From Mariniplasma anaerobium (lineage in GTDB: Bacteria > Bacillota_I > Bacilli_A > Acholeplasmatales > Acholeplasmataceae), in contig NZ_AP024412.1 of the NCBI RefSeq assembly GCF_016865445.1, positions 1,612,001 through 1,676,000 on the forward strand: DNA of 64,000 nucleotides. The letters are read 5' to 3'. The notes beneath the pieces were generated by a model that saw only the letters and a program-made list of their open reading frames with translations, was not told the origin of the DNA and ran no database searches. Positions within the stretch are counted from its first letter, which is position 1. Every line of letters starts with the position of its first letter. A program made the position numbers and the translations under genes. Positions 1 to 64,000 of this stretch are shown here, piece by piece.

Positions 1-430
1 TCTTCTTCTAATTGGAAATTAGGATCACCTACATTTGAAATTTTAGAGAAATCTTCTTCACTAGATGAAAAGACATGAACGTATACTCTATCTTCTAATT
101 GTGTTTCTAATAAAACATCAAACTCAAAAAACACTGCTTTATCTTCAATCATTTCATTTAAATCTTCATTCAAATTCATTTGTGATATAGAAAAAAAGCG
201 AGCATCTCCGCTTGCACTTACATTCATCATCAAATCAAATGATTGATATTTCTCTTCTAATTTATTCATATAGTAAGTATTAAAAAATTCGTTCATTGAA
301 AATGCTAATATAACGACAACAAAAATTCCTAAAAACCCTACGGTTAATAAAAATGATCTCATTGGATTAAAGATAAAGTTTTTGATAGCATAACGCCAAG
401 CAAATAAAAGTCTATTTAGACTTTTTTTCA
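1..430 (-). CDS. FtsX/MacB-like ABC transporter permease, N-terminal part (cut by window edge)
   Basis: About 143 N-terminal residues of a permease that continues past the left edge. It starts at ATG 430-428 inside the 3' end of the ATPase gene, overlapping it by 19 bp, which implies translational coupling. A basic N-terminus is followed by one hydrophobic segment (about residues 28-48) and then a hydrophilic, acidic extracytoplasmic-looking stretch, the layout of MacB/FtsX-type permeases. Known of the family: these pair with LolD/MacB-type ATPases to export peptides, lipoproteins or antibiotics or to act mechanically. The substrate cannot be told from this fragment. Confidence 0.75.
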
Positions 431-1092
431 TCATCAATCACCTTTCCATCAAGCATATGCAAGGTTCTTTGACCATATGATGTTGATTCTAGATTATGTG
501 TAACCATTAAAATGGTCTTATGATAAGTTTGGTTAAGTGTTTTAAATAGTTCCATGATTTTTTTGCCGCTTTCGTAATCAAGATTTCCTATTGGCTCATC
601 GGCAAATATAATTTTAGGATCATTGATTAAACATCTAGCAATTGCTACTTTTTGTTGCATACCACCAGATAATTGCGCAGGATAATAGTCTTTATAGTCT
701 TTCATGCCTACGATATCCAGTGTATCCATAACTTCTTGTTTAGTTTTTTGGCTACCTAAAACTGAAGCTAATAGTACATTTTCATAGGTTGTTAGATTAG
801 GCATTAAATTATAAAATTGAAAAACAAATCCGATATCTTGACTTCTTAACTTAGCTTTTTGACTATCCGTATAATCAGTTAAAAGCTTATCAAAAATATA
901 GATTTCTCCTTGATCATAAGACTCTAAACCACTTAAAACATAAAGTAATGTAGATTTTCCTGAGCCCGATGGTCCAACAATAGAGATAAATTCAGATTCA
1001 TTGACATCAAAATCGATACCTCGTAAAACTTCGGTAACCAATTTTGCATTTTTATAAGATTTTTTTAAAGAAGATACTTTAATTTGTGGCAT
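412..1092 (-). CDS. ABC transporter ATP-binding protein (LolD/MacB family)
   Basis: A 226-residue nucleotide-binding subunit of full family length. Walker A GPSGSGKST lies near residues 40-48, the Q-loop at FQFYNLMPNL, the signature LSGGM near 142, Walker B IIFADEP near 162 and the H-loop at MVTHN. It energises the overlapping downstream permease at the left edge. The LolD/MacB assignment rests on length, the NLMPNLT region after the Q-loop and the partner permease. There is no adjacent membrane-fusion protein within the window, so function (export or peptide resistance) is inferred only at family level. Confidence 0.9.
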   Translation of the reverse strand: MPQIKVSSLKKSYKNAKLVTEVLRGIDFDVNESEFISIVGPSGSGKSTLLYVLSGLESYDQGEIYIFDKLLTDYTDSQKAKLRSQDIGFVFQFYNLMPNLTTYENVLLASVLGSQKTKQEVMDTLDIVGMKDYKDYYPAQLSGGMQQKVAIARCLINDPKIIFADEPIGNLDYESGKKIMELFKTLNQTYHKTILMVTHNLESTSYGQRTLHMLDGKVIDDEKKSK

Positions 1093-1173
1093 AAAAAATA
1101 CCTAGCTTCCATTTGATTAATTTAAGTCTATCACAAATGACTTATCTTTTAAACACTATACAACTGATAAATT

Positions 1174-1208
1174 AAAAAAAATAAGCAAAGCTTATAATAG
1201 CTTTGCTT
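1174..1208 (-). terminator. Rho-independent terminator after the MBL-fold gene
   Basis: Perfect 10-bp stem (1183-1192 with 1199-1208) with a 6-nt loop. On the minus strand it is followed by a U-run (plus-strand A-run at 1174-1181), just downstream of the MBL gene's stop. Confidence 0.8.
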
Positions 1209-1213
1209 GTAAT

Positions 1214-2044
1214 TTATAATTCAATCTTAGTGCCTGGATGGAAATATGCTAGTCGTGTATCTAATATTTTTTTCATTTGGTCATATGCAACTGATCCTGT
1301 ACAATGCCCTGTGTAATACATATCGATATGCTTCTTTTTCATAATCATTGCTATTTGATCGATATGTTCACTTGATTCTTGATATGCTTCAAATCTACTT
1401 TTTAAATGAAATCCACCAAATACATGTGAAATTCTTTTTGGAGTTAAATGTTTTTGGGCTTGATCAATGATATTTAAAATACCTTTATGTCCGCATCCTG
1501 CAAATAAACAAACCTTTTGCCCCTCAGTAACTAATAAATTATGTTCATGTGTAAAATCATCTAACACATACTCATCTTTATCTTTTTTAAACATCGTGTG
1601 GTTACTATTTGGGAAAAATGAGTGATTTTTTATATCTGCGATAATCATTAACTCATCATCTATCTTAAAATCACCTTTTAATTTAATAAATCTTTTTTCA
1701 TCAAACAACTCTGGATCAAGGCCAATAAATGTATATTCATCAAGTTTTCTCATTGAGTAAAATTCATTAAAAATAGTTTCTTGTACATAGATCTTTGCGT
1801 GCTTATTGATTCTTAAAAAATCTTTCAATCCCCCACCATGGTCATAATGACCGTGTGATATAACTAGCGTATCTACTAAACTTAAATCAATATTGGCATG
1901 AATCGCATTTGATATAAAAAGTGAGCTTTGTCCTACATCAAATAACACCTTATGCTGTTTAGTTTCAATATAAAAGCTTACCCCATGTTCAGCTCCAAAC
2001 TTATGATCAATTTGGGTATCTTCAATTAAACAAAATATATTCAT
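1214..2044 (-). CDS. MBL-fold metallo-hydrolase
   Basis: A 276-residue metallo-beta-lactamase-fold protein. The metal-binding motif HGHYDHG is at residues 64-70, with further likely ligands in FAGCGHKG (about 180), GGFHL (about 210) and TGHCTG (about 247). The size and the GHKG/TGHCTG pattern fit the group often annotated as 7,8-dihydropterin-6-methyl-4-(beta-D-ribofuranosyl)aminobenzene-5'-phosphate synthase-like hydrolases, but the substrate of most bacterial members is unknown. It appears monocistronic, with its own terminator. Cytosolic; no signal peptide. Confidence 0.85.
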   Translation of the reverse strand: MNIFCLIEDTQIDHKFGAEHGVSFYIETKQHKVLFDVGQSSLFISNAIHANIDLSLVDTLVISHGHYDHGGGLKDFLRINKHAKIYVQETIFNEFYSMRKLDEYTFIGLDPELFDEKRFIKLKGDFKIDDELMIIADIKNHSFFPNSNHTMFKKDKDEYVLDDFTHEHNLLVTEGQKVCLFAGCGHKGILNIIDQAQKHLTPKRISHVFGGFHLKSRFEAYQESSEHIDQIAMIMKKKHIDMYYTGHCTGSVAYDQMKKILDTRLAYFHPGTKIEL

Positions 2045-2108
2045 TACAATGCCTCTTCTTTAAAAATAGTCTCTTTACTTTATCTTAACACTAAAATCAA
2101 ATAATACA

Positions 2109-2146
2109 TAAAAAAACTCCTTAAACACTTGTTTTAAGGAGTTTTG
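2109..2146 (-). terminator. Rho-independent terminator after degV-like gene
   Basis: Perfect 13-bp stem, 2113-2125 pairing with 2133-2145, with A-rich left and T-rich right flanks. It ends the DegV-family gene on the minus strand. Confidence 0.85.
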
Positions 2147-2155
2147 TTTTAATAT

Positions 2156-3007
2156 TTATTTTTCTACGATTCTTCCCACATAGGAAAAGAATTCTGGTCC
2201 TGTATGAATACCTAATACAGGAGTTAATGGAGATAGTGTAAGAGTTCTAACATTTAGAACTTTTTTTAACATTTCTGCTAATTCTTCTGCTTTTTCTCTA
2301 CCAGTTCCATAATGCACTGTTAAATCCATTTTAAAGTTTTTAAACTTTTCAACAAATAAAGTCTTCATGTTCATTAATGATCTTTTTACGCCAAAAGCTT
2401 TAGCTAAAGTAACATAAACACCATCATCATTTACACTAATAACTGGTTTTAAATGAAGCAAATCTCCAATCGTACCTTCTACTTTACCAATTCGACCACC
2501 TTTTTTTAAATACTTAAGTGTGCTAATTGTATAAATAGCTAGTGAATCTTCATAGCGTTGTTTATCAAGAGCTTTAATAATATCTTTGGTTGGAACATTT
2601 TGTTCAACAAGTTCTAAAGCTTGTTCTACTAAATATCCTTGACCAGCTCCAATGGTTTTCGTGTCATATTGAGTGATGTTTAACCCTTTGGTTGCTTCTA
2701 ACTCAACTCTAAATGAATTGTAAGTTCCTGATAACCCTGATGAGATATTTACTACTAATAAATCAGTATATCCATCTTTTTTAATTTGTTCGATCGTTTT
2801 TTGTAAATCACTTGTTTCAGGTAAACTTGTTGACATTTCTTTTTCATCAATTTGTTCATATACTTGTTTAGCAGTGATTTCTATTTGATCTCTATAACTT
2901 TTTCCATCAACAATAATCATCAATGGCACAACATACAAATTTGTATGCTTTTTAATAAACTCTTGAGGTAAATTAGAACCAGAGTCTGTTAATACGGCTG
3001 TTTTCAT
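2156..3007 (-). CDS. DegV family fatty-acid-binding protein
   Basis: A 283-residue protein starting with the family hallmark TDSGSNLP (residues 7-14), followed by SSGLSGTYNS in the middle and a C-terminal HTGPEFFSY segment that in known structures contacts the bound lipid. DegV/FakB proteins hold a single fatty acid and, with the kinase FakA, deliver acyl-phosphate to phospholipid synthesis. No fakA lies in the window, so the FakB role is inference. Single gene with its own terminator. Confidence 0.9.
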   Translation of the reverse strand: MKTAVLTDSGSNLPQEFIKKHTNLYVVPLMIIVDGKSYRDQIEITAKQVYEQIDEKEMSTSLPETSDLQKTIEQIKKDGYTDLLVVNISSGLSGTYNSFRVELEATKGLNITQYDTKTIGAGQGYLVEQALELVEQNVPTKDIIKALDKQRYEDSLAIYTISTLKYLKKGGRIGKVEGTIGDLLHLKPVISVNDDGVYVTLAKAFGVKRSLMNMKTLFVEKFKNFKMDLTVHYGTGREKAEELAEMLKKVLNVRTLTLSPLTPVLGIHTGPEFFSYVGRIVEK

Positions 3008-3143
3008 AAAATAATTTTCTCCTTATTTGTTAATACTTTTATATGTATAAACCCATAAACTACTTAAGTTATACCTAATATTACCATAAAGATTTCAGAA
3101 TTGTTTCAATTACGGTTTGGTGCAATAAAATTTCAAACGTCAT

Positions 3144-4394
3144 TTAAATAACTGTGTTGTTTTTCACATTTTTCTTTTCATTTAAAATTGACACAATAAA
3201 TATGAAAAACATGAATATACCAAAACTCATAAATAATAAACTCATTGAATATTCAGCAAGCAGCCCAATCAATGGTGCAAATATAGCAATTAAAAGTGAT
3301 GTCATTTGTGATTCGACACTTAAAACTGTTGCTCTTTTATCTGGATCACTGACATCTCCAATAGTCTCTACCATTAAAGGTCTTCTGATATTCATCATAA
3401 TATATAGAGATAAGAACACAACAAATACAACCCATATAGAATTAATAAATATACTTAAAGCAATCATAGAAAGACCAGTTAAAAACCACATAAAAGAAAT
3501 GATACGTTGCGTATGACCAAACCTTTTAACTTTATATGCATTTTTACTAGAAATAGCGCTAATTAAATATATAACTGCATAAATTAAACCAATATATACT
3601 TTTGTGTTATCGTCTTCACTTAATGATGAGAATAATACAAAAGTTAAAGAAACTGTAATTAATATTGGTTGAATATAATCTTTTATAGACTTAAATGTAG
3701 CTTGATATGAAGCAGAATTTAAGATAGCACCTCTTACTTTACCTTTTGTTAGTGTATATTTAATACCTTCAAGAGAATGTTTTAAAAATGAGCCATATGA
3801 AAACTTAACATCTTTTCTATCATTTAAGTAATTTGGATAACTTAATACTAATAATAAATCTAATGTATAAGGAATCATCGCAATTAAGAATAGATATTTA
3901 ATTTCTGGTAGCCATAAAATAAGTCCTATAGAAACGATACTTGCGATCATTGATCCTATTAAAGAATATGAACGTGTAAGCCCGTATATCTTCGTTTTAG
4001 AGACTTTTATTTCATGTCTGTCAATATATGCCATAATCATAGACTTATGCGTGCCTGATCTAAATGCTTCTCCTAGAGCATATAGCCCCATGGCTAAAGC
4101 AAACATATAAAACTCAGTCGCAAAGAAAAACATTAAAAATGAAGCTAGATAAAAGAAAAAGCATATGACAAGTTCTGTTTTCTTGCCATATCTATCTGCA
4201 ATCACTCCAGATGGTATTTCAAATAGATAGATAATAATCTCTCGAATTGAAAATAGTAAACCAATATGAAAAAGATTTAAATCTGCTAATAAGAAATAAA
4301 TAATGATATAGGGCTCAAAAAATCTTAAATTTTTTAATAATCCATAAAATCCAAATTTAGTTATTTGCTTTTTGTGCTGTTCTAAATGTTCCAT
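3144..4394 (-). CDS. MFS transporter
   Basis: A 416-residue, highly hydrophobic protein with about 12 predicted membrane segments. A motif-A-like loop, GVIADRYGKK (about residues 62-71), lies between helices 2 and 3, characteristic of major facilitator carriers. The Shine-Dalgarno GGAG precedes the ATG by a few bases. It is transcribed divergently from the serine operon. The substrate is not recognisable; it resembles general drug/metabolite efflux carriers. Confidence 0.85.
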   Translation of the reverse strand: MEHLEQHKKQITKFGFYGLLKNLRFFEPYIIIYFLLADLNLFHIGLLFSIREIIIYLFEIPSGVIADRYGKKTELVICFFFYLASFLMFFFATEFYMFALAMGLYALGEAFRSGTHKSMIMAYIDRHEIKVSKTKIYGLTRSYSLIGSMIASIVSIGLILWLPEIKYLFLIAMIPYTLDLLLVLSYPNYLNDRKDVKFSYGSFLKHSLEGIKYTLTKGKVRGAILNSASYQATFKSIKDYIQPILITVSLTFVLFSSLSEDDNTKVYIGLIYAVIYLISAISSKNAYKVKRFGHTQRIISFMWFLTGLSMIALSIFINSIWVVFVVFLSLYIMMNIRRPLMVETIGDVSDPDKRATVLSVESQMTSLLIAIFAPLIGLLAEYSMSLLFMSFGIFMFFIFIVSILNEKKNVKNNTVI

Positions 4395-4460
4395 TATGAT
4401 CTCCTAAATTTACGTTACTTTTATTATAGCACTATTTATAAATAAAGATTATAAACCAGG

Positions 4461-4489
4461 TTGTAATAAAAGCGCTTTCATGTTAAAAT
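4461..4489 (+). promoter_or_regulatory. Putative promoter with cre-like (CcpA) operator upstream of DUF1015-serC-serA
   Basis: TTGTAA (4461-4466), 17-nt spacer, TAAAAT (4484-4489). The spacer contains TAAAAGCGCTTTCA (4467-4480), which matches the CcpA cre consensus TGAAAGCGCTTTCA at 13 of 14 positions. Bound here, a repressor would block the promoter. The leader to the first ATG would be about 130 nt. Whether this organism has CcpA is not visible here. Confidence 0.45.
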
Positions 4490-4623
4490 TATTTTGGAAA
4501 CAAAATTCAATTTATACATTTAAATACCTATTTGATTCCTAAAAAATATATTTTATGAATGATTATTTTTTTTATCAGTTTTTAATCTTAAAAATATCCT
4601 AAAAGAAAAGGGGTTTTATTTAT

Positions 4624-5877
4624 ATGCGCTTAAAGGAAAAACCAATTGCTATAAAGGACATTTTACTCCCCAATGATAATATCAACTATGAAAAATGGTC
4701 AGTTGTCGCATGTGATCAATTCACAAGTCAACCAGAGTACTGGGAACATTTAAAAAATCGTATAGGTATAGAACCTTCAACCTATGATATGATTTTACCT
4801 GAAGTCTTTTTAGAATCTATGACTGAAGATACTATCAAATATATCAATATCAATATGCATCATTTTATAAATAGTGGTGTCTTTAAAAATATTGGACCTT
4901 CTATGATTTTAGTTGAAAGAAAAACGTTAGATGGAAAAACAAGATTAGGTCTAATGCTCTCTATTGACTTAGAGTATTATGATTTCAATTTAGATGCTAA
5001 ACCGTTTATTAGAACCACAGAAAAGACTATCTTATCAAGAATTCCACCTAGAGTACATATTAGAAAACATGCACCTTTAGAATTAACCCATGTTATGTTG
5101 CTTGCAAATGATGATAAACTTAATATCCTTGAAAATTTATTTGATAAAAGAAATCAATTTAATATTGTTTATGATTTTGATTTAAATATGGAAGGTGGAC
5201 ATATCACAGGTTATCAAATTAAGGATTGTAAGCCCATTATAAATGATTTTTATAGCTTAATAGCCGACCCTAATGATCCTATTTTATTTATTGTAGGTGA
5301 TGGAAATCATTCACTTGCAACTGCAAAAACACACTGGAACGAATTAAAAGCTACACTCTCTAAAAAAGAAATTAAAAATCACCCAGCTAGATTTGCTTTA
5401 GTAGAGGTTGTTAACATTTATGATAAGGGTTTAAACTTTGAAGGTATTAACCGTGTATTGTTCAATGTTGATAAAGATTTTATCGATAATTTACAAAAAG
5501 CTGTTGATCAAGATGTCAAATCTTGGATCTATACAAAAGAATCTGGAAAAAAACCTTTTTTTATTCCAAAAAGCACAGCTTTAGCATATGAACAAATTCA
5601 AAACTTTATCGATCAATATTTAATTGATCATAAAGATATGACAATTGATTATATTCACGGTGATGATGAGTTAATTAGTATTTGTGATAAACATCAACAT
5701 AGTTTAGGCATTCATATGCCTGTATTAGATAAAAAAGATTTATTTCCATTTGTTCAATTAGGCAAAGTGCTTCCAAGAAAATCATTTTCTATGGGTAGCG
5801 CTACTGCTAAAAGATATTATTTAGAATCTAGATTTATTAAAAATATAAATCTTTCACAAAAAAGGAGAAAAAAATGA
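4624..5877 (+). CDS. DUF1015 family protein of the serine operon
   Basis: A 417-residue cytosolic protein with the DUF1015 motifs VACDQFTSQPEYW (about residues 28-40) and GDGNHSLATAKTHW (about 227-240). The family is known for conserved linkage to serC and serA in clostridia and relatives, and the same order is seen here. It shares the ATGA stop/start overlap with serC, so the two are translationally coupled. Biochemical function is not established; the linkage suggests a role in serine or phosphoserine metabolism. The start follows AAAAGGGG. Confidence 0.85.
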   Translation: MRLKEKPIAIKDILLPNDNINYEKWSVVACDQFTSQPEYWEHLKNRIGIEPSTYDMILPEVFLESMTEDTIKYININMHHFINSGVFKNIGPSMILVERKTLDGKTRLGLMLSIDLEYYDFNLDAKPFIRTTEKTILSRIPPRVHIRKHAPLELTHVMLLANDDKLNILENLFDKRNQFNIVYDFDLNMEGGHITGYQIKDCKPIINDFYSLIADPNDPILFIVGDGNHSLATAKTHWNELKATLSKKEIKNHPARFALVEVVNIYDKGLNFEGINRVLFNVDKDFIDNLQKAVDQDVKSWIYTKESGKKPFFIPKSTALAYEQIQNFIDQYLIDHKDMTIDYIHGDDELISICDKHQHSLGIHMPVLDKKDLFPFVQLGKVLPRKSFSMGSATAKRYYLESRFIKNINLSQKRRKK

Positions 5878-6959
5878 AAAGAGTTTATAATTTTTCAGCT
5901 GGTCCAGGAGTCCTTCCTGAAGCAGTATTAAAAGATGCAGCATCTGAAATGCTAGACTACCAAAATAATGGTATGTCAGTTATGGAAATGAGCCATAGAA
6001 CACCTATGTTTCAAAAAATCATTGATGATGCTCAAAAAGATTTAAGAACATTGATGAATATTCCTGATAACTATAAAGTGCTATTCTTACAAGGTGGAGC
6101 ATCATTACAGTTTTCAATGATCCCTATGAATCTTATGAAAAAAGGCGTTGCTGATTATATTGTAACTGGAGCATGGGCTAAAAAAGCAGCTGCTGAAGCT
6201 AAAAAATTTGGTAAAGTAAATATCATTGCTTCTTCAGAAGATAAAATGTTTTCTTATATTCCAGATGTATCTGATTTAAAGATATCTGATGATGCTGATT
6301 ATGTTCATATGTGTGACAATAATACAATTTATGGTACAAAATTTCATCACTTGCCAAATACAAAAGGTAAGGTTTTAGTTTCAGATATTTCTTCTTGTAT
6401 ATTATCTGAAGAAATAGATGTATCTAAATTTGGCTTACTTTATGCAGGTGCACAAAAAAATATAGGTCCAGCAGGAATTACAGTCGTTATTATTAGAGAA
6501 GATTTAATACGTGAAGATATGCCTGTTAATACTCCTACTATGTTAAGATATGATATTCATGCTTCAAAAGGATCTATGTATAATACTCCACCAACTTATG
6601 GTATCTATTTATGTGGAAAAACATTTCAATGGTTACTCAATTTAGGTGGTATAAAAGCAATCAATAAAATTAATGAAGAAAAAGCAGCTCTTTTATATGA
6701 TTATCTAGATCAAAGTAAATTATTCTTTGGTACAGTAGAAAAAAATTCAAGATCTATTATGAATGTTTGTTTTAAAACAAATGATCCTGAATTAGATGCT
6801 AAATTCATTAGCAATGCTAAAAATTACGATATAGTTAATATTAAAGGTCATCGTTCTATAGGTGGTATGAGAGCCTCTATGTATAATGCAATGCCTGTAG
6901 ATGGTATAAAAGCTTTAGTTGACTATATGAAAATATTTGAAAAAGAAAATTTAAAGTAG
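5874..6959 (+). CDS. serC: Phosphoserine aminotransferase
   Basis: A 361-residue PLP enzyme converting 3-phosphohydroxypyruvate and glutamate to phosphoserine, step two of serine synthesis. Visible family features are the N-terminal FSAGPGVLPE, MSHRTPMF, the GGASLQF phosphate-binding segment, the PLP lysine in AGAQKNIGPAG and the C-terminal GHRSIGGMRASMYNA substrate-binding stretch. Full family length. It lies between DUF1015 (4-bp overlap) and serA (8-bp gap), a classical serine operon. No phosphoserine phosphatase gene is seen nearby. Confidence 0.95.
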   Translation: MKRVYNFSAGPGVLPEAVLKDAASEMLDYQNNGMSVMEMSHRTPMFQKIIDDAQKDLRTLMNIPDNYKVLFLQGGASLQFSMIPMNLMKKGVADYIVTGAWAKKAAAEAKKFGKVNIIASSEDKMFSYIPDVSDLKISDDADYVHMCDNNTIYGTKFHHLPNTKGKVLVSDISSCILSEEIDVSKFGLLYAGAQKNIGPAGITVVIIREDLIREDMPVNTPTMLRYDIHASKGSMYNTPPTYGIYLCGKTFQWLLNLGGIKAINKINEEKAALLYDYLDQSKLFFGTVEKNSRSIMNVCFKTNDPELDAKFISNAKNYDIVNIKGHRSIGGMRASMYNAMPVDGIKALVDYMKIFEKENLK

Positions 6960-6967
6960 GTGATTAG

Positions 6968-8128
6968 ATGTATAAGATTCATTGTTTAAATAATATATCA
7001 AAGTCAGGATTAGAAACATTTCCTGATCATTATAAAATTGTAGAAAATATTGAACAAGCTGACGCATTATTAGTTCGTAGTTATAAAATGCATGAACTAG
7101 ACCTTCCTTCTTCTGTTCTTGCAATAGCAAGAGCTGGTGCTGGTGTTAATAATATTCCTCTAGAAAGATATGCAAATGAAGGTGTTGTTGTTTTTAATAC
7201 ACCTGGAGCAAATGCTAACGCAGTTAAAGAACTAACTCTTGCTGGTATGTTAATCGCAAGTAGACATATTAATTTAGGGTTAACATGGGTTAGTGAAAAT
7301 AAAGAAGATACTGATATTCAAAAATCTATCGAAAAAGCTAAGAAAGCATTTGCTGGAACTGAAATACTTGGTAAGACCATAGGTATTATCGGTTTAGGTG
7401 CTATTGGATTCAAACTTGCTAAATCTTGTGCTGCATTAGGTATGAACGTATTAGGTTATGATAGAGATTTAAATGTGATTAAAGGAGAAATTCTTCCTGA
7501 ATCTATGAAAATTGCTGATTCTAATGAAGAAATCTATGCATCTGCTGATTTTATTAGTCTTCATTTACCTTTAAATGATCATACAAAACATATCATTGAT
7601 AAAAAAGTGATGCAACACATGAAAGATGGAGTTGTTCTTCTAAACTTTTCAAGAGATCAATTAGTAAATGATGATGACTTAGAAGATTTTTTAACTTCAG
7701 GTAAAATAAAAGCTTATGTTACTGACTTTCCAAATTATAAAACAGCAAATATGGAACATGTTATTGCAATTCCTCATCTAGGCGCATCAACAGCTGAAGC
7801 TGAAGAAAATTGTGCAGCAATGGCCGCTGAAGAAATTAAAGATTATTTAGAACTTGGTATTATTAGAAATAGTGTAAACTATCCAGATATTGAGCTCACT
7901 AAAAAATTATGTAAATCAAGATTAATTATTCTTTATCATTCACAAACAGATATGAGAGAAACAATTATATCTGATGTTATTGGAGAAGCTCCAAATGTTT
8001 GTCATGCTTATCAAGCTTTTAAACGAGAATATGGTGTTATCGTTTTAGACATTGATGATTTAGTTGATTCTAAACTTATATTAGATCTAAAAGCTCATAA
8101 AGAGATTACACATGTTAGAGTTATCTAA
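6968..8128 (+). CDS. serA: D-3-phosphoglycerate dehydrogenase
   Basis: A 386-residue NAD-dependent 2-hydroxyacid dehydrogenase catalysing the first step of serine synthesis. Motifs: RAGAGVNNIP, NTPGANANAVKE, the nucleotide-binding GIIGLGAIG (about 138-146), the catalytic arginine region NFSRDQLV and the catalytic histidine in PHLGAST. About 65 C-terminal residues look like an ACT domain, which in relatives senses serine, so feedback inhibition is possible. It is the last gene of the operon and is followed by a strong terminator. Confidence 0.93.
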   Translation: MYKIHCLNNISKSGLETFPDHYKIVENIEQADALLVRSYKMHELDLPSSVLAIARAGAGVNNIPLERYANEGVVVFNTPGANANAVKELTLAGMLIASRHINLGLTWVSENKEDTDIQKSIEKAKKAFAGTEILGKTIGIIGLGAIGFKLAKSCAALGMNVLGYDRDLNVIKGEILPESMKIADSNEEIYASADFISLHLPLNDHTKHIIDKKVMQHMKDGVVLLNFSRDQLVNDDDLEDFLTSGKIKAYVTDFPNYKTANMEHVIAIPHLGASTAEAEENCAAMAAEEIKDYLELGIIRNSVNYPDIELTKKLCKSRLIILYHSQTDMRETIISDVIGEAPNVCHAYQAFKREYGVIVLDIDDLVDSKLILDLKAHKEITHVRVI

Positions 8129-8140
8129 ATAAAAAGTATA

Positions 8141-8175
8141 AAAAAAGTAGTTCAATTATAACGAACTACTTTTTT
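8141..8175. terminator. Bidirectional terminator between serA and the M20 hydrolase gene
   Basis: AAAAAAGTAGTTC (8141-8153) pairs with GAACTACTTTTTT (8163-8175) around a 9-nt loop. The stem's A/T ends give a U-run on both strands, fitting two convergent genes. Confidence 0.85.
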
Positions 8176-8179
8176 ATTT

Positions 8180-9304
8180 TTATATTAAATTATACGATTT
8201 CGCAATTTCTAAATATAGTTCAACACCTTTGATTAAAACTTTTTCATCAAAGTTAAAATAACAACTATGAAGTGGATGTGTATATCCCTTTTCTTCATTT
8301 CTTGTTCCTAGCATGGTAAACATGCCAGGGACTTTTTGTTGATAGAATGCAAAATCTTCTGCAAACATCATCGGTTTTATGAATTCATAATTTTCTTTTT
8401 CTAAATAATTCAAGATATGATCGACAATAGTTTCATCATTATAAACAACTGGATAAAAATCTATCATCTCATAATTAATATCTACGTTAAACCCAATTTT
8501 AATACCTTCAATAATTTCATTCATGCGTTTTTTAATATCCATGTATACTTCATCTTTAAATGCTCTTATCGTTCCAGAGATCTTAACATCTTGAGCAATA
8601 ATATTTCTAGCTTCTCCACCATGTATCGTTCCAACAGTTAACACACTTTGATCAAATGGATCAATGTTTCTTGAAACAATTGAATGAAATTGTGAAATTA
8701 AAAAGCTTGATGCTACAATTGCATCATGTGCCAAATGAGGTTGTGCACCATGTGCAGATTTTCCACTTAATGTTAAATTGAATTCTCCATTTCTTGCCAT
8801 CATAGGGCCTTTAACTATGCCATATTTAGATTCTTCTAAATTTGGATATAGATGAATTCCGAAAATCTTTTTAACCTTAAACTTATCTAACATGCCTTCT
8901 TCAATAATGATTTTCGCACCTCCAGGAAATTCTTCTGCAGGTTGAAAGATTAAGACAATAGATTCATTTAATAATGATATATCTTTTATTGCATAAGCAA
9001 ATCCTAATAACATTGCCATATGACCATCATGTCCACATGCATGCATATTGCCTATATGCTTAGAAGGATTAGGATGATCAGATTTTTCTGTAACAGGTAG
9101 TCCATCCATATCAGACCTAAAAGCGATTGAAGTTTCTTTTTTGCCTTTTTTATAGGCAATCCATCCAGTTTTTGCAGTAGGATATATTTCATATTTCATT
9201 TTTAATAATTCTTGTTTGATATAATCAGATGTTTTAAATAAATCAAATTGTAATTCTGGTATTTGATGTAGATCACATCTGTATTTTTTTAGTCGATCAT
9301 TCAT
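8180..9304 (-). CDS. M20 family amidohydrolase (N-acyl amino acid / hippurate hydrolase type)
   Basis: A 374-residue metallopeptidase-fold hydrolase with metal-binding motifs HACGHDGHMA (about 88-97) and PAEEFPGGAK (about 124-133) and a dimerisation domain in the middle. Known members remove acyl groups from N-acyl amino acids or open related amides. The start is set at ATG 9304 because AGAGGG sits a few bases upstream; the longer in-frame start would lie inside glnA. It is 16 nt downstream of glnA and probably co-transcribed, linking it to nitrogen or amino-acid scavenging. Confidence 0.88.
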   Translation of the reverse strand: MNDRLKKYRCDLHQIPELQFDLFKTSDYIKQELLKMKYEIYPTAKTGWIAYKKGKKETSIAFRSDMDGLPVTEKSDHPNPSKHIGNMHACGHDGHMAMLLGFAYAIKDISLLNESIVLIFQPAEEFPGGAKIIIEEGMLDKFKVKKIFGIHLYPNLEESKYGIVKGPMMARNGEFNLTLSGKSAHGAQPHLAHDAIVASSFLISQFHSIVSRNIDPFDQSVLTVGTIHGGEARNIIAQDVKISGTIRAFKDEVYMDIKKRMNEIIEGIKIGFNVDINYEMIDFYPVVYNDETIVDHILNYLEKENYEFIKPMMFAEDFAFYQQKVPGMFTMLGTRNEEKGYTHPLHSCYFNFDEKVLIKGVELYLEIAKSYNLI

Positions 9305-9320
9305 AATATCCCTCTTTTTT

Positions 9321-10754
9321 TTATCTATTAAAGTATAATTCAAATTCATAAGGATGCGGTAATTTAGCTAGTGCCTCATGATCTTTTCTTAGTTTTACAT
9401 TATGAGAATCAATCATTGATTTTGTAAAAATACCTTGTTTTGTTAAATATTCATAATCATTATTAATGGCTTCAATAGATTCTAATAAATCTTTAGGCAA
9501 AGATCCAATTTTATTTCTTTTTTCTTCTGGTAGTTCATATAAATTAACATCATATGGTCCATATCCTAATTTAGATGGATCAATTTTATTTTCAATACCA
9601 TCAATAGCCGCCATCATAAGCGCTGCATATACTAAATATGGATTACTCATTGCGTCAGGAGATCTATATTCAAATCTCTTTTCAGATTCATCTAATGTAT
9701 ATCCAGGAATACGAATAATTGAGCTTCTGTTAGCTGTCGCATAAGCGATGCTTACAGGTGCTTCAAATCCAGGAATAAGTCTTTTATATGAATTCGTTGT
9801 TGGATTGGTTAGCGCAGTTAAGCTTCTTGCGTGCTTTAATAAACCACCCATCATATAATGTGCGATTTTAGATAATTTAGAATATCCTTTTTCATCAAAC
9901 ATTATAAATTTTTGGTCTTTTTTCACTTGAATATGAACATGCATGCCTGATCCACATTCATTTGAAAATGGTTTTGGTAAAAAAGTAATAACTTTTTGTT
10001 GATCTTTCGCCATATTTTTTAAAAGATGTTTTAATTTCATAGTTCGATCTGCCATTTCAACGATAGACGCAAACTCTACTTCTATTTCTACTTGTCCTGG
10101 ACCACCATTTTCTCCATGATGATATTTAATAGGTATATCAATTTCTTCAGCAGCAATAACAACATCGGTTCTAAAATCGTAGCTTGCATCTAGTGGAGAA
10201 TCTATATGATATCCTTTATGATTGCCAACTTTATTTCCTAAATTTTGAACATCGCTTTTTCCCATGTTCCATTCAGCTTGATTACTATCTATTTTAACTT
10301 CCATATGTTCGTTTTTATTTTCATATGATATGTGATCTAAAACATAGAACTCAAATTCTGGTCCTAATAAGATTTCATCCATATAGCCACTATCTAAAAT
10401 ATATTTTTCAGCTTTTTGTGCGATGTATCTTGGATCATCTTCAAATCTTGAAAATGTCTGGTTCTTAATTTGATATATATCTGCTATACAAGTTAAAGTC
10501 TTAACTTTTGCAGTTGGATCTAAATAGCATGTTTTAACATCTGGAACCATCATCATATCAGATTTTTCAACAGTAGAAAACCCATATGAAGACGCATCAA
10601 AGCCAATACCTTTTTTCATGATATCTTCATTAAGTTTTTGGCTAGTAATTGATACTCTACGCCATACTCCTATTAAATCTGTAACTTTAAAATCAATAAC
10701 TTTTACTTCTTTTTTTTCTACATAGCTAATCATTTCATCGACATTATTAAACAT
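9321..10754 (-). CDS. glnA: Glutamine synthetase, type I
   Basis: A 477-residue enzyme making glutamine from glutamate, ammonia and ATP. Seen: GPEFEFYVLD, the HHGENGGPGQVEIE substrate region, GSGMHVHIQ, NPTTNSYKRLIPG and the glutamate-binding NRSSIIRIPG. The start at ATG 10754 is chosen because GGAGG lies 6 nt upstream. The C-terminal part has NLYELPEE and ends EFELYF, like the adenylylation-tyrosine region and end of proteobacterial GSI-beta rather than the usual Bacillus GSI-alpha. The M20 hydrolase gene follows. No TnrA/GlnR box was recognised upstream. Confidence 0.94.
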   Translation of the reverse strand: MFNNVDEMISYVEKKEVKVIDFKVTDLIGVWRRVSITSQKLNEDIMKKGIGFDASSYGFSTVEKSDMMMVPDVKTCYLDPTAKVKTLTCIADIYQIKNQTFSRFEDDPRYIAQKAEKYILDSGYMDEILLGPEFEFYVLDHISYENKNEHMEVKIDSNQAEWNMGKSDVQNLGNKVGNHKGYHIDSPLDASYDFRTDVVIAAEEIDIPIKYHHGENGGPGQVEIEVEFASIVEMADRTMKLKHLLKNMAKDQQKVITFLPKPFSNECGSGMHVHIQVKKDQKFIMFDEKGYSKLSKIAHYMMGGLLKHARSLTALTNPTTNSYKRLIPGFEAPVSIAYATANRSSIIRIPGYTLDESEKRFEYRSPDAMSNPYLVYAALMMAAIDGIENKIDPSKLGYGPYDVNLYELPEEKRNKIGSLPKDLLESIEAINNDYEYLTKQGIFTKSMIDSHNVKLRKDHEALAKLPHPYEFELYFNR

Positions 10755-10899
10755 ATTTTCCTCCAAAGATTTACTTATTTTTTTTGAGTCCATAGATACA
10801 ATCATCTGCCAATGATTATATCTTTAAAAAATATTAGTTTTTTTATATTCCTTACTTATATCATATCACATTTGCTCAAGTTTTTTTTGGTCATAAATT

Positions 10900-10959
10900 G
10901 AAAAAATGCCTTATCATAAAACTCTTGATCTAATGTTTGTGAGTTTTTATATAAGACAT
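10900..10959 (-). terminator. Long-stem terminator after the tandem paralogue genes
   Basis: Arms 10906-10924 and 10941-10959 pair at about 15 of 19 positions around a 16-nt loop. On the minus strand a run of six U follows (plus-strand A-run at 10900-10905), just past the stop of the gene ending at 10978. Confidence 0.6.
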
Positions 10960-10977
10960 TATATTTTCTATTTGTAT

Positions 10978-11460
10978 TTATTTGGAATATCTTTTAAATT
11001 CTTCTTTAAGATCAGCTAAAATCTTATCATATACTCTATTTTTAATCATACTCTTTTTTGCTCTATCACAAGCATCATTAAATATACTTTCTTTGTATTC
11101 TTGTTGTCTGATATATTCTAAAAATGCTGACAATGTCATTTTTTTAACTGCTAGATTATAGATTTCCATATGGTCATCATTAGTTAAATATCTTTTTTCT
11201 TCTTTATTTACACGTTTGATGTTTTTTAATTCTTCATTACTTATTTTTTCATCATCATTTGAATAAACATAAAGTAAAATCATTAATGCTAATTTAACTA
11301 GATTTCTATGATATATATCTTCCCATGTATCATTAGGATTTTCACTTTTAACAATCCCTTTAAACTCTTTTAAATTTTTATCTTCTCTCATTGACTTTTT
11401 TATATCTCTTGTTGCATATTCTCTTTTATAAAATCTTTGTAATTGCGAACTATATAACAT
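10978..11460 (-). CDS. Conserved hypothetical protein, paralogue of the upstream gene
   Basis: 160 residues, mostly helical, soluble, rich in lysine and glutamate; I do not recognise the family. From residue 42 onward it is nearly collinear with the gene ending at 11506: NP-N-TW, NLVKLALMILLYVYSNDDEK, YLT-DD--EIYNLAVKKMTLS and FNDACDRAKKSMIKNRVYD are shared. The N-terminal 40 residues differ. The two genes are in tandem, 45 bp apart, and a terminator follows, so this looks like a recent duplication in one transcript. Function unknown. Confidence 0.7.
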   Translation of the reverse strand: MLYSSQLQRFYKREYATRDIKKSMREDKNLKEFKGIVKSENPNDTWEDIYHRNLVKLALMILLYVYSNDDEKISNEELKNIKRVNKEEKRYLTNDDHMEIYNLAVKKMTLSAFLEYIRQQEYKESIFNDACDRAKKSMIKNRVYDKILADLKEEFKRYSK

Positions 11461-11505
11461 TTATTACACCTCTTTATATGATTTTATGGTTTAAGATTAT
11501 TGATA

Positions 11506-11994
11506 TCAACTTGCATAACGCTTAAATTCTTCTTTTAGATTATCTAAAAGTCTATCATAAACTCTATTTTTAATCATACTCTTTTTTGCTCTATCACAAG
11601 CATCATTAAATATATTTTCTTTATAATCTTGTTTTTCAACATATTCTAAAAATGAAGATAAAGTCATTTTTTTAACTGCTAAATTATATATTTCTTTTTG
11701 ATCATCCTTTGTTAAATAACGCTCTTCTTCTTTATTTAGCTTTTTAATATGCTTTAATTCTTTTCTACTTACTTTTTCGTCATCATTTGAGTAAACATAC
11801 AGCAATATCATTAGCGCAAGTTTAACAAGATTTACATGATAAGCATCTTTCCAAGTCTCATTTGGATTATCATATTCAACCTTAGCATGTTTTTTATAAA
11901 CTCTAGCCATTTTATCCGCTCTTCTTGGATTAATTGCTTTATATTTAGACATATAAAAAAATTGTACTTTAGAATACCCACTTTTTTTAGCCAT
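11506..11994 (-). CDS. Conserved hypothetical protein, tandem paralogue
   Basis: 162 residues from ATG 11994, which has AAGGAGGGG just upstream; a longer frame opens at a TTG but would place the Shine-Dalgarno inside the gene. The N-terminus is basic (about the first 45 residues include KKSGYSK and INPRRADK), then follows the helical domain shared with the next gene, including NLVKLALMILLYVYSNDDEK. No membrane segment or catalytic motif is evident. The basic N-terminus might bind nucleic acid, but that is only a guess. Confidence 0.7.
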   Translation of the reverse strand: MAKKSGYSKVQFFYMSKYKAINPRRADKMARVYKKHAKVEYDNPNETWKDAYHVNLVKLALMILLYVYSNDDEKVSRKELKHIKKLNKEEERYLTKDDQKEIYNLAVKKMTLSSFLEYVEKQDYKENIFNDACDRAKKSMIKNRVYDRLLDNLKEEFKRYAS

Positions 11995-12086
11995 ATAACC
12001 CCTCCTTATCAATTACATATATTATAGCATATGTAAATATGAACTTAAAGAACTGATGTATAATATATCTAAAGGATGTGGTGTTT

Positions 12087-12425
12087 ATGAATAAAAAATT
12101 AATAATCGGCATGATACTTGGCGCAATACTTGGAATCTTTTGTATACTAGGAGCACGTTTAAGACTTCCGGATCACGCTTCATTTAGTTATCTATTATCA
12201 TTTTGGTATAACAGAGTCATTTTAGGGGTCATCATTGGCTTATTACCTAGCTTAAAATCTTTAAAACTATCTTTATTAAGAGGGTTACTAGTTGGGGTTT
12301 TTGTATCATTTGCTTTTTATAGTGCAACAGGCTTTCTAGATCTTATGGGATTTTTTGCAGGATTTGTTTATGGTGTCATTATAGAGTTTGTATTGTTTAA
12401 ATTAAATCAGATGGAAAAACTATAA
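12087..12425 (+). CDS. Small integral membrane protein
   Basis: 112 residues with about three to four hydrophobic segments (about 5-25, 45-62, 68-85, 87-105) and no recognisable enzyme motif. It starts at ATG 12087, about 9 nt after AAAGGATG; an upstream GTG overlaps that site. A TATAAT at 12060-12065 is a likely -10. Single gene with its own terminator, convergent with arcC. Family not recognised. Confidence 0.65.
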   Translation: MNKKLIIGMILGAILGIFCILGARLRLPDHASFSYLLSFWYNRVILGVIIGLLPSLKSLKLSLLRGLLVGVFVSFAFYSATGFLDLMGFFAGFVYGVIIEFVLFKLNQMEKL

Positions 12426-12434
12426 TTAATAAAT

Positions 12435-12469
12435 AAAAAATACCAAGTTTAACAGCTTGGTATTTTTTT
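12435..12469. terminator. Bidirectional terminator
   Basis: AATACCAAG (12439-12447) pairs with CTTGGTATT (12456-12464), loop of 8, flanked by A-run on the left and T-run on the right. It serves the convergent membrane-protein and carbamate kinase genes. Confidence 0.88.
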
Positions 12470-12475
12470 ATATGA

Positions 12476-13405
12476 TTAATCTATTGTAATTGTTGTTCCT
12501 GCTTTTCCTGCTATAGCTAGAGAAGCTTGTTCTAAAGAAGCAATAATAGCTTTACCTAAAGGATTATTTTCTACAAATGAAACTGCAGCTGCTACCTTTG
12601 GTTCCATACTACCTTTTCCAAATTCATTGTTCTTAATATAGCCTTTAGCTTCACTAATTGTTAAAGTTGACAATTCTTTTTGTTCTGGTTTGCCAAAATT
12701 AATACATACTTTATTAACAGCAGTTAAAATGATGAAGACATCAGCTTTTATTAGTTCTGCTAATTTAGCACTACTAAAATCTTTATCTATAACTGCACTC
12801 ACACCAACATAACCTTCTGTTTTTACAACTGGTATGCCTCCGCCTCCAGCAGCAATAACGATAGCTTTTGATTTGATCAATGTTTTGATCATTTCTTTTT
12901 CTACTATATCAATGGGTTTCGGACTAGCTACAACTTGTCTATATCCTCTACCTGAATCTTCTACCATTGTTATACCTAACTCTTTAATTAATTGATCTGC
13001 TTCATCTTTAGTATGAAATCTACCAATTGGTTTTGTTGGATGTTTAAATGCTGCATCATTTGGATCAACAACTGTTTGAGTTACAATGGTCGCAACATCT
13101 ATATCAATATGTTTTGATAATAATTCATTTCCTATTGCGTTTTGTAAATGATATCCAATATAACCTTGACTCATAGAACCACATTCTGGAAGTGGCATCA
13201 AAGGAATAGTTGATTTAACATCATGACCATTTTCAAAAGCACTTTGAATCATTCCTACTTGTGGACCGTTTCCATGAACAATTACCACTTGATGTCCTTC
13301 TTCTGCTAAATCTACGATGCTTTTTGCTGCATGCTTAACTAATTTTAATTGTGCAGTTGGATTTTCTCCAAGTGCATTACCACCTAATGCGACTAATATT
13401 TTCAT
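12476..13405 (-). CDS. arcC: Carbamate kinase
   Basis: A 309-residue amino-acid-kinase-fold enzyme that makes ATP from carbamoyl phosphate. Motifs: N-terminal VALGGNALGE, VIVHGNGPQVG, MPLPECGSMSQGYIGYHLQ, VVASPKP, AAGGGGIPV and GSMEPKVAAAV, all characteristic of ArcC. Full length. It is transcribed alone: no arginine deiminase or ornithine carbamoyltransferase gene is next to it, so the carbamoyl-phosphate source must be encoded elsewhere. Confidence 0.95.
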   Translation of the reverse strand: MKILVALGGNALGENPTAQLKLVKHAAKSIVDLAEEGHQVVIVHGNGPQVGMIQSAFENGHDVKSTIPLMPLPECGSMSQGYIGYHLQNAIGNELLSKHIDIDVATIVTQTVVDPNDAAFKHPTKPIGRFHTKDEADQLIKELGITMVEDSGRGYRQVVASPKPIDIVEKEMIKTLIKSKAIVIAAGGGGIPVVKTEGYVGVSAVIDKDFSSAKLAELIKADVFIILTAVNKVCINFGKPEQKELSTLTISEAKGYIKNNEFGKGSMEPKVAAAVSFVENNPLGKAIIASLEQASLAIAGKAGTTITID

Positions 13406-13614
13406 TTTCTAAATACCTCTTGTCATTTTTTATAAGCTTTAGTGATAGTTTACTATAATAAAACTATTTAATCAAGAAAGGTTGTGTCATATTGTTTTTA
13501 CATATTTAATTATGGTATATCTATGTAAAGATAGGATAACTTTTATCATCCTATGTTAAAATAATAAAGAAGATATAGTTGTCTTATACTTATACATGAA
13601 GTGAGGTTATACTA

Positions 13615-15069
13615 ATGAAACAATTATCAGATATAGGATTAATAGGTATTGCAGTGATGGGTGAGAATCTAGCTTTAAATATGGCTAGTAAAGGTTTTAG
13701 TGTTGTGGTCTCATCAAGGAAACAAGAAACTGTTGATGCATTTATAAATGGACGTGCTTCAAAATATACAATTACAGGCACAACTGATTTGAAGAAGTTA
13801 GTTGATGCATTAACAAAACCACGTAAAGTTATGCTTATGATTAAAGCAGGAAACCCTGTTGATCAAGTCATTGATCAACTCATACCTTTGCTTGATCAAG
13901 GTGATGTCATTATTGATGGTGGTAATTCATTATACACTGATACTACTAGACGAACAAAATACTTAAAACAAAAAGGTATTTATTATATAGGAACTGGAGT
14001 TTCTGGTGGTGAAGAAGGTGCTTTAAAAGGACCATCTATTATGCCAGGAGGTGCACCAGAGGCTTGGCCGCTAGTGAAACCTATCTTACAAAAAATAGCT
14101 GCGAAAGCGCCTGATGGTGGGATTTGCTGCGATTGGGTTGGTGAAGATGGCGCAGGGCACTTTGTTAAAATGGTTCATAATGGTATTGAATATGGAGATA
14201 TTCAATTAATCTCAGAAAGCTATCATATCATGAAAAGTTTATTAAACCTTTCTAATGATCAAATGGCTAATACATTTGCTAAATGGAATAAAGGTGATCT
14301 TGATAGTTATTTAATTGAAATCACTGCTGATATTCTAAAATATAAAGAAAAAGATGGTTCATATTTGATTGATAAAATCCTAGACACTGCTGGCCAAAAA
14401 GGCACAGGTAAATGGACTGTTAATGCATCACTTGATATGGGTGTTGGATTAACATTAATTGCTGAATCGGTATTTTCTAGATTCTTATCTTCTCAAAAAG
14501 AAGAAAGAGTTGAAGCATCTAAAGTTTATCCAAAAGCTGATATAGAAGTTTTAGAAGATAAAGAATCATTTTTAGATGATTTAGAAAAAGCATTATATGC
14601 TGCTAAAATTTTGTCTTATACGCAAGGCTATGCTTTAATGCGTGCAGCTGCAAAAGAGTATGAATGGAATCTAAATTATGGTGGTATTGCTCTTATGTGG
14701 AGAAGTGGATGTATCATTCGTTCAGTTTTCTTAGATAAAATAAAAGCAGCTTATGAAAAAAACGGACAGTTAGAAAACTTATTGTTGGATTCATATTTTG
14801 AAAAAACTATTAAATCTCTACTTCCTAGTATGAGAAAAGTCATATCTAAAGCTGTTTTAAATGGTATCCCAGTGCCTGCTTTAAGTGCAGCCTTGAGTTA
14901 CTTTGATGGATATACAACACATAGACTACCAGCAAATCTTTTACAAGCACAAAGAGATTATTTTGGAGCTCATACTTATGAACGCATAGATAAAAATAGA
15001 GGAGAATTCTTTCATACCAATTGGACAGGTACAGGCGGAGATACATCTTCTACAACCTATAACGTATAA
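13615..15069 (+). CDS. gnd: 6-phosphogluconate dehydrogenase, decarboxylating
   Basis: 484 residues, the long (NADP-type) form of the enzyme that oxidises 6-phosphogluconate to ribulose-5-phosphate and CO2. Seen: N-terminal GLIGIAVMGENLALN, IIDGGNSLYTDT, GVSGGEEGALKGPSIMPGG, FVKMVHNGIEYGDIQLI, GTGKWTVNASLD and C-terminal AQRDYFGAHTYERID, the family signature and C-terminal tail. A short hairpin (TAGGAT/ATCCTA at 13533-13554) lies in the promoter region. It gives NADPH and pentoses; no zwf or pgl neighbour is seen. Confidence 0.96.
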   Translation: MKQLSDIGLIGIAVMGENLALNMASKGFSVVVSSRKQETVDAFINGRASKYTITGTTDLKKLVDALTKPRKVMLMIKAGNPVDQVIDQLIPLLDQGDVIIDGGNSLYTDTTRRTKYLKQKGIYYIGTGVSGGEEGALKGPSIMPGGAPEAWPLVKPILQKIAAKAPDGGICCDWVGEDGAGHFVKMVHNGIEYGDIQLISESYHIMKSLLNLSNDQMANTFAKWNKGDLDSYLIEITADILKYKEKDGSYLIDKILDTAGQKGTGKWTVNASLDMGVGLTLIAESVFSRFLSSQKEERVEASKVYPKADIEVLEDKESFLDDLEKALYAAKILSYTQGYALMRAAAKEYEWNLNYGGIALMWRSGCIIRSVFLDKIKAAYEKNGQLENLLLDSYFEKTIKSLLPSMRKVISKAVLNGIPVPALSAALSYFDGYTTHRLPANLLQAQRDYFGAHTYERIDKNRGEFFHTNWTGTGGDTSSTTYNV

Positions 15070-15153
15070 GTAATAATTTATATCAAATAATTTATAACCT
15101 TAATTAATTTTATGTTATACTATATATAAAATAAATTGGGGAGAAAAAATAAT

Positions 15154-15579
15154 ATGGTAATTTTATTGAACACCATTTTTCCATTACTTATGATCGCAGC
15201 AACTGCATTCATATTAACTGGATTAAAAATTGCAATTTTTAGAATGTTTAATTTCATATGTGACCGTGCTGTTTGGAAAGAATATTTGATTTATCATGTG
15301 ATCGTCATCATTGGAGCTATCATCATACCTATTAGTATTTTTGGTATAGATGCTGAACTTACATTTTTAATCTTAAACGTTATACTTCCAATTCTAACAG
15401 TATTTATATTCATCGAATATTTTTACTTTTATAAAAAACATTTTAGTTATGAATCAAGGAATAGATATATTTTATCGTTAATCGTATCGTATCTAATTAA
15501 TTTTATGGTATTAAATGTTTTACTATATGTCTATCTAGCTCTTTTATTATTACTGTTAAGCCTCATAACTATATTATAG
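15154..15579 (+). CDS. Small membrane protein of unknown function
   Basis: 141 residues with about four hydrophobic helices. The start at ATG 15154 follows GGGGAG; the longer frame begins at a TTG inside that Shine-Dalgarno. No domain recognised; the C-terminus is a leucine-rich membrane helix. It lies downstream of gnd with a separate leader, and a bidirectional terminator follows. Confidence 0.65.
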   Translation: MVILLNTIFPLLMIAATAFILTGLKIAIFRMFNFICDRAVWKEYLIYHVIVIIGAIIIPISIFGIDAELTFLILNVILPILTVFIFIEYFYFYKKHFSYESRNRYILSLIVSYLINFMVLNVLLYVYLALLLLLLSLITIL

Positions 15580-15588
15580 TAAATGAAT

Positions 15589-15624
15589 AAAAAAATGACA
15601 TCACAATCGTGATGTCTTTTTTTT
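15589..15624. terminator. Bidirectional terminator
   Basis: GACATCAC (15597-15604) pairs with GTGATGTC (15609-15616) around AATC, with A7 to the left and T8 to the right; it serves the convergent membrane-protein and DUF4097 genes. Confidence 0.88.
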
Positions 15625-16579
15625 AGCTTAATATATTGACTGTAATACTCCCAGTATCAACTTCGATATTTAACACAACATCTCCTTGTGTAGATGTATA
15701 TCTACTTCCTTGACTATCTCCATTAACCCTAATGCTACCTGTATCTGTAGAAAGATTACAACTCATATTTGGTATTGAAGTATTTTTAAACTCAACATAG
15801 CCTGTATCGGTTGATAAATTATAAGTTGCTGCGTTGGTTTGATCTATATAAATCGAACCTGTATCAATTTCTAGTTTTAATATATTTGTTATACTAGAAT
15901 CATTTATTGTGATATTTCCTGTATCAGAGGTAGCTTCTAGTTTTGCAGCATTGATATCATCTCCAGATATACTTCCAGTATCCATACTAATATGGATATC
16001 ACCTAATACATTTAAATCTTTTAAATATATATTTCCAGTATCATTTTGAAGTGTTAATGTGTTTAAATCTATATGTTCTATTTTTATTTTTCCTGTATCT
16101 ACGCTAAGTGTCATGCTATTTGCAACACTTGGTCCATCAATATACTTAATTTCTCCTGTATCACTTCTTAGGTTATAGTTTAAAACAAGATCTGATGGTA
16201 TTTGTATAAGAACTGTTAAAACATTATAAGAAGGTATTTTAAAATTAAACCATGAAAAGCGTGAAGTGGTATTTGTTTGTATGATACTTATTTCGCCATT
16301 GGACTCATCAATTGTCCATTGATCATCTTCTTTTTCATAATATGTTATTTGAATATGATCTAATGTAGATTGTTCAATGACAATATGTCTAGTATCAACA
16401 TTAATATCTAAACTATCGATTGATGTTGATGAGACATAACTAATTGATTCACCATATGCTTCATCATCAATGAAAAAGTCTCCAAGGTTTCTTAAATCAA
16501 GTCCTTGACTAAATGCGACGGCTATTAAAACAACTCCAGCTACAAATATTAAAATAATGATTCTATTAAATACTTTCAT
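15623..16579 (-). CDS. DUF4097 beta-strand repeat protein (YvlB-like adhesin-like)
   Basis: 318 residues: an N-terminal membrane anchor (about 6-27), then a linker and a long series of short beta repeats in which the unit S-DTG-I recurs about every 20 residues (at least eight DTG motifs between about 140 and 312). This is the DUF4097 single-stranded right-handed beta-helix pattern. It overlaps the DUF1700 gene by 14 bp and follows PadR, an arrangement common in Firmicutes and linked in relatives to envelope stress. Likely an exported, membrane-anchored protein; ligand unknown. Confidence 0.85.
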   Translation of the reverse strand: MKVFNRIIILIFVAGVVLIAVAFSQGLDLRNLGDFFIDDEAYGESISYVSSTSIDSLDINVDTRHIVIEQSTLDHIQITYYEKEDDQWTIDESNGEISIIQTNTTSRFSWFNFKIPSYNVLTVLIQIPSDLVLNYNLRSDTGEIKYIDGPSVANSMTLSVDTGKIKIEHIDLNTLTLQNDTGNIYLKDLNVLGDIHISMDTGSISGDDINAAKLEATSDTGNITINDSSITNILKLEIDTGSIYIDQTNAATYNLSTDTGYVEFKNTSIPNMSCNLSTDTGSIRVNGDSQGSRYTSTQGDVVLNIEVDTGSITVNILS

Positions 16580-17138
16580 TGTTTTTCTCCTTTTTCTTAG
16601 CCAATTTGCTAAATAATTCTATTAATTCTTTTGATATATATAAGGTTGCTTTTGAAATCCAAATCAAGATAAATGTCATGAATGAGAAACCAATCAACGC
16701 AGCACCCGTAAATGCAATAATTTCATTTTGTCCAAGACCTGCTTGAAACATATTTATTAATACAACAGCAATTGCGAAAGTTGATGCTAATATCGCAACA
16801 CCTAATGAAAAGATGATGGATCCAAAAACGATTAAAATAATAACATATGCAAATCCAATGGGTAATAACAAAGGTGTTGATAGTAAAAACTTTAGAAGTT
16901 GTTTAGAGCTTTTAGCAACTGCTTGATATGTATCATTTGCACGTTTCATGACAACATCAGTTGTCATTGATTTTGCAATCTCTTTTGCATCATAGTCACT
17001 TAGTATATCATCTATGTCTTCACCACTTGCTAATCTATCTTCAATCATCTCTTCATAAAATGATATAATGTCAGATACCTCATTAACATAAAATCTTAAT
17101 CTTAATTCTCTTTCTAATTCTTTTAGCCAAGTTTTCAT
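16566..17138 (-). CDS. DUF1700/HAAS-domain membrane protein
   Basis: 190 residues. The N-terminal cytosolic helical domain (about 1-65: WLKELERELR, ISFYEEMIEDRL, DIDDILSDYDAKEIAKSM) is the HAAS/DUF1700 signalling domain, followed by three to four membrane segments. It sits between PadR (7-bp gap) and DUF4097 (14-bp overlap). HAAS domains are thought to connect PadR-controlled operons to membrane events; no enzymatic activity is expected. Confidence 0.85.
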   Translation of the reverse strand: MKTWLKELERELRLRFYVNEVSDIISFYEEMIEDRLASGEDIDDILSDYDAKEIAKSMTTDVVMKRANDTYQAVAKSSKQLLKFLLSTPLLLPIGFAYVIILIVFGSIIFSLGVAILASTFAIAVVLINMFQAGLGQNEIIAFTGAALIGFSFMTFILIWISKATLYISKELIELFSKLAKKKEKNNESI

Positions 17139-17145
17139 ATGATCC

Positions 17146-17448
17146 TCATTTCATCAATAAATCAAATATTTTTCTAACATCTTCCCATTCTTTCAGGAAC
17201 TCATCAACATGCTTTTTACCAATATCAGTTATCTGATAATATTTTCTATTCCTACCTTGAAACAATTCATTATATGTATTTAGCTCATTTGCTTTTTCTA
17301 GTCTTCTCAATATTGGATAAAGTGTTGATTCGGTGATTGCGATGTGCTCTACCAAATCATTAACTAGTTTATATCCATAAGAGTCGCCCTTCATTAACAT
17401 GGCTAAAACAAATATTTCAAGGATTCCTTTTTTTACTTGTTGTTTCAT
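17146..17448 (-). CDS. PadR family transcriptional regulator
   Basis: A 100-residue winged-helix protein of subfamily-2 size. GILEIFVLAMLMKGDSYGYK and ESTLYPILRRLE are the recognition-helix hallmarks, and the wing includes GRNRKYYQIT. It heads a three-gene operon with DUF1700 and DUF4097 and very likely represses its own promoter, which carries a palindrome between -35 and -10. Confidence 0.92.
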   Translation of the reverse strand: MKQQVKKGILEIFVLAMLMKGDSYGYKLVNDLVEHIAITESTLYPILRRLEKANELNTYNELFQGRNRKYYQITDIGKKHVDEFLKEWEDVRKIFDLLMK

Positions 17449-17478
17449 AGATTCACCTCATACTACCTTATGGCTTAT

Positions 17479-17507
17479 ATTATACATTGCATAGTATATA
17501 TTGTCAA
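17479..17507 (-). promoter_or_regulatory. Consensus promoter with PadR-type palindrome
   Basis: On the minus strand TTGACA (17507-17502), exactly 17 nt, TATAAT (17484-17479): a perfect sigma-A promoter. The arms TATAC (17481-17485) and GTATA (17494-17498), 8 nt apart, form an inverted repeat covering spacer and -10, where a repressor would block polymerase. Confidence 0.75.
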
Positions 17508-17602
17508 TAGATTTTATTCTTTTTAATATAAACAAAAAATCATATCTTTGATATGGATATATCCTTTTAGATGTAATTTGTATTCTCAACGATTATAATC
17601 AT

Positions 17603-17651
17603 AAAAAAACACTATAAAACTTATGAAGAATCTAGATGTTTTATAGTGTTT
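17603..17651 (-). terminator. Terminator after YwaF-like gene
   Basis: Perfect 14-bp stem, 17607-17620 with 17638-17651, 17-nt loop, U-run on the minus strand (A-run 17603-17609). Confidence 0.8.
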
Positions 17652-17654
17652 ACT

Positions 17655-18503
17655 TTATTTATTTTTAATTTTTATTATTGCATTTTGAATCATAAACGGA
17701 CTATTTGATAAAACCGCTAAAACTGGTGCATATATAAATGATGGAATAATTAACCAAACAACAGGCCAATAATACGGATCTCCATTAAATGGATTTGTTT
17801 TCATAAAATCAAAAACAAATACATCAAAGATAACTCCAACATTTTTGTAATGATCTGGAATACCAAAGACAAATGATGAGTTTCTAATATTAACATCAAT
17901 AAATCCATTTGGATCAATCCATCTGAGTTGTAATAAGATTACTTCGTTTACATAAATAATAGCTAGTGTTAATAAAATAGTAAATGGTAGATATATAAGT
18001 CTTTTTAGTTTAAACTCATGAAGTTTAAAATATCCCATTAAAAATGGAGCTAAAAAGATGACTAGATGTGCGTAATAAAATCTGATCACATCAAAACTAA
18101 ATGCACCTTTCATCCCAAAATATATACTATCAAAAGTATCAAAGATAGCTTCTGTTGGATATAAATAGGCTGCAAGTCCTGAAATAATCCCCATCACTAT
18201 CATATAATCTTTTAATATCTTACTTTTAGATAAGAATATAAACGGAAACACTAAAGTAGATACTGCACATATGTTTTCAAAGGATACTTTTCTAATAATT
18301 TCTGGATACATTTGATTATATGGTTCAAATAATAGTTTTGCAAAATGTAGTGCTAGTGCAGAGAAAAGTAAAAATAAAATGACATTGCGTTTTACTTTGT
18401 CATTTTTATGTTTTAAAAAAAGGATTAACCCTATTGTAATTGCAATCGCGATTGCGAAATATAAAAAGTAAAAAAAATTGCCGACTTCTACATACATATG
18501 CAT
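17655..18503 (-). CDS. YwaF/TIGR02206-like integral membrane protein
   Basis: 282 residues with about seven or eight membrane helices and short loops. The spacing of hydrophobic segments, the LHFAKLLFEPYN region (about 52-63) and the ENICAVSTLVFPF segment resemble the TIGR02206/YwaF group (TMEM164-like), whose bacterial function is unknown. It is transcribed alone and ends at a strong terminator. Assigned from fold-like pattern only. Confidence 0.6.
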   Translation of the reverse strand: MHMYVEVGNFFYFLYFAIAIAITIGLILFLKHKNDKVKRNVILFLLFSALALHFAKLLFEPYNQMYPEIIRKVSFENICAVSTLVFPFIFLSKSKILKDYMIVMGIISGLAAYLYPTEAIFDTFDSIYFGMKGAFSFDVIRFYYAHLVIFLAPFLMGYFKLHEFKLKRLIYLPFTILLTLAIIYVNEVILLQLRWIDPNGFIDVNIRNSSFVFGIPDHYKNVGVIFDVFVFDFMKTNPFNGDPYYWPVVWLIIPSFIYAPVLAVLSNSPFMIQNAIIKIKNK

Positions 18504-18540
18504 AAATTCCCTTGCTACATTTTTTTATATTATATCACGG

Positions 18541-18951
18541 TTATCCTAAAATAAGTTTAATAAATGTGATTGAAACTGCATTAGCCAATATAAAAAGTGT
18601 ATCGTTAATATAGAGAAAAGGCAATATTAATCTTTGGAAATTTAAGACATATAAAAAATATGCAGCAATTAAAAGAACAATGATCTTAACTAAAATAAGA
18701 AAAGTCCCTTTAAAAAATCTATGCTTTGAATAATTTCTAATCATAAATGCCAACATTCCAGCAACAAATGATAAATAAATAATGGTCATATGGTTATCTA
18801 AATTATATGTGTATTCTTGATTTACTGATATATATCCTTGCATAAACACAATCAACATAACTACAAAAGCAACCAAAGAAAGTATCACACTAAATTTAAA
18901 CTTCTTTGATGTATCTGTTTTAAACATAGTAAACAGGTCTTTAAATCCCAT
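18541..18951 (-). CDS. Small membrane protein of unknown function
   Basis: 136 residues with four hydrophobic segments (about 20-42, 55-75, 82-103, 110-135) and a short basic N-terminus. No motif or family recognised. It lies 37 nt upstream of the YwaF-like gene in the same direction, so the two may share a transcript. Confidence 0.6.
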   Translation of the reverse strand: MGFKDLFTMFKTDTSKKFKFSVILSLVAFVVMLIVFMQGYISVNQEYTYNLDNHMTIIYLSFVAGMLAFMIRNYSKHRFFKGTFLILVKIIVLLIAAYFLYVLNFQRLILPFLYINDTLFILANAVSITFIKLILG

Positions 18952-19026
18952 AAATAACCACCTCTTTTTATTGAAATAATTTTATCATTCATTCAAATAA
19001 ATTTTATGCGATATGCTTATATAAAT

Positions 19027-19050
19027 AAAAAACACCTGTTAAGGTGCTTT
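19027..19050 (-). terminator. Terminator at the 3' side of the 19059-19261 element
   Basis: CACCT/AGGTG stem with a TAAC loop, extended by G-U and A-U pairs, and a U-run on the minus strand (plus A-run 19027-19032). It could end the candidate RNA just upstream of it or the membrane-protein operon ending at 19326. Confidence 0.75.
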
Positions 19051-19058
19051 ATATTTAA

Positions 19059-19261
19059 GTATTCCCCATATATATTCCAACAATAATACATAAACTATAT
19101 TAAATATTAAACATAAAATATTGAATACCAGACATTAAACATTAAATCTTTAAATCTCTAAAATAAATAAATATAACTCTTGCTTTAAATCTATTGAATC
19201 TTTAACTCCCAAACAATATCTTCAATTCAGTAAAAACTAAAAATCTATATATGGGGAATAC
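19059..19261 (-). ncRNA. Candidate non-coding RNA (or MITE) closed by a 16-bp inverted repeat
   Basis: A 203-bp AT-rich stretch with no plausible reading frame. Its two ends, 19059-19074 and 19246-19261, are perfect 16-bp inverted repeats containing CCCC/GGGG. On the minus strand a promoter-like TTGTAA-N16-TAAGAT lies at about 19269-19296, the transcript would begin at the first arm, and a terminator follows 9 nt after the second arm. A closing stem plus own promoter and terminator suits a stand-alone structured RNA (6S-like layout). A small inverted-repeat mobile element is the alternative, but no target duplication is visible. Confidence 0.4.
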
Positions 19262-19325
19262 ACTTTCATCTTACCACAATATTTTTTAATTACAAGTAAA
19301 AAAGAATTACAAAATACTTAAATCG

Positions 19326-19997
19326 TTAAAAACCTCTTGTTTGCCCTTTATAAGGAGCTTCTTGTCCTGAAATATACTCATCAACTCCAGGTCCACCAAG
19401 CTTTCTAAGTCTATATATGCCATACATATAGCTGATTGTTAGTATAGATATCAAAAGCGGAAAGCCTAATAAAGTATTTACCCATACAAATTGATTAACA
19501 TTTCCAGTTAAATAGATGGTTGTTTCTAAAGTGGTTCTAAATATAAAATATAAAAGCCATAAATAGGTTACTTCTTTATAAGCCGGTCTAACATCATCTC
19601 TCCAAAACCATTCAAGAGGCCAGCCTCTTGTGAGGTGTGAAAGATATGCAGCCATTGGTTTTTTAATGATCAATGAAAAAATAGCAATTATAACAGATAA
19701 TCCACTACCTATGATATCTGGAATAAAATAGGTTACTGGATTTTGATTCAAATATGAGAATAATGCAGCAATAGAAACTGCAATCACACCAAAAAACGCA
19801 TATTTCTTTTCTTCTTTTTTATATACTCTAAACCCTAAAATAATTAAAGCTAGAGAAACGGAAAAAATAAGCGCTACTTCTAAACCAAAAATACCTAAAG
19901 CAATCGCAAATAAGATCGGTGGTATAAGTGTATCTAGTGTCCTACCTTTTAAGACAAGTATGAGTTCTTCATATACTTCTTTTAATAATCTTTTCAT
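19326..19997 (-). CDS. DUF3159-like membrane protein
   Basis: 223 residues with about six membrane helices. GWPLEWFWRDDVRPAYKEVT followed by WLLYFIFRTTLETTIYL resembles the conserved part of DUF3159 proteins (unknown function, best known from actinobacteria). Its start overlaps the upstream membrane-protein gene by 4 bp, so the pair is co-translated. The family call is tentative. Confidence 0.55.
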   Translation of the reverse strand: MKRLLKEVYEELILVLKGRTLDTLIPPILFAIALGIFGLEVALIFSVSLALIILGFRVYKKEEKKYAFFGVIAVSIAALFSYLNQNPVTYFIPDIIGSGLSVIIAIFSLIIKKPMAAYLSHLTRGWPLEWFWRDDVRPAYKEVTYLWLLYFIFRTTLETTIYLTGNVNQFVWVNTLLGFPLLISILTISYMYGIYRLRKLGGPGVDEYISGQEAPYKGQTRGF

Positions 19998-20350
19998 TTT
20001 TGATTTAATTTTTTAACAAGTGTATCTTTTTGATAACCCAGGAAAAAATCTAACCAATTATCATGACTTCTAAATAAAGCAATGAGTACATATATACTAA
20101 CTGAAAAGAAACCAAGAAGCATAACAGATATAATCCACAAAATAGAATGAACCTTTTTTTCTTCTCTAAAATATATCCACATAGAAAATATGATGAATCC
20201 TACATAAAGATCCACAAGTGAAACAATCCCCCAAGGATTGTTTAAAATGATTGATCCATCATCAAAGAAACTTCCATTGATAAATCCATTTAATAAAGCA
20301 ATCGTCATCGCTAGTGCTCCAACGCCTGATATTATTTTTGCAATTTTCAT
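19994..20350 (-). CDS. Small membrane protein (DUF1475/DUF2834-like)
   Basis: 118 residues with three membrane segments. NNPWGIVSLVDLYVGFIIFSMWIYFREEK is the pattern seen in proteins annotated DUF1475 or DUF2834. It lies 1 bp from the DUF2161-like gene upstream and overlaps the DUF3159-like gene by 4 bp, forming a tight three- or four-gene operon with exonuclease III at its head. Function unknown. Confidence 0.5.
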   Translation of the reverse strand: MKIAKIISGVGALAMTIALLNGFINGSFFDDGSIILNNPWGIVSLVDLYVGFIIFSMWIYFREEKKVHSILWIISVMLLGFFSVSIYVLIALFRSHDNWLDFFLGYQKDTLVKKLNQK

Positions 20351-20351
20351 T

Positions 20352-21026
20352 TTATATACCTTCTTTTACTATATTTTTTAGTTTTTTTATCTCTTCTATT
20401 TTATCATCTTTAACTTTATATATACCTCTAGAGACTCTCTCAAAATATCCATCATAGTTCTTTTGTAAAATTGAGGAAGTCTTTAGAATTTGTGTATCTT
20501 CTTTTATTTCTTTAGGTGATGCACTCTCATGATTGATTAGATAAATTGCTATGTCTATAACTTGTTCTTTATATCGTGTAATCCTCTTATCTCTTGTTCC
20601 ACCTGTATTTTTACTATATTTTCGTAAATTGAATTCTTTTAAAGTTTGTTGTTTTCTTTTTTTATATCGTGCTCTCGATTTTTCCATGTTATATATAGAA
20701 GCTTCTAATACAACTTGTGCAACATCATCATCAACAAAAATTAAACCTATCTCTAATCTTTTTAATAAATAAACAAGATTTTTATATGCAGCAGATCTCA
20801 TTTTTATAGATGACCTAGGTATAGCGATATAAACTTGATCGACTATCTTTTGTCGGTCAATAGCCTGATAAATTAATTTAATTGATAACTTAGTCTTTAA
20901 TTCAACCGCACATAAAAAATCATCTTTAGCTCCCAAGATATCTATATCTTTTATTTCAGCTTTAACTTTAAAGCCCTGTGATATTAATAATGTTTTGACT
21001 GGTAAATAAAGATCTGTTTCTTTCAT
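20352..21026 (-). CDS. DUF2161 family PD-(D/E)XK-type protein
   Basis: 224 residues, soluble. The N-terminus KETDLYLPVKTLLISQGF followed by DIDILGAKDDFLCAVELKTK (about 28-46) gives the D...E-x-K core of a PD-(D/E)XK nuclease fold as in DUF2161/COG5482. The C-terminal half is basic and helical (RYKKRKQQ) and may be a winged helix. It sits 9 nt downstream of xth, suggesting DNA metabolism, but no activity is established for the family. Confidence 0.7.
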   Translation of the reverse strand: MKETDLYLPVKTLLISQGFKVKAEIKDIDILGAKDDFLCAVELKTKLSIKLIYQAIDRQKIVDQVYIAIPRSSIKMRSAAYKNLVYLLKRLEIGLIFVDDDVAQVVLEASIYNMEKSRARYKKRKQQTLKEFNLRKYSKNTGGTRDKRITRYKEQVIDIAIYLINHESASPKEIKEDTQILKTSSILQKNYDGYFERVSRGIYKVKDDKIEEIKKLKNIVKEGI

Positions 21027-21035
21027 AGGGTTTCC

Positions 21036-21788
21036 TTATAAGTTGATTTCTAGACTCACTGGGCAGTGATCACTGCCCTCTATATCATTTAAAATTTCTG
21101 AATCTTTAACTTTATCCATTAGTCTTTGACTGACTACATAATAGTCAATTCTCCATCCTACATTTTTTTGTCTGGATTGAAATATATAACTCCACCAACT
21201 ATATTTCACTGTTTCTGGATAGAGTGTTCTAAATGTATCTACAAAGCCATTTTCTAGAAGTTTAGAAAACTTATCTCTCTCTTCATCAGTGAATCCAGGA
21301 TTTCTAGTGTTTGAGTTAGGATGCTTTAAATCAATAGGCATATGTGCTACATTTAAATCACCTGTATAAATGACTGGTTTATCTTGATCTAGTTTGACAA
21401 GATAGTCTCTCATCTGATCTTCAAAATCCATACGTTCATCTAATCTTAATAGTTCTCGCTTTGAATTTGGGACATAACATGTCACAAAATAAAAATCATC
21501 AAATACTAAAGTGATTACTCTACCTTCATGATTATATCCACTTCCATTGATACCATAAATTACTTCAATAGGTTTTATTTTCGTATAAACTGCTGTTCCT
21601 GAATATCCTTTTTTATCTGCATCATTCCAATACTCATAATACCCATCAAAGTTCCACTCTTTTTGAGATTCTTGCATTTTTGTTTCTTGAATAGAAAAGA
21701 TATCCGCGTCAATAGTTTTAAAAAATTCTTCAAATCCTTTTTTCATAACTGCTCTAAATCCATTAACATTCCAATTGACTAATTTCAT
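21036..21788 (-). CDS. xth: Exodeoxyribonuclease III / AP endonuclease
   Basis: A 250-residue EEP-fold nuclease of base-excision repair. Motifs: LVNWNVNGFRA at the N-terminus, IFSIQETKMQ with the catalytic glutamate, YTGDLNVAH, GFVDTFR, WSYIFQSRQKNVGWRIDYY and the final SDHCPVSLEI with the catalytic histidine. Complete and of usual length. First gene of a compact operon with a DUF2161-like protein and two membrane proteins. Confidence 0.95.
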   Translation of the reverse strand: MKLVNWNVNGFRAVMKKGFEEFFKTIDADIFSIQETKMQESQKEWNFDGYYEYWNDADKKGYSGTAVYTKIKPIEVIYGINGSGYNHEGRVITLVFDDFYFVTCYVPNSKRELLRLDERMDFEDQMRDYLVKLDQDKPVIYTGDLNVAHMPIDLKHPNSNTRNPGFTDEERDKFSKLLENGFVDTFRTLYPETVKYSWWSYIFQSRQKNVGWRIDYYVVSQRLMDKVKDSEILNDIEGSDHCPVSLEINL

Positions 21789-21898
21789 AAAATCATCCCC
21801 TAGTTAACTATATATTGTTTTCTTATACTCCATTTTAGCACATCTTTATCAATATTTATGCTTTGAGCCTTAAGTCTTTTACACAAAAACCTTACACA

Positions 21899-21933
21899 TA
21901 AAAAGAAAACCCAGTTTCAATTGAAACGAGGTT
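21899..21933 (-). terminator. Probable terminator after the lipoprotein gene
   Basis: Palindromic core GTTTC-AATT-GAAAC (21914-21927) extended by AACC/GGTT across a 2-nt mismatch, with a broken U-run on the minus strand. Reasonable position 30 nt past the stop at 21964. Confidence 0.55.
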
Positions 21934-21963
21934 AATTTTATATATTCTTATGTATCAGACTTT

Positions 21964-23148
21964 TTAATTATTGCGAATAGTTGATTGAGATAAAATCATT
22001 GTATGTGCTTCATCTTCAACTTTTATCATATCATTCAAAATAATATCATCATTCGAAAACGTTAAATCGTTAATTCCATTTTGTAGAGCAATACTATAAT
22101 AGGGTTGGCTATCATATCTAGAATGATAAAAGTTTAGAAATAAAACTGGTGTTTCATCATTGATTTGATAAATCCCCTCATTAACTAGATCTATATTAAT
22201 ATGAATTGAATCATCAATTTTTGTAGAGGTATTGATTTGAGCATATAACCCATGATATGTTGTAACAACCGTAAATGGTATCTGCATTTCAGACTGCGCA
22301 ATACCTAATTTAATATTTTCATAATCATATATGCCATCATTTCCACTGATATACGCAGTAATTTGATATCTTACACCAGGTGATAAGTTGTCAAAATGAA
22401 CATTATCAATGATTAACCAATCATTATCATTAAACATTGTTGGTAAGACTTCTACTGTTTCTTCTGTTACAAAATAATTATTCATAAATACGACAGATAA
22501 AACAAATTTAACTGATGTAATGATTCGCTCTGTATCATGTGCCAATAGTTTTGCACCCGCTTGATGATATGGATCGCTATCATCTGTTGGTAAATAGAGA
22601 TCATAATCATCAATTTCAGATCTAGATTCAATAGCTTTTATTCTATATTTAAAACCAGCGGAATTTGTTTCTTCATGTTCCATGTGCACAGGTGAAAAAG
22701 CTGCATAACAGCCCATTTCTAATGTCACATATGCTTCTGGATTATTCTCATCATATATAAGATCTAAGGAGTAATCTGTTTGTGGTGAAAATCTAATTTG
22801 CCCAAGTGAATGAAAAGGTCGATGTTCTTTATTTTCATATCCAAAGACAAAATAATATTCATATCTAGACTGATAGTCTATGATTTCATAATGAAAATTA
22901 ATCTTTCTTTGAACAACATCAAAAAATATATCAGTGATTTCTACTTCAAAGTATGGATCTGCATATGAAAGCATTTCATACTCAAAACCATATGCATCAA
23001 AATCACTTGTTGTTGAATCAACAATTTCTGAATCATCATCATTTTGTGAAGGATTACCAGAATCTATTAAACTACCACTATTTTTTGTGCAACCAATCAT
23101 AAATCCAAGCACACTCATAAAGAGGAAAACTCCCATTATTCTTCTCAT
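21964..23148 (-). CDS. Predicted lipoprotein of unknown function
   Basis: 394 residues with a lipoprotein signal: basic MRR, a hydrophobic core and a cysteine at residue 20 (FMIGC). The mature part begins with a Ser/Asn/Asp-rich linker and then looks all-beta, with repeated segments such as YEYYFVFGYENKEHR and VRYQITAYISG that suggest two or three Ig-like/jelly-roll domains. No catalytic motif. Probably surface exposed. Single gene with its own terminator; family not recognised. Confidence 0.7.
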   Translation of the reverse strand: MRRIMGVFLFMSVLGFMIGCTKNSGSLIDSGNPSQNDDDSEIVDSTTSDFDAYGFEYEMLSYADPYFEVEITDIFFDVVQRKINFHYEIIDYQSRYEYYFVFGYENKEHRPFHSLGQIRFSPQTDYSLDLIYDENNPEAYVTLEMGCYAAFSPVHMEHEETNSAGFKYRIKAIESRSEIDDYDLYLPTDDSDPYHQAGAKLLAHDTERIITSVKFVLSVVFMNNYFVTEETVEVLPTMFNDNDWLIIDNVHFDNLSPGVRYQITAYISGNDGIYDYENIKLGIAQSEMQIPFTVVTTYHGLYAQINTSTKIDDSIHINIDLVNEGIYQINDETPVLFLNFYHSRYDSQPYYSIALQNGINDLTFSNDDIILNDMIKVEDEAHTMILSQSTIRNN

Positions 23149-23332
23149 TTTTTTAACTCCTGTGATGTTTTATCATAATAATATAGAAATTGTAGTCTAT
23201 GCATGATTGTTTGATATAATTATATCACTTTTTTATTGTATAGTATTGAAATTTTATGATAAATTATTTCAAATATTAATGATATCTTTTTAATCACCAT
23301 GATATAATATGAATTATAAAGGATGTGATGAT

Positions 23333-23872
23333 ATGAAATATGTAAAATGGTATCACGTTTTAGTTTTTACTCTTTTATTTTTAATTTTCATGATTTTCAT
23401 TCTTCCAGAAGAATCTAATAAATCTCTATCTTATGGTATTGCTGAAAGTCCCGATACTTCTATTTTTTATACAAGTGAGACTTTATATAGACTTGCAGAT
23501 GAATATGGAGCATCAGGAAGAGAGTTTTATGTGACACAAAGATTTACATTTGATTTAATTTGGCCTATAGTCTATGGTTTATTCTTGGTTTCAACAATAG
23601 GATTTTTAACTTATAGAATAAATGATCCAAAATATAAATACTTCGTTTATATGCCTGTTGTTTCAGTCATCTTTGATTACCTCGAAAATATCACGACTTC
23701 AATTACAATGCATAGATATCCTCTACTCACACCATTTATATCTGATATGGCAGGATTTATGACTTTGTTTAAATGGAGTATCCTTAGTTTATCTATGATT
23801 TCACTTATATTTTTATTGTCTATATATCTTTATAATGTACTTAAAACTAAAAGAAGAAAGGTTACAATATGA
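23333..23872 (+). CDS. Membrane protein of unknown function
   Basis: 179 residues with four membrane helices (about 5-25, 68-88, 100-120, 140-165). The start at ATG 23333 follows AAAGGATG. An earlier in-frame ATG at 23309 overlaps a TATAAT (-10) at 23303-23308 and is therefore unlikely. It overlaps the purine nucleoside phosphorylase gene by 4 bp (ATGA). A segment DYLENITTSITMHRYP is conserved-looking, but I cannot name the family. Confidence 0.7.
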   Translation: MKYVKWYHVLVFTLLFLIFMIFILPEESNKSLSYGIAESPDTSIFYTSETLYRLADEYGASGREFYVTQRFTFDLIWPIVYGLFLVSTIGFLTYRINDPKYKYFVYMPVVSVIFDYLENITTSITMHRYPLLTPFISDMAGFMTLFKWSILSLSMISLIFLLSIYLYNVLKTKRRKVTI

Positions 23873-24687
23873 ATGCTTATGAGCAATTATTAGAAGCAAG
23901 AGATTATATCCAATCTAAAACAAAACTTCAACCTAAAATCGGAATGATTTTAGGATCAGGTCTTGGCAGTTTAGTCGATAAAATGACTAAAGTTGTTAAT
24001 ATCAAATTTGAAGACATCCCTCATTTTAAATCAACAAAGGCGGAAGGTCATCAAGGGATCGTATCTATAGGATACTTAAAAAAAGTATGTGTTGTTGTTT
24101 TAAAAGGTAGATATCATTATTATGAAGGCCACACTTTAAGTGATGTGATTTTCCCTGTAAGAGTGATGAAACTCTTAGGTGTGGAAAAACTCATCATCAC
24201 AAATTCATGTGGCGCAGTTAACACATCTTTTAGACCAGGTGAATTAATGTTGATTACAGATCACATCAATTTAACAGCTAATAATCCCTTAATTGGAGAT
24301 AATATCGATGAATTAGGTCCTAGATTTCCTGATGCTTCAGAAATCTATACAAAAGATTTAAGAGTTATAGCTCTAGACCAAGCACAAAAACTAGATATCA
24401 AACTTAACGAAGGCGTTTATGCCTGGTGGACAGGCCCATCATATGAAACACCGGCTGAAATCAAAATGATTAGAACGCTTGGTGCAGATGCAGTAGGTAT
24501 GTCTACTGTTCCTGAAAGTCTTGCAGCATCTCATATGAATATGGAAGTTTTAGGGATATCATGTTTAACAAATATGGCATCAGGTATATTAGGACAAAAG
24601 CTATCCCATCAAGAGGTTTTAGATGTTGCTAGTCAAGTTAATGAATCATTTTCAAAACTTATAACAAATATTATTAAAAAAATATAA
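23869..24687 (+). CDS. punA: Purine-nucleoside phosphorylase
   Basis: A 272-residue trimeric-type PNP that splits inosine and guanosine with phosphate. Motifs: GMILGSGLGSL (phosphate loop), KAEGHQG, GRYHYYEGH, TNSCGAVN, YAWWTGPSYETPAEI and AVGMSTVPE, all diagnostic of the PunA family. It is coupled to the upstream membrane-protein gene by a 4-bp overlap and followed by a bidirectional terminator. Purine salvage is expected in a genome-reduced lineage. Confidence 0.94.
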   Translation: MNAYEQLLEARDYIQSKTKLQPKIGMILGSGLGSLVDKMTKVVNIKFEDIPHFKSTKAEGHQGIVSIGYLKKVCVVVLKGRYHYYEGHTLSDVIFPVRVMKLLGVEKLIITNSCGAVNTSFRPGELMLITDHINLTANNPLIGDNIDELGPRFPDASEIYTKDLRVIALDQAQKLDIKLNEGVYAWWTGPSYETPAEIKMIRTLGADAVGMSTVPESLAASHMNMEVLGISCLTNMASGILGQKLSHQEVLDVASQVNESFSKLITNIIKKI

Positions 24688-24725
24688 AAAAATGTTGTGA
24701 TTAATATATCACAACATTTTTTTTA
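24686..24725. terminator. Bidirectional terminator
   Basis: AATGTTGTGAT (24691-24701) pairs with ATCACAACATT (24708-24718), with A-run and T-run flanks, between convergent punA and the sensor kinase gene. Confidence 0.88.
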
Positions 24726-25943
24726 TTTATGACTAATTTTTAATTTAATTTCAAATTCTGTATATTCATTGAGCTTTGAGTCACATGTAATCCTTGCATC
24801 ATTATGCTCACAAATAGATTGTGCAATTGAAAGTCCTAGGCCAAAGCTATTTGACGTATAAACTCTAGATTTATCTGTTTTATAAAATCGATCAAATATT
24901 CTATCAAGATCTTTAGGATCAATACCTGTACCTGTATTTTTAATGGACAGATAAGTATGTTTGTTTTTTTCATAAACATTTAAATTAATATGCCCTTTTT
25001 TGGGGGTGTATTTAATCGCATTATCTAATAAAATCATAATAAGCTGATGAAACTCTTCTGAGTTGAATTCAGTTTTTTTATCTGTCTTAATATCATAGAT
25101 AAGTTCAACTTCTTTTTCAAAAGCCAAAGCTTCCATACCTAACATAATGGATTCTACTGCTTCTGAGACATCAACACTTGATTTAGCCATATTGATTTGA
25201 TCTGTTTCAGATACACTTGCTAAATATAATAAATCATGTGTAAGTTTAGTCATTCTTGTAACTTCACTTTTAATATATTTAAGCCATTTTGAATTCTTTT
25301 GTTCTGCTAAAAGAATATCAACATTTGTATTCATAATAGTTAAAGGTGTTTTAAGTTCATGAGATGCATCTGAAATAAATTGTTTTTGTTTATCAAATGA
25401 TTCTTTAACTGGTTGAACAGCTTTTCTTGTTAAAAACCAAGATATTAGTGCAGTTAATCCAGTACTTATTACAAAGATAACAATATATCTAATTAATGAA
25501 CTATCAAGAATTCCTTGTTCATTAGTTGTATCTAAGAATGCTATTTTAGTTCCATCAGGTGTTTCAACGCTCTTATAACTCCAAGTTATTTCATCTAATT
25601 GGAAATCTCCATGATTATCATCAACAAGCTCATAAGCTGAATCTATAAAATCTAAATCAGTTGTAAATTGAGCATCATAAGTTAATTCATTAGTCACTGG
25701 ATCAATAAAAACTACAAATGATACAGTACGCTCTAGATTAAACGGATCAAGTCCAGGAGGTCTCAAGGGGTCAACAGGTTCATCTACAACACTAAATTCT
25801 AATATCTTATCAAGATCATCTTGTATTCTAGCATTTATATCTACATAAGATAGAGTATACAAGGTTCCTAGAACTATAAATAAAAATGAAGATATAATCA
25901 CTACATTTAAGATTAACATACGTTTTATGAGTTTTTTAAACAT
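24723..25943 (-). CDS. Two-component sensor histidine kinase
   Basis: 406 residues: membrane segment about 8-32, extracytoplasmic sensor about 33-150, second membrane segment about 153-173, then HisKA with the phospho-accepting histidine in DASHELKTPLT and an HATPase domain with N-box LLDNAIKYTP, G1 GTGIDPKDLDRIFDRFYK and G2 GLGLSIAQ. The sensor is proline/aspartate-rich and not assigned. It overlaps the response-regulator gene by 8 bp. Divergence from the VTC operon suggests that operon is the target. Confidence 0.92.
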   Translation of the reverse strand: MFKKLIKRMLILNVVIISSFLFIVLGTLYTLSYVDINARIQDDLDKILEFSVVDEPVDPLRPPGLDPFNLERTVSFVVFIDPVTNELTYDAQFTTDLDFIDSAYELVDDNHGDFQLDEITWSYKSVETPDGTKIAFLDTTNEQGILDSSLIRYIVIFVISTGLTALISWFLTRKAVQPVKESFDKQKQFISDASHELKTPLTIMNTNVDILLAEQKNSKWLKYIKSEVTRMTKLTHDLLYLASVSETDQINMAKSSVDVSEAVESIMLGMEALAFEKEVELIYDIKTDKKTEFNSEEFHQLIMILLDNAIKYTPKKGHINLNVYEKNKHTYLSIKNTGTGIDPKDLDRIFDRFYKTDKSRVYTSNSFGLGLSIAQSICEHNDARITCDSKLNEYTEFEIKLKISHK

Positions 25944-26619
25944 GTTCTTCTACCTCTAGGCCATATCCAACGTTTCTAGTCGTTTTAATTTTTACTTTTT
26001 TAGAAATAAAACTTAATTTTTTTCTTAAAAAAGAAACATAGACCTCAACATTATTATCCATTGCTTCTGTATCATAGCCCCACAGTTTAGTAATAATATG
26101 TTCTTTTGAGGTTAATGTGTTTTTTCTTGATACTAAAAGATCTAATAACTCATATTCTAAATGTGTTAGTTTAATACGTTTACTACCATTAAAGATTTCA
26201 AGTCTATCCTTATCAAATGAAACATCTCCAATCATTACGATTGAACTTTCAAATGGTTTATCTTTTCTTCTCATCAAAGCTCTAAGTCTAGCGAGTAATT
26301 CCTCATTAGCAAACGGTTTTGCTAGGTAATCATCAGCACCTAAATCAAGTCCTTGAACTTTATCATAAATTTGTGTTTTAGCTGTGAGCATTAAAATGCT
26401 CACATCATTTTTTTCTTGTCTAATTCTTCTTAATATTTCAAATCCATCAATGGATGGTAACATAACATCTAAAATAACAAGATCATATATATTACTTTGG
26501 ATACCATAATATCCATCAAGTCCATCATAAACAGCATCTACAGTATAATGATTCTTCTTTAATAGGAAAGCTATTGCTTCGCTCAAATGCTTTTCGTCTT
26601 CTATAATTAACACTCTCAT
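25936..26619 (-). CDS. OmpR/PhoB-family response regulator
   Basis: 227 residues. The receiver domain has the acidic pocket EDE and phosphorylation site D51 in LVILDVMLPSIDG, and the lysine in LAKPF near 101. The C-terminal winged helix (about 130-225) has LTHLEYELLDLLVSR and NNVEVYVSFLRKKL, ending RNVGYGLE. The start follows AAGGAGG. Likely binds the CCTTAA direct repeats in the intergenic region to its right. Confidence 0.93.
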   Translation of the reverse strand: MRVLIIEDEKHLSEAIAFLLKKNHYTVDAVYDGLDGYYGIQSNIYDLVILDVMLPSIDGFEILRRIRQEKNDVSILMLTAKTQIYDKVQGLDLGADDYLAKPFANEELLARLRALMRRKDKPFESSIVMIGDVSFDKDRLEIFNGSKRIKLTHLEYELLDLLVSRKNTLTSKEHIITKLWGYDTEAMDNNVEVYVSFLRKKLSFISKKVKIKTTRNVGYGLEVEEHV

Positions 26620-26641
26620 ACGCGCATATCCTCCTTGCTAT

Positions 26642-26726
26642 CCTTATTCTATATCACCAACCTTAATTTATCCTTAAAAAACTTTTTTTTATTTTTAAGT
26701 ATCCTTTAAGGTTCATATTCTATAAT
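26642..26726. promoter_or_regulatory. Divergent regulatory region with CCTTAA direct repeats
   Basis: CCTTAA at 26661-26666 and 26672-26677 are spaced exactly 11 bp, the one-turn tandem layout bound by OmpR/PhoB-type dimers. Related copies are CCTTAT (26642-26647) and CCTTTAAGG (26703-26711). TATAAT at 26721-26726 is the -10 for the rightward VTC operon, and no good -35 precedes it, which fits an activator-dependent promoter. Confidence 0.5.
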
Positions 26727-26749
26727 GAAGTCACAAAGGAAGTGATCTC

Positions 26750-27523
26750 ATGAATTTAACAACATTCAACAGATTCGAAAAAAAATATATCGTCTCTGAA
26801 TCTACATTTACAAATTTAATAAAAGAATTTAAGCCTTACTTAGATAAAGATGATCACCTAGATTTTTTCTCTTATTATACCATATACAACATTTACTATG
26901 ATACTGCACAAGATGAGATTATTAAACAATCCGTATCTAAACCTGAATTTAAACAAAAATTAAGATTACGTGGCTATTCAGGAAACAAAGATAACGATTT
27001 AGTTTACTTAGAGTTAAAAAAGAAACTTCATGGTTATGTCAATAAACGTCGAACTCTTATTTCCAAAGAAGACGCAGATCAATTGATTTACAATAAAATC
27101 AAACCTGATCCTCAACCTTATCATAATGCACAAGTGATTAATGAACTTTATTATTATGTATTAGGTAAACAACTCATTCCAAGAATCGCAATCTTTTATG
27201 ATCGAGTTGCCTATTATGATAAAAACAATCATGACATTAGAATTACATTTGATAGACACATTACATCCAGACGTCATGATATCTCATTAAATAGAAATAA
27301 TGACGATATCGATTTAATTGCTTCTGATCAATATCTTATGGAAATAAAAACAAGTTCAAGTATACCTCTATGGTTAACAACAATTTTAACAAAACACAAA
27401 TTATACAGTAGTAGTTTTTCTAAATATGGTTCAGAATTCTACGACTATCTAATCACAAAAAGAAAGGGTGATGAAAAATGTTTGAATCCTTATTCGACAT
27501 ATCAAGTACGTCAATCACTTTAA
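26750..27523 (+). CDS. VTC-domain polyphosphate polymerase-like protein
   Basis: 257 residues of the VTC/CYTH-related tunnel fold: N-terminal FNRFEKKYIVS, YYTIYNIYYDT, the basic strand KLRLRGY, VYLELKKKLHGYVNKRR and the C-terminal LMEIKTSSSIPLWL. In yeast this domain makes polyphosphate. Bacterial stand-alone members sit beside DUF4956 and beta-helix lipoproteins as here, and their substrate is uncertain. It overlaps the next gene by 46 bp, an unusually long overlap. Cytosolic. Confidence 0.85.
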   Translation: MNLTTFNRFEKKYIVSESTFTNLIKEFKPYLDKDDHLDFFSYYTIYNIYYDTAQDEIIKQSVSKPEFKQKLRLRGYSGNKDNDLVYLELKKKLHGYVNKRRTLISKEDADQLIYNKIKPDPQPYHNAQVINELYYYVLGKQLIPRIAIFYDRVAYYDKNNHDIRITFDRHITSRRHDISLNRNNDDIDLIASDQYLMEIKTSSSIPLWLTTILTKHKLYSSSFSKYGSEFYDYLITKRKGDEKCLNPYSTYQVRQSL

Positions 27524-28155
27524 TTGACACAGTAGTTATGATTATATTTGGTCTTATTAGTGGTATCATTATAAGTTTCACATATATGCATACATACAGA
27601 GATCAAAATTATAATAGCAATTTTGCACTTACAATGGTTTTACTACCTTTGGTTGTATCTCTATTGATCATGCTAATCGGTAGCGACATAGCAGCAGCAT
27701 TTAGTCTTGCGGGTGCATTTAGCATCATTAGATTTAGAAGTGCCCCGGGAGAACCTAAAGATATCGCATATGTATTATTTGCGATGATGGCAGGACTTGC
27801 TAGTGGAGTTGGCGCAAAAGGCTATACTGTGATATTTACCATCATCTTATGTATCGTTATGTTTGCTTTATTTAAATTGAAATATGGTGAAAAAAAGAAT
27901 GTTCCTAAAGAAATAAAAATCACCATTCCAGAAGACTTAAATTATACAGAAGCTTTTAAAGAAGTTTTTGAATCTCATAACATAAATTATAGTCTTTCAC
28001 ATTTAAAAAGTACATCATTAGGTAGTTTATATCAATTAACCTATAAGGTGCGTATGCCAGAAAAAACAGACTTAGAAAAATTAATCAATGATATTAGAGT
28101 TAGAAATTCTAATTTAAATATCAGTATTAATTTAGTAGAAAACACAGATTACTAA
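27478..28155 (+). CDS. DUF4956 membrane protein
   Basis: 225 residues: three or four membrane helices in the first 135 residues with the family signature GAFSIIRFRSAPGEPKDIAY (about 78-97), then a cytosolic alpha/beta tail (about 145-225) with a ferredoxin-like look. The start follows AAGGGTGATG. Regularly coupled to VTC-domain proteins, presumably as membrane partner; mechanism unknown. Confidence 0.88.
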   Translation: MFESLFDISSTSITLIDTVVMIIFGLISGIIISFTYMHTYRDQNYNSNFALTMVLLPLVVSLLIMLIGSDIAAAFSLAGAFSIIRFRSAPGEPKDIAYVLFAMMAGLASGVGAKGYTVIFTIILCIVMFALFKLKYGEKKNVPKEIKITIPEDLNYTEAFKEVFESHNINYSLSHLKSTSLGSLYQLTYKVRMPEKTDLEKLINDIRVRNSNLNISINLVENTDY

Positions 28156-28167
28156 GGAGAATACATT

Positions 28168-29838
28168 ATGAAAAAATACATTATATTATTTATATTACTA
28201 CTAACCTTAACACTTAGCTCATGCACGAAAGATGTTGATTTAGTAGATGCACTAGATGATACGATTGACACAACAGATGTAAGCGAAGATTACAGTTCAA
28301 GTCAAATCGAAACTATTCTAGATGATGCACTATTTAGCATTACAGGCAAAGAAGTTGATTTTGATGATTATGATGATTATGAAGATGGCGACTATACAAC
28401 CATTGGAATAGCAAGTGATACATTTACAATTACAGAAGGTGGCGTTTACGTATTTGATGGTATTTATAATCAAACAATTACTATCAATGCACCTGATCAA
28501 GATGTAGAGATAGTTTTAGTCAATGCTTATATATCAGTCACATCAGGTCCAGCAATCTTAATTTTAGATGCTGATGATGTTACAATCTCTGTTCCTGAAG
28601 GTACGATCAGTTATATTTCAGATACAGAAATTCATCCATTAGTCGAAGACGAAGATTATAACAGTGTAATCTATAGTTTAAGTGATATTGAATTTAACGG
28701 TACAGGTACATTAGACATTACAGCTAATTACAACAACGCTATCTATACAAAAGATGATGCTAAATTTAGTGATCTTACCTTAAAGATATCTTCTGTTGAT
28801 GATGGCATCATTGGTAAAGATTATGTTGCAATTAAAGATGCAACTATAGAAATCAATGCAGATGGCGATGGTATCGCTTCTACAAAAGAAGATTCTGATG
28901 AAAAAGGGTTTGTATATATCAAATCAGGCACATTAACAATAGATGCAGGTAGTGATGCTATTCAAAGTGAAAATGATATGATCATCTATGATGGCACTTT
29001 CACATTGACCTCTGGAGATGATGGTCTACAATCAAATGATCAAATCTTAATTGGTGGTGGCACTTTTGTTCTTGATGCAACAGGTGATGCAATCAATAGT
29101 GTTAATGATTTAGTGATCTATGCTGGTGACTTTACAATTAATACAGATGATGATGCAATTCACTCTGATAACTATCTATGTATCGAAGGTGGAAATATTC
29201 TTATTGAATCTTCTTATGAAGGTTTAGAAGCATATCAAATAGATTTAAATGGTGGAACCATTAATGTTACAGCTTCAGATGATGGAATTAACGCAACAAC
29301 TGGTGGTACACAAGAACATGGACCTACTTATGTTTCAACTGGTGGTCTGATTAACATCAACGGTGGAATCATTCAAGTCAATGCAGCAGGTGATGGCGTT
29401 GACGCAAATGGCACAATTACAATGACTGATGGTTACTTAATCATTTATGGACCTACGACTGATGCACAAGCTGCTATAGATTATGATGAAACCTTTACAA
29501 TTTCTGGTGGATTTGTTGTAGCTTTAGGTAGTTCAGGTATGGCACTTCCAGCTACAGATGGTTCTACTCAAGCATCAATATTATACGTAGGAACACAAAG
29601 CTATAAAGCAGGAACAACTGTTTCATTAGTTGACCAAGATAATCAAGTATTGGTTTCAATAACTGCATTAAAAAGTTATGCAAGTGTTCTTATAAGTACT
29701 AAAGATATGGTATTAGATCAAACATACACTTTATCAATAGATGGTGATGATACAGAATTTACAACAGATACAATCGTTACGACTATTGGTTATACTGGTG
29801 AGATGATGCCAGGTGGAACACTTCCGCCACGTAGATAA
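28168..29838 (+). CDS. Beta-helix carbohydrate-binding lipoprotein (Cthe_2159/DUF4353-like)
   Basis: 556 residues. The signal peptide ends in a lipobox with cysteine 19 (TLSSC). An acidic linker is followed by a long parallel beta-helix: units like DDGLQSNDQILIGGG and DDAIHSDNYLCIEGG recur about every 25-30 residues from about 200 to 430, with many Asp/Gly turns suggesting bound calcium. Cthe_2159-type proteins bind cellulose or pectin-like polymers. It ends the VTC operon, 12 nt after DUF4956, suggesting an exported polymer-binding surface protein. Confidence 0.82.
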   Translation: MKKYIILFILLLTLTLSSCTKDVDLVDALDDTIDTTDVSEDYSSSQIETILDDALFSITGKEVDFDDYDDYEDGDYTTIGIASDTFTITEGGVYVFDGIYNQTITINAPDQDVEIVLVNAYISVTSGPAILILDADDVTISVPEGTISYISDTEIHPLVEDEDYNSVIYSLSDIEFNGTGTLDITANYNNAIYTKDDAKFSDLTLKISSVDDGIIGKDYVAIKDATIEINADGDGIASTKEDSDEKGFVYIKSGTLTIDAGSDAIQSENDMIIYDGTFTLTSGDDGLQSNDQILIGGGTFVLDATGDAINSVNDLVIYAGDFTINTDDDAIHSDNYLCIEGGNILIESSYEGLEAYQIDLNGGTINVTASDDGINATTGGTQEHGPTYVSTGGLININGGIIQVNAAGDGVDANGTITMTDGYLIIYGPTTDAQAAIDYDETFTISGGFVVALGSSGMALPATDGSTQASILYVGTQSYKAGTTVSLVDQDNQVLVSITALKSYASVLISTKDMVLDQTYTLSIDGDDTEFTTDTIVTTIGYTGEMMPGGTLPPRR

Positions 29839-29890
29839 TTACAAAGATTTAATAAAAATCTTTGATAATATATTTTTCTTTTCCCCTATG

Positions 29891-29924
29891 AAAAATGCTA
29901 GCTCTTGTCAGGCTAGCATTTTTT
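29891..29924. terminator. Bidirectional terminator
   Basis: AATGCTAGC (29894-29902) pairs with GCTAGCATT (29912-29920), with A5 and T6 flanks, between convergent operons. A second smaller hairpin (CAAAGATTT/AAATCTTTG, 29842-29864) lies just after the lipoprotein stop. Confidence 0.88.
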
Positions 29925-29939
29925 AATATATTTGTTTAT

Positions 29940-30587
29940 TTAATCAAACCATTGCCAAGTGTGCCAAAATTCAAATGATTTTGATGATATAACCGATATA
30001 ATAAATCCAATAATAAATAAAATCGTTCCTATTAAAAAGCTATATTTAAATAATTTATCATAAACATCTATTTTTTTAAATTCACCGATGACAATGCTTT
30101 GTTTAACGATATATTGTTTGGTCATAGACAAAACGGTAACAAAAAATTTGTATGCTAAACTAAAGAAAAAGATTGCAAATGAGATAAAAAACAGTATATA
30201 AAATATTTTTGGAAATAATGGAATATTTGGCATAAATACTAAAGAAGATAGATTAAACATATAATACACCGCTATCCCCCATGATGCAATCATCGCACCA
30301 AGTAATACAATCACTATTCCATATGAAATAATTAATAATGGAAGTGCAACCATTGTGGTTCCCACAATGGAAAACCAACTATGCTTATCTTGTTGTTCTA
30401 TTGATTTATATTCAGATACAATTGAATCTATATCCCCAATGAATCTTGATATATCTTCTTCTTTTTTCCCTAATTGAAGTTGTCTATCAAAATATTCTTG
30501 ATAATCTCTGATAATATCTTCAATTTCTGATATGTTAGCTTTTTTTAATCTTTTTTCAAGATCATTTATAAATTCTTCTTTATTCAT
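29940..30587 (-). CDS. DUF1700/HAAS-domain membrane protein (second copy)
   Basis: 215 residues from ATG 30587, preceded by GGAGG; upstream in-frame codons lie inside padR. N-terminal HAAS domain (EFINDLEKRLKKA, IIRDYQEYFDRQL, EEDISRFIGDID) and three to four membrane helices, followed by a short tryptophan-rich tail. It overlaps the PadR gene by 8 bp. Same module as the first PadR operon but without a DUF4097 gene after it. Confidence 0.82.
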   Translation of the reverse strand: MNKEEFINDLEKRLKKANISEIEDIIRDYQEYFDRQLQLGKKEEDISRFIGDIDSIVSEYKSIEQQDKHSWFSIVGTTMVALPLLIISYGIVIVLLGAMIASWGIAVYYMFNLSSLVFMPNIPLFPKIFYILFFISFAIFFFSLAYKFFVTVLSMTKQYIVKQSIVIGEFKKIDVYDKLFKYSFLIGTILFIIGFIISVISSKSFEFWHTWQWFD

Positions 30588-30900
30588 GACTTTCCTCCAA
30601 AAACATTTTTGTGGTTTCAACAAACATGATCCATTCTTCTTTTAGCATATCAAATCTTTTATGCCCTAATGTTGTTAATTGATAATACTTTCTAGCAGGT
30701 CCAGAACTTTCTTCTGATAAGTAACTTGTTACTAAACCTTCTTTATTCATTTTTCTTAAAATTGGATAAACTGTACCCGGTGAAATAGAAATACTTTTAC
30801 TTATATGATCTGAAATATCATATCCATATTGATCCCTTATGTTTAACATAGAAAGCACAAAGAGTTCTAATACACCTTTTTTAAATTGAATATTCATCAA
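30580..30900 (-). CDS. PadR family transcriptional regulator (second copy)
   Basis: 106 residues with the winged-helix signature GVLELFVLSMLNIRDQYGYD and GTVYPILRKMNKEG, wing GPARKYYQLT. It overlaps a membrane-protein gene upstream by 20 bp and the DUF1700 gene downstream by 8 bp, so all three are one translationally coupled operon. Probably controls the promoter at 31619-31647. Confidence 0.92.
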   Translation of the reverse strand: MMNIQFKKGVLELFVLSMLNIRDQYGYDISDHISKSISISPGTVYPILRKMNKEGLVTSYLSEESSGPARKYYQLTTLGHKRFDMLKEEWIMFVETTKMFLEESHE

Positions 30901-31585
30901 ATGCCTCCTGATTACGTTTGTGATGTTTGAAAATTTTATAAAAAATAGAAAGTGTTAATCTATAAATCATAAATATACTGAAATAATATATAAAGTAGGC
31001 AAATCCATCAGTTGCTTGACTTGGCATAAGATATGCCAATATATCAGCCTTTAATAATATTTGAATGAATAGAAAAGAATTATCTAGATTTACAAAACTA
31101 TTTACGATAATCACGTAGATTAAATAGATAACTGTATAGATTAAAATATATTTGATATGTTCTTTTTTAATCTCAAAGAAACTCTTTAATAATATACTTC
31201 CAAAAAATAATATGAAATGACTTGTAAATGATACTATAGTTGTATATAGTCCATTAACCAATACATATTGTTCGCCAATAAAGATAAATGCAATTAAATA
31301 TCCAATTCCTGAGATAAAACTAGCAAATGCAGCAACAGGATAAAATGTTTTTATATGAAATAAAATAGTAATTCCAAAGAGAAAATACGATAATGTTGAA
31401 AACTCAATAGGTATTTTACCAATCTCAAGATTCAATCCATAAATGGTATATTCTGTAATTTTATATATTAAAAGCAAGAAAGCAATACTTAATAACAGCA
31501 TTCTTTTTTTCTTCTTTTGTACCCTACTCATGAGTATGGCTGAGAGAATCGCATTCAAAGCTATTATAATTACCCAAAGATTCAT
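30881..31585 (-). CDS. Multi-pass membrane protein, first gene of PadR operon 2
   Basis: 234 residues with about seven membrane helices and very short loops. It is a clear paralogue of the gene ending at 31722: both share LE--KIPIEFSTL-YFLFG, YPVAAFASFISGIGYL and Y-LIY-----YLIYV. The overall pattern resembles the YwaF-like protein at 17655. The start follows TAGGAGATAAAAG. It is co-transcribed with PadR and DUF1700, so its level is probably set by PadR. Function unknown. Confidence 0.75.
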   Translation of the reverse strand: MNLWVIIIALNAILSAILMSRVQKKKKRMLLLSIAFLLLIYKITEYTIYGLNLEIGKIPIEFSTLSYFLFGITILFHIKTFYPVAAFASFISGIGYLIAFIFIGEQYVLVNGLYTTIVSFTSHFILFFGSILLKSFFEIKKEHIKYILIYTVIYLIYVIIVNSFVNLDNSFLFIQILLKADILAYLMPSQATDGFAYFIYYFSIFMIYRLTLSIFYKIFKHHKRNQEAFDEYSI

Positions 31586-31604
31586 CTTTTATCTCCTATA
31601 TATC

Positions 31605-31647
31605 ATATACTATTATATATTATATACTAGTTGAAAATATTTGTCAA
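31605..31647 (-). promoter_or_regulatory. Consensus promoter of PadR operon 2 with repeated TAGTATAT motif
   Basis: On the minus strand TTGACA (31647-31642), 17 nt, TATAAT (31624-31619): perfect consensus. Two copies of TAGTATAT (minus strand; 31622-31629 and 31605-31612), 17 bp apart, flank and overlap the -10. The same octamer occurs in the promoter of PadR operon 1 (17492-17499, plus strand), so it may be the shared PadR half-site. Confidence 0.65.
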
Positions 31648-31685
31648 TAAAAAAACCGTTTGGTTAAATAATTTTAACCAAACGG
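31648..31685 (-). terminator. Strong terminator after the paralogous membrane-protein gene
   Basis: Perfect 13-bp stem (31656-31668 with 31673-31685), loop TAAT, U7 on the minus strand. Its U-run directly abuts the -35 of PadR operon 2. Confidence 0.9.
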
Positions 31686-31721
31686 ATGGATCTATAGTGT
31701 TCTTATATATTATAAACTGGC

Positions 31722-32411
31722 TTAATGCATAATCTTCTTAGAATGATCGCGTTCGTAAATCTTGAAAAATATGAAAATTACAAGCAAGTAAATACCAACA
31801 ATAATGATGTAATACAACCAATAGATATAATTTGCAATATCTGTGGTAGATAACATATTTTCAAGTATTTCTGCTTTAAGTAGTAAATTGATAAATAAAT
31901 AAGATTGGCTATAATCTATAATAATATTCATAATACCTACATAAATTAAATAGAATACTGTATAAATAATGATGTATTTTATATCTTTGGTTTTAGCAAT
32001 TGCAATATTTTTTAATAACACACTACCCAAAAGTAATATAAAATGACTGCTTAATGCTATCAGTGTTGAATAAAAACCATGAATAACAACATATTGATCA
32101 CCCATAAATATAAACACTAATAAATATCCTATCCCTGAGATAAAGCTAGCAAAAGCAGCAACAGGATAAAGTTCTTTTATTTTAAATAAAACTACTACAC
32201 CAAATAAAAAATATGCTAGTGTAGAAAATTCTATAGGTATTTTATCTACTTCAAGATTTATAATGTAATAACTATATTCAGCTATTTTATAGACTAATAG
32301 TATCATTGCAATACTAGGTAGTAGCTTTCTTTTAAACTTTGTACTCGTTCTACTGATAAAAAAAGCTATGACTAGTAAGATGATGACTGTTAGCAAATTA
32401 TATATATTCAT
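31722..32411 (-). CDS. Multi-pass membrane protein, separated from its promoter and Shine-Dalgarno by IS110
   Basis: 229 residues with about seven membrane helices, paralogous to the gene at 30881-31585 (shared KIPIEFSTLAYFLFG, YPVAAFASFISGIGYL). The reading frame is intact and ends at its own strong terminator. The IS110 element begins immediately upstream of ATG 32411, however. The sequence beyond the far end of the element (33931-33991) supplies the missing TATAGGAG and a consensus promoter. What now precedes the ATG has no good Shine-Dalgarno, so translation is probably low or lost. Function unknown. Confidence 0.75.
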   Translation of the reverse strand: MNIYNLLTVIILLVIAFFISRTSTKFKRKLLPSIAMILLVYKIAEYSYYIINLEVDKIPIEFSTLAYFLFGVVVLFKIKELYPVAAFASFISGIGYLLVFIFMGDQYVVIHGFYSTLIALSSHFILLLGSVLLKNIAIAKTKDIKYIIIYTVFYLIYVGIMNIIIDYSQSYLFINLLLKAEILENMLSTTDIANYIYWLYYIIIVGIYLLVIFIFFKIYERDHSKKIMH

Positions 32412-32421
32412 AACTATCTTG

Positions 32422-32623
32422 TATATTCAGTATGTAGCATTTGATAGATACTGAATATAGCTTCCTTTCTTTCATTTGTTATAATTCTAATAGGTACTGT
32501 GGATTTGTTTTTCATAAATAGCGCTTGACGCATATAGGAGATTTCTACCACAGTTCCTGTTTTTTACTATCAATAAGTTTATTAGCGCTTGACGCTTGAT
32601 CACAAGAATATAGGAAACAGGAA
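32422..32623 (+). ncRNA. Predicted IS110 bridge RNA (5' hairpin, target loop, donor loop)
   Basis: Three stems in order: 12 bp (32422-32433 with 32448-32459), 7 bp (32496-32502 with 32548-32554) and 9 bp (32554-32562 with 32615-32623). The last two enclose loops that each contain TAGCGCTTGACGC (32519-32531 and 32583-32595), a small GCG/CGC hairpin. This is the known bridge-RNA plan: 5' stem-loop, target-binding loop, donor-binding loop, upstream of the recombinase. The first loop carries TTCATA (as in the left flank) and TATAGGAGAT, complementary to the right flank. An extended -10, TGTTATAAT, is at 32477-32485. Confidence 0.7.
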
Positions 32624-32670
32624 ACTCGTGACTAACCATCAGTACCCAAAAACTTTTAGGAGGTGGAGAT

Positions 32671-33837
32671 ATGTACCATGTCGGCATCGATATCTCTAAA
32701 TTCAAACACAACTGCTTCATAGCTACGGATGCAGGAGTGAAGGTCAAAGAATTCATCTTTGACAACAACAAGTCAGGTTTCATAGAACTCAAAGATTCAC
32801 TAAACTGTTTAGGCAAACCTAGTCAAATAAAAATAGGTTTCGAATCAACGGGTCACTATGGCATAAACTTGAAATCTTACCTGTCCAACCTAGGTTATAC
32901 CTATGTGGAACTCAACGCTTACTTAACGCACATGTTTTCCAAGGCATTATCGTTAAGAAAGACAAAGACTGATAAGGTTGACGCTAAAGTCATTTCGAGT
33001 ATGTTAGGATCTGTTGATTACGAAACACTACATACTAAATTTTACCACATGAATGACTTAAAGGAATTAGTTAGGCAGAGAAATGTTTACTTAAATAGTC
33101 GTTCTAAAGAACTAATCAAGCTAACAAATCTCTTAGATAAGACATTTCCTGAGTTTAAACCTTTTTTTAAGAACCGTTTAGGTGTCAGTGCTTTATTCAT
33201 TCTAAAACGCTTTAAAACAAAGGCTCGCATCTCTAAACTAAGCTCATCTGACTATGAATTAATTAGATCAAAGACCAAAGGTAGAATAACTTATCCTAAA
33301 TTCAATGGTTTGAAACAAATTGCCAAAGATTCAATTGGAATCTCATCTAAAGTCTATGATTTGCTCATTCAAACTTCCATTCATCAGTATGAATATTTAA
33401 CTCAAATACTTAAATTATTGGATGATGAAATCATAGCACTTTTCAAGAAAACAAATTCTAAGTTACTCACCATTCCTGGATTAGGTATCATCACAGCAGC
33501 AACCATTTACGCTGAAGTTGGTGATTTCAAAAACTTTTCTAATCCTGCAAAGCTCGTCGCATTTGCTGGATTTGATGTGAGAATCGTTCAATCAGGGACT
33601 CAAGAGCATTATGGCAAGCTCGTTAAACACGGGTCTTCTCTACTTAGAAATGCTATATGGACTTATGCACTGCCCGCTGTAAGATTCATCCCTACAGTTA
33701 ATGATTATTATCATAAAAAGAAGTCTCAGGGTAAACACCATAAAGTCATTTTATCTCACATCTGTCGTAAACTGATTCGCATGATTTACTATATTGAATA
33801 TCATAACGTTTCATTTGATCACAGCATGAGTCGTTAG
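32671..33837 (+). CDS. IS110-family DEDD recombinase (transposase)
   Basis: 388 residues, complete. The N-terminal RuvC-like domain starts YHVGIDISKFKHNCF, with later acidic residues in FESTGHYG (about 65-72) and TDKVDAKVI (about 107-115). The C-terminal transposase_20 domain has LLTIPGLGIITAATIYAEVGDF and KLVAFAGFD, with the catalytic-serine region KHGSSLLRNAIWTYA. A strong Shine-Dalgarno (TAGGAGGTGGAG) precedes the ATG. Intact, so probably active. The leader upstream encodes the predicted bridge RNA, as in the IS110 (not IS1111) subgroup. Confidence 0.95.
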   Translation: MYHVGIDISKFKHNCFIATDAGVKVKEFIFDNNKSGFIELKDSLNCLGKPSQIKIGFESTGHYGINLKSYLSNLGYTYVELNAYLTHMFSKALSLRKTKTDKVDAKVISSMLGSVDYETLHTKFYHMNDLKELVRQRNVYLNSRSKELIKLTNLLDKTFPEFKPFFKNRLGVSALFILKRFKTKARISKLSSSDYELIRSKTKGRITYPKFNGLKQIAKDSIGISSKVYDLLIQTSIHQYEYLTQILKLLDDEIIALFKKTNSKLLTIPGLGIITAATIYAEVGDFKNFSNPAKLVAFAGFDVRIVQSGTQEHYGKLVKHGSSLLRNAIWTYALPAVRFIPTVNDYYHKKKSQGKHHKVILSHICRKLIRMIYYIEYHNVSFDHSMSR

Positions 33838-33930
33838 GGTGTAGCTACCTAAATTGACTCACATATCGTCAATTTTGACCTGTAACTAGGTCTTTTTCTG
33901 TTTATTCATTATTTTCACTTGACTTTGTAT

Positions 33931-33991
33931 AGTTTATCTCCTATAAATTGTAGAATGTCAATATTATATACGACAAATAGACACCTGTCAA
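33931..33991 (-). promoter_or_regulatory. Orphaned promoter and Shine-Dalgarno of the gene at 31722-32411
   Basis: On the minus strand TTGACA (33991-33986), 17 nt, TATAAT (33968-33963), then TATAGGAGATAAA (33945-33933) running into the IS110 right end. Both promoter hexamers and the spacing are perfect. The Shine-Dalgarno stretch matches TATAGGAGATAAAAG before the paralogous gene at 31585. Transcription from here now enters the element antisense to the recombinase. Confidence 0.75.
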
Positions 33992-33995
33992 ACAA

Positions 33996-34043
33996 TAAAA
34001 ATAGCCATCTGATAACTCATTTGTTGAGTTACAGATGGCTTTT
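33996..34043 (-). terminator. Terminator after deoxynucleoside kinase gene
   Basis: Two stacked stems, AGCCATCTG/CAGATGGCT (34003-34011, 34032-34040) and TAACTCA/TGAGTTA (34013-34019, 34025-34031), with a U-run on the minus strand. Confidence 0.9.
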
Positions 34044-34052
34044 GTTAAATCA

Positions 34053-34652
34053 TTAAATATTTCTAATTGCTTTCATGCTCATTTCAAACACTTCGTCTTC
34101 TGATTTGTTTGATGTGTTAAGTATGACATATGGAATATCATATACAGCACATTGAGCTGCAATCTTTGTTACATAATCTTTTAATAAAGATCTAAAATAT
34201 GATTCATTCTTATCAAAGTTTTCAATTTCTTGATCTCTACCTCTTGATAATACTCTATCTTTAAAGTTTTCCCAATCTACATCTAATATGATATAAATAT
34301 CAGGTTTTTTAATTTGATTCATATATGCATGAAAGACACCATTATACATGTTCATGATTGTTGGCATTCTTTTTAGATTATGTTGAGCAAATAACCAATG
34401 CTCAACTAAATCTCTATCAACAATGAAGTTTCCTTCATATTTTTGTTGATTGAGCCAATGATTGTGAATAAAATATATTTGTAACAACATTTCAACGTCT
34501 GTTTTTTGCTCATATAGCCACTTAAGCAATGTATTGAATACTTCATCGTCTTTCTCAAACTCTTCCATTACAGGCAGGTCTAGTGCCTCTCCTAGTCGAT
34601 TAACTAATGTTGATTTGCCTGAAGCAATCATTCCACCTATTGATATTTTCAT
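34053..34652 (-). CDS. Deoxynucleoside kinase
   Basis: 199 residues from ATG 34652 (AGAGGA upstream). The P-loop GGMIASGKST is at the N-terminus, DRDLVEHWLFA carries the DRS-like catalytic arginine region, and RGRDQEIENFD is the lid/LID-arginine segment, followed by YVILNTSN. This is the dNK/dGK-dAK family that phosphorylates deoxynucleosides for dNTP salvage, typical of Mollicutes and lactobacilli, which often have several copies. Base specificity cannot be read with confidence. Confidence 0.9.
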   Translation of the reverse strand: MKISIGGMIASGKSTLVNRLGEALDLPVMEEFEKDDEVFNTLLKWLYEQKTDVEMLLQIYFIHNHWLNQQKYEGNFIVDRDLVEHWLFAQHNLKRMPTIMNMYNGVFHAYMNQIKKPDIYIILDVDWENFKDRVLSRGRDQEIENFDKNESYFRSLLKDYVTKIAAQCAVYDIPYVILNTSNKSEDEVFEMSMKAIRNI

Positions 34653-34764
34653 CTTTTGTGTCCTCTTCATTTCTAACATTAAAAATTAATGTTTGCCTAT
34701 GAAAATGATATCATCTCTGATGAGTTATTGTCAATCGTTATTTTTTACTTTAATAAAATTATGA

Positions 34765-36105
34765 TTAATATTTTCTTGATGATTTAGATTTTGAATATTT
34801 ATCATAATATTTCTTTTTTGATTTAGCTTTTTGATAAGGGGATTCATTCTTATTCTTATTTGTATCAGGTGAGTAAGATTTTTTTCTTCTGCCTGTATTA
34901 CCTCTTTTTGAACCATTTTCTCTTTGAGCTTTGATAACCTTTAATTCATTTCTTGTTTGGTCAACTCTAATGGTTGTATGAAATGGTTGTTCAGTGATGA
35001 CAGGTATTGTTATTTTATTTGTTTTTTCAATAGCTCTTAATAAATGTGCTTCATCTTGGGAACAAAATGACATTGCAATACCAGTTTTTTCTGCTCTACC
35101 AGTTCTACCAATTCTATGCACGTAAGTTTCTGGAGATTCTGGTAGGTCATAATTTAATACATGTGATAAATCATCTACATCAATTCCACGAGCTGCAATA
35201 TCAGTTGCAACTAATACTCTTGTGCGTTTAGCTTTAAAGTTATTTAATGCTTTTTGTCTCATGTTTTGTGATTTGTTACCATGAATCGCATCAGCCTTAA
35301 CACCATAAGCTAGTAATTCTTTAACTAACTTGTTTGCACCATGTTTAGTTCTTGTAAAAACTAAAACAGATTCCATCTTAGGATTAACTAGTAAGTCAAT
35401 CAATAGATTTGTTTTATCTTTTTTCGTAACAAAATATAAGCTATGATCGATTTTGTCTAACATTGCTTCTGGTGGTGTGATTTCAATTCTTACTGGATTG
35501 ATTAATAATTCATTTGCAAAAGATAATATTTCATGAGGTAATGTTGCTGAAAACATCATTGTTTGATGCATATCTTTAACATATGAAACTATTTTTCTAA
35601 CGTCTTTGATAAAGCCCATATCTAACATATGATCTGCTTCATCTAAAACTAGATATTTAACAAATTGTAATTTAACTAACCCTTGGTTAATTAAATCTAA
35701 TAATCTACCTGGTGTCGCAACTAATATGTCAACACCTTTTTTTAATGCTATTTCTTGGCTTCTTTGTGATACGCCACCATAAATAACTTCTGTTCTTAAT
35801 CCCATGTGACGAGAGTAACCTCTAAAACTATCTTTAATTTGTTCAGCAAGTTCTCTTGTTGGTGCTAGAATTAAAGCTCTAATATGTTTTTTCTCATATG
35901 GTAATTGATCTTGATACAACCCTTGAATAATTGGTATTGAAAAAGCCGCTGTTTTACCTGTTCCTGTTTGTGCACTTGCTAGTACATCTTTTTGTTGTAA
36001 AAGTACAGGGATGGCTTGTTCTTGTATAGGTGAAGGTGTATCATAGCCTTCATGCTCTACTGCTTTCAATATTTCCGGGATAATTCCTAAATTTTTAAAT
36101 GACAT
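34765..36105 (-). CDS. DEAD-box RNA helicase
   Basis: 446 residues with all core motifs: Q motif GYDTPSPIQEQAIP, I SAQTGTGKT, Ia PTRELAEQI, II VLDEADHML, III FSATLP, IV-V VFTRTKHGA and ATDIAARGIDVD, VI HRIGRTGR. The C-terminal 60 residues are very basic and low-complexity (KSKKKYYDKYSKSKSSRK), an RNA-binding tail as in CshA-like helicases of ribosome assembly and mRNA decay. Its transcript has a 150-nt leader with an internal terminator, so expression is probably attenuated. Confidence 0.94.
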   Translation of the reverse strand: MSFKNLGIIPEILKAVEHEGYDTPSPIQEQAIPVLLQQKDVLASAQTGTGKTAAFSIPIIQGLYQDQLPYEKKHIRALILAPTRELAEQIKDSFRGYSRHMGLRTEVIYGGVSQRSQEIALKKGVDILVATPGRLLDLINQGLVKLQFVKYLVLDEADHMLDMGFIKDVRKIVSYVKDMHQTMMFSATLPHEILSFANELLINPVRIEITPPEAMLDKIDHSLYFVTKKDKTNLLIDLLVNPKMESVLVFTRTKHGANKLVKELLAYGVKADAIHGNKSQNMRQKALNNFKAKRTRVLVATDIAARGIDVDDLSHVLNYDLPESPETYVHRIGRTGRAEKTGIAMSFCSQDEAHLLRAIEKTNKITIPVITEQPFHTTIRVDQTRNELKVIKAQRENGSKRGNTGRRKKSYSPDTNKNKNESPYQKAKSKKKYYDKYSKSKSSRKY

Positions 36106-36157
36106 CTTTTCTCCTTATGTAACACTATTTGATAAATACAACTTAAATTATTCCATC

Positions 36158-36290
36158 AAAAAAAGCGTTGTGGTTAAGCTAAACAACGCTTTTAAACTTC
36201 TTTGTTAAGTTTGCGGTATGTAACTATAGCTTCTAGTCTTCTTGTATTTAGAAGCATACTAATCATATCATATTTTACGATATATTACAA
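36158..36290 (-). promoter_or_regulatory. Helicase promoter and structured leader with intrinsic terminator
   Basis: On the minus strand TTGTAA (36290-36285), 17 nt, TATGAT (36267-36262). The transcript starts near 36255. Leader hairpin: GUAUG/CAUAC outer stem (36259-36255 with 36220-36216) and a GCTTCTA/TAGAAGC inner stem (36255-36249 with 36235-36229). It is followed by an AAACTT/AAGTTT hairpin and a 10-bp terminator stem (36192-36183 with 36171-36162) with U7. The terminator lies about 50 nt before the helicase ATG, so read-through must be regulated or partial. Confidence 0.6.
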
Positions 36291-36364
36291 TTGATTCATT
36301 TCATATCAAAAACTCATTGCATAATGACAAAAAATACTTTATAATTAAATTAACTTAATAAGAA

Positions 36365-36545
36365 TAGTTGGTGTATTTTAAATACATAACAGGGAATCAA
36401 GTTAAAAGCTTGAGCTGTCCCAGCAACCGTAATACTGACGAAATGCAAATAACCACTGCTTATGGCGGGAAGGTGCATAGTAGGATGAAGTTTAGCCGGT
36501 AGACCTACCAATATATTCGAACGAGTAACAGTCTTCTGGGATTAA
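36365..36545 (+). ncRNA. Cobalamin (AdoCbl) riboswitch
   Basis: Conserved cobalamin-aptamer elements appear in order: AACAGGGAA (about 36388-36396), GCTGTCCCAGCAACCGTAA (about 36414-36432), GGCGGGAAGGTGC, and the B12 box GCCGGTAGACCTACC (36495-36509), then GTAACAGTCTTCTGGGA closing the fold. A transcription terminator follows at 36574. It precedes the transcobalamin-like / ECF S-component cassette, so B12 should shut off its uptake genes. Confidence 0.92.
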
Positions 36546-36573
36546 AGAGTGTAGATAACTTTTTTTGTTATTT

Positions 36574-36601
36574 ACCATGTCCCACAGGACATGGTTTTTT
36601 T
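36574..36601 (+). terminator. Riboswitch expression-platform terminator
   Basis: ACCATGTCC (36574-36582) pairs with GGACATGGT (36587-36595), loop CACA, followed by U7. It lies between the B12 aptamer and the first coding gene, indicating transcriptional control. Confidence 0.88.
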
Positions 36602-36624
36602 ATAACAAAAAAAGGAGATTAAAC

Positions 36625-37800
36625 ATGAAAAAAACCTTATTATTACTGCTTTTTGTATTTACTTTTGTTACTCTTGCTGGGTGTCAAGAAAAAGATTCAT
36701 TTACACTAGAATTAACTGATTTTAATGGTGATGTGTTAGTTGATCAAACTATTTATTTTGAAGAAGATGATCAAAGAACAATTTTAGAATTGATTGAAGC
36801 TTCTGTTGATATTGATTATGATACATATGATTTTGGTGTGATGGTCAATGGAATCGAAGGATATTATCCAAGAGAATATGGTGCTAGTTATAATTACTAC
36901 TATCAAATTCAAGTTGATGGTGTGGCTAGTGAAGTTGGCATATCTGAGATTAATTATGTTGATCAGATGACTCTATCTTTTGTAGAGATATCTTCTCTAT
37001 TAGCTTTTGATCAAATGGTTGATGATTTCATTTATGGATTTATTAAAAATAACTTAGATAATTATTTATCAGATGCGTTTGTTGATTATATGGTTTTATC
37101 AAGTCTTAATCAACTTATTCAAAATAATTATATAGACCTTGATTTTAATGATTATTATTCTTATGATAATCTTGATTTAAAAAATGAAGTACTTGATGAT
37201 ATGACCATTGGTGAGTTATTAAAGGCTGGTCCTGTTTATAAAGTTGAAGGTATGAACTTAGATACTTATAAAACAAAGTTGTCTGAAACAGAAATTTCAA
37301 ATCCTTATGAAGCCACTTCTTATCTTGAAGCATTATATATCGCAGGTGAGATGGATAACGTAGTCGCAGCCGATTTAATGAATCAAGAAGTCAATGATCC
37401 AGATTATACAGGTATGGCTTTAATGGCAATTGCTCCATATAGTGACCTAGAAGGTTTTGATTCATATATAGATAGCTTAGGAACTTATTTACAAACAACA
37501 TTAACTGCAACAGGAGTTGAATCTTGGGGGAGTGCAAATTCAGCATCAACAGCAACAGCTATCCTGGGATTAGTCGCAAATGGCATTAATCCTCAAAGTG
37601 ATGCATATATGACTGATGGTGTTGGTTTAGTTGAAGCTTTGATGTTATATGTTGATGGATATAATTTTAAATGGCAACTAGCAAGCGAGGAAGCTGACCT
37701 AGCATTTTCTACACCTCAAGCGTTTGCAGCACTTGTTGCGTATAAATTGTCCCGTGATACTTGGGGATTTGGTAGTACAAATATATTTAATTTTAGTTAA
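36625..37800 (+). CDS. Transcobalamin-like lipoprotein: DUF4430 + alpha/alpha-toroid
   Basis: 391 residues from ATG 36625 (AAAGGAGATT upstream). Lipobox cysteine 20 (TLAGC). Residues about 24-115 are a DUF4430 domain (LTDFNGDVLVDQTIYFEEDDQ, NYYYQIQVDG), equivalent to the beta domain of intrinsic factor/transcobalamin. Residues about 130-390 are helical with terpenoid-cyclase-like repeats (ATAILGLVANGINPQSD, AFAALVAYKLSRD), matching the alpha domain of the same proteins but in swapped order. With the B12 riboswitch, a surface cobalamin-binding role is strongly suggested; not proven. Confidence 0.8.
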   Translation: MKKTLLLLLFVFTFVTLAGCQEKDSFTLELTDFNGDVLVDQTIYFEEDDQRTILELIEASVDIDYDTYDFGVMVNGIEGYYPREYGASYNYYYQIQVDGVASEVGISEINYVDQMTLSFVEISSLLAFDQMVDDFIYGFIKNNLDNYLSDAFVDYMVLSSLNQLIQNNYIDLDFNDYYSYDNLDLKNEVLDDMTIGELLKAGPVYKVEGMNLDTYKTKLSETEISNPYEATSYLEALYIAGEMDNVVAADLMNQEVNDPDYTGMALMAIAPYSDLEGFDSYIDSLGTYLQTTLTATGVESWGSANSASTATAILGLVANGINPQSDAYMTDGVGLVEALMLYVDGYNFKWQLASEEADLAFSTPQAFAALVAYKLSRDTWGFGSTNIFNFS

Positions 37801-37818
37801 AAGATAAGGGGTGCTGAA

Positions 37819-38283
37819 ATGAAAAAGATTATATTAAAAATTGTGTTAACTATTTCAGCACTTCTTTTAGGATATATCATCATCAATGTCATCATGGGTG
37901 ATGGCAAAACTGATGGTGATGGTAGTTTTGAATTAATTATTTTAGATAGTAATCAAGACGTTGTTTATAATGAAGTCTTGTATTATGAGGAAGGTCAAAC
38001 TTTTTTTGATGTTTTAAATGAAAATTTTGAACTGACATGTGCAAATAGACTTTATGAAGCTGATGATACATGTGGTTATAAGTTTACGATTATGCAATAT
38101 AAGAATCATGTCGTTTTAGGTATTAAATCTGATGTTTTTGAAATCATGACAGACTGGGACAATACATTTTTAAAGATAGAGATTTATGACGGCAATGAAT
38201 ATGTAAGATCTACCATAGGATTTGATTATGTGAATATTGAAGAAAACAAAAAGATCCGCATTTCTGCAGATCTAGTGGAGTAA
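37819..38283 (+). CDS. DUF4430 membrane-anchored protein
   Basis: 154 residues: one N-terminal membrane segment (about 5-26), then a DUF4430 (transcobalamin C-terminal-like) beta-grasp domain (FELIILDSNQDVVYNEVLYYEEGQ, FDVLNENF) with a GYKFT strand. Two cysteines, in TCANR and DTCGY, could form a disulfide outside the cell. Eighteen nt after the lipoprotein gene and 3 nt before the S-component gene. Probably a second B12-handling subunit at the membrane. Confidence 0.8.
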   Translation: MKKIILKIVLTISALLLGYIIINVIMGDGKTDGDGSFELIILDSNQDVVYNEVLYYEEGQTFFDVLNENFELTCANRLYEADDTCGYKFTIMQYKNHVVLGIKSDVFEIMTDWDNTFLKIEIYDGNEYVRSTIGFDYVNIEENKKIRISADLVE

Positions 38284-38286
38284 GTT

Positions 38287-38829
38287 ATGACATTTAAACA
38301 TTCAAAAACTTTAAAAGAATTAACTTTAATGGTTGTTTGTGCATCCATCCTTTTTGTTCAGCAAATTTCACTATCATTTATTCCTAATGTTCAGTTTTCT
38401 GTTTTATTAATTATTTTATATACAAAGATGCTTGGATTCAAAAAGACATCTCTAATTATTGTTGTTCATGTAGCAGCAATCAATTTATTATCACCCTTTG
38501 GACCGGTTGTTCCAACATTAATCCCTGCGATGTTTATCGCATGGATGATTGTTCCTGTGCTGCTAACAACAGTGTTTAGGAAGGTTGAAAATGTGATTTG
38601 GTTATCTATATTTGGACTACTTTATGGATTCGTGTATGGATGGGTTTATATTCCTTTTACAGTCTTTTTGCTTGATACACCATTTGTGCCATATTTGATT
38701 ATGGATATACCTTTTGAGGTTTTAATGGGTATTAGTAATATGATTTCTATATTGTGGTTGTATGAGCCTTTAAAGAAGGCATTTACACAACAGTTGAATA
38801 TTTTGGAAAATAGACCTGTAGAAATTTAA
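38287..38829 (+). CDS. ECF transporter S component, probably for cobalamin
   Basis: 180 residues with six hydrophobic segments, the size of ECF substrate-capture subunits. Features: SFIPNVQFSVLLIILYTKMLG near the N-terminus and GLLYGFVYGWVYIPF in helix 5. Position at the end of a B12-riboswitch operon points to a CblT/CbrT-like cobalamin S component. The shared EcfAA'T module is not in this window. Followed by a terminator. Confidence 0.82.
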   Translation: MTFKHSKTLKELTLMVVCASILFVQQISLSFIPNVQFSVLLIILYTKMLGFKKTSLIIVVHVAAINLLSPFGPVVPTLIPAMFIAWMIVPVLLTTVFRKVENVIWLSIFGLLYGFVYGWVYIPFTVFLLDTPFVPYLIMDIPFEVLMGISNMISILWLYEPLKKAFTQQLNILENRPVEI

Positions 38830-38844
38830 AAAATGATTAAAACA

Positions 38845-38875
38845 AAAAGCAACTTTAATTTAAGTTGCTTTTTTT
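38845..38875 (+). terminator. Terminator of the B12 uptake operon
   Basis: AAAAGCAACTT (38845-38855) pairs with AAGTTGCTTTT (38862-38872), loop of 6, then a T-run. Confidence 0.88.
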
Positions 38876-38927
38876 ATACATTCATCTGTCAATTCCAATA
38901 TATAATTGAGATCTATATTTAGTTATA

Positions 38928-39545
38928 TTATTTTATATCTAGTTCTTTTATCATATATATATGAGTATTACTCTTAAAGTATTTCTTTTGTTTCTTAGTA
39001 AACTCAGATGCTCTTATATCAATAAATCCTAATTTTTTGTATAGTTTATAGGCTAACTTATTAGAGTCAAGAACTTCTAATGTGATTTTCTTTAATCCTT
39101 TATTTTTCGCAATACTTTCTATTTCATCAAAGAGTTTAGATCCTATACCCATACTACGAAATTTACTAGCAACAACTATCCCGTGTATGTGAAGTTCGTC
39201 TTCGTTAACTTCATGCTCAAAAAATTTACCCATTTTTTGAACTCTTAATAATCTAAATAGGCCATACTTTTTGATTAATTTTATAACACTTAAACTCTCG
39301 GGTTCGCTTGTTTTTTTACCTTTATAATCAAGATGTGCAACACCTGCTATACTTTGATTGACTTTGGCTATAAGTATACCTTCATTAATTTTTTTAGGTA
39401 TAGATCCAGTATCATCAATAATACTTGTGTTTATATCAATAGACTTTTTTGTATAAGGAGTCATTTTTAAATTCCATAATTCCATAGTTACATCTAGCAT
39501 TTCTAAATAATCTTTTTCCTTATATACACTAATTACTACTTCCAT
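38928..39545 (-). CDS. GNAT family N-acetyltransferase
   Basis: 205 residues from ATG 39545. Motif A is VVASKFRSMGIGSKLFDEIE (about 133-152), the acetyl-CoA pyrophosphate loop, followed by LEVLDSNKLAYKLYKKLGF, motif B. The N-terminal half is variable and gives no substrate clue; aminoglycoside or protein acetylation are both possible. Monocistronic. Confidence 0.85.
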   Translation of the reverse strand: MEVVISVYKEKDYLEMLDVTMELWNLKMTPYTKKSIDINTSIIDDTGSIPKKINEGILIAKVNQSIAGVAHLDYKGKKTSEPESLSVIKLIKKYGLFRLLRVQKMGKFFEHEVNEDELHIHGIVVASKFRSMGIGSKLFDEIESIAKNKGLKKITLEVLDSNKLAYKLYKKLGFIDIRASEFTKKQKKYFKSNTHIYMIKELDIK

Positions 39546-39675
39546 AATATCAACCACTACCTTCTAGATATTAACAATTAATATCTACACAAATCATATC
39601 ACTTGTAGACATGTTATACAAGTTCATACAGATGCTTTTTAAAATATATATGCCTATTTCAATAATAGAGTATAA

Positions 39676-39709
39676 AAAATAGAGCTGAAATAAATCAGCT
39701 CTATTTTCT
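39676..39709 (-). terminator. Terminator after ywbE-like gene
   Basis: AATAGAGCTGA (39679-39689) pairs with TCAGCTCTATT (39695-39705), loop of 5, with U-run on the minus strand (A-run 39674-39680). Confidence 0.85.
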
Positions 39710-39729
39710 TTTCATATATATTAAATAAT

Positions 39730-39921
39730 TTATAATATTTCTTTCACTCTTCCAACTGTACCATCTTCTAACATCACTTTTATGCCATGTGGGTGAGTTG
39801 CTGAATTTGTTAATATGCGTGATACAACACCTTCAGTTAAATTACCATTGCGTTGGTTTTGTTTTTCAACAACCATCACTTTAGATCCTATCTTTATATC
39901 TTTTTTCTGATTACCATTCAT
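39730..39921 (-). CDS. ywbE: YwbE family protein
   Basis: 63 residues from ATG 39921, which follows AAAGGTGT; a longer frame adds an unrelated N-terminus. KIGSKVMVVEKQNQRNGNLT and GVVSRILTNSATHPHGIKVML are the conserved YwbE pattern, a small KOW-like beta-barrel of unknown function. Own terminator. Confidence 0.88.
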   Translation of the reverse strand: MNGNQKKDIKIGSKVMVVEKQNQRNGNLTEGVVSRILTNSATHPHGIKVMLEDGTVGRVKEIL

Positions 39922-39934
39922 TAGACACCTTTTC

Positions 39935-40123
39935 CTATATTTTTTTATTTGCTTTTCTATCAACAAAATTATCAAAATGATCTTTGATATGGTAGATCGC
40001 TTTGGTAATACACATGAAAATTTCTTCTAAACTAAAAGCGTACTATTCTATACTTATGAAATGATTAGTTTCAAAATCACTAAGTTCTAATACTAGAGAT
40101 TTAATATCAGGTGTTTTGGAGAA
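39935..40123 (-). pseudogene. Degraded gene fragment with in-frame stop
   Basis: Sixty-three codons on the minus strand read well (for example SLVLELSDFETNHF, then YAFSLEEIFM, then IYHIKDHFDNF) but are broken by one TAG after about 27 codons and have no start. The stretch SLEEIF resembles the end of ABC-2-type ATPases, too short to be sure. It ends at TAG 39937-39935. Probably the eroded C-terminus of a gene lost at the edge of the defence island. The rest of this roughly 300-bp gap contains only a hairpin (AAGGAACT/AGTTCCTT, 40184-40208). Confidence 0.3.
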
Positions 40124-40221
40124 CAACTACTTAATAGTTTGATTAAATTAATAATAATATTTATTGTTGTAAATATATTTTTGAAGGAACTATTCATAAC
40201 AGTTCCTTTTTTATTATAATC

Positions 40222-42081
40222 TCATGCACTAATATGCTTAAATAGTTTAATAAAGTTTTCTTTTGTTTCTTTAGATACTCTAATTTTTTTATTTACTAAT
40301 GCATTTTTGAATCCACTAGTAACTTTATAATCCTTATCCATAACATGAAATCTGGCTTGATCACTTTTGGTGAATAAATCTTCTATCTCTTTAAAAGTTT
40401 CTTCAATGTCTGCTAATTTAAATACTTCAATTCCAAATTTATCCTTATTTTTATCATAAACATATTTCCCAGCTCCATCTGAATCTACAAGCAAAACTGG
40501 GGTTTTTGTTATTTTCAATAATTCTTTATGTAAATTTGCTCTTTTTATTCCCTGTATAGGCATAAAATTAATATGATCATACCCTAGTAACTCTTTAAAT
40601 CCCACAAGATAGTTGTAGTCCGTGATTCCTTCGACAAATATTAATAAATCATCTGGATTTAAAATTATATGTCTATTAACAGTAAGAGCTGTTTTAATTG
40701 GCATAATAACATCAACATCATTCTCCTGGTTAACTGTGAATTTATTACACACGATAGAATTTTGATTGATTTTGCTTACAACTCGAAGTTCATCTAAATA
40801 ATCTGGATCAATTAGAAATGGTGAATGCGTACTCATTATAAATGTAACTCCGTTTTGCATTCCAAATTTTTTTATTTGTTTGCGAAGTTCTATTTGTCCT
40901 GCTACATGTAAATTTGTAGCTGGTTCATCCAATAAAACTATATCTCCTTTTTCAATTTTATTATCTGAAAATATATTAAAGAAGAAATCAAAGAACCATC
41001 TAAATCCTGTTGATTGACTATCAAGTAGTATGTCCTCTTCATTTTCACTTATCATAAAATACAAATTATCACTTTCAATAGCCAATCTAAAGTGATACTT
41101 GTCTTCTGTTTCAAATGAGTAAATTTCATTAAATAGATTCGATAATTTTGTTACTGATTTATTTATCTTTTTTTCATAGTTAGTTAATATATTCTTTCTT
41201 TTTTTTCCAAATTCATGAAATTTTTTATAAGCATTCTGAAGTTCTGTATATTGTTCATCTTCCAGCAATTCAAACAACTTAATAAAAAACAGTGGTGTTT
41301 GAATAACTCCATTGACAACGGTTGAAACAGTATTATTAGTTGTTATATGATTGCTATCAACATATGAAATTATATTTGGCAGCAATTTAACTCCAAATTG
41401 TTCTAATGCTTCATCAGTTGTTTTTTTGTCTATACTAATTTGACTTAACTGTACAAAGTTATCTTCTATATCTGAAATAAACCCTTCAAGTTTTACATTT
41501 TCATACTCTAAATTTAAATATGTAACGATGTGTGCGTTTTTTATATATGCATTTAAATTATTTTTTTCAGTTTCAGTAATAAAAACATTTTTCAATATCT
41601 TATCTACAATCACCTTTATAGCATTAACATAGCTGATTGCTGAAGAGCTATTTTGTGTAGCTGCTTTTAATACTGGGCTCACCAAATACTCTAAAAATTT
41701 TATTGTTTGAGCTTTAAGTTTTTTGTTCGGCTCACAACTTATAGTTTTTGTTCCAATTGTTTTTGAATAAAAAATTTTATTGTCTACAAGTTCTGCTATA
41801 AATTTAGTTCTACTTAACTTATCGTGTAATATAAAATCAATAGTCGGCTTTATTTTAGGGTCATATATGTTAAATGGAATATCGTTTGCTACAAATTTTT
41901 TAGACTGGAATGCTTTTAAAGCATCTAAAAAGTTGCTCTTCCCCGAATTATTCTCTCCTATAAGCGTTACTAATCCACCATAAGATCCTTCATTATCCAT
42001 TAAATAGTTTAACTCAAAAGATTCTTTTTGTTCATTTCCTATACTTCTAAAATTACTAATTGTTACTAATCTTTCAATCAT
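40222..42081 (-). CDS. OLD-family ATP-dependent endonuclease (AAA + TOPRIM)
   Basis: 619 residues. ATPase: ISNFRSIG start, Walker A GENNSGKSN (42-50), insertion of about 290 residues, signature SQSTGFRWFF (about 353), Walker B GDIVLLDEPATNLH, and MSTHSPFLI. C-terminal TOPRIM nuclease: FVEGITDYNYL with the glutamate and LLVDSDGAGK with the D-x-D pair. Class-1 OLD proteins and GajA share this plan and act against phage. Its start overlaps an HTH gene by 8 bp. No UvrD-like GajB is next to it, so it is not Gabija. Confidence 0.9.
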   Translation of the reverse strand: MIERLVTISNFRSIGNEQKESFELNYLMDNEGSYGGLVTLIGENNSGKSNFLDALKAFQSKKFVANDIPFNIYDPKIKPTIDFILHDKLSRTKFIAELVDNKIFYSKTIGTKTISCEPNKKLKAQTIKFLEYLVSPVLKAATQNSSSAISYVNAIKVIVDKILKNVFITETEKNNLNAYIKNAHIVTYLNLEYENVKLEGFISDIEDNFVQLSQISIDKKTTDEALEQFGVKLLPNIISYVDSNHITTNNTVSTVVNGVIQTPLFFIKLFELLEDEQYTELQNAYKKFHEFGKKRKNILTNYEKKINKSVTKLSNLFNEIYSFETEDKYHFRLAIESDNLYFMISENEEDILLDSQSTGFRWFFDFFFNIFSDNKIEKGDIVLLDEPATNLHVAGQIELRKQIKKFGMQNGVTFIMSTHSPFLIDPDYLDELRVVSKINQNSIVCNKFTVNQENDVDVIMPIKTALTVNRHIILNPDDLLIFVEGITDYNYLVGFKELLGYDHINFMPIQGIKRANLHKELLKITKTPVLLVDSDGAGKYVYDKNKDKFGIEVFKLADIEETFKEIEDLFTKSDQARFHVMDKDYKVTSGFKNALVNKKIRVSKETKENFIKLFKHISA

Positions 42082-42448
42082 TCTTTACATCTCCTTTTTT
42101 AACTATTATTTTTATTTGATTTAAGACAAAATTCATCCCCTTTTTGTCTATTAATTCTATTATTCTTTTTGTAAGAATATCATCATCTTTAATTTCCTTG
42201 AATAGTTTATCTAAATTACTTTCTTTTTTATCTCCATTTAAATCTATTATATAATTAATAACTTCTATTTTTGATAATGTTTTTTTCTTCATGATGAAAT
42301 CGAATACTGTTTTAACTTTGTAATCTATTGCTTTGTATTTTTTGTTTTCGTAATCTTCTAAGTATTTGTATAGTGTTGGTCTTGAAAACCCTAGATAATC
42401 AGATAATTCAGTAAGTCTAAGTCCAAGTAGTTTAAGCTTATCTCTCAT
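42074..42448 (-). CDS. HTH regulator paired with OLD nuclease
   Basis: 124 residues from ATG 42448, preceded by AGGAGGTG. The N-terminal HTH RLTELSDYLGFSRPTLYKYLE (about 14-34) resembles transposase/TetR-like helix-turn-helices. The rest is helical and charged and ends KIIVKKGDVKND. It overlaps the OLD gene by 8 bp. Four alternating TTTACA/TGTAAA half-sites in its promoter suggest autorepression; it may also sense the trigger for the OLD effector (inference). Confidence 0.78.
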   Translation of the reverse strand: MRDKLKLLGLRLTELSDYLGFSRPTLYKYLEDYENKKYKAIDYKVKTVFDFIMKKKTLSKIEVINYIIDLNGDKKESNLDKLFKEIKDDDILTKRIIELIDKKGMNFVLNQIKIIVKKGDVKND

Positions 42449-42482
42449 AGTTAACACCTCCTATACATATAAAATATCATAA

Positions 42483-42520
42483 TTTACAATATATGTAAAG
42501 TATTTTTACATTTTTTGTAA
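42483..42520 (-). promoter_or_regulatory. Operator array with 11-bp periodicity
   Basis: TTTACA (42483-42488), TGTAAA (42494-42499), TTTACA (42505-42510) and TGTAAT (42516-42521), each start exactly 11 bp from the last and in alternating orientation, about 35-70 bp upstream of the HTH gene start. Such same-face spacing fits cooperative binding of repressor dimers. Confidence 0.65.
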
Positions 42521-42526
42521 TAATAT

Positions 42527-42556
42527 AAAAAAAGATTAATTTAATATAATCTTTTT
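42527..42556 (-). terminator. Terminator after the endonuclease gene
   Basis: AAAGATTA (42531-42538) pairs with TAATCTTT (42547-42554), flanked by A-run and T-run. On the minus strand it ends the restriction gene that stops at 42613. Confidence 0.75.
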
Positions 42557-42612
42557 ATGTATGCTATATTTTACCATTTATATATAGTTTCAACTAAAAA
42601 TAGTATAATACC

Positions 42613-43881
42613 TTATGAAACTTTAATCCCCGAATATATTATCCACTGTACCCAACCTCTAACAGTGCTTGCTCTTCTTTCATATACGACTCTATTCTTG
42701 CTAGGTAGATTTATTTTTGATATATCCATAAACTCTATAATCTTTTCATTAGATGGAAATTCTTTATATCTATTATAATAGTCAAAGACTAATAAAAAAG
42801 GCTTATGCTTAAGAATAAATTCACCTAGCATAACATTTCTCTCTTTTACAGAAAATTTATTGATTTGATAAGCTGCTTTTGTAAGTTGATATAGCTTATT
42901 TTCTTTCTCAACCAATCCTAAATATCTTGCAGCGGCTAAATAATATGCTCCTTGTCTAGGAGTGAAATCAAACAGTTCTGCAATATCATTTGCAGTACAA
43001 TCCTTATCTGATAGGTGGTCCAATATCCCTTTAATTCTAGTAAAGCTATCCGCTTGAGGAAATGGTATACTCATATCTTCATCTATTACTATTAAATTCT
43101 CTCTTTTAATGATTTCAAGATTTTTATATCTCAACTTATATGATATGTGCTCTATAAACTTAATTGAATTATAGTCTTTTTCATTTTCAAACTCATACAC
43201 ATAAAAATCATATAGTCCATTCTTATACGTAAAAAAGATTGGAACAATACTTTTATTAACTTTCATTGTCCAAAATCGATATGGGTAATACAGTTGTCTA
43301 ATGATAAAATCATCTGGATCTGTATTTTTCGCTTCAATTAAAATTAATTTATTCTTGCTTTCATACCCTCCATCAATTTCGATTTGAGGCTTTTTTACAT
43401 TGATTATTTGTGAAATATTATCACTGCCATGTACTATAAAATCAAAATCATTAGCTCTCATTCTCCCAGAGATAGTTTCATGAAGATCTTCACCAATTAA
43501 ATTTCGAATCATACCAGACAATAGAGCAACGTTTAATGCATTACTTTCAGAATAAATATTATCTGGATCTATTGATTCTAAATATTCTGGTAAATCAACC
43601 TCAACTGGCATTAAATTTGGATCTTTTGGTACTTTTTCGTATAAATTAAATTTACCAATTAAATACTCTCCATTATCAATTGGTAAGATTCCAAGATAAT
43701 TTTTTCTAAATATTCCCGGTCTACTTCTTCTACTGTCAAATTTCGTCATTAACCTTGGTTCTTTAAACTCTTTTATTTGCTTAGCGGTAATCTTAAAAAC
43801 TTGATGATTTTTAATTTCATCAAGTATATTATACTTTTCAAATATTTCATTCCAATAATCCGAGACGGTTTTTTTCTCCAT
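42613..43881 (-). CDS. Probable type II restriction endonuclease (PD-(D/E)XK)
   Basis: 422 residues. Catalytic core QIEIDGG (166-172) and LILIEAKN (180-187) gives D170...E183-A-K185, a PD-(D/E)XK site. The C-terminal third contains a winged helix (about 290-345: DCTANDIAELFDFTPRQGAYYLAAARYLGLV). It lies 4 nt after the Dam-type methylase gene, so it should be the cognate restriction enzyme, and the site would be GATC if the methylase is a true Dam. It is longer than, and not obviously like, DpnII or MboI (about 280 residues). Confidence 0.78.
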   Translation of the reverse strand: MEKKTVSDYWNEIFEKYNILDEIKNHQVFKITAKQIKEFKEPRLMTKFDSRRSRPGIFRKNYLGILPIDNGEYLIGKFNLYEKVPKDPNLMPVEVDLPEYLESIDPDNIYSESNALNVALLSGMIRNLIGEDLHETISGRMRANDFDFIVHGSDNISQIINVKKPQIEIDGGYESKNKLILIEAKNTDPDDFIIRQLYYPYRFWTMKVNKSIVPIFFTYKNGLYDFYVYEFENEKDYNSIKFIEHISYKLRYKNLEIIKRENLIVIDEDMSIPFPQADSFTRIKGILDHLSDKDCTANDIAELFDFTPRQGAYYLAAARYLGLVEKENKLYQLTKAAYQINKFSVKERNVMLGEFILKHKPFLLVFDYYNRYKEFPSNEKIIEFMDISKINLPSKNRVVYERRASTVRGWVQWIIYSGIKVS

Positions 43882-43885
43882 AATT

Positions 43886-44752
43886 TCAATCCTTACTTAT
43901 TATTAGAACTTCTTTGATCTTTCCTCTACCATCTGCTTTAGAATTTATACTTCTTTTTGCATCAACTAATTCTACTATAAAGTAATCCACATCACTTTTT
44001 GCATCATCTATTTTGTTTTTATAAAGATCTTTTATAAATTCCGTATTAGAGTTACTTAATATGACTTTTGCTCCTTTATGCACTAGTCTATCAGCAACAC
44101 ATTTTAATCGTTTTTGCTCTTCTCTATCAAATCCACCTTTTTGATATTGAGTGAATGATGATGTTTTACTTAAAGGATCATATGGGGGATCAAAATATAC
44201 AAATGATCCTGATTTAGCACCTTTAACAGCTTCTTCAAAGTCTAGAGAAGTAAAATGGATGTTTTTTTCATTAAAGTATTTGCTTATATCTCTTAATAAG
44301 TTCTCGTCACATATTTTAGGATTAGTGTATGTTCCATAAGGAACGTTAAATTGGCCCTTAAGATTAACTCTATATAATCCATTAAATCCCACTTTATTCA
44401 TATAGATGAATCTAGCTGCTTTGGTTGTGTTAGATCTTCTTGAATAACCAGGTTGTCTATCCCAAATTCTTACTGAATAAAAATATTCAGCTGTATTATT
44501 CTTTTCGTGAATATTTAATTTATCTATTAAATTATCTATATCATTTCTAATAACTTTATATGTATTTATTAATTCTTCATTCATGTCATTAATATTTGCA
44601 TTATTTGGAAGCATATGAAAAAACAAAGCTCCTGCACCAACGAAAGGTTCAAAATAGTTTTCTGAACTCTTAGGTAAGTACTTTTCCATTTGTGGTATTA
44701 GCTGTCTTTTCCCTCCAACCCATTTTATAAATGGTTTTATATGTGTATTCAA
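43886..44752 (-). CDS. DNA adenine methyltransferase, Dam/DpnM type
   Basis: 288 residues of the alpha-class N6-adenine methylases: KPFIKWVGGKRQL (motif X/I start), YFEPFVGAGALFF (SAM-binding motif I), IYMNKVGFNGLYRVN and FVYFDPPYDP (catalytic motif IV DPPY at 188-191), with SFTQY and DREEQKRL after it. This pattern is that of GATC methylases. It sits between a zinc-ribbon gene and a PD-(D/E)XK endonuclease, forming a restriction-modification operon. Confidence 0.93.
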   Translation of the reverse strand: MNTHIKPFIKWVGGKRQLIPQMEKYLPKSSENYFEPFVGAGALFFHMLPNNANINDMNEELINTYKVIRNDIDNLIDKLNIHEKNNTAEYFYSVRIWDRQPGYSRRSNTTKAARFIYMNKVGFNGLYRVNLKGQFNVPYGTYTNPKICDENLLRDISKYFNEKNIHFTSLDFEEAVKGAKSGSFVYFDPPYDPLSKTSSFTQYQKGGFDREEQKRLKCVADRLVHKGAKVILSNSNTEFIKDLYKNKIDDAKSDVDYFIVELVDAKRSINSKADGRGKIKEVLIISKD

Positions 44753-44779
44753 ATGCTGTCACTCCTATTTATACTTTTT

Positions 44780-44989
44780 TTACCAACTATGACTTCTACA
44801 GGTTTTACAATAACTTTGAATTCCTTTTGGATTATGTTTTGTAATTCTTTTATCCGAGAATCCAAACTCAGACTCGTCATAAAAAACATGTATTTTCCCA
44901 TTTTTAACAGAACACTTCGGACAAGATTTTTGTCCCTGATCATTGTAGACTGAAATATTCAGTTTCTTTTTACAATTTAAACAATACAT
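44780..44989 (-). CDS. Small zinc-ribbon protein of the RM operon
   Basis: 69 residues with three CxxC pairs: C3/C6, C23/C26 and C61/C64, plus a C-terminal histidine. It reads as a two-zinc or ribbon-plus-knuckle protein and may be a truncated HNH-like domain. The Shine-Dalgarno GGAAGG precedes ATG 44989. It is the first gene before the methylase (27-nt gap). A control or DNA-recognition role is possible; I do not recognise the family. The overlapping frame on the same strand is a shadow. Confidence 0.72.
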   Translation of the reverse strand: MYCLNCKKKLNISVYNDQGQKSCPKCSVKNGKIHVFYDESEFGFSDKRITKHNPKGIQSYCKTCRSHSW

Positions 44990-45068
44990 TTATCTTTTCC
45001 TTCCCTTACAAATTACTGCTTCAAACTTATAATTTATAACAAATGCTTCTTTAGTCTAAATTCTATCA

Positions 45069-45130
45069 ATAAGATTCTCAAATCTTATATTTAAAATAAA
45101 GTAAGACAAATAACATTTGTGACAATTATA
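45069..45130 (-). promoter_or_regulatory. Promoter, start-site palindrome and leader hairpin of the RM operon
   Basis: On the minus strand TATAAT (45130-45125) is a likely -10. ACAAAT-N3-ATTTGT (45106-45120) covers the expected start site, a classical operator position. Further down the leader ATAAGATT/AATCTTAT (45069-45088) is a perfect 8-bp stem with a 4-nt loop and no U-run, so not a terminator. No good -35 was found. Confidence 0.45.
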
Positions 45131-45225
45131 CTATTTTTATTCTACCATAATACGCTTTAGGTGAATCAATATAATCCTACATTTAATATAGACTTTTTTC
45201 TAAAATTTAATTCTCATGTTCTCAG

Positions 45226-47754
45226 TCATGCCTCTTCAATTTCTATTTGCTCGATAATTTCATCAACAGTTGCGTTGCTCTGAGCAAATAATTCGTTTCT
45301 TTCAATAGCTTGGTACATGAGTCTCTCTTTTTCTTTCAAAGCAAGGTAAATCTTTTCATCTATAGAAGGAACATCATACTTGTTAAATAAAATATAATAA
45401 TTCGTTTTTTGATTAGCATCAATGCCTAATCTATGTATTCTATCTCTAGATTGGAGATACTGCGATAAATTAAAATTTAATTCAACATAAATTGCATCAT
45501 GACATGCCTTATGTAATGATACAGATTCTGCTAAAGTACTTGCATTTGCAATAAGAATCTTTAATGTTCCGCTATTAAATTCATCTATTATACGATTTCT
45601 TTCATCATTTGATGTAATACCATATATAAACTCACTTTTTAAATTTTTGCTATCAAATACAGTTTTTAATTCGTGAATAGTTTTCTTAAATACCGCCCAG
45701 ATAATAACACTTCTATTATTTTCTAATAGAGATTCTGCTATCTCAACGGTTTTAAGTATTTTTGAACTAAATATAGCTTTATTAGTTGTTAGCTGCAGAT
45801 TAATATTGCTTTCATCTGAATTTTCAACACCATTATAAAAATCTGATTCATCTTGAATATCGGAATCTAAAGCTCTGGATCCTATTGATCCTAGTAGCAT
45901 CATTTTAACAATTTTTGAAAGAGATTTATACGATTTACCAAAATAAATATCATTATAAAGTTTTTTCTCATCTAATGTAGTTATAACACTAACTAGTTTA
46001 TCTTTTTCTGGTGCAGGTATATCTAAATCTTTTTTTGAAACTCTTACATAAAAAGGCTTTATGATAGTATTTATATCTTTATTTTCTAGATTAGTTTTCT
46101 TATATTTTTCTTGTGAATCTTTAAGTATATCAGTTGTAAAGCCAAAATATGTTCTTGCATAACTTCCATATAATATGTCAAATAAATTATGAATATCCAT
46201 ATATCCGTTCGGTAGTGGAGTTCCTGTTAAAGCGACTCTATAAATTGAATTGTCAACTATATTTCTACACGCTCTAAAATATATTCCTTCTATTCTTTTA
46301 ATTCGATGAATTTCATCAAATACGATCATTGTAGATGAGTCAATTAATTTAGACAACATATTACTTATATGCGGTAAAGATTCATAATTTAATAAAATAA
46401 GTTTAAACTTATAAAAATCGTTTTCTAGAATTGTAGCTTTATCGTAACTAGTGTCATCACAAGAGTCATAGACCTGAAATTTTTCATAGTCCTGATTTAA
46501 AATTTTATATTCATCTTTCCAAGACTTAAAACAATTTATTGGCCCAATGACCAATATTCTAGATAAAATAGGTTTTTTAATAAATCTTAAATAATTAAAA
46601 GCGCTTATAATTGATGCTGTTTTCCCAGAACCAGGGACAGAAAAATTCATGGTTCTTTTAAGATTAATAAGATGATACGCAGATATGACTTGAGGATCTC
46701 TTAAAGATCTTTTTAAATAATTATTTAAAGTGTTTCTTATTTGTATAAATTCTTCACTATTCGTGAAATTTTTATCGAGTATTCTTTGGCCTTCTTTTGA
46801 TATTTTATTCATGTCTAGTTTCATCGAATCCAAATAATTTTCAATTCTATTAGAATAAATAAGATTAAATTTATAATTCTTTTTTTTGTTCTCTATAAAT
46901 TTAATAATTTTTTCAATCTCATCAAAAGAAATACCAGTTTTAAATTCAATAACATATTCAAGATTTAATTCAATGATAGGTTTGAAAACACTTCCCCTAA
47001 TACCTTCAAATAATTCTCTCAAATCTATATTCGATTTTAAAAACACTTTTTTCTCATCTAAAATATCAATCATAATTATCTTTTCATTGATTGTCTTCAT
47101 AATATCTAAAATATCTAAATTAGGTAGCAATAAACTTTCCGCAAATTCTATACCATCTCTTGTGATTATTTCAGGATCATCGTTATTCCATATTCGATTA
47201 AATGAATTAATTCTATGATTAATTTTATATTTTGAATTCAAAGAATTATCCCAACTAAATGTCGTTTCAAAACTTTCATGATTATACTTTAATGCTGCTC
47301 TAGTCTCATTATTAGAGCCAGAAAAAATTATGGTGTTTTCATAATTATCTATTATAACCCCATATTTATCGTGAAATATTCCAAAAGATTTTTGTGCGAT
47401 TTTAATATCCAACTTCCCGATTTTTATCAAAAAAGAAAGACTTGCTATATTTTCATCAGTTAACATCTTAGAATCAATATTCACTTTTTTATCTTCTTTA
47501 TTTTTATATCCTTCAAGTATTTTTTTAGCTATATCTTTACTTTTAAGTTCAGAAGAAATTATCAATTGCATACTACCGTTGTTCAATAGCAGTTGTTTAA
47601 TTCCTTTAGATATATATGCAAAAAGTTTGTCATCAAAATAAGCAGACGCTCTCATATATTTTTTTGCAACTGACATCGTGCTTGTATAAAACTCTAATAC
47701 ATCTTTTTCAGAATCATATACAGGTTTTAAATCTAAATCTTTTAAACTGGTCAT
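45226..47754 (-). CDS. PLD-nuclease / SNF2-type helicase fusion
   Basis: 842 residues. N-terminal phospholipase-D-like domain: FHDKYGVII with H128-x-K130 and GSNNETRAA (146-154), a single HKD half that would dimerise. SNF2-like helicase: NFSVPGSGKTAS (P-loop 374-379), DEIH box VFDEIHRIKR (479-487), TGTPLPNG and C-terminal SRDRIHRLG (motif VI). The glutamine-rich Q-motif is replaced by NLKRTMN. It overlaps the ParB-like gene by 4 bp (ATGA). Likely a DNA translocase with an attached nuclease, as in several anti-phage systems. Confidence 0.9.
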   Translation of the reverse strand: MTSLKDLDLKPVYDSEKDVLEFYTSTMSVAKKYMRASAYFDDKLFAYISKGIKQLLLNNGSMQLIISSELKSKDIAKKILEGYKNKEDKKVNIDSKMLTDENIASLSFLIKIGKLDIKIAQKSFGIFHDKYGVIIDNYENTIIFSGSNNETRAALKYNHESFETTFSWDNSLNSKYKINHRINSFNRIWNNDDPEIITRDGIEFAESLLLPNLDILDIMKTINEKIIMIDILDEKKVFLKSNIDLRELFEGIRGSVFKPIIELNLEYVIEFKTGISFDEIEKIIKFIENKKKNYKFNLIYSNRIENYLDSMKLDMNKISKEGQRILDKNFTNSEEFIQIRNTLNNYLKRSLRDPQVISAYHLINLKRTMNFSVPGSGKTASIISAFNYLRFIKKPILSRILVIGPINCFKSWKDEYKILNQDYEKFQVYDSCDDTSYDKATILENDFYKFKLILLNYESLPHISNMLSKLIDSSTMIVFDEIHRIKRIEGIYFRACRNIVDNSIYRVALTGTPLPNGYMDIHNLFDILYGSYARTYFGFTTDILKDSQEKYKKTNLENKDINTIIKPFYVRVSKKDLDIPAPEKDKLVSVITTLDEKKLYNDIYFGKSYKSLSKIVKMMLLGSIGSRALDSDIQDESDFYNGVENSDESNINLQLTTNKAIFSSKILKTVEIAESLLENNRSVIIWAVFKKTIHELKTVFDSKNLKSEFIYGITSNDERNRIIDEFNSGTLKILIANASTLAESVSLHKACHDAIYVELNFNLSQYLQSRDRIHRLGIDANQKTNYYILFNKYDVPSIDEKIYLALKEKERLMYQAIERNELFAQSNATVDEIIEQIEIEEA

Positions 47755-49013
47755 GACTTATCTAATACTTTTTTAAGTTCATCATTTTTTTCACCTACTA
47801 AATCTAACAATTTAATAATTTGCATTATTTTTTCTTCATGATTAGCATTAACAAATGGTGTTAAATTGATGCTTTCAAGAGATTTTAAAACATCTTTTAA
47901 AATTTGAATCGGTTCTTCTGAATTTAATTTTAGTTTAATTTTTCTAATTGTTTTATCAAATAAAGAACGTAACTGCTCCGAAACAATTGAGGTCTTTAAA
48001 TCCTTTATTCTTTCTAGTGCATCATCATCATCTTTAGGGGCTAATTCTCTTTCAAAATCGTCAATTAATTCGTCGAACTCTTCTTTAAAAATTTGATACT
48101 CTTGTGGATCCTTAAAAATCAGTTTTATCATTTTATCTCTAAGCGTTTGTGTTGGTAATTCAAATTTAACACCTGCTAAATATGTAAAATATATCATTTT
48201 TCTTTCTTCTATTTCAGTTGCAGAATAAATATTTTTATGTTTGGTTATATAATTATTTAATGGTTCTAAAGTGAAATATATTTTTAAGTCTTCAGCAACA
48301 CCGTAATCATCTGGTGCTTTAATAAAAACTAAAAAGTTTTTCACAAGTTTAACAGTACCTATCATTTTATTTATATTACTTCTAGATTCATTAAGTATAT
48401 CTGCCATTTCAGGTATACTAATGTCATCATTACTAATATCATTATAAATGCTTAAAGCTTTATTAAGTGCTTTATAACCAACTTTTTCTTCTTGTCCAAA
48501 CTGTATTGTTAATTCGAATTTTCTCAAATCTTTTTCTGATATACCAGAATTGCTATCTACGTTTAATATACAAGCCTTAAAGTACTTGTAATCATCTATT
48601 TCTGGATTATCCCTATTAAGTTTTCTCAAACAAGTAAATCTTCTGTTCCCATCAATAACTGTTCCATCAATTAAGACAACACCGTTTTCCAACTGTCCAT
48701 AGTCATTTATGCTTTGTTTTGTAATAGCATTTTTACCTTCATCCGAATTCCAAATTAAATTTTCAATTTCATCATTATATTCTTCTATTTCAAGATCATC
48801 AAGATTAAGATCATCTTGCTTCTTAAGTTTAAAAATTTCAGAAAAAATTCTGCCGTTTTTTTGGTTATATTTCAGTAACTCAATAGGTATTTTAAAAACT
48901 GGTAAAGTTTTAACAATTTTACCTATCACTATTTTTTTAGTTTCAATTGTCGTTATCACACCAAGTTCAGAGAGATCATTTATACTCTCATCAAAAATTT
49001 TAATTCGTTCCAT
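47751..49013 (-). CDS. ParB/sulfiredoxin-fold protein
   Basis: 420 residues. VVLIDGTVIDGNRRFTCLRKL (about 112-131) carries the ParB-like IDGNRR loop (120-125), which in relatives binds CTP or makes up a nuclease site. A helical middle (NDDISIPEMADILNESRSNINKMIGTV) includes an HTH, as in ParB DNA-binding domains, and the C-terminal third is helical and charged. The start follows GGAGG and overlaps the 808-residue gene by 14 bp; the end overlaps the helicase. It may load onto DNA and recruit the helicase (inference). Confidence 0.85.
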   Translation of the reverse strand: MERIKIFDESINDLSELGVITTIETKKIVIGKIVKTLPVFKIPIELLKYNQKNGRIFSEIFKLKKQDDLNLDDLEIEEYNDEIENLIWNSDEGKNAITKQSINDYGQLENGVVLIDGTVIDGNRRFTCLRKLNRDNPEIDDYKYFKACILNVDSNSGISEKDLRKFELTIQFGQEEKVGYKALNKALSIYNDISNDDISIPEMADILNESRSNINKMIGTVKLVKNFLVFIKAPDDYGVAEDLKIYFTLEPLNNYITKHKNIYSATEIEERKMIYFTYLAGVKFELPTQTLRDKMIKLIFKDPQEYQIFKEEFDELIDDFERELAPKDDDDALERIKDLKTSIVSEQLRSLFDKTIRKIKLKLNSEEPIQILKDVLKSLESINLTPFVNANHEEKIMQIIKLLDLVGEKNDELKKVLDKS

Positions 49014-51426
49014 TTAAATATTCCTCCAATTGTTTATCAAAAGTTTTTTTATCTACATAAAAACTACCTTGTGTATCTTGATATACACCATATTCATCAA
49101 TAAGTTCTCGTAGTATATAACTATTAAAATTTGAAATCCCATATTTTTTTTTCAAAGAAGCTTCTAAATCTAATCGATCAATTTGATTGGCATTTTTGAT
49201 TTCACTATACACAATGTCTGTTTTTGTTAGACTACCTTTTTTCATCGCTGTACCGTCACCAAGATATGAATATATATTTGTGGAACTCTTAATAATATTT
49301 TCTAATAATTGAATATCTTGATTCCTAATGTCCAATTCCGGAAAATTATCAAATACTTCTTTATATTTATCATCATTTAATATATCTATTCCCGTAAATA
49401 TTTTATCTTCAGGGATTTGTACGATAATTTCATCCCTAAAATGTTGTATGTTTAAAACACCAAATATTTTAGTCATGTTATAATATGAAAAACCTCGACT
49501 TTTTATAATATAACATTTTTGAATCATTTTTCTAAACATATATGAATTAATAGCTATTTTACTTTCAATCATACTCTCATCAATAACTTTAGGCATAGCT
49601 TTCAACCAAGTAATGAATGCCTCTTCAAAACTTGAATAATTCACTTCAACCAATAGAGTTTTTTCTCGTCTAAGATTCATAGCTTTTAAGTTTTGAACAT
49701 GGAACATTATATCTAAATAATCATTTTTTAAATTCGATTTTAACCTTTTTCTTAATAAATCTATTTGACTAAAATAGCCATCAAATTCTATCTTTATTAA
49801 ATTTACTACATTTTCTTCTAGTCTTTCATGAATAACTTCTAAAATTTCACCATTGTTGTATTTGTTTAAACGATCATTCACTATTTTTCTAAGAATATCT
49901 TTATCCACACAAGTTTCTACAAATAAAGACTCTACTAATTTTACTTTTGAGATAGGTTCAAATTCTTCAAATTTTTGGATAATATAATCGATTAATTTCA
50001 AATCATTTAATTCAATTAAGTCATTATTCCCGAAAATCAGTTTGCTATAATATTTTTCTTTAAAGAAATGTTTCATCACAACAAACAATTCCTTAAAATT
50101 TTGAATCTCGTATTTTTTCATAATAACTTTATTACTATTAAATAATTTCTTTGATGTTTGTGGATATTCAAAAAGATTAAGTGCTGTATCCAAAAAATTT
50201 AAAAAGCTACTATCAAGTTTTTCTTCATTTACCACTAACAATTCATCATCAGATACCATAAATATTCCGTTTATTTTGGAACATTCTTTAAAAAATTCAA
50301 TTTTACTTATTGCTTTTAATTTTAAATTCACATTTAGTTTCTTTAAAAAGAATAAAAACTTATCGTAAATTAAGTCATTAATTCTTATTAGGTTTTCACT
50401 TTTAACAAATTCTTCTATTAAAACACTTACATCATCATCTATTATCTTATTATTAAATACAATTTTACCCTCACTAGACAGTAATTTCTTGCTTAAATCA
50501 CTTGCTAACAATTCATGTTCTATTATATAATCAGAACATGTTTTTAAAGGTTTTAAATGATATTTAAGTTCAATATATGCTAATAAATCTTTTTGTGGAA
50601 ACAAACAAGACTTTTGTTCTTTATTGAATTGAAACATATTTAATAGTCGCTCATACTTTTTTTCATTTCTGCAGATCATAAGTGTCGCTGAAATATCATT
50701 AAATCTCATTTTTTCATATATATATATCTTTCTTCCATGAATTTTGTTATCAATAATTTTATTCATGAATATTTCATCATCATCACTAATTTGCTCAAAT
50801 ATTTCATTAAATCTAGGTAAATACATCAAAATTCCCTCTGATGTAACCATAATCAATTTTTTAGCTTCCAATCTATTGATAGACAATAAAAGATCTTCAG
50901 ATAATTCAAGTTTTACTTCTTTGTATAAATATTGTTGAATAGATATAAGATTAACTGGTTGGTTTTTATAAATATAGTACAATATATCTTTGTCTATGTC
51001 ACTAATCATCTCAGTAGATAACTGTTGAATTTCAAAATAATTAGTTTTTACTCTTAAAAAATATGTGATTTTTTCAAATATATCTTTCGTAAGTTCAAGT
51101 TCTTTCTCAATTATAAAGTAATTATGCGTAATATCTTGAATTTTAGGAAATCTTTCTTTGATTTTGTCTATTATTAATTCATGGATTCCAAATATCATTA
51201 AAGCCTTAATTGTTAAATATCGATTTTTTTTAGCTTTTAATACATCCGCATAAACTTGACTGCTATCTGGTGAATAGTTTAAACATCTTTTGATACTATC
51301 TTCTAGTTTATGATTTTCATTTAGGCATCTATATAAGCTTAAAACCTTATTATATGGATAATTTGCTTCAAGTAAATTGAACAAGAAAAGTTTTTTATCT
51401 GTAATAATGATCATTTTGTTTACCAA
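49000..51426 (-). CDS. Large protein of unknown function, probable winged-helix array
   Basis: 808 residues, no membrane segment, no nuclease, ATPase or methylase motif that I can see. The pattern of short helices followed by a strand pair (for example LSINRLEAKKLIMVTSEGILMYLPRF, about 168-193, and the last 70 residues ending TQGSFYVDKKTFDKQL) suggests several winged-helix or HARE-HTH-like domains. The frame opens at TTG 51426, which has GGGGG eight nt upstream; the first ATG (51414) is too far from it. First gene of the three-gene operon. Probably the DNA- or phage-recognition subunit (inference). Confidence 0.75.
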   Translation of the reverse strand: MVNKMIIITDKKLFLFNLLEANYPYNKVLSLYRCLNENHKLEDSIKRCLNYSPDSSQVYADVLKAKKNRYLTIKALMIFGIHELIIDKIKERFPKIQDITHNYFIIEKELELTKDIFEKITYFLRVKTNYFEIQQLSTEMISDIDKDILYYIYKNQPVNLISIQQYLYKEVKLELSEDLLLSINRLEAKKLIMVTSEGILMYLPRFNEIFEQISDDDEIFMNKIIDNKIHGRKIYIYEKMRFNDISATLMICRNEKKYERLLNMFQFNKEQKSCLFPQKDLLAYIELKYHLKPLKTCSDYIIEHELLASDLSKKLLSSEGKIVFNNKIIDDDVSVLIEEFVKSENLIRINDLIYDKFLFFLKKLNVNLKLKAISKIEFFKECSKINGIFMVSDDELLVVNEEKLDSSFLNFLDTALNLFEYPQTSKKLFNSNKVIMKKYEIQNFKELFVVMKHFFKEKYYSKLIFGNNDLIELNDLKLIDYIIQKFEEFEPISKVKLVESLFVETCVDKDILRKIVNDRLNKYNNGEILEVIHERLEENVVNLIKIEFDGYFSQIDLLRKRLKSNLKNDYLDIMFHVQNLKAMNLRREKTLLVEVNYSSFEEAFITWLKAMPKVIDESMIESKIAINSYMFRKMIQKCYIIKSRGFSYYNMTKIFGVLNIQHFRDEIIVQIPEDKIFTGIDILNDDKYKEVFDNFPELDIRNQDIQLLENIIKSSTNIYSYLGDGTAMKKGSLTKTDIVYSEIKNANQIDRLDLEASLKKKYGISNFNSYILRELIDEYGVYQDTQGSFYVDKKTFDKQLEEYLNGTN

Positions 51427-51702
51427 TGTAACTACCCCCTATAAACGTGTTACTTCTTAATTAAAATTATAACATATAAGTGCTTTTTTATATAATTTCA
51501 TATATATTTCACTTAATCTATATATCTAAAAAGATTTTTTTATAAATAAATTATAGAGTCAAATAATTCTAATAAAGATATTTATCGAGATGAATACTTG
51601 ATTCTTATCGATTAACACACCAATATTTTACTAAATACGTGACTTTGATCTGAATACATTATATATTATCTGTACTGAGTTAATATATATACATGCTATC
51701 TA
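51427..51702 (-). promoter_or_regulatory. Intergenic region with the operon promoter
   Basis: On the minus strand an extended -10, TGTTATAAT (51474-51466), lies about 40 nt before the TTG start of the 808-residue gene. No -35 is clear, in keeping with the extended -10. Nothing else is recognisable in these 276 bases; no convincing terminator for the VWA gene was found. Confidence 0.5.
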
Positions 51703-52350
51703 TTATTTATTTCTATTGCTGTAGTCTTTATTTATCTTATTTTTCCATTCTCCGCTTATTTTTTTACTTGTTCTAAATTCACATAGCGCATCGCTTATAA
51801 CTTCGTAATTAAGATTAGTTCCTTTACTATCTGCATGATAATTTGCCACTCTATCTTCATTAATCCCAAATCTTGAAGCAACTCCCATTGCATCAATGTT
51901 TGCTCCTAAAAAGATAAACTCCCACCCATATTTTTCTTTTTGTCTATCTACCATCATTTTTAAAGTTTCATAAGTGTATTGTCGACTTGCGTTTTCCATA
52001 CCATCTGTTGTAATTACAAAAATAACCTTTTCTGCTCTTAACTCTTTTGGTGTATATTTTTGAATATTACCAATCTTGTTAATGCTTCTACCTATCGCAT
52101 CAATTAATGCAGTTGATCCACTTACATAGTAATCTTTTTCATTTAAAGGCTCTATGTCTTTACTATCCACTCTATTATGCAAAACTTTAAATTCATGATT
52201 AAACAACACTGTCGATATGATCGCTTGACCGTCTATCTTCTTTTGTTTTTCAATCATACTATTAAAACCACCAATTGTATCTGACTCTAGACCTGACATA
52301 GATCCACTACGATCTAAAATAAATACCATTTCAATTAAATCTTTTTTCAT
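51703..52350 (-). CDS. VWA-domain protein (TerY/YfbK-like)
   Basis: 215 residues consisting of one von Willebrand A domain: MIDAS motif FILDRSGSMSG (D13-x-S15-x-S17), the threonine in GSTALIDAI (about 80) and the aspartate in ITTDGMENA (about 113). Cytosolic. The C-terminus GEWKNKINKDYSNRNK is basic. It follows the macro-domain gene by about 95 bp on the same strand. VWA proteins bring together protein partners, often with MoxR ATPases or macro proteins; the partner here is unknown. Confidence 0.85.
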   Translation of the reverse strand: MKKDLIEMVFILDRSGSMSGLESDTIGGFNSMIEKQKKIDGQAIISTVLFNHEFKVLHNRVDSKDIEPLNEKDYYVSGSTALIDAIGRSINKIGNIQKYTPKELRAEKVIFVITTDGMENASRQYTYETLKMMVDRQKEKYGWEFIFLGANIDAMGVASRFGINEDRVANYHADSKGTNLNYEVISDALCEFRTSKKISGEWKNKINKDYSNRNK

Positions 52351-52444
52351 TTCATATTACCTCTTTTCTTTTTTATACCTATAGCATATCAGTTATTAAA
52401 AAGAAAATGGTCGTTTGAAAAGCGACATTTAATTTAAGATTATT

Positions 52445-53425
52445 TTATCCAAGAGTTTTTTGGTCAAATTTAAACAATACTTGATTGATCTCATATACAT
52501 CATAATTTTCATTCTCAATAAAAAATTGAATAATCAAATCAAATTTATGGCTTGGTGATAATGCATAACCAGCTCTACTTAGTAAATCTTTTGTTTCATC
52601 TAGATTAAGTTCTAGTGCAATTGAAAAAGATATCGCGGTAATTTTGCTAGGTTGATAATCAAAGTTACTTTTAATTTTAGAAAATAGTCTTCTATCTATG
52701 TTTGCTTTTTTGTATAGTTCTATATCTGTCATACCTTTTTGATCTGTTAATCTAAATAATGATTCTACAAAAGTCTCATCGATTTCATCAATGACATCTA
52801 CAATGCTTCTAGACTTATTAGTGCGTATATCAAAAGAATCAACTAGCATATCATGAACAAAATTGTTATCCATTTCATATGCCATAAAACTTGAATCATC
52901 TATATAATGATCCAAGATGTAATTATCAACTTGTTCAGTTAAGTTCTTTGATAGTTCATATGATACGTCATCATAGACAACTAGATAAACCATCATTTCA
53001 TGTTCAAACAAAAAAGATTTGATGGTTTCAGTTGCTATTTTCAATGCTTTATCTTTTGGATACCCAAATGTGCCAGATGATATCAAAGGAAATGCAATCG
53101 ATATAAGATTATTGCTTAATGCTAAATTTAAAGATGATAAATAGCAACTTCTTAAATCTTCATACTCGCCTTTAGTCCCATCAATCCATAGGGGCCCTAC
53201 AGTATGAATGACATGTTTAGCTTTTAAATTGAATCCTTTTGTGAGTTTTGATTCTCCAACATTGATTTTTCCTATTTTTTTGCGTGCTTCAAAAAGAGCT
53301 TCACCTGAAGTCTTATGAATTGCTAAATCAACACCAGTTCCAATTGCTACATCAGTATTTGCCGAGTTTACAATAGCATCGACCTTCATCAGACTTATAT
53401 CTTTTCTTATGATTTGAAAAGGCAT
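52445..53425 (-). CDS. Macro-domain protein with C-terminal HTH-like domain
   Basis: 326 residues from ATG 53425 (AGGAGG upstream). Macro domain: VDAIVNSANTDVAIGTGVD (about 14-32) and PLISSGTFGYPK (about 118-129), the ADP-ribose-binding loops. The C-terminal 110 residues (GMTDIELYKKANIDRRLFSKI ... ETKDLLSRAGYALSPS) look like a helix-turn-helix domain also seen attached to macro domains in other Firmicutes. It could remove ADP-ribose or act as an ADP-ribose-responsive regulator. Neighbours are a VWA gene and a GmrSD-like gene. Confidence 0.85.
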   Translation of the reverse strand: MPFQIIRKDISLMKVDAIVNSANTDVAIGTGVDLAIHKTSGEALFEARKKIGKINVGESKLTKGFNLKAKHVIHTVGPLWIDGTKGEYEDLRSCYLSSLNLALSNNLISIAFPLISSGTFGYPKDKALKIATETIKSFLFEHEMMVYLVVYDDVSYELSKNLTEQVDNYILDHYIDDSSFMAYEMDNNFVHDMLVDSFDIRTNKSRSIVDVIDEIDETFVESLFRLTDQKGMTDIELYKKANIDRRLFSKIKSNFDYQPSKITAISFSIALELNLDETKDLLSRAGYALSPSHKFDLIIQFFIENENYDVYEINQVLFKFDQKTLG

Positions 53426-53511
53426 AATATCCTCCTTTTTATGTATCAAGTATAAATTATAATTTTGTATTTCAAAATATAAAATTTATATTTTTTTCAA
53501 AGATATTTATT

Positions 53512-55605
53512 CTAAATCTCTATATCCTCTAAAATTTCTTTAACTCTAGTATAAAAAATAAATTGTTGAATAGGTATATCATAATATTCCATCAATTTTT
53601 TTATAGAATATATCACGCCTCCAGATGAAAATCCTCCAACAAGATAAAGATCTTCTCTAAATTTATGTAGGGTCCTGTTACCAGCATTATTAGTGTTATT
53701 TGCTATTTTATCTAAAGTTCCATCCTTCCAAGGATTAAATAAATCTTTGGCTATATCATCCATTATTTTAGAATCCATGCTATCTAAAATATCAATAATA
53801 TTTATCAGCATATTTTTATATGTGTCTTGTTTGTATTCATGATCCATGTTAATAAATTTAAATGAGTATAGTGGTTGCCCTTTATAGTCTTCGTATTCAT
53901 CTTCCAATGTATGTTCTATAACATTTTCAAATCGAATGTCTTTCGAATTATGTTTTGGTGCTTTGAATAAAGAATTAATAATTGATGATAGTCTAATCGC
54001 TCTTTCTTCTATTTCGTTCTTGCTCCATTGGTTTTTATCTAAAACATCACTATTTAATCTATTTGCTTTAGAATGCTCTTTTAATACTACTTTTTTATCA
54101 TCAAATGATTTATTTCCCATATTAGAGTTATAACCCGTTAGCGAAAGATTACCTAAAGTATGTAGATAAGTATCATGGATAACATTGTAATTATCTCCTA
54201 ACATTTTAATCCACGAATTTTCTAATGTTTGTGGCATAATGTGCTCAACAGTTAAATTATCTGTCAGTAATATCTCTTTAGTTGTGTTTTCAACACTTGC
54301 AAGTAAAAATTTAACAAGTTTTCTTTGTTTATATAGTTCTGTTGATTTTAAATTTTTCAAAAATTGATTTTCGTTTGGAACTTCATCTTTTGTTTTTAAT
54401 TCTTTCATGTAATAAGCAATTGAATCATAATATCTTTGTTTGTTTTGTTCGATTTTAAAAATACGGTTATATAAATTTAAATATAATCCACGAAGGGAAT
54501 TTGATGAAGACCCGCAAACAAGACGTTTGATATGATAATTCAAGAAAAACTGTAATACCTTTACAACTTCATCTTCATTAATGATATGATTATCAAAGTC
54601 TTTAAACACTTGAATGAAGAAAGGATACATTGTGGTTTGTTCAATATATCTATATTGACTAAGTAGTTCTTTTATTTGTTCTGAATATCTATCTGATTTA
54701 CTAGTTAAAGCATGATAAATAATCGCTATATCATTTAATTCAATAAGAATACTTTCTCTAGAATAATTATTTTCTCTAAATAATTCTGTAAAAAGATTAT
54801 AAATTTCGGAATTATTAACTTTTCTTTGTAATTTATACAGCAAAAAATTAAACATAAAATCTTCAAGGTTTTCTCCTCCTAAAAGATTATATAAGGGTTT
54901 CCAATAATTTTTATACAAATAGTCTTGTTGTTTAACACTCATGAGCAAAAAATTTCTAATTAAATCCGCTTTTGATAATTCTAGTCCTGTCGAATTTATT
55001 GACTCAAATATTTCTTGTGGATCATCTACACCTTTATTTAATGATAATTCTATAATAGTTAACTTGTGTAATGCTTGAAAAAATCTAAGCATATCTTCTT
55101 GACTAGAAATTCTGTTTGATAACTTGCTCTTTATAATTGAATAATTCTTATAAAATCCTAATGATGAATTCAAATCTTCAATTTTTCCCAACATCAACAA
55201 TTCAAATTCTTTTTGATCTTCTTCTGTAGGTATAAGTTTATTAATTTGTTTAAGCTCATTTGTATCGGTAAACAGGTATTTGTCATTAATTTGTTGTTTT
55301 AACTGAGCAAATCCTTTTTCATTAGCCATCATTTCCAAAGCTTTAAGAATAATAATCATGGTTGTAACACGTTGTTGTCCATCGATGAGTAAAGATATTT
55401 TCCTACTAATCAAATCCGTTTCATTCAAGTAAACAATAGTACCAGTAAAATGTTCTTTTTCTTTGCCCATAATTGCGAAGATATCTTCGATAAGTTGGTT
55501 ACAATGTTTAGCTTGCCAATCATAAGTTCTCTGATATACTGGAACTTTATATTGTTGAAAATGTGCTCCTATAAGGCTCATCATATATGTTTTAGATGCT
55601 TGCAT
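53512..55605 (-). CDS. GmrSD-like DUF262 + DUF1524 (HNH) type IV restriction enzyme
   Basis: 697 residues. DUF262: VPVYQRTYDWQ and LLIDGQQRVTT (D75GQQR79), the ParB-like NTP-binding half. DUF1524: LTVEHIMPQTLENSW (about 446-460) followed by LHTLGNLSLTGYNSNMGN, the HNH nuclease half. The C-terminus about 590-697 is an extra domain (FSSGGVIYSIKKLMEYY), perhaps a sensor. GmrSD enzymes cleave glucosylated or otherwise modified phage DNA using NTP. The gene is single, with AGGAGTG before its ATG. Confidence 0.9.
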   Translation of the reverse strand: MQASKTYMMSLIGAHFQQYKVPVYQRTYDWQAKHCNQLIEDIFAIMGKEKEHFTGTIVYLNETDLISRKISLLIDGQQRVTTMIIILKALEMMANEKGFAQLKQQINDKYLFTDTNELKQINKLIPTEEDQKEFELLMLGKIEDLNSSLGFYKNYSIIKSKLSNRISSQEDMLRFFQALHKLTIIELSLNKGVDDPQEIFESINSTGLELSKADLIRNFLLMSVKQQDYLYKNYWKPLYNLLGGENLEDFMFNFLLYKLQRKVNNSEIYNLFTELFRENNYSRESILIELNDIAIIYHALTSKSDRYSEQIKELLSQYRYIEQTTMYPFFIQVFKDFDNHIINEDEVVKVLQFFLNYHIKRLVCGSSSNSLRGLYLNLYNRIFKIEQNKQRYYDSIAYYMKELKTKDEVPNENQFLKNLKSTELYKQRKLVKFLLASVENTTKEILLTDNLTVEHIMPQTLENSWIKMLGDNYNVIHDTYLHTLGNLSLTGYNSNMGNKSFDDKKVVLKEHSKANRLNSDVLDKNQWSKNEIEERAIRLSSIINSLFKAPKHNSKDIRFENVIEHTLEDEYEDYKGQPLYSFKFINMDHEYKQDTYKNMLINIIDILDSMDSKIMDDIAKDLFNPWKDGTLDKIANNTNNAGNRTLHKFREDLYLVGGFSSGGVIYSIKKLMEYYDIPIQQFIFYTRVKEILEDIEI

Positions 55606-55743
55606 AATACACTCCTAATTTTATTTAATTTTTTTATCTTTGATCTAATTTTACTAAACCTTTTTGTTCTCTGAAGATACTAAAAATCTTATTTTTTCAT
55701 AGATTTTGTTTAACCTTAAAACTATTAAATACTTATTATTAAC

Positions 55744-56733
55744 TCATATAATATCAATTTTTGAAAACTCAATTGTATAAGTATCATCTTTGCATATTAA
55801 TTGGTATAAATCTATCTTGTATTTCTTAGCATAGTTTTTAAATATTAAAATATCAGGATTAGATAATCTATGTCCTAAAAATATTTTTTTAATAGACTTT
55901 GTTGCAAAATTATTATCAGAATCTAGTTTGATAATACGCCACTCTCTTTCATTAATAAATTCAATATGCTTTGTTGTTAAAGTTTTAAGAATTTCTTCTT
56001 CTAAAAGTTTTTCTCCTTTTGCTTGATCATCTATAAAAGTCAATATGCTTTCTCTTTGTATAATTGGACGATTGACAGAATATGATATTTTATATAAGTC
56101 TCCTTTTACTTCCTTTTTCAAAATTTTATAATCATATTCTAAACATACACCTTTAAAATTGTTAGCATATAACGCCCACATATAATTTGATGTGTGGATT
56201 TCTGATAAGCAGCCTATTTTAAAAATAAACCCGTTAATTAATTGTTTAAGATGTTCGACTCCATCTTTATTGTCATTAATTATTTTTAATAATAGTTCAT
56301 TATAATCGAATTTTTTCATTCTATCAATAACTTCAAGATCATCTGGAGTTGGTTCACTTCCAATAACTTCTGTAGATTTTAAAAGCAGCTCATCAAATAA
56401 TTCGCTTTGATTAGTTCTCCCAAATTTCTCCAAAATTTTAAAATAATCGTTACTCAAGAATAAATCTATAAAATCATATCTATCTTCAGCTGTATCTGTT
56501 TTTTTATTTGAAAATGCTTTTACGTTTTTAGCTAAATCAATATATGATTTATCCCCTATTTTAGATCTTGAAGCAATTTCTCCAATGATAACTTTTTTCA
56601 TCTCATCTAAATTAAAGCCAAATGAAGAATCATAAATATCATTGAAATTTTCAGGAGAACTTAAATAAATATATCCTCCTTCAAGTGATTTCTTAGCATT
56701 TTCAATACTTGTATACTTATATAATGTATTCAT
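55744..56733 (-). CDS. DUF2971 family protein
   Basis: 329 residues from ATG 56733 (GAGGAG upstream). MNTLYKYTSIENAKKSLEGG with YLSSPENFNDIYD is the family's N-terminal hallmark, and ISEIHTSNYMWALYANNFKGVCLEYD and FINEREWRIIK are the others. DUF2971 proteins occur mainly in defence islands, and the activity is unknown. The gene begins within 11 bp of the Mrr-like gene's end, so the pair is co-translated, implying joint function. Confidence 0.85.
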   Translation of the reverse strand: MNTLYKYTSIENAKKSLEGGYIYLSSPENFNDIYDSSFGFNLDEMKKVIIGEIASRSKIGDKSYIDLAKNVKAFSNKKTDTAEDRYDFIDLFLSNDYFKILEKFGRTNQSELFDELLLKSTEVIGSEPTPDDLEVIDRMKKFDYNELLLKIINDNKDGVEHLKQLINGFIFKIGCLSEIHTSNYMWALYANNFKGVCLEYDYKILKKEVKGDLYKISYSVNRPIIQRESILTFIDDQAKGEKLLEEEILKTLTTKHIEFINEREWRIIKLDSDNNFATKSIKKIFLGHRLSNPDILIFKNYAKKYKIDLYQLICKDDTYTIEFSKIDII

Positions 56734-56743
56734 ACACTCCTCT

Positions 56744-57784
56744 TTATTTATTTGAATCAAGATACTTCGAAATAACTTTTAATAAATAGTCACCAAAAAT
56801 ATCTATGTTTTCTTTTTTAAACCCATAAACTTTTAATAAAGTTTCTTTATTTGTCGGCTTCATCTTAGCAATATATGTAGCAACTTTGTCATCATAGACA
56901 TCTGTTTCTAACATTTTATTATATTTTGCAATCTTAACCCTTTCTAATAATAGTAAATCAATTAGATTTTGATCTACTTCTAATACAACTTTGCTTTTTT
57001 TTGTTAGACTATCTTTTACAAAATTAATAATTTCATTACCAAATGTTTCAACTTTTTTTGTTCCAAATCCTTTAATTTTTGATAATGAATCTAAAGTAAC
57101 TGGTTTGTTTTCAATAATTGCATCTATCATTTCATTGTTATATACAGTATATAATGGATAAAGTTTATATTTTTTACTTAACTCAATTCGAAGAGCTTTA
57201 AGCAATACAATATATTCTTCATTTTGAGGATTTTTTTGTATGGGTTTTTTTACTTTTTTCTCTATTGGAATTTTTTTAATAATTTGTAAAAATTCGATAG
57301 AAGATTCTCCATTTTTTTCGATATCGTTTTCATATCTTTCTTTTATTGATTCAATTAACTTAACTACATCATCTTGTCTTAAAATTTTTATATCCATTAC
57401 TTCTGCTATTTTTTTTGCATCTGTTGTTAAGTCAGATGTTGTAATTATCCATAAATCAGTTAAATTATGTCTAGATTTTGCGCTAGCTAGTTGATTTATT
57501 GGTTCAGTTCCTACTCTATTTTTCCAATATTTAGCTTGAACCCCGATTCTACGTATACCTCCCTCAACTTGAGGTATTGTTAAAATTAAATCAGCGCCAC
57601 CATCGCCTTTTCCTTTTTTTCCAATTTTTTCAACTTTTGAGCCATCCAATTTGAAGACATAATATAAAAACCATTCAAATTTATCGTAATCGTAGTATTC
57701 ATTATTCATTAATTCTTCAAAACTATTTGGAAATAAAAAATCGATTTTTTCTGTTTGTCTAAGTAAATCTTTTAATAATCCCAT
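56744..57784 (-). CDS. Mrr-type restriction endonuclease with two HRDC domains
   Basis: 346 residues. Mrr_cat domain: FEWFLYYVFKLDG, GDGGADLIL (D61) and GVQAKYWKN (Q83-A-K85), the type IV endonuclease core. Then two HRDC-like helical domains, about 193-262 (ALRIELSKKY ... LSKIKGFGTKKVETFGNEI) and about 275-343 (ERVKIAKYNKM ... LLKVYGFKKENIDIFGDYL). This is an unusual nuclease plus DNA-structure-binding fusion. The ATG has no clear Shine-Dalgarno; an AAAGGTGA lies 33 nt upstream beyond a 7-bp inverted repeat. Confidence 0.88.
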   Translation of the reverse strand: MGLLKDLLRQTEKIDFLFPNSFEELMNNEYYDYDKFEWFLYYVFKLDGSKVEKIGKKGKGDGGADLILTIPQVEGGIRRIGVQAKYWKNRVGTEPINQLASAKSRHNLTDLWIITTSDLTTDAKKIAEVMDIKILRQDDVVKLIESIKERYENDIEKNGESSIEFLQIIKKIPIEKKVKKPIQKNPQNEEYIVLLKALRIELSKKYKLYPLYTVYNNEMIDAIIENKPVTLDSLSKIKGFGTKKVETFGNEIINFVKDSLTKKSKVVLEVDQNLIDLLLLERVKIAKYNKMLETDVYDDKVATYIAKMKPTNKETLLKVYGFKKENIDIFGDYLLKVISKYLDSNK

Positions 57785-57793
57785 ACTGATACA

Positions 57794-57824
57794 TGTCTAT
57801 CTTTCAATATAGACAATCACCTTT
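57794..57824 (-). promoter_or_regulatory. Inverted repeat between Shine-Dalgarno-like site and mrr start
   Basis: TGTCTAT (57794-57800) and ATAGACA (57809-57815) pair around an 8-nt loop between AAAGGTGA (57824-57817, minus) and the mrr ATG at 57784. Folding would bring the Shine-Dalgarno-like site near the start. Alternatively that site serves a 14-codon frame (TTG 57816 to TAA 57772) that ends just inside mrr. Confidence 0.35.
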
Positions 57825-57880
57825 CTTATTTATATATATTATTTAATATTAAATTATGCAATAACCCTTTATTTCTCTTT

Positions 57881-58339
57881 TTAATTTCTTCTTATATCAT
57901 CTAAATACTTCAATATATTCGCATAAACCAACAATGAAATCAAACCACTTATAGATCCAATCAATAAAATTGCCCCTGTTCCATCTGGTTCTCTATCGCC
58001 AATCATTACAAGTCCCATAATAAACATAAAAGTAAAGCCTACCCAGGCAATAATTTTAATGATTAAAGGAAACATACTTTCTTTAAGTTCTGATTTACGT
58101 TGTTCCCGACTCATTTTTTCATATTCAAGATGAAGTGCATAAAGTCTATCAAGTTCTTCATCATCCATATCTTCATATTTGTAACGTCTAACAATTTTAA
58201 CATTATCATTTTGTGTTACTTCTTCATAAGGATAATCTTTAATATTTGCTCCATCCTGGCAATAAATCTTTTCTAACTTCAAGCTAGCATATTTAATCCC
58301 TTTAATTTTTTGATTCAAATCTTGTTCAGTTTTGTTCAT
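57881..58339 (-). CDS. Small membrane protein with cytosolic N-terminus
   Basis: 152 residues. The first 90 are hydrophilic and acidic (EDMDDEELDRLYALHLEYEKMSR is likely a coiled helix), then two membrane segments (about 91-110 and 120-142). No family recognised. 38 nt downstream of another membrane-protein gene on the same strand. Confidence 0.6.
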   Translation of the reverse strand: MNKTEQDLNQKIKGIKYASLKLEKIYCQDGANIKDYPYEEVTQNDNVKIVRRYKYEDMDDEELDRLYALHLEYEKMSREQRKSELKESMFPLIIKIIAWVGFTFMFIMGLVMIGDREPDGTGAILLIGSISGLISLLVYANILKYLDDIRRN

Positions 58340-58377
58340 TTTTAAAATCTCCTTTATTATTTTAATTTTATATTATC

Positions 58378-59112
58378 TTAATTATCATATATATGAAATA
58401 TAACAGGTTGACTCAATCCACCACCAGATACTTCAAGCGTATTTTCATCTAACCAAACCCAATCATATGCATCCGGATTCCCAGAAACACAATAATCAAT
58501 ACAGTACCAATACTTACTATCCTCTAAATAAGTAGCAAACAAAAAGTTTTCTTTTATATATAGATCATGATGTGATACTAAAAAAGACTTTTCTTCAACT
58601 AATAGAAAATCTATCGTCTGAGGTTCATCAAAACTTACCAGTGAAACGTATTTGTCATCAAGTCCAAAAAGAATACCATGAATACCCATGATAAGTATGA
58701 CTACAAAACTAACTAATCCAGTTAAAAACAGATTAGTTTTAAATTCATAATATGATATTAATTTTAAGAATAATTTTAGGATAGCAGGATATATAAAGAA
58801 TGCATAAATGATAAATCGATAAGATAAATATAAGATTAATGTCCATCCTGTAATCCATTGTATGATCATGATGAGTAAAAATATAGATCCGAAAATTATC
58901 AAATATAGTTTGATTATTTTATCTATAGTTTCTTTTATATGATCTGGTATATATAAAAATAAATATAAGAAAACAATAACCTCAAAAAAGTAGGCTAGGA
59001 TTGCGACTATGACAATACGAGAATCACTATAATTTCCAGTTGTGATTTTAAGCGTCAAAAAAACCATAAGTGATAAAAATATTATATTTAAAACAACCAA
59101 CATTTTTTTCAT
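58378..59112 (-). CDS. Membrane protein with C-terminal extracytoplasmic domain
   Basis: 244 residues: about five membrane helices up to residue 150 and a C-terminal beta-rich tail with WYCIDYCVSGNPDAYDWVW, including two cysteines. No family recognised. The Shine-Dalgarno (GGGGG) lies inside the stem of the terminator that ends the upstream operon, so initiation is probably weak or conditional. Confidence 0.6.
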   Translation of the reverse strand: MKKMLVVLNIIFLSLMVFLTLKITTGNYSDSRIVIVAILAYFFEVIVFLYLFLYIPDHIKETIDKIIKLYLIIFGSIFLLIMIIQWITGWTLILYLSYRFIIYAFFIYPAILKLFLKLISYYEFKTNLFLTGLVSFVVILIMGIHGILFGLDDKYVSLVSFDEPQTIDFLLVEEKSFLVSHHDLYIKENFLFATYLEDSKYWYCIDYCVSGNPDAYDWVWLDENTLEVSGGGLSQPVIFHIYDN

Positions 59113-59113
59113 T

Positions 59114-59171
59114 AAAAAAGCCCCCAGCTGTTATCTATGATAATATTTTATCACTTAATACGCTTGAGGGC
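59114..59171 (-). terminator. Terminator that also contains the next gene's Shine-Dalgarno
   Basis: On the minus strand GCCCTCAAGC (59171-59162) pairs with GCTGGGGGC (59128-59120) with one bulge, followed by U6 and then ATG 59112. An inner TGATAA/TTATCA stem stabilises the loop. The GGGGG arm is also the only Shine-Dalgarno for the gene starting at 59112. Confidence 0.65.
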
Positions 59172-59187
59172 AATTATATATTCAAAC

Positions 59188-59808
59188 TTATGTAGTTTTT
59201 AATACTGCTTTTTTTCTTTTAATCATATATTTATGAACTTCATAATATATTTTTAATACAAAATATGTAATAAATAATATTAAATACAACACTAAGTTTA
59301 TTGCTTTACTATAATTTAGGATCAAATGAATAAACAATAAGATATAAACGATATAAGCTAAAGACTGTAATAACTTCCAACTACTAACCTTCATCTTTTT
59401 TCTAATGACTTGAAATGATGTAATAAATAATGGAATCATAATCACAAATGAAATAAGCCCAAACCATTCAATAGATCTTGTGCCATCAAGAAACTGGAGT
59501 ATATACTTTAATGCATGCGGGCTAATCACGATAAATCCTATAATAGAATATTCTCTTCTTAATCCCATAAACTTAATTCTTAACTTATGCTTCTTAGGTA
59601 GAGCTCCAGTAATCATAACGATATAAAAGAAACTTAATCCTAAAAATCCTTGAACAAACGGCAACGCAATTGTCTTATCTTTTAGAACAAAAGCTATACC
59701 GGAAATAATAACTGCGACGATATAAATCTTTATATTGTGCTTTCTAATAAATGGACCAGCAAATAATGCTAGTAATGTTAATATTGCTAAAAATGCTACG
59801 ACTATCAT
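59188..59808 (-). CDS. Ferric-reductase-like transmembrane protein
   Basis: 206 residues with six membrane helices. Histidines in FIVISPHALKYI (helix 3 region, about 95-106) and LLFIHLILNY (about 156-165) are placed as heme ligands in ferric reductase-like transmembrane proteins such as MsrQ/YedZ. RRKMKVSSWKLLQSLAY-like loop KKMKVSSWKLLQSLAY fits the family. It lies 3 nt after the TetR gene, so it is in the regulator's operon. The electron partner is not seen. Confidence 0.7.
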   Translation of the reverse strand: MIVVAFLAILTLLALFAGPFIRKHNIKIYIVAVIISGIAFVLKDKTIALPFVQGFLGLSFFYIVMITGALPKKHKLRIKFMGLRREYSIIGFIVISPHALKYILQFLDGTRSIEWFGLISFVIMIPLFITSFQVIRKKMKVSSWKLLQSLAYIVYILLFIHLILNYSKAINLVLYLILFITYFVLKIYYEVHKYMIKRKKAVLKTT

Positions 59809-59811
59809 TTT

Positions 59812-60375
59812 TTATTCTCCTTGTGTGTTTAATATGTCTAAATAACTTTTTAAATATTTCATCTTTTCATCATACCCTAATTGATGATATACAGGTCTTT
59901 CTTCCATAATGGCATATCTAAGCAATAATCCAACAATCATCTGTCCAAATGATATAGGGTCCATATCAAGATGATGATGCTTTACATAAAGCGATATCTT
60001 ATAAATCACTTGATTAGATATGATCTTAGGAAATGCTAAATCCTCAGGTAGTTTATGAGATAGCGTTTCTCGTATCAACATTTTGATTACATCAATTTGA
60101 CTAGATATAATGGTTAATTTTTCATCTAATAATTCACTAATAAAATCTGATAAACTCAATTCTAAATGAGGTTTTAAATCTTTATCTATAGATGTACCCA
60201 TCGCTTTTTTAATCGATAAAATAAATAAGTTGTCTTTAGTCTTGAAATGACGAAACAATGTCATCTCAGATACACCTGCTTTTTTCGATATATCCAATGT
60301 GGTTGCTGATGTATATCCTTTTTCAGTAAATACCTCTAAGCTGGCATCTAAAATTAAATCTCTTGTATCTCTCAT
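59812..60375 (-). CDS. TetR family transcriptional regulator
   Basis: 187 residues from ATG 60375. N-terminal HTH: DLILDASLEVFTEKGY, TTLDISKKAGVSEMTLFRHFKTK (about 8-50), the TetR signature. The C-terminal ligand domain is variable. It precedes the ferric-reductase-like gene by 3 nt and probably represses the shared promoter, which has a TAGTG/CACTA palindrome. The effector is unknown. Confidence 0.92.
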   Translation of the reverse strand: MRDTRDLILDASLEVFTEKGYTSATTLDISKKAGVSEMTLFRHFKTKDNLFILSIKKAMGTSIDKDLKPHLELSLSDFISELLDEKLTIISSQIDVIKMLIRETLSHKLPEDLAFPKIISNQVIYKISLYVKHHHLDMDPISFGQMIVGLLLRYAIMEERPVYHQLGYDEKMKYLKSYLDILNTQGE

Positions 60376-60429
60376 ATCCTCACCATCTTTCTTAATTAGA
60401 AACAAAATATCTTCTATACTTCTTTATAA

Positions 60430-60458
60430 ATGTTAGTGACCACTATCATATGATACAA
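60430..60458 (-). promoter_or_regulatory. Promoter with TetR-type palindrome
   Basis: On the minus strand TTGTAT (60458-60453), 17 nt, TAACAT (60435-60430). TAGTG-N2-CACTA (60434-60445) sits between them and touches the -10, where TetR proteins usually act. Confidence 0.5.
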
Positions 60459-60524
60459 CAAAATCTTTCGAATGTAAAGAAAAAATATACAAATAATTAA
60501 ATTTGTATATTTTATCTGTTAAAG

Positions 60525-61889
60525 TTATTTAATTTTATGATCATATGTTACGTGCTTTTCAAGACCTAATTCTAAGTTAAATTGTTTATTACTATATACA
60601 TAATAAAGAATCCATAAAGTTATAGTTTTAATAACAAATACTACAAATTGAGCAATATAGACTTCTTTAAGGCTCTCTTTCCATATTGTGCTAATAATAA
60701 ATGGATGAAAGATAATAAGCATCGCTACATATATAAATGTAAATTTATAATAGATAATTCTATATTTATACAAATTAAATGCTACAAATGCTACAAATCC
60801 AATAAACACAACTGAAAAGCCTAAATTAATATATGATATACTACTTGCTAAAGATTGAATCTCTTCTCCAGAATCCATATTTCTAGTGATGATCGGTAAT
60901 AAAATATTTGTAAATGCTCCAGCAATACTTACTGTAAAAGATAAGATTGCATTCGCTAAAACCATTTTCATCACAATCTTATGTCCGGTAAGACTTTTAA
61001 CATATGTATAAATAATAAGCATCAAAATAAGTCTTATAATCGCAAAATCAATACTTAAATATTCTATCAATGCTTTAAAAAATGACCACAGATATAAAGA
61101 TTGTGCTGTTTGAAAATTTCCTACTAATAAATTATATCTCATATTTACATATGATGATGCTATTTGAAAAATAGCAATAATACCAAAAAATAAGACAGCA
61201 TTTTTAGTTAAATACCTTGGCGCATTCTTTTCAGTAAGCCTTGTCTCATCATAATGATTCTTCTCATAAGCCGCAAATATCACATACTCAATAGACAACA
61301 TTACAAATGATACACCTATTAATAAAGCTAATATTTGTATATCAATAACTAGTATCATAAATAAATAGTCAACTAATAGAATAGATCCTAAAATTAAAAT
61401 AAACATGATCAACAACTTACCAATATTTTGTAATACTAATTTATAATACGCAGAACTATCTTCTTCTATCATTTTATAATTTGCATATAGTTTTTTTCTT
61501 TTTAATAAAACAATTAAAACAACAAATCCTATTAAAATCAATGTATTGGTAATATAGCCAAACGCAATCATATCAAAAGGTGTAATTGAAACCGCAAAAT
61601 AATGTATCCAAAATCCACCAATAAGTAATACAGCATATCCTAATTTATAAATACGACCAACACTTTGTTCTAAGCGCTCATCATATTGATTACTATGCTT
61701 CATCACAAAAGTAGTCGATATAACAATGCCTGAGACTAATAAAACAAATATATCTACTAAATAGAGTTGATATATAAATCCATAAACTAGAAACTTAGTT
61801 CCACTAAATAATAAAGTAGTTATAAAAACTAAAACTAATATATATCCTTTAATTTTATTGAGTTCACTAGCTATTCGCTCATCATTCAT
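60525..61889 (-). CDS. Large multi-pass membrane protein paired with XRE regulator
   Basis: 454 residues with about twelve membrane helices and a short charged N-terminus. The start at ATG 61889 is chosen because GGAGG from the end of the XRE gene lies 6 nt upstream; it overlaps that gene by 8 bp. No transporter motif is recognised, and helix-rich proteins of this size next to YozG-like XRE regulators are common in Firmicutes with no known function. Confidence 0.68.
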   Translation of the reverse strand: MNDERIASELNKIKGYILVLVFITTLLFSGTKFLVYGFIYQLYLVDIFVLLVSGIVISTTFVMKHSNQYDERLEQSVGRIYKLGYAVLLIGGFWIHYFAVSITPFDMIAFGYITNTLILIGFVVLIVLLKRKKLYANYKMIEEDSSAYYKLVLQNIGKLLIMFILILGSILLVDYLFMILVIDIQILALLIGVSFVMLSIEYVIFAAYEKNHYDETRLTEKNAPRYLTKNAVLFFGIIAIFQIASSYVNMRYNLLVGNFQTAQSLYLWSFFKALIEYLSIDFAIIRLILMLIIYTYVKSLTGHKIVMKMVLANAILSFTVSIAGAFTNILLPIITRNMDSGEEIQSLASSISYINLGFSVVFIGFVAFVAFNLYKYRIIYYKFTFIYVAMLIIFHPFIISTIWKESLKEVYIAQFVVFVIKTITLWILYYVYSNKQFNLELGLEKHVTYDHKIK

Positions 61890-62082
61890 GTGCATCCTCC
61901 CAGAATAAATCATTTAATGTTGTGTTTAAAGCTTTTGCTATAGCGACACACAATTTTAAAGATGGATTATACTTATCTTTTTCGATTAAAATAATCGTTT
62001 GTCTTGAGACTCCAACAATCTTTGCAAGATCTTCTTGAGATAATCCTAATAAAGCTCTCATAGATTTCATCTTAAGATTCAT
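61882..62082 (-). CDS. Small XRE (Cro/CI-like) transcriptional regulator
   Basis: 66 residues from ATG 62082 (AAAGGTGG upstream), essentially one HTH_3 domain: LGLSQEDLAKIVGVSRQTIILIEKDKYNPS. Same size and pattern as YozG/YvaO-like regulators that precede membrane-protein genes. Co-translated with the membrane protein (8-bp overlap). Its promoter contains a symmetric TTACAT-A-ATGTAA. Confidence 0.9.
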   Translation of the reverse strand: MNLKMKSMRALLGLSQEDLAKIVGVSRQTIILIEKDKYNPSLKLCVAIAKALNTTLNDLFWEDAHE

Positions 62083-62104
62083 ATATCCACCACCTTTTCT
62101 TAAC

Positions 62105-62133
62105 ATTATATATTATACATTACATAATGTAAA
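62105..62133 (-). promoter_or_regulatory. Promoter with symmetric operator of the XRE operon
   Basis: On the minus strand TTTACA (62133-62128), 17 nt, TATAAT (62110-62105). TTACAT-A-ATGTAA (62120-62132), a perfect 6+1+6 palindrome, overlaps the -35 and spacer, suggesting autorepression. Confidence 0.65.
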
Positions 62134-62253
62134 GTATATATTACATTTTTGTATAAAAAAATATTTCTGCTTCATTAATGTTTTGCTATATTCATTTTTT
62201 AAATAAAGGTGATATAATATAGGAACATATGAAAAAGTAAGAGGTGACACCAT

Positions 62254-63102
62254 ATGAAAAAAGAACGTAACATTATATTATTAGTTATAGGCATTTCTGG
62301 AACTGTAGTCTTTCTCATCACATTAACGATGTTATTTTTTGGTGATGAACTAGAACTACTCTTTAATGTCATTGGTATTAGAGTAGCGGCAGTATTTGTA
62401 GCTTTTGCGGCATTTTTATCTAGCATGCTATTTAGTTTACTTATCCTACTTCACAACAAGACAACAGTCAAAATAAACGATGACACCAATAAACGTGCTG
62501 AACTCTTTAGAGAACTTCAATTTGCATCTTCTAATTATTCTATTATTGATTTTATGGATAGAATGCTAATCTATGAAGAATCTAGTCGTTATGTTGATCG
62601 TGTGATCAATAAAAAGAACTTAATCTTTCATATGATTGAGTCAGGTGTTCATACACATGATATATTTACTAAACGAGATGACTATTTATTCTTCTCTATT
62701 AAAATTCCTTTTAAAATCATTGAAGGTAAAATTGTATCTTCGATAACCTTTGATAAACTAAGATTTGAGCGAGACGGTGTAAACTTTGAATTTATGCCAC
62801 CAGAAAATGAAACTGAAAGTCGTGCATATATCTTATACAATGAACAAACAAAAAGAAATAATGTCATTATCAATCTAGTCATGAAAAAAGATAGCTCATT
62901 TTACAAAAAAGATAAGATTAACATCTTCTCTAAAATTAAAATCTATATGAATGTAACAAGCTTATTAGGTGTTAAGGTTGAGGGTAATAGTGAATTATAT
63001 TTTACAAACCCAGAACAAATAGAGGGCGATGGATCGAATACATATCACATCAACTCATCTAACTTTATTTTGACTGATATGCCAAAGATTATCAATAGAT
63101 AA
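62254..63102 (+). CDS. Membrane-anchored protein of unknown function
   Basis: 282 residues: two membrane helices (about 7-29 and 42-64) followed by a 215-residue soluble domain with mixed alpha/beta predicted structure (YSIIDFMDRMLIYEESSRYVDR, then beta strands). No motif recognised. AAGAGGTGACACC precedes the ATG. Divergent from the XRE operon; a perfect terminator follows. Confidence 0.65.
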   Translation: MKKERNIILLVIGISGTVVFLITLTMLFFGDELELLFNVIGIRVAAVFVAFAAFLSSMLFSLLILLHNKTTVKINDDTNKRAELFRELQFASSNYSIIDFMDRMLIYEESSRYVDRVINKKNLIFHMIESGVHTHDIFTKRDDYLFFSIKIPFKIIEGKIVSSITFDKLRFERDGVNFEFMPPENETESRAYILYNEQTKRNNVIINLVMKKDSSFYKKDKINIFSKIKIYMNVTSLLGVKVEGNSELYFTNPEQIEGDGSNTYHINSSNFILTDMPKIINR

Positions 63103-63105
63103 AAC

Positions 63106-63130
63106 AAAACCGACATTGAATGTCGGTTTT
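63106..63130. terminator. Bidirectional terminator
   Basis: AAAACCGACA (63106-63115) pairs with TGTCGGTTTT (63121-63130), loop TTGAA, between convergent genes. Confidence 0.85.
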
Positions 63131-63140
63131 ACTTTTTTAT

Positions 63141-63473
63141 CTATTTAATAAATACAAATATGATCCCATCATTACCAAAATCTGAATCGTTTTTTAAAAT
63201 GGACTCATATTTACTTTTAGTTTCATAAAACGGCGAGGTATCACTTAATAACTGATTTTTCACTTCTCCTGGACAATACCCTTTAATCAATCCTTGTTTT
63301 TTCATGTTTCTTAAAGATTTTAAAGCAGCATGCTTAGAGCTTGATGTTCCTCCAGTTGATCCATAACCAGTTAATATTTTAAAAGCTGATTTTTCACTTT
63401 TAACAATATCCCTTAATTCTTTACCTATCTCTGATATAAATATCTCACCATGAAATTGTCTATATGTTTTCAT
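63141..63473 (-). CDS. Small Smr-domain-like protein
   Basis: 110 residues. FHGEIFISEIGKELRDIV with ILTGYGSTGGTSSSKHAALKSL (about 33-54) resembles the Smr fold, whose motif is DLHG...HGxGxGxLR, but the second motif is TGYGSTGG and the LDLHG is only partly kept. Could be an RNA/DNA endonuclease or a relic of one. It is 26 nt after the next gene upstream on the same strand. Call tentative. Confidence 0.5.
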   Translation of the reverse strand: MKTYRQFHGEIFISEIGKELRDIVKSEKSAFKILTGYGSTGGTSSSKHAALKSLRNMKKQGLIKGYCPGEVKNQLLSDTSPFYETKSKYESILKNDSDFGNDGIIFVFIK

Positions 63474-63499
63474 ATCATTTCCCTACCTTATTTAAATAT

Positions 63500-64000
63500 C
63501 TATAACCAAACTAAAGTTAAATAATAATTTCCAATATGAAGCAGAATTGCTGCATCATCCCAACCCTCAGATCCAACAGGAGCCCAAGAAGCTGCATATA
63601 TTTCTATATATAAACTATTTTCTATGTCATAATCATCTAATAGATCATCAACTGTATCATATCCACTTCCTCTATTTAATGAAGATACATAATCATTTAA
63701 GATAACTTGTTGATCAGTAAGTGGTCCCGAAACTTCCAACAACTCATAATCACCATATTCATTAATTACATATTCTTGGATTGCATCTTCTGCATTTGTA
63801 TATAATTCATAGCTTTGATATAACTTGTATACATCATTTTTGACTGAGATGATAAATAAAATATTTTTACCACTTTCAGTGACAGCGATATGAGCAATCA
63901 GTTCATCCAATCGTATGTCTTGTGCAACACTACTTAGTGTATCACCTAATACATTCTGTGCAAAAGTAGTTCCAACACTTAAAGAGTCTAAAACTTCAAA
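63500..64000 (-). CDS. Hypothetical protein, N-terminus beyond window edge
   Basis: An open frame of 167 codons runs from the right edge to TAG 63500. No ATG is needed inside it, so the start lies outside the window; an internal TTG at 63910 is not convincing. The visible part is acidic and soluble with alternating strands (AVTESGKNILFIISV, LYIEIYAASWAPVGSEGWDD, ILLHIGNYYLTLVWL). No family recognised. Confidence 0.6.
   Translation of the reverse strand, partial: FEVLDSLSVGTTFAQNVLGDTLSSVAQDIRLDELIAHIAVTESGKNILFIISVKNDVYKLYQSYELYTNAEDAIQEYVINEYGDYELLEVSGPLTDQQVILNDYVSSLNRGSGYDTVDDLLDDYDIENSLYIEIYAASWAPVGSEGWDDAAILLHIGNYYLTLVWL

What the first reader, a model, noticed from the sequence alone, without database searches (positions are those of the whole stretch)
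32422..32623. IS110 leader folds as a bridge RNA whose guides match the actual insertion site
Seen: three stems in the bridge-RNA order, and two loops each containing TAGCGCTTGACGC. The first loop has TTCATA (32511-32516), identical to the left flank next to the core. It also has TATAGGAGAT (32533-32542), complementary to ATCTCCTATA of the right flank (33936-33945), then CTA, complementary to the bases next to the core, with a small mismatch between. The second loop has ACAAGA, complementary to TCTTGT just inside the left end (32417-32422). Established: IS110 bridge RNAs carry left guides identical to, and right guides complementary to, the top strand. Caveat: ATATAGGA also occurs in the second loop, so part of the right match may be chance.
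Basis: partly seen in the sequence, partly recalled or inferred. Interest (0 to 1): 0.8.

Follow-up and report, generated by a model that had tools for sequence, protein, structure and literature searches.

The report
RNA-guided transposon aimed at ribosome-binding sites
This jumping gene carries a guide RNA that steers it into the short gap between a gene's ribosome-binding site and its start codon, and its left end seems to bring a folded replacement ribosome-binding site that could keep the interrupted gene working.

Summary
Confirmed and extended. The window holds an intact IS110-group element (32418-33939) in an Acholeplasma-like genome. Its leader encodes a bridge RNA (about 32491-32647) with a five-helix fold supported by covariation. 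An empty site in a sister species fixes the insertion point. All five guide segments fit the element's ends and its target.

About 70 junctions from related elements show what the target is. The element inserts between a gene's Shine-Dalgarno sequence (SD) and its start codon. The right target guide is itself an SD (AGGAG). It changes in step with the site in relatives: GGAGTTG, GGGGTG, GAAGGTG, CGGAG (permutation p<=5e-5, five positions next to the core). The left guide carries CAT, the complement of ATG, in register, but its covariation is weak. RBS targeting by an IS110-family element is already known (IS900). The held literature has no guide-RNA account of it.

The stem at 32422-32459 is not part of the bridge RNA. 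In all 56 distinct left ends it separates an antisense SD-like sequence from the element's edge. That could replace the displaced SD and bring it close to the host ATG, as in phage T4 genes 38 and 25. Single-copy trpS and pyrG lie directly behind such insertions. This last step is inferred; no expression data were available.

The parts
32418..33939 (+). IS110-group element, both CT cores included
   Evidence: Ends shared by copies in relatives; joined flanks align in one piece to an uninterrupted site in sister species G003
32406..32417 (+). Left target ATTCATAACTAT; holds CAT = start codon of the gene on the - strand
   Evidence: gene 31722-32411 (-)
33938..33945 (+). Core CT plus right target CCTATA = Shine-Dalgarno AGGAG on the - strand
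32422..32459 (-). Left-end hairpin, arms 32422-32433 and 32448-32459
   Evidence: z -3.54; same arrangement in 56 of 56 distinct left ends
32461..32469 (-). SD-like GAAAGGAAG on the antisense strand, just 5' of the hairpin
32477..32485 (+). Extended -10 TGTTATAAT, possible promoter of the bridge RNA in the integrated element
   Evidence: sequence; conserved in group A and much of group B; inference
32491..32647 (+). Bridge RNA (predicted ends)
32493..32496 (+). 5' arm of closing helix P1; partner 32643-32646
   Evidence: three of four pairs with compensatory changes
32497..32553 (+). Target-binding loop; outer stem 32497-32502/32548-32553, inner stem 32521-32523/32529-32531
32508..32519 (+). 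Left target guide TTTTTCATAAAT
   Evidence: best register is the 12 nt next to the core
32533..32540 (+). Right target guide TATAGGAG, including AG that pairs with the CT core
   Evidence: 8/8 to the flank here; positions -1 to -5 covary in relatives
32541..32542 (+). Handshake guide AT, complementary to donor AT 33936-33937
   Evidence: AT in group A, mostly AC in B and C, following the donor
32556..32621 (+). Donor-binding loop; outer stem 32556-32562/32615-32621, inner stem 32584-32587/32593-32596
32575..32582 (+). Left donor guide AAGTTTAT, 7/8 identical to donor TAGTTTAT 33930-33937
32600..32606 (+). Right donor guide TCACAAG; ACAAG pairs with core plus right donor CTTGT 32418-32422
32671..33837 (+). 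IS110 recombinase, 388 aa; D7, E58, D101, D104, S308
33919..33924 (+). -35 TTGACT, which joins -10 TATATT (32422-32427) at 17 nt in a circle
   Evidence: sequence; inference
33877..33897 (+). Terminator-like hairpin after the recombinase gene
31722..32411 (-). Interrupted host gene, start codon kept
33963..33991 (-). Likely promoter of the interrupted gene, TTGACA-17-TATAAT

Best explanation
An IS110-group element carries a bridge RNA in its left end. The donor loop pairs with the joined ends of the excised element. The target loop is written to match a ribosome-binding site: its right guide is an SD sequence that pairs with the complementary strand, and its left guide carries CAT to match the start-codon side. 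Recombination at the CT core places the element between SD and ATG, with the recombinase gene pointing away from the host gene. Shown by sequence: the ends, the empty site, the guides, their register, and covariation of helices and right guide. Inferred from IS621: circular intermediate, junction promoter, and cut and strand exchange at the core. Inferred with less certainty (about 0.6): the left end carries a replacement SD on the antisense strand, followed by a hairpin that shortens the distance to the host ATG, so the target gene stays translated and the insertion is tolerated.
For: Recombinase matches IS621 and ISCro4 and keeps the catalytic residues. Five helices with covariation. The covariance model finds the RNA in 29 of 160 genomes of the order and 30 of 392 sampled in the phylum. 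Empty site in G003. Right guide covaries with target within core class, p<=5e-5. Of 69 left junctions, 60 have a start codon 5-8 nt from the core that opens at least 80 codons, against 7% at random points. Handshake and left donor guides change with the donor ends. Left-end module: SD-like sequence plus hairpin in 56 of 56 distinct left ends, with 14 clusters of arm sequence (four were missed by the script only because it trimmed to 60 nt). The distance to ATG is a median of 50 nt with the hairpin counted and 13 nt without it. trpS and pyrG behind insertions give a single match in their genomes, with open frames. T4 genes 38 and 25 use such hairpins (PMC3014915).
Against: Left-guide covariation is weak (p 0.01-0.04, and neighbouring registers score similarly), so much of its match is the motif shared by all sites. 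Copies are related, so events are not fully independent. No transcript or activity data. With the hairpin excluded, the SD-to-ATG distance (median 13 nt) is longer than optimal. The host gene also needs transcription, either through the element or from a promoter not identified here. Nine of 69 junctions show no long open frame.
Confidence: 0.85

Rival explanations
1. The element is a bridge-RNA element aimed at ribosome-binding sites, but the left-end hairpin and GAAAGGA serve transposition or RNA synthesis (recombinase or host-factor binding site, or part of a longer bridge-RNA transcript), not translation of the host gene.
For: IS621 bridge RNA has a 5' stem-loop (PMC11208160). The hairpin overlaps the -10 box that the circle junction would form.
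Against: In a transcript from the junction promoter the left arm would lie upstream of the start, so the hairpin could not form. GAAAGGA keeps a tight distance to the hairpin but not to the bridge-RNA promoter. Insertions sit directly upstream of single-copy trpS and pyrG.
Confidence: 0.3
2. Guide matches are coincidental: the recombinase or chromosome accessibility selects RBS sequences, and the loops resemble them because the DNA is AT-rich and SD-like sequences are common.
For: The left guide is only weakly coupled to its flank. The outer part of the right match (positions -6 to -8) shows no covariation.
Against: Rare guide variants occur with the same rare site variants in separate insertions: GGAGTTG (L079, L154), GGGGTG (L088, L089), GAAGGTG (L146-L148), CGGAG (L153), ATGAG (L059, L060); p<=5e-5 within core class.
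Confidence: 0.05
3. The insertion was selected for its effect on the flanking gene rather than directed there by the guide.
For: One full copy in this genome.
Against: Dozens of unrelated target genes in many genomes share the same junction.
Confidence: 0.03

Closest known systems
IS621 / IS110-group bridge-RNA elements (PMC11208160, PMC11208158; PDB 8wt6) and ISCro4 (9t56)
   Same: Homologous recombinase with the DEDD and Ser residues, RNA in the long left end, target and donor loops, CT core, handshake guides, -35 in the right end and -10 in the left end.
   Different: No 5' stem-loop seen; instead a closing helix joins the two RNA ends. The target is a ribosome-binding site, and the left end carries an antisense SD-hairpin.
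IS900 (IS110 family; PMC8141618, citing Doran 1997)
   Same: Target CATGNNNNNNTCTCCTT, that is, between SD and start codon. Published positions 6-29 of IS900 read GAAAGG on the opposite strand near its left end.
   Different: IS900 has a long opposite-strand hed frame, absent here (longest is 109 aa). No hairpin before the edge is evident in the published piece. Its bridge RNA was not examined here.
T4 genes 38 and 25 (PMC3014915)
   Same: A hairpin between SD and AUG shortens a long spacing to a working distance.
   Different: Those are phage genes of fixed position; here the SD and hairpin would be supplied by a mobile element to any host gene.

Membership tests
IS110 family | DEDD RuvC-like domain plus Tnp domain with catalytic serine | tested here: met
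   Pfam PF01548 and PF02371; D7, E58, D101, D104, S308 align to IS621
IS110 family | Insertion at a short core without target duplication | tested here: met
   Joined flanks with one CT align without a gap at the junction to the uninterrupted G003 site
IS110 group (not IS1111) | Non-coding left end longer than right end, bridge RNA in left end | tested here: met
   About 253 nt left against about 102 nt right; RNA at 32491-32647
Bridge RNA of IS621 type | Two internal loops with left guides like the top strand and right guides complementary to it, for target and donor | tested here: met
   the left target guide is the weakest of the four
Bridge RNA of IS621 type | 5' stem-loop before the target loop | tested here: inconclusive
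   None between the predicted start and the target loop; the upstream hairpin is argued not to be in the RNA; transcript start unknown
Bridge RNA of IS621 type | RNA is transcribed and binds the recombinase | not testable with these tools
   needs RNA-seq and binding assay
IS900-like elements | Target between SD and start codon in one orientation | tested here: met
   60 of 69 left junctions
IS900-like elements | Long hed frame on the opposite strand | tested here: not met
   Longest opposite-strand frame in the element is 109 aa

The most novel reading that the evidence does not exclude
A widespread branch of IS110 elements has guides programmed to the translation start region of essentially any gene, and carries at its left end a portable SD plus spacing-closing hairpin on the antisense strand that restores translation of the gene it interrupts. 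That would be an RNA-guided element that targets a universal site and repairs the damage it causes.
Probability: 0.55. Interest if true: 0.82.

Novelty: new variant of a known kind. Interest (0 to 1): 0.7.

Why it matters
It gives a guide-RNA explanation for a site preference known since IS900, and shows natural guides aimed at a short degenerate motif present in front of most bacterial genes. If the left end does replace the ribosome-binding site, it explains how an element can live in front of essential genes, and offers a natural design for low-harm insertion. Both parts can be tested in laboratory strains.

Tried and rejected
Rfam has no bridge-RNA family that matches here; only a cobalamin riboswitch was found. 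The leader hairpin as the bridge RNA's first stem: rejected, because its left arm contains the -10 box that would form at the circle junction. The polypyrimidine TTCCTTTC as a -35 of the bridge-RNA promoter: rejected, as its spacing to TATAAT varies. Host SD driving an element gene, as proposed for IS900 hed: no start codon at a suitable distance in the right end and no long opposite-strand frame. The arm-swap test is partly circular (arms were chosen by folding), so it is used only to count sequence clusters. The script stopped with an error in its last loop, after the results cited here. Automatic parsing of guides misplaced the right guide in a few elements (for example L062, L143-L145, L165), which can only blur the signal.

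Full report
Setting. The window is G000:C1:1612001-1676000, an Acholeplasma-like genome of 1.9 Mb that holds one full copy of the element. The recombinase (32671-33837) matches Pfam PF01548 and PF02371 and, by sequence, the solved IS621 and ISCro4 recombinases. The positions equivalent to the IS621 catalytic residues are D7, E58, D101, D104 and S308.

Ends and empty site. Copies in relatives stop at the same places, which gives CT cores at 32418-32419 and 33938-33939. Joining the two flanks with a single CT gives a sequence that aligns over its whole 520 bases, with no gap at the junction, to uninterrupted DNA in sister species G003. In both, the gene on the minus strand starts with ATG behind a Shine-Dalgarno sequence (SD): AGGAG-ATAGTT-ATG in the joined flanks, GGAGG-TTATG-ATG in G003.

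The bridge RNA. Seventeen related leaders align. A structure with a closing helix, a target loop and a donor loop, each with outer and inner stems, has 93% of cells paired. It has 37 cells with changes on both sides against 11.2 in shuffles (0 of 500), and all shifted versions fall far below. The closing helix (GGTA/TACC; GGCA/TGCC; AGCA/TGCT; TGTA/TACA) and the inner target stem carry most of the compensatory change. The window RNA alone folds at -38.5 kcal/mol, z -2.88. A covariance model finds the RNA in 29 of 160 genomes of the order and in 30 of 392 sampled from the phylum.

Guides. Right target guide: over 39 distinct guide-site pairs, permuted only within the same core class, matches are 200/312 against 160.7 +/- 5.0 (p<=5e-5). 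The signal lies in the five positions next to the core; positions -6 to -8 show none. Examples: GGAGTTG in L079 and L154; GGGGTG in L088 and L089; GAAGGTG in L146-L148; CGGAG in L153; ATGAG in L059 and L060. Left target guide: the best register is the 12 bases directly before the core (192/372), but the excess over permuted pairs is small (p 0.01-0.04, with similar excess at neighbouring registers), because nearly all guides and sites share CAT. In the window copy CAT sits two bases further along the guide than in its closest relatives, and the flank's CAT is correspondingly closer to the core than in L053 and L065. Handshake guide: AT in group A and mostly AC in B and C, matching the last two donor bases AT and GT. 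Donor guides: AAGTTTAT/TAGTTTAT here, CAGTAAGT/TAGTAAGT and TAGTTAGT/TAGTTAGT in other groups; ACAAG with CT cores and ACATG with CA cores.

What is targeted. Of 69 left junctions with enough flank, 60 have a start codon 5-8 nt from the core that opens at least 80 codons on the minus strand; random points on the same strand give 7%. Most right flanks read as SD on that strand. Target genes include class I tRNA synthetases (isoleucyl-like by inspection, and tryptophanyl/tyrosyl class, trpS by inspection), CTP synthase, a formyltransferase (fmt by inspection), a uridine-kinase family protein, thiolase and ribonucleotide reductase. IS900, a distant IS110-family element, has target motif CATGNNNNNNTCTCCTT (PMC8141618), and a 1997 paper on it is titled for its targeting of translation initiation signals. 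The preference is therefore known; the held literature shows no guide-RNA account of it.

The left end. There the order is GAAAGGAAG, hairpin, four bases, element edge, six host bases, ATG. The same order holds in all 56 distinct left ends examined: 52 were scored by script, and in the other four the printed sequence shows AAGGAG or AAAGGG at its trimmed edge. Hairpin arms fall in 14 clusters. Mean fold z over 37 left ends is -2.2. In groups A and B the arms show some compensatory change (8 cells against 2.7, 0/500). The SD-like sequence is a median of 50 nt from the start codon in linear sequence and 13 nt with the hairpin taken out. T4 genes 38 and 25 use such hairpins to shorten SD spacing from 22 to 5 and from 27 to 11 nt (PMC3014915). 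The host's own SD, and in the window its likely promoter TTGACA-17-TATAAT (33991-33963), are left on the far side of the element. trpS in G017 (98% complete) and pyrG in G084 (83% complete) give one match each, with long open frames, directly behind such insertions, so these genes are presumably still expressed. One relative (L189) that inserts on the other side of the SD, leaving it with the gene, has a degraded element-borne SD; this is a single case.

Judgement. Bridge RNA with guides that match this insertion site: well supported. Target class is the ribosome-binding site: well supported. Replacement SD: likely but unproven; the hairpin might serve transposition instead. Caveats: related copies, flanks from metagenome-assembled genomes, no RNA or activity data.

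Noticed in passing
window 36351-36526 (+): Cobalamin riboswitch (Rfam RF00174, 88.5 bits) upstream of the frame 36565-37800.
   Followed up: no
G000:C1:1116700-1118800 (L076): A second, distantly related IS110 element (CA core, about 59% identical) in the same genome, also inserted between SD and ATG.
   Followed up: partly
window 30881-31585 and 31722-32411 (-): Two similar-looking membrane-protein genes in tandem without Pfam match; the element sits in front of the second.
   Followed up: no
L189, L190 (G208, G251): Relatives that insert on the other side of the SD, with CTCC in the left guide and in the left flank; in L189 the element-borne SD is degraded.
   Followed up: partly
L064 (G002:C45), right end: Right flank CTTGTATCTATATT lacks an SD and begins like the element's own left end.
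   Followed up: no
window 34053-34679 (-) and L090: A deoxynucleoside kinase gene lies next to the element here; in G036 (L090) a copy sits directly in front of a similar-looking gene.
   Followed up: no
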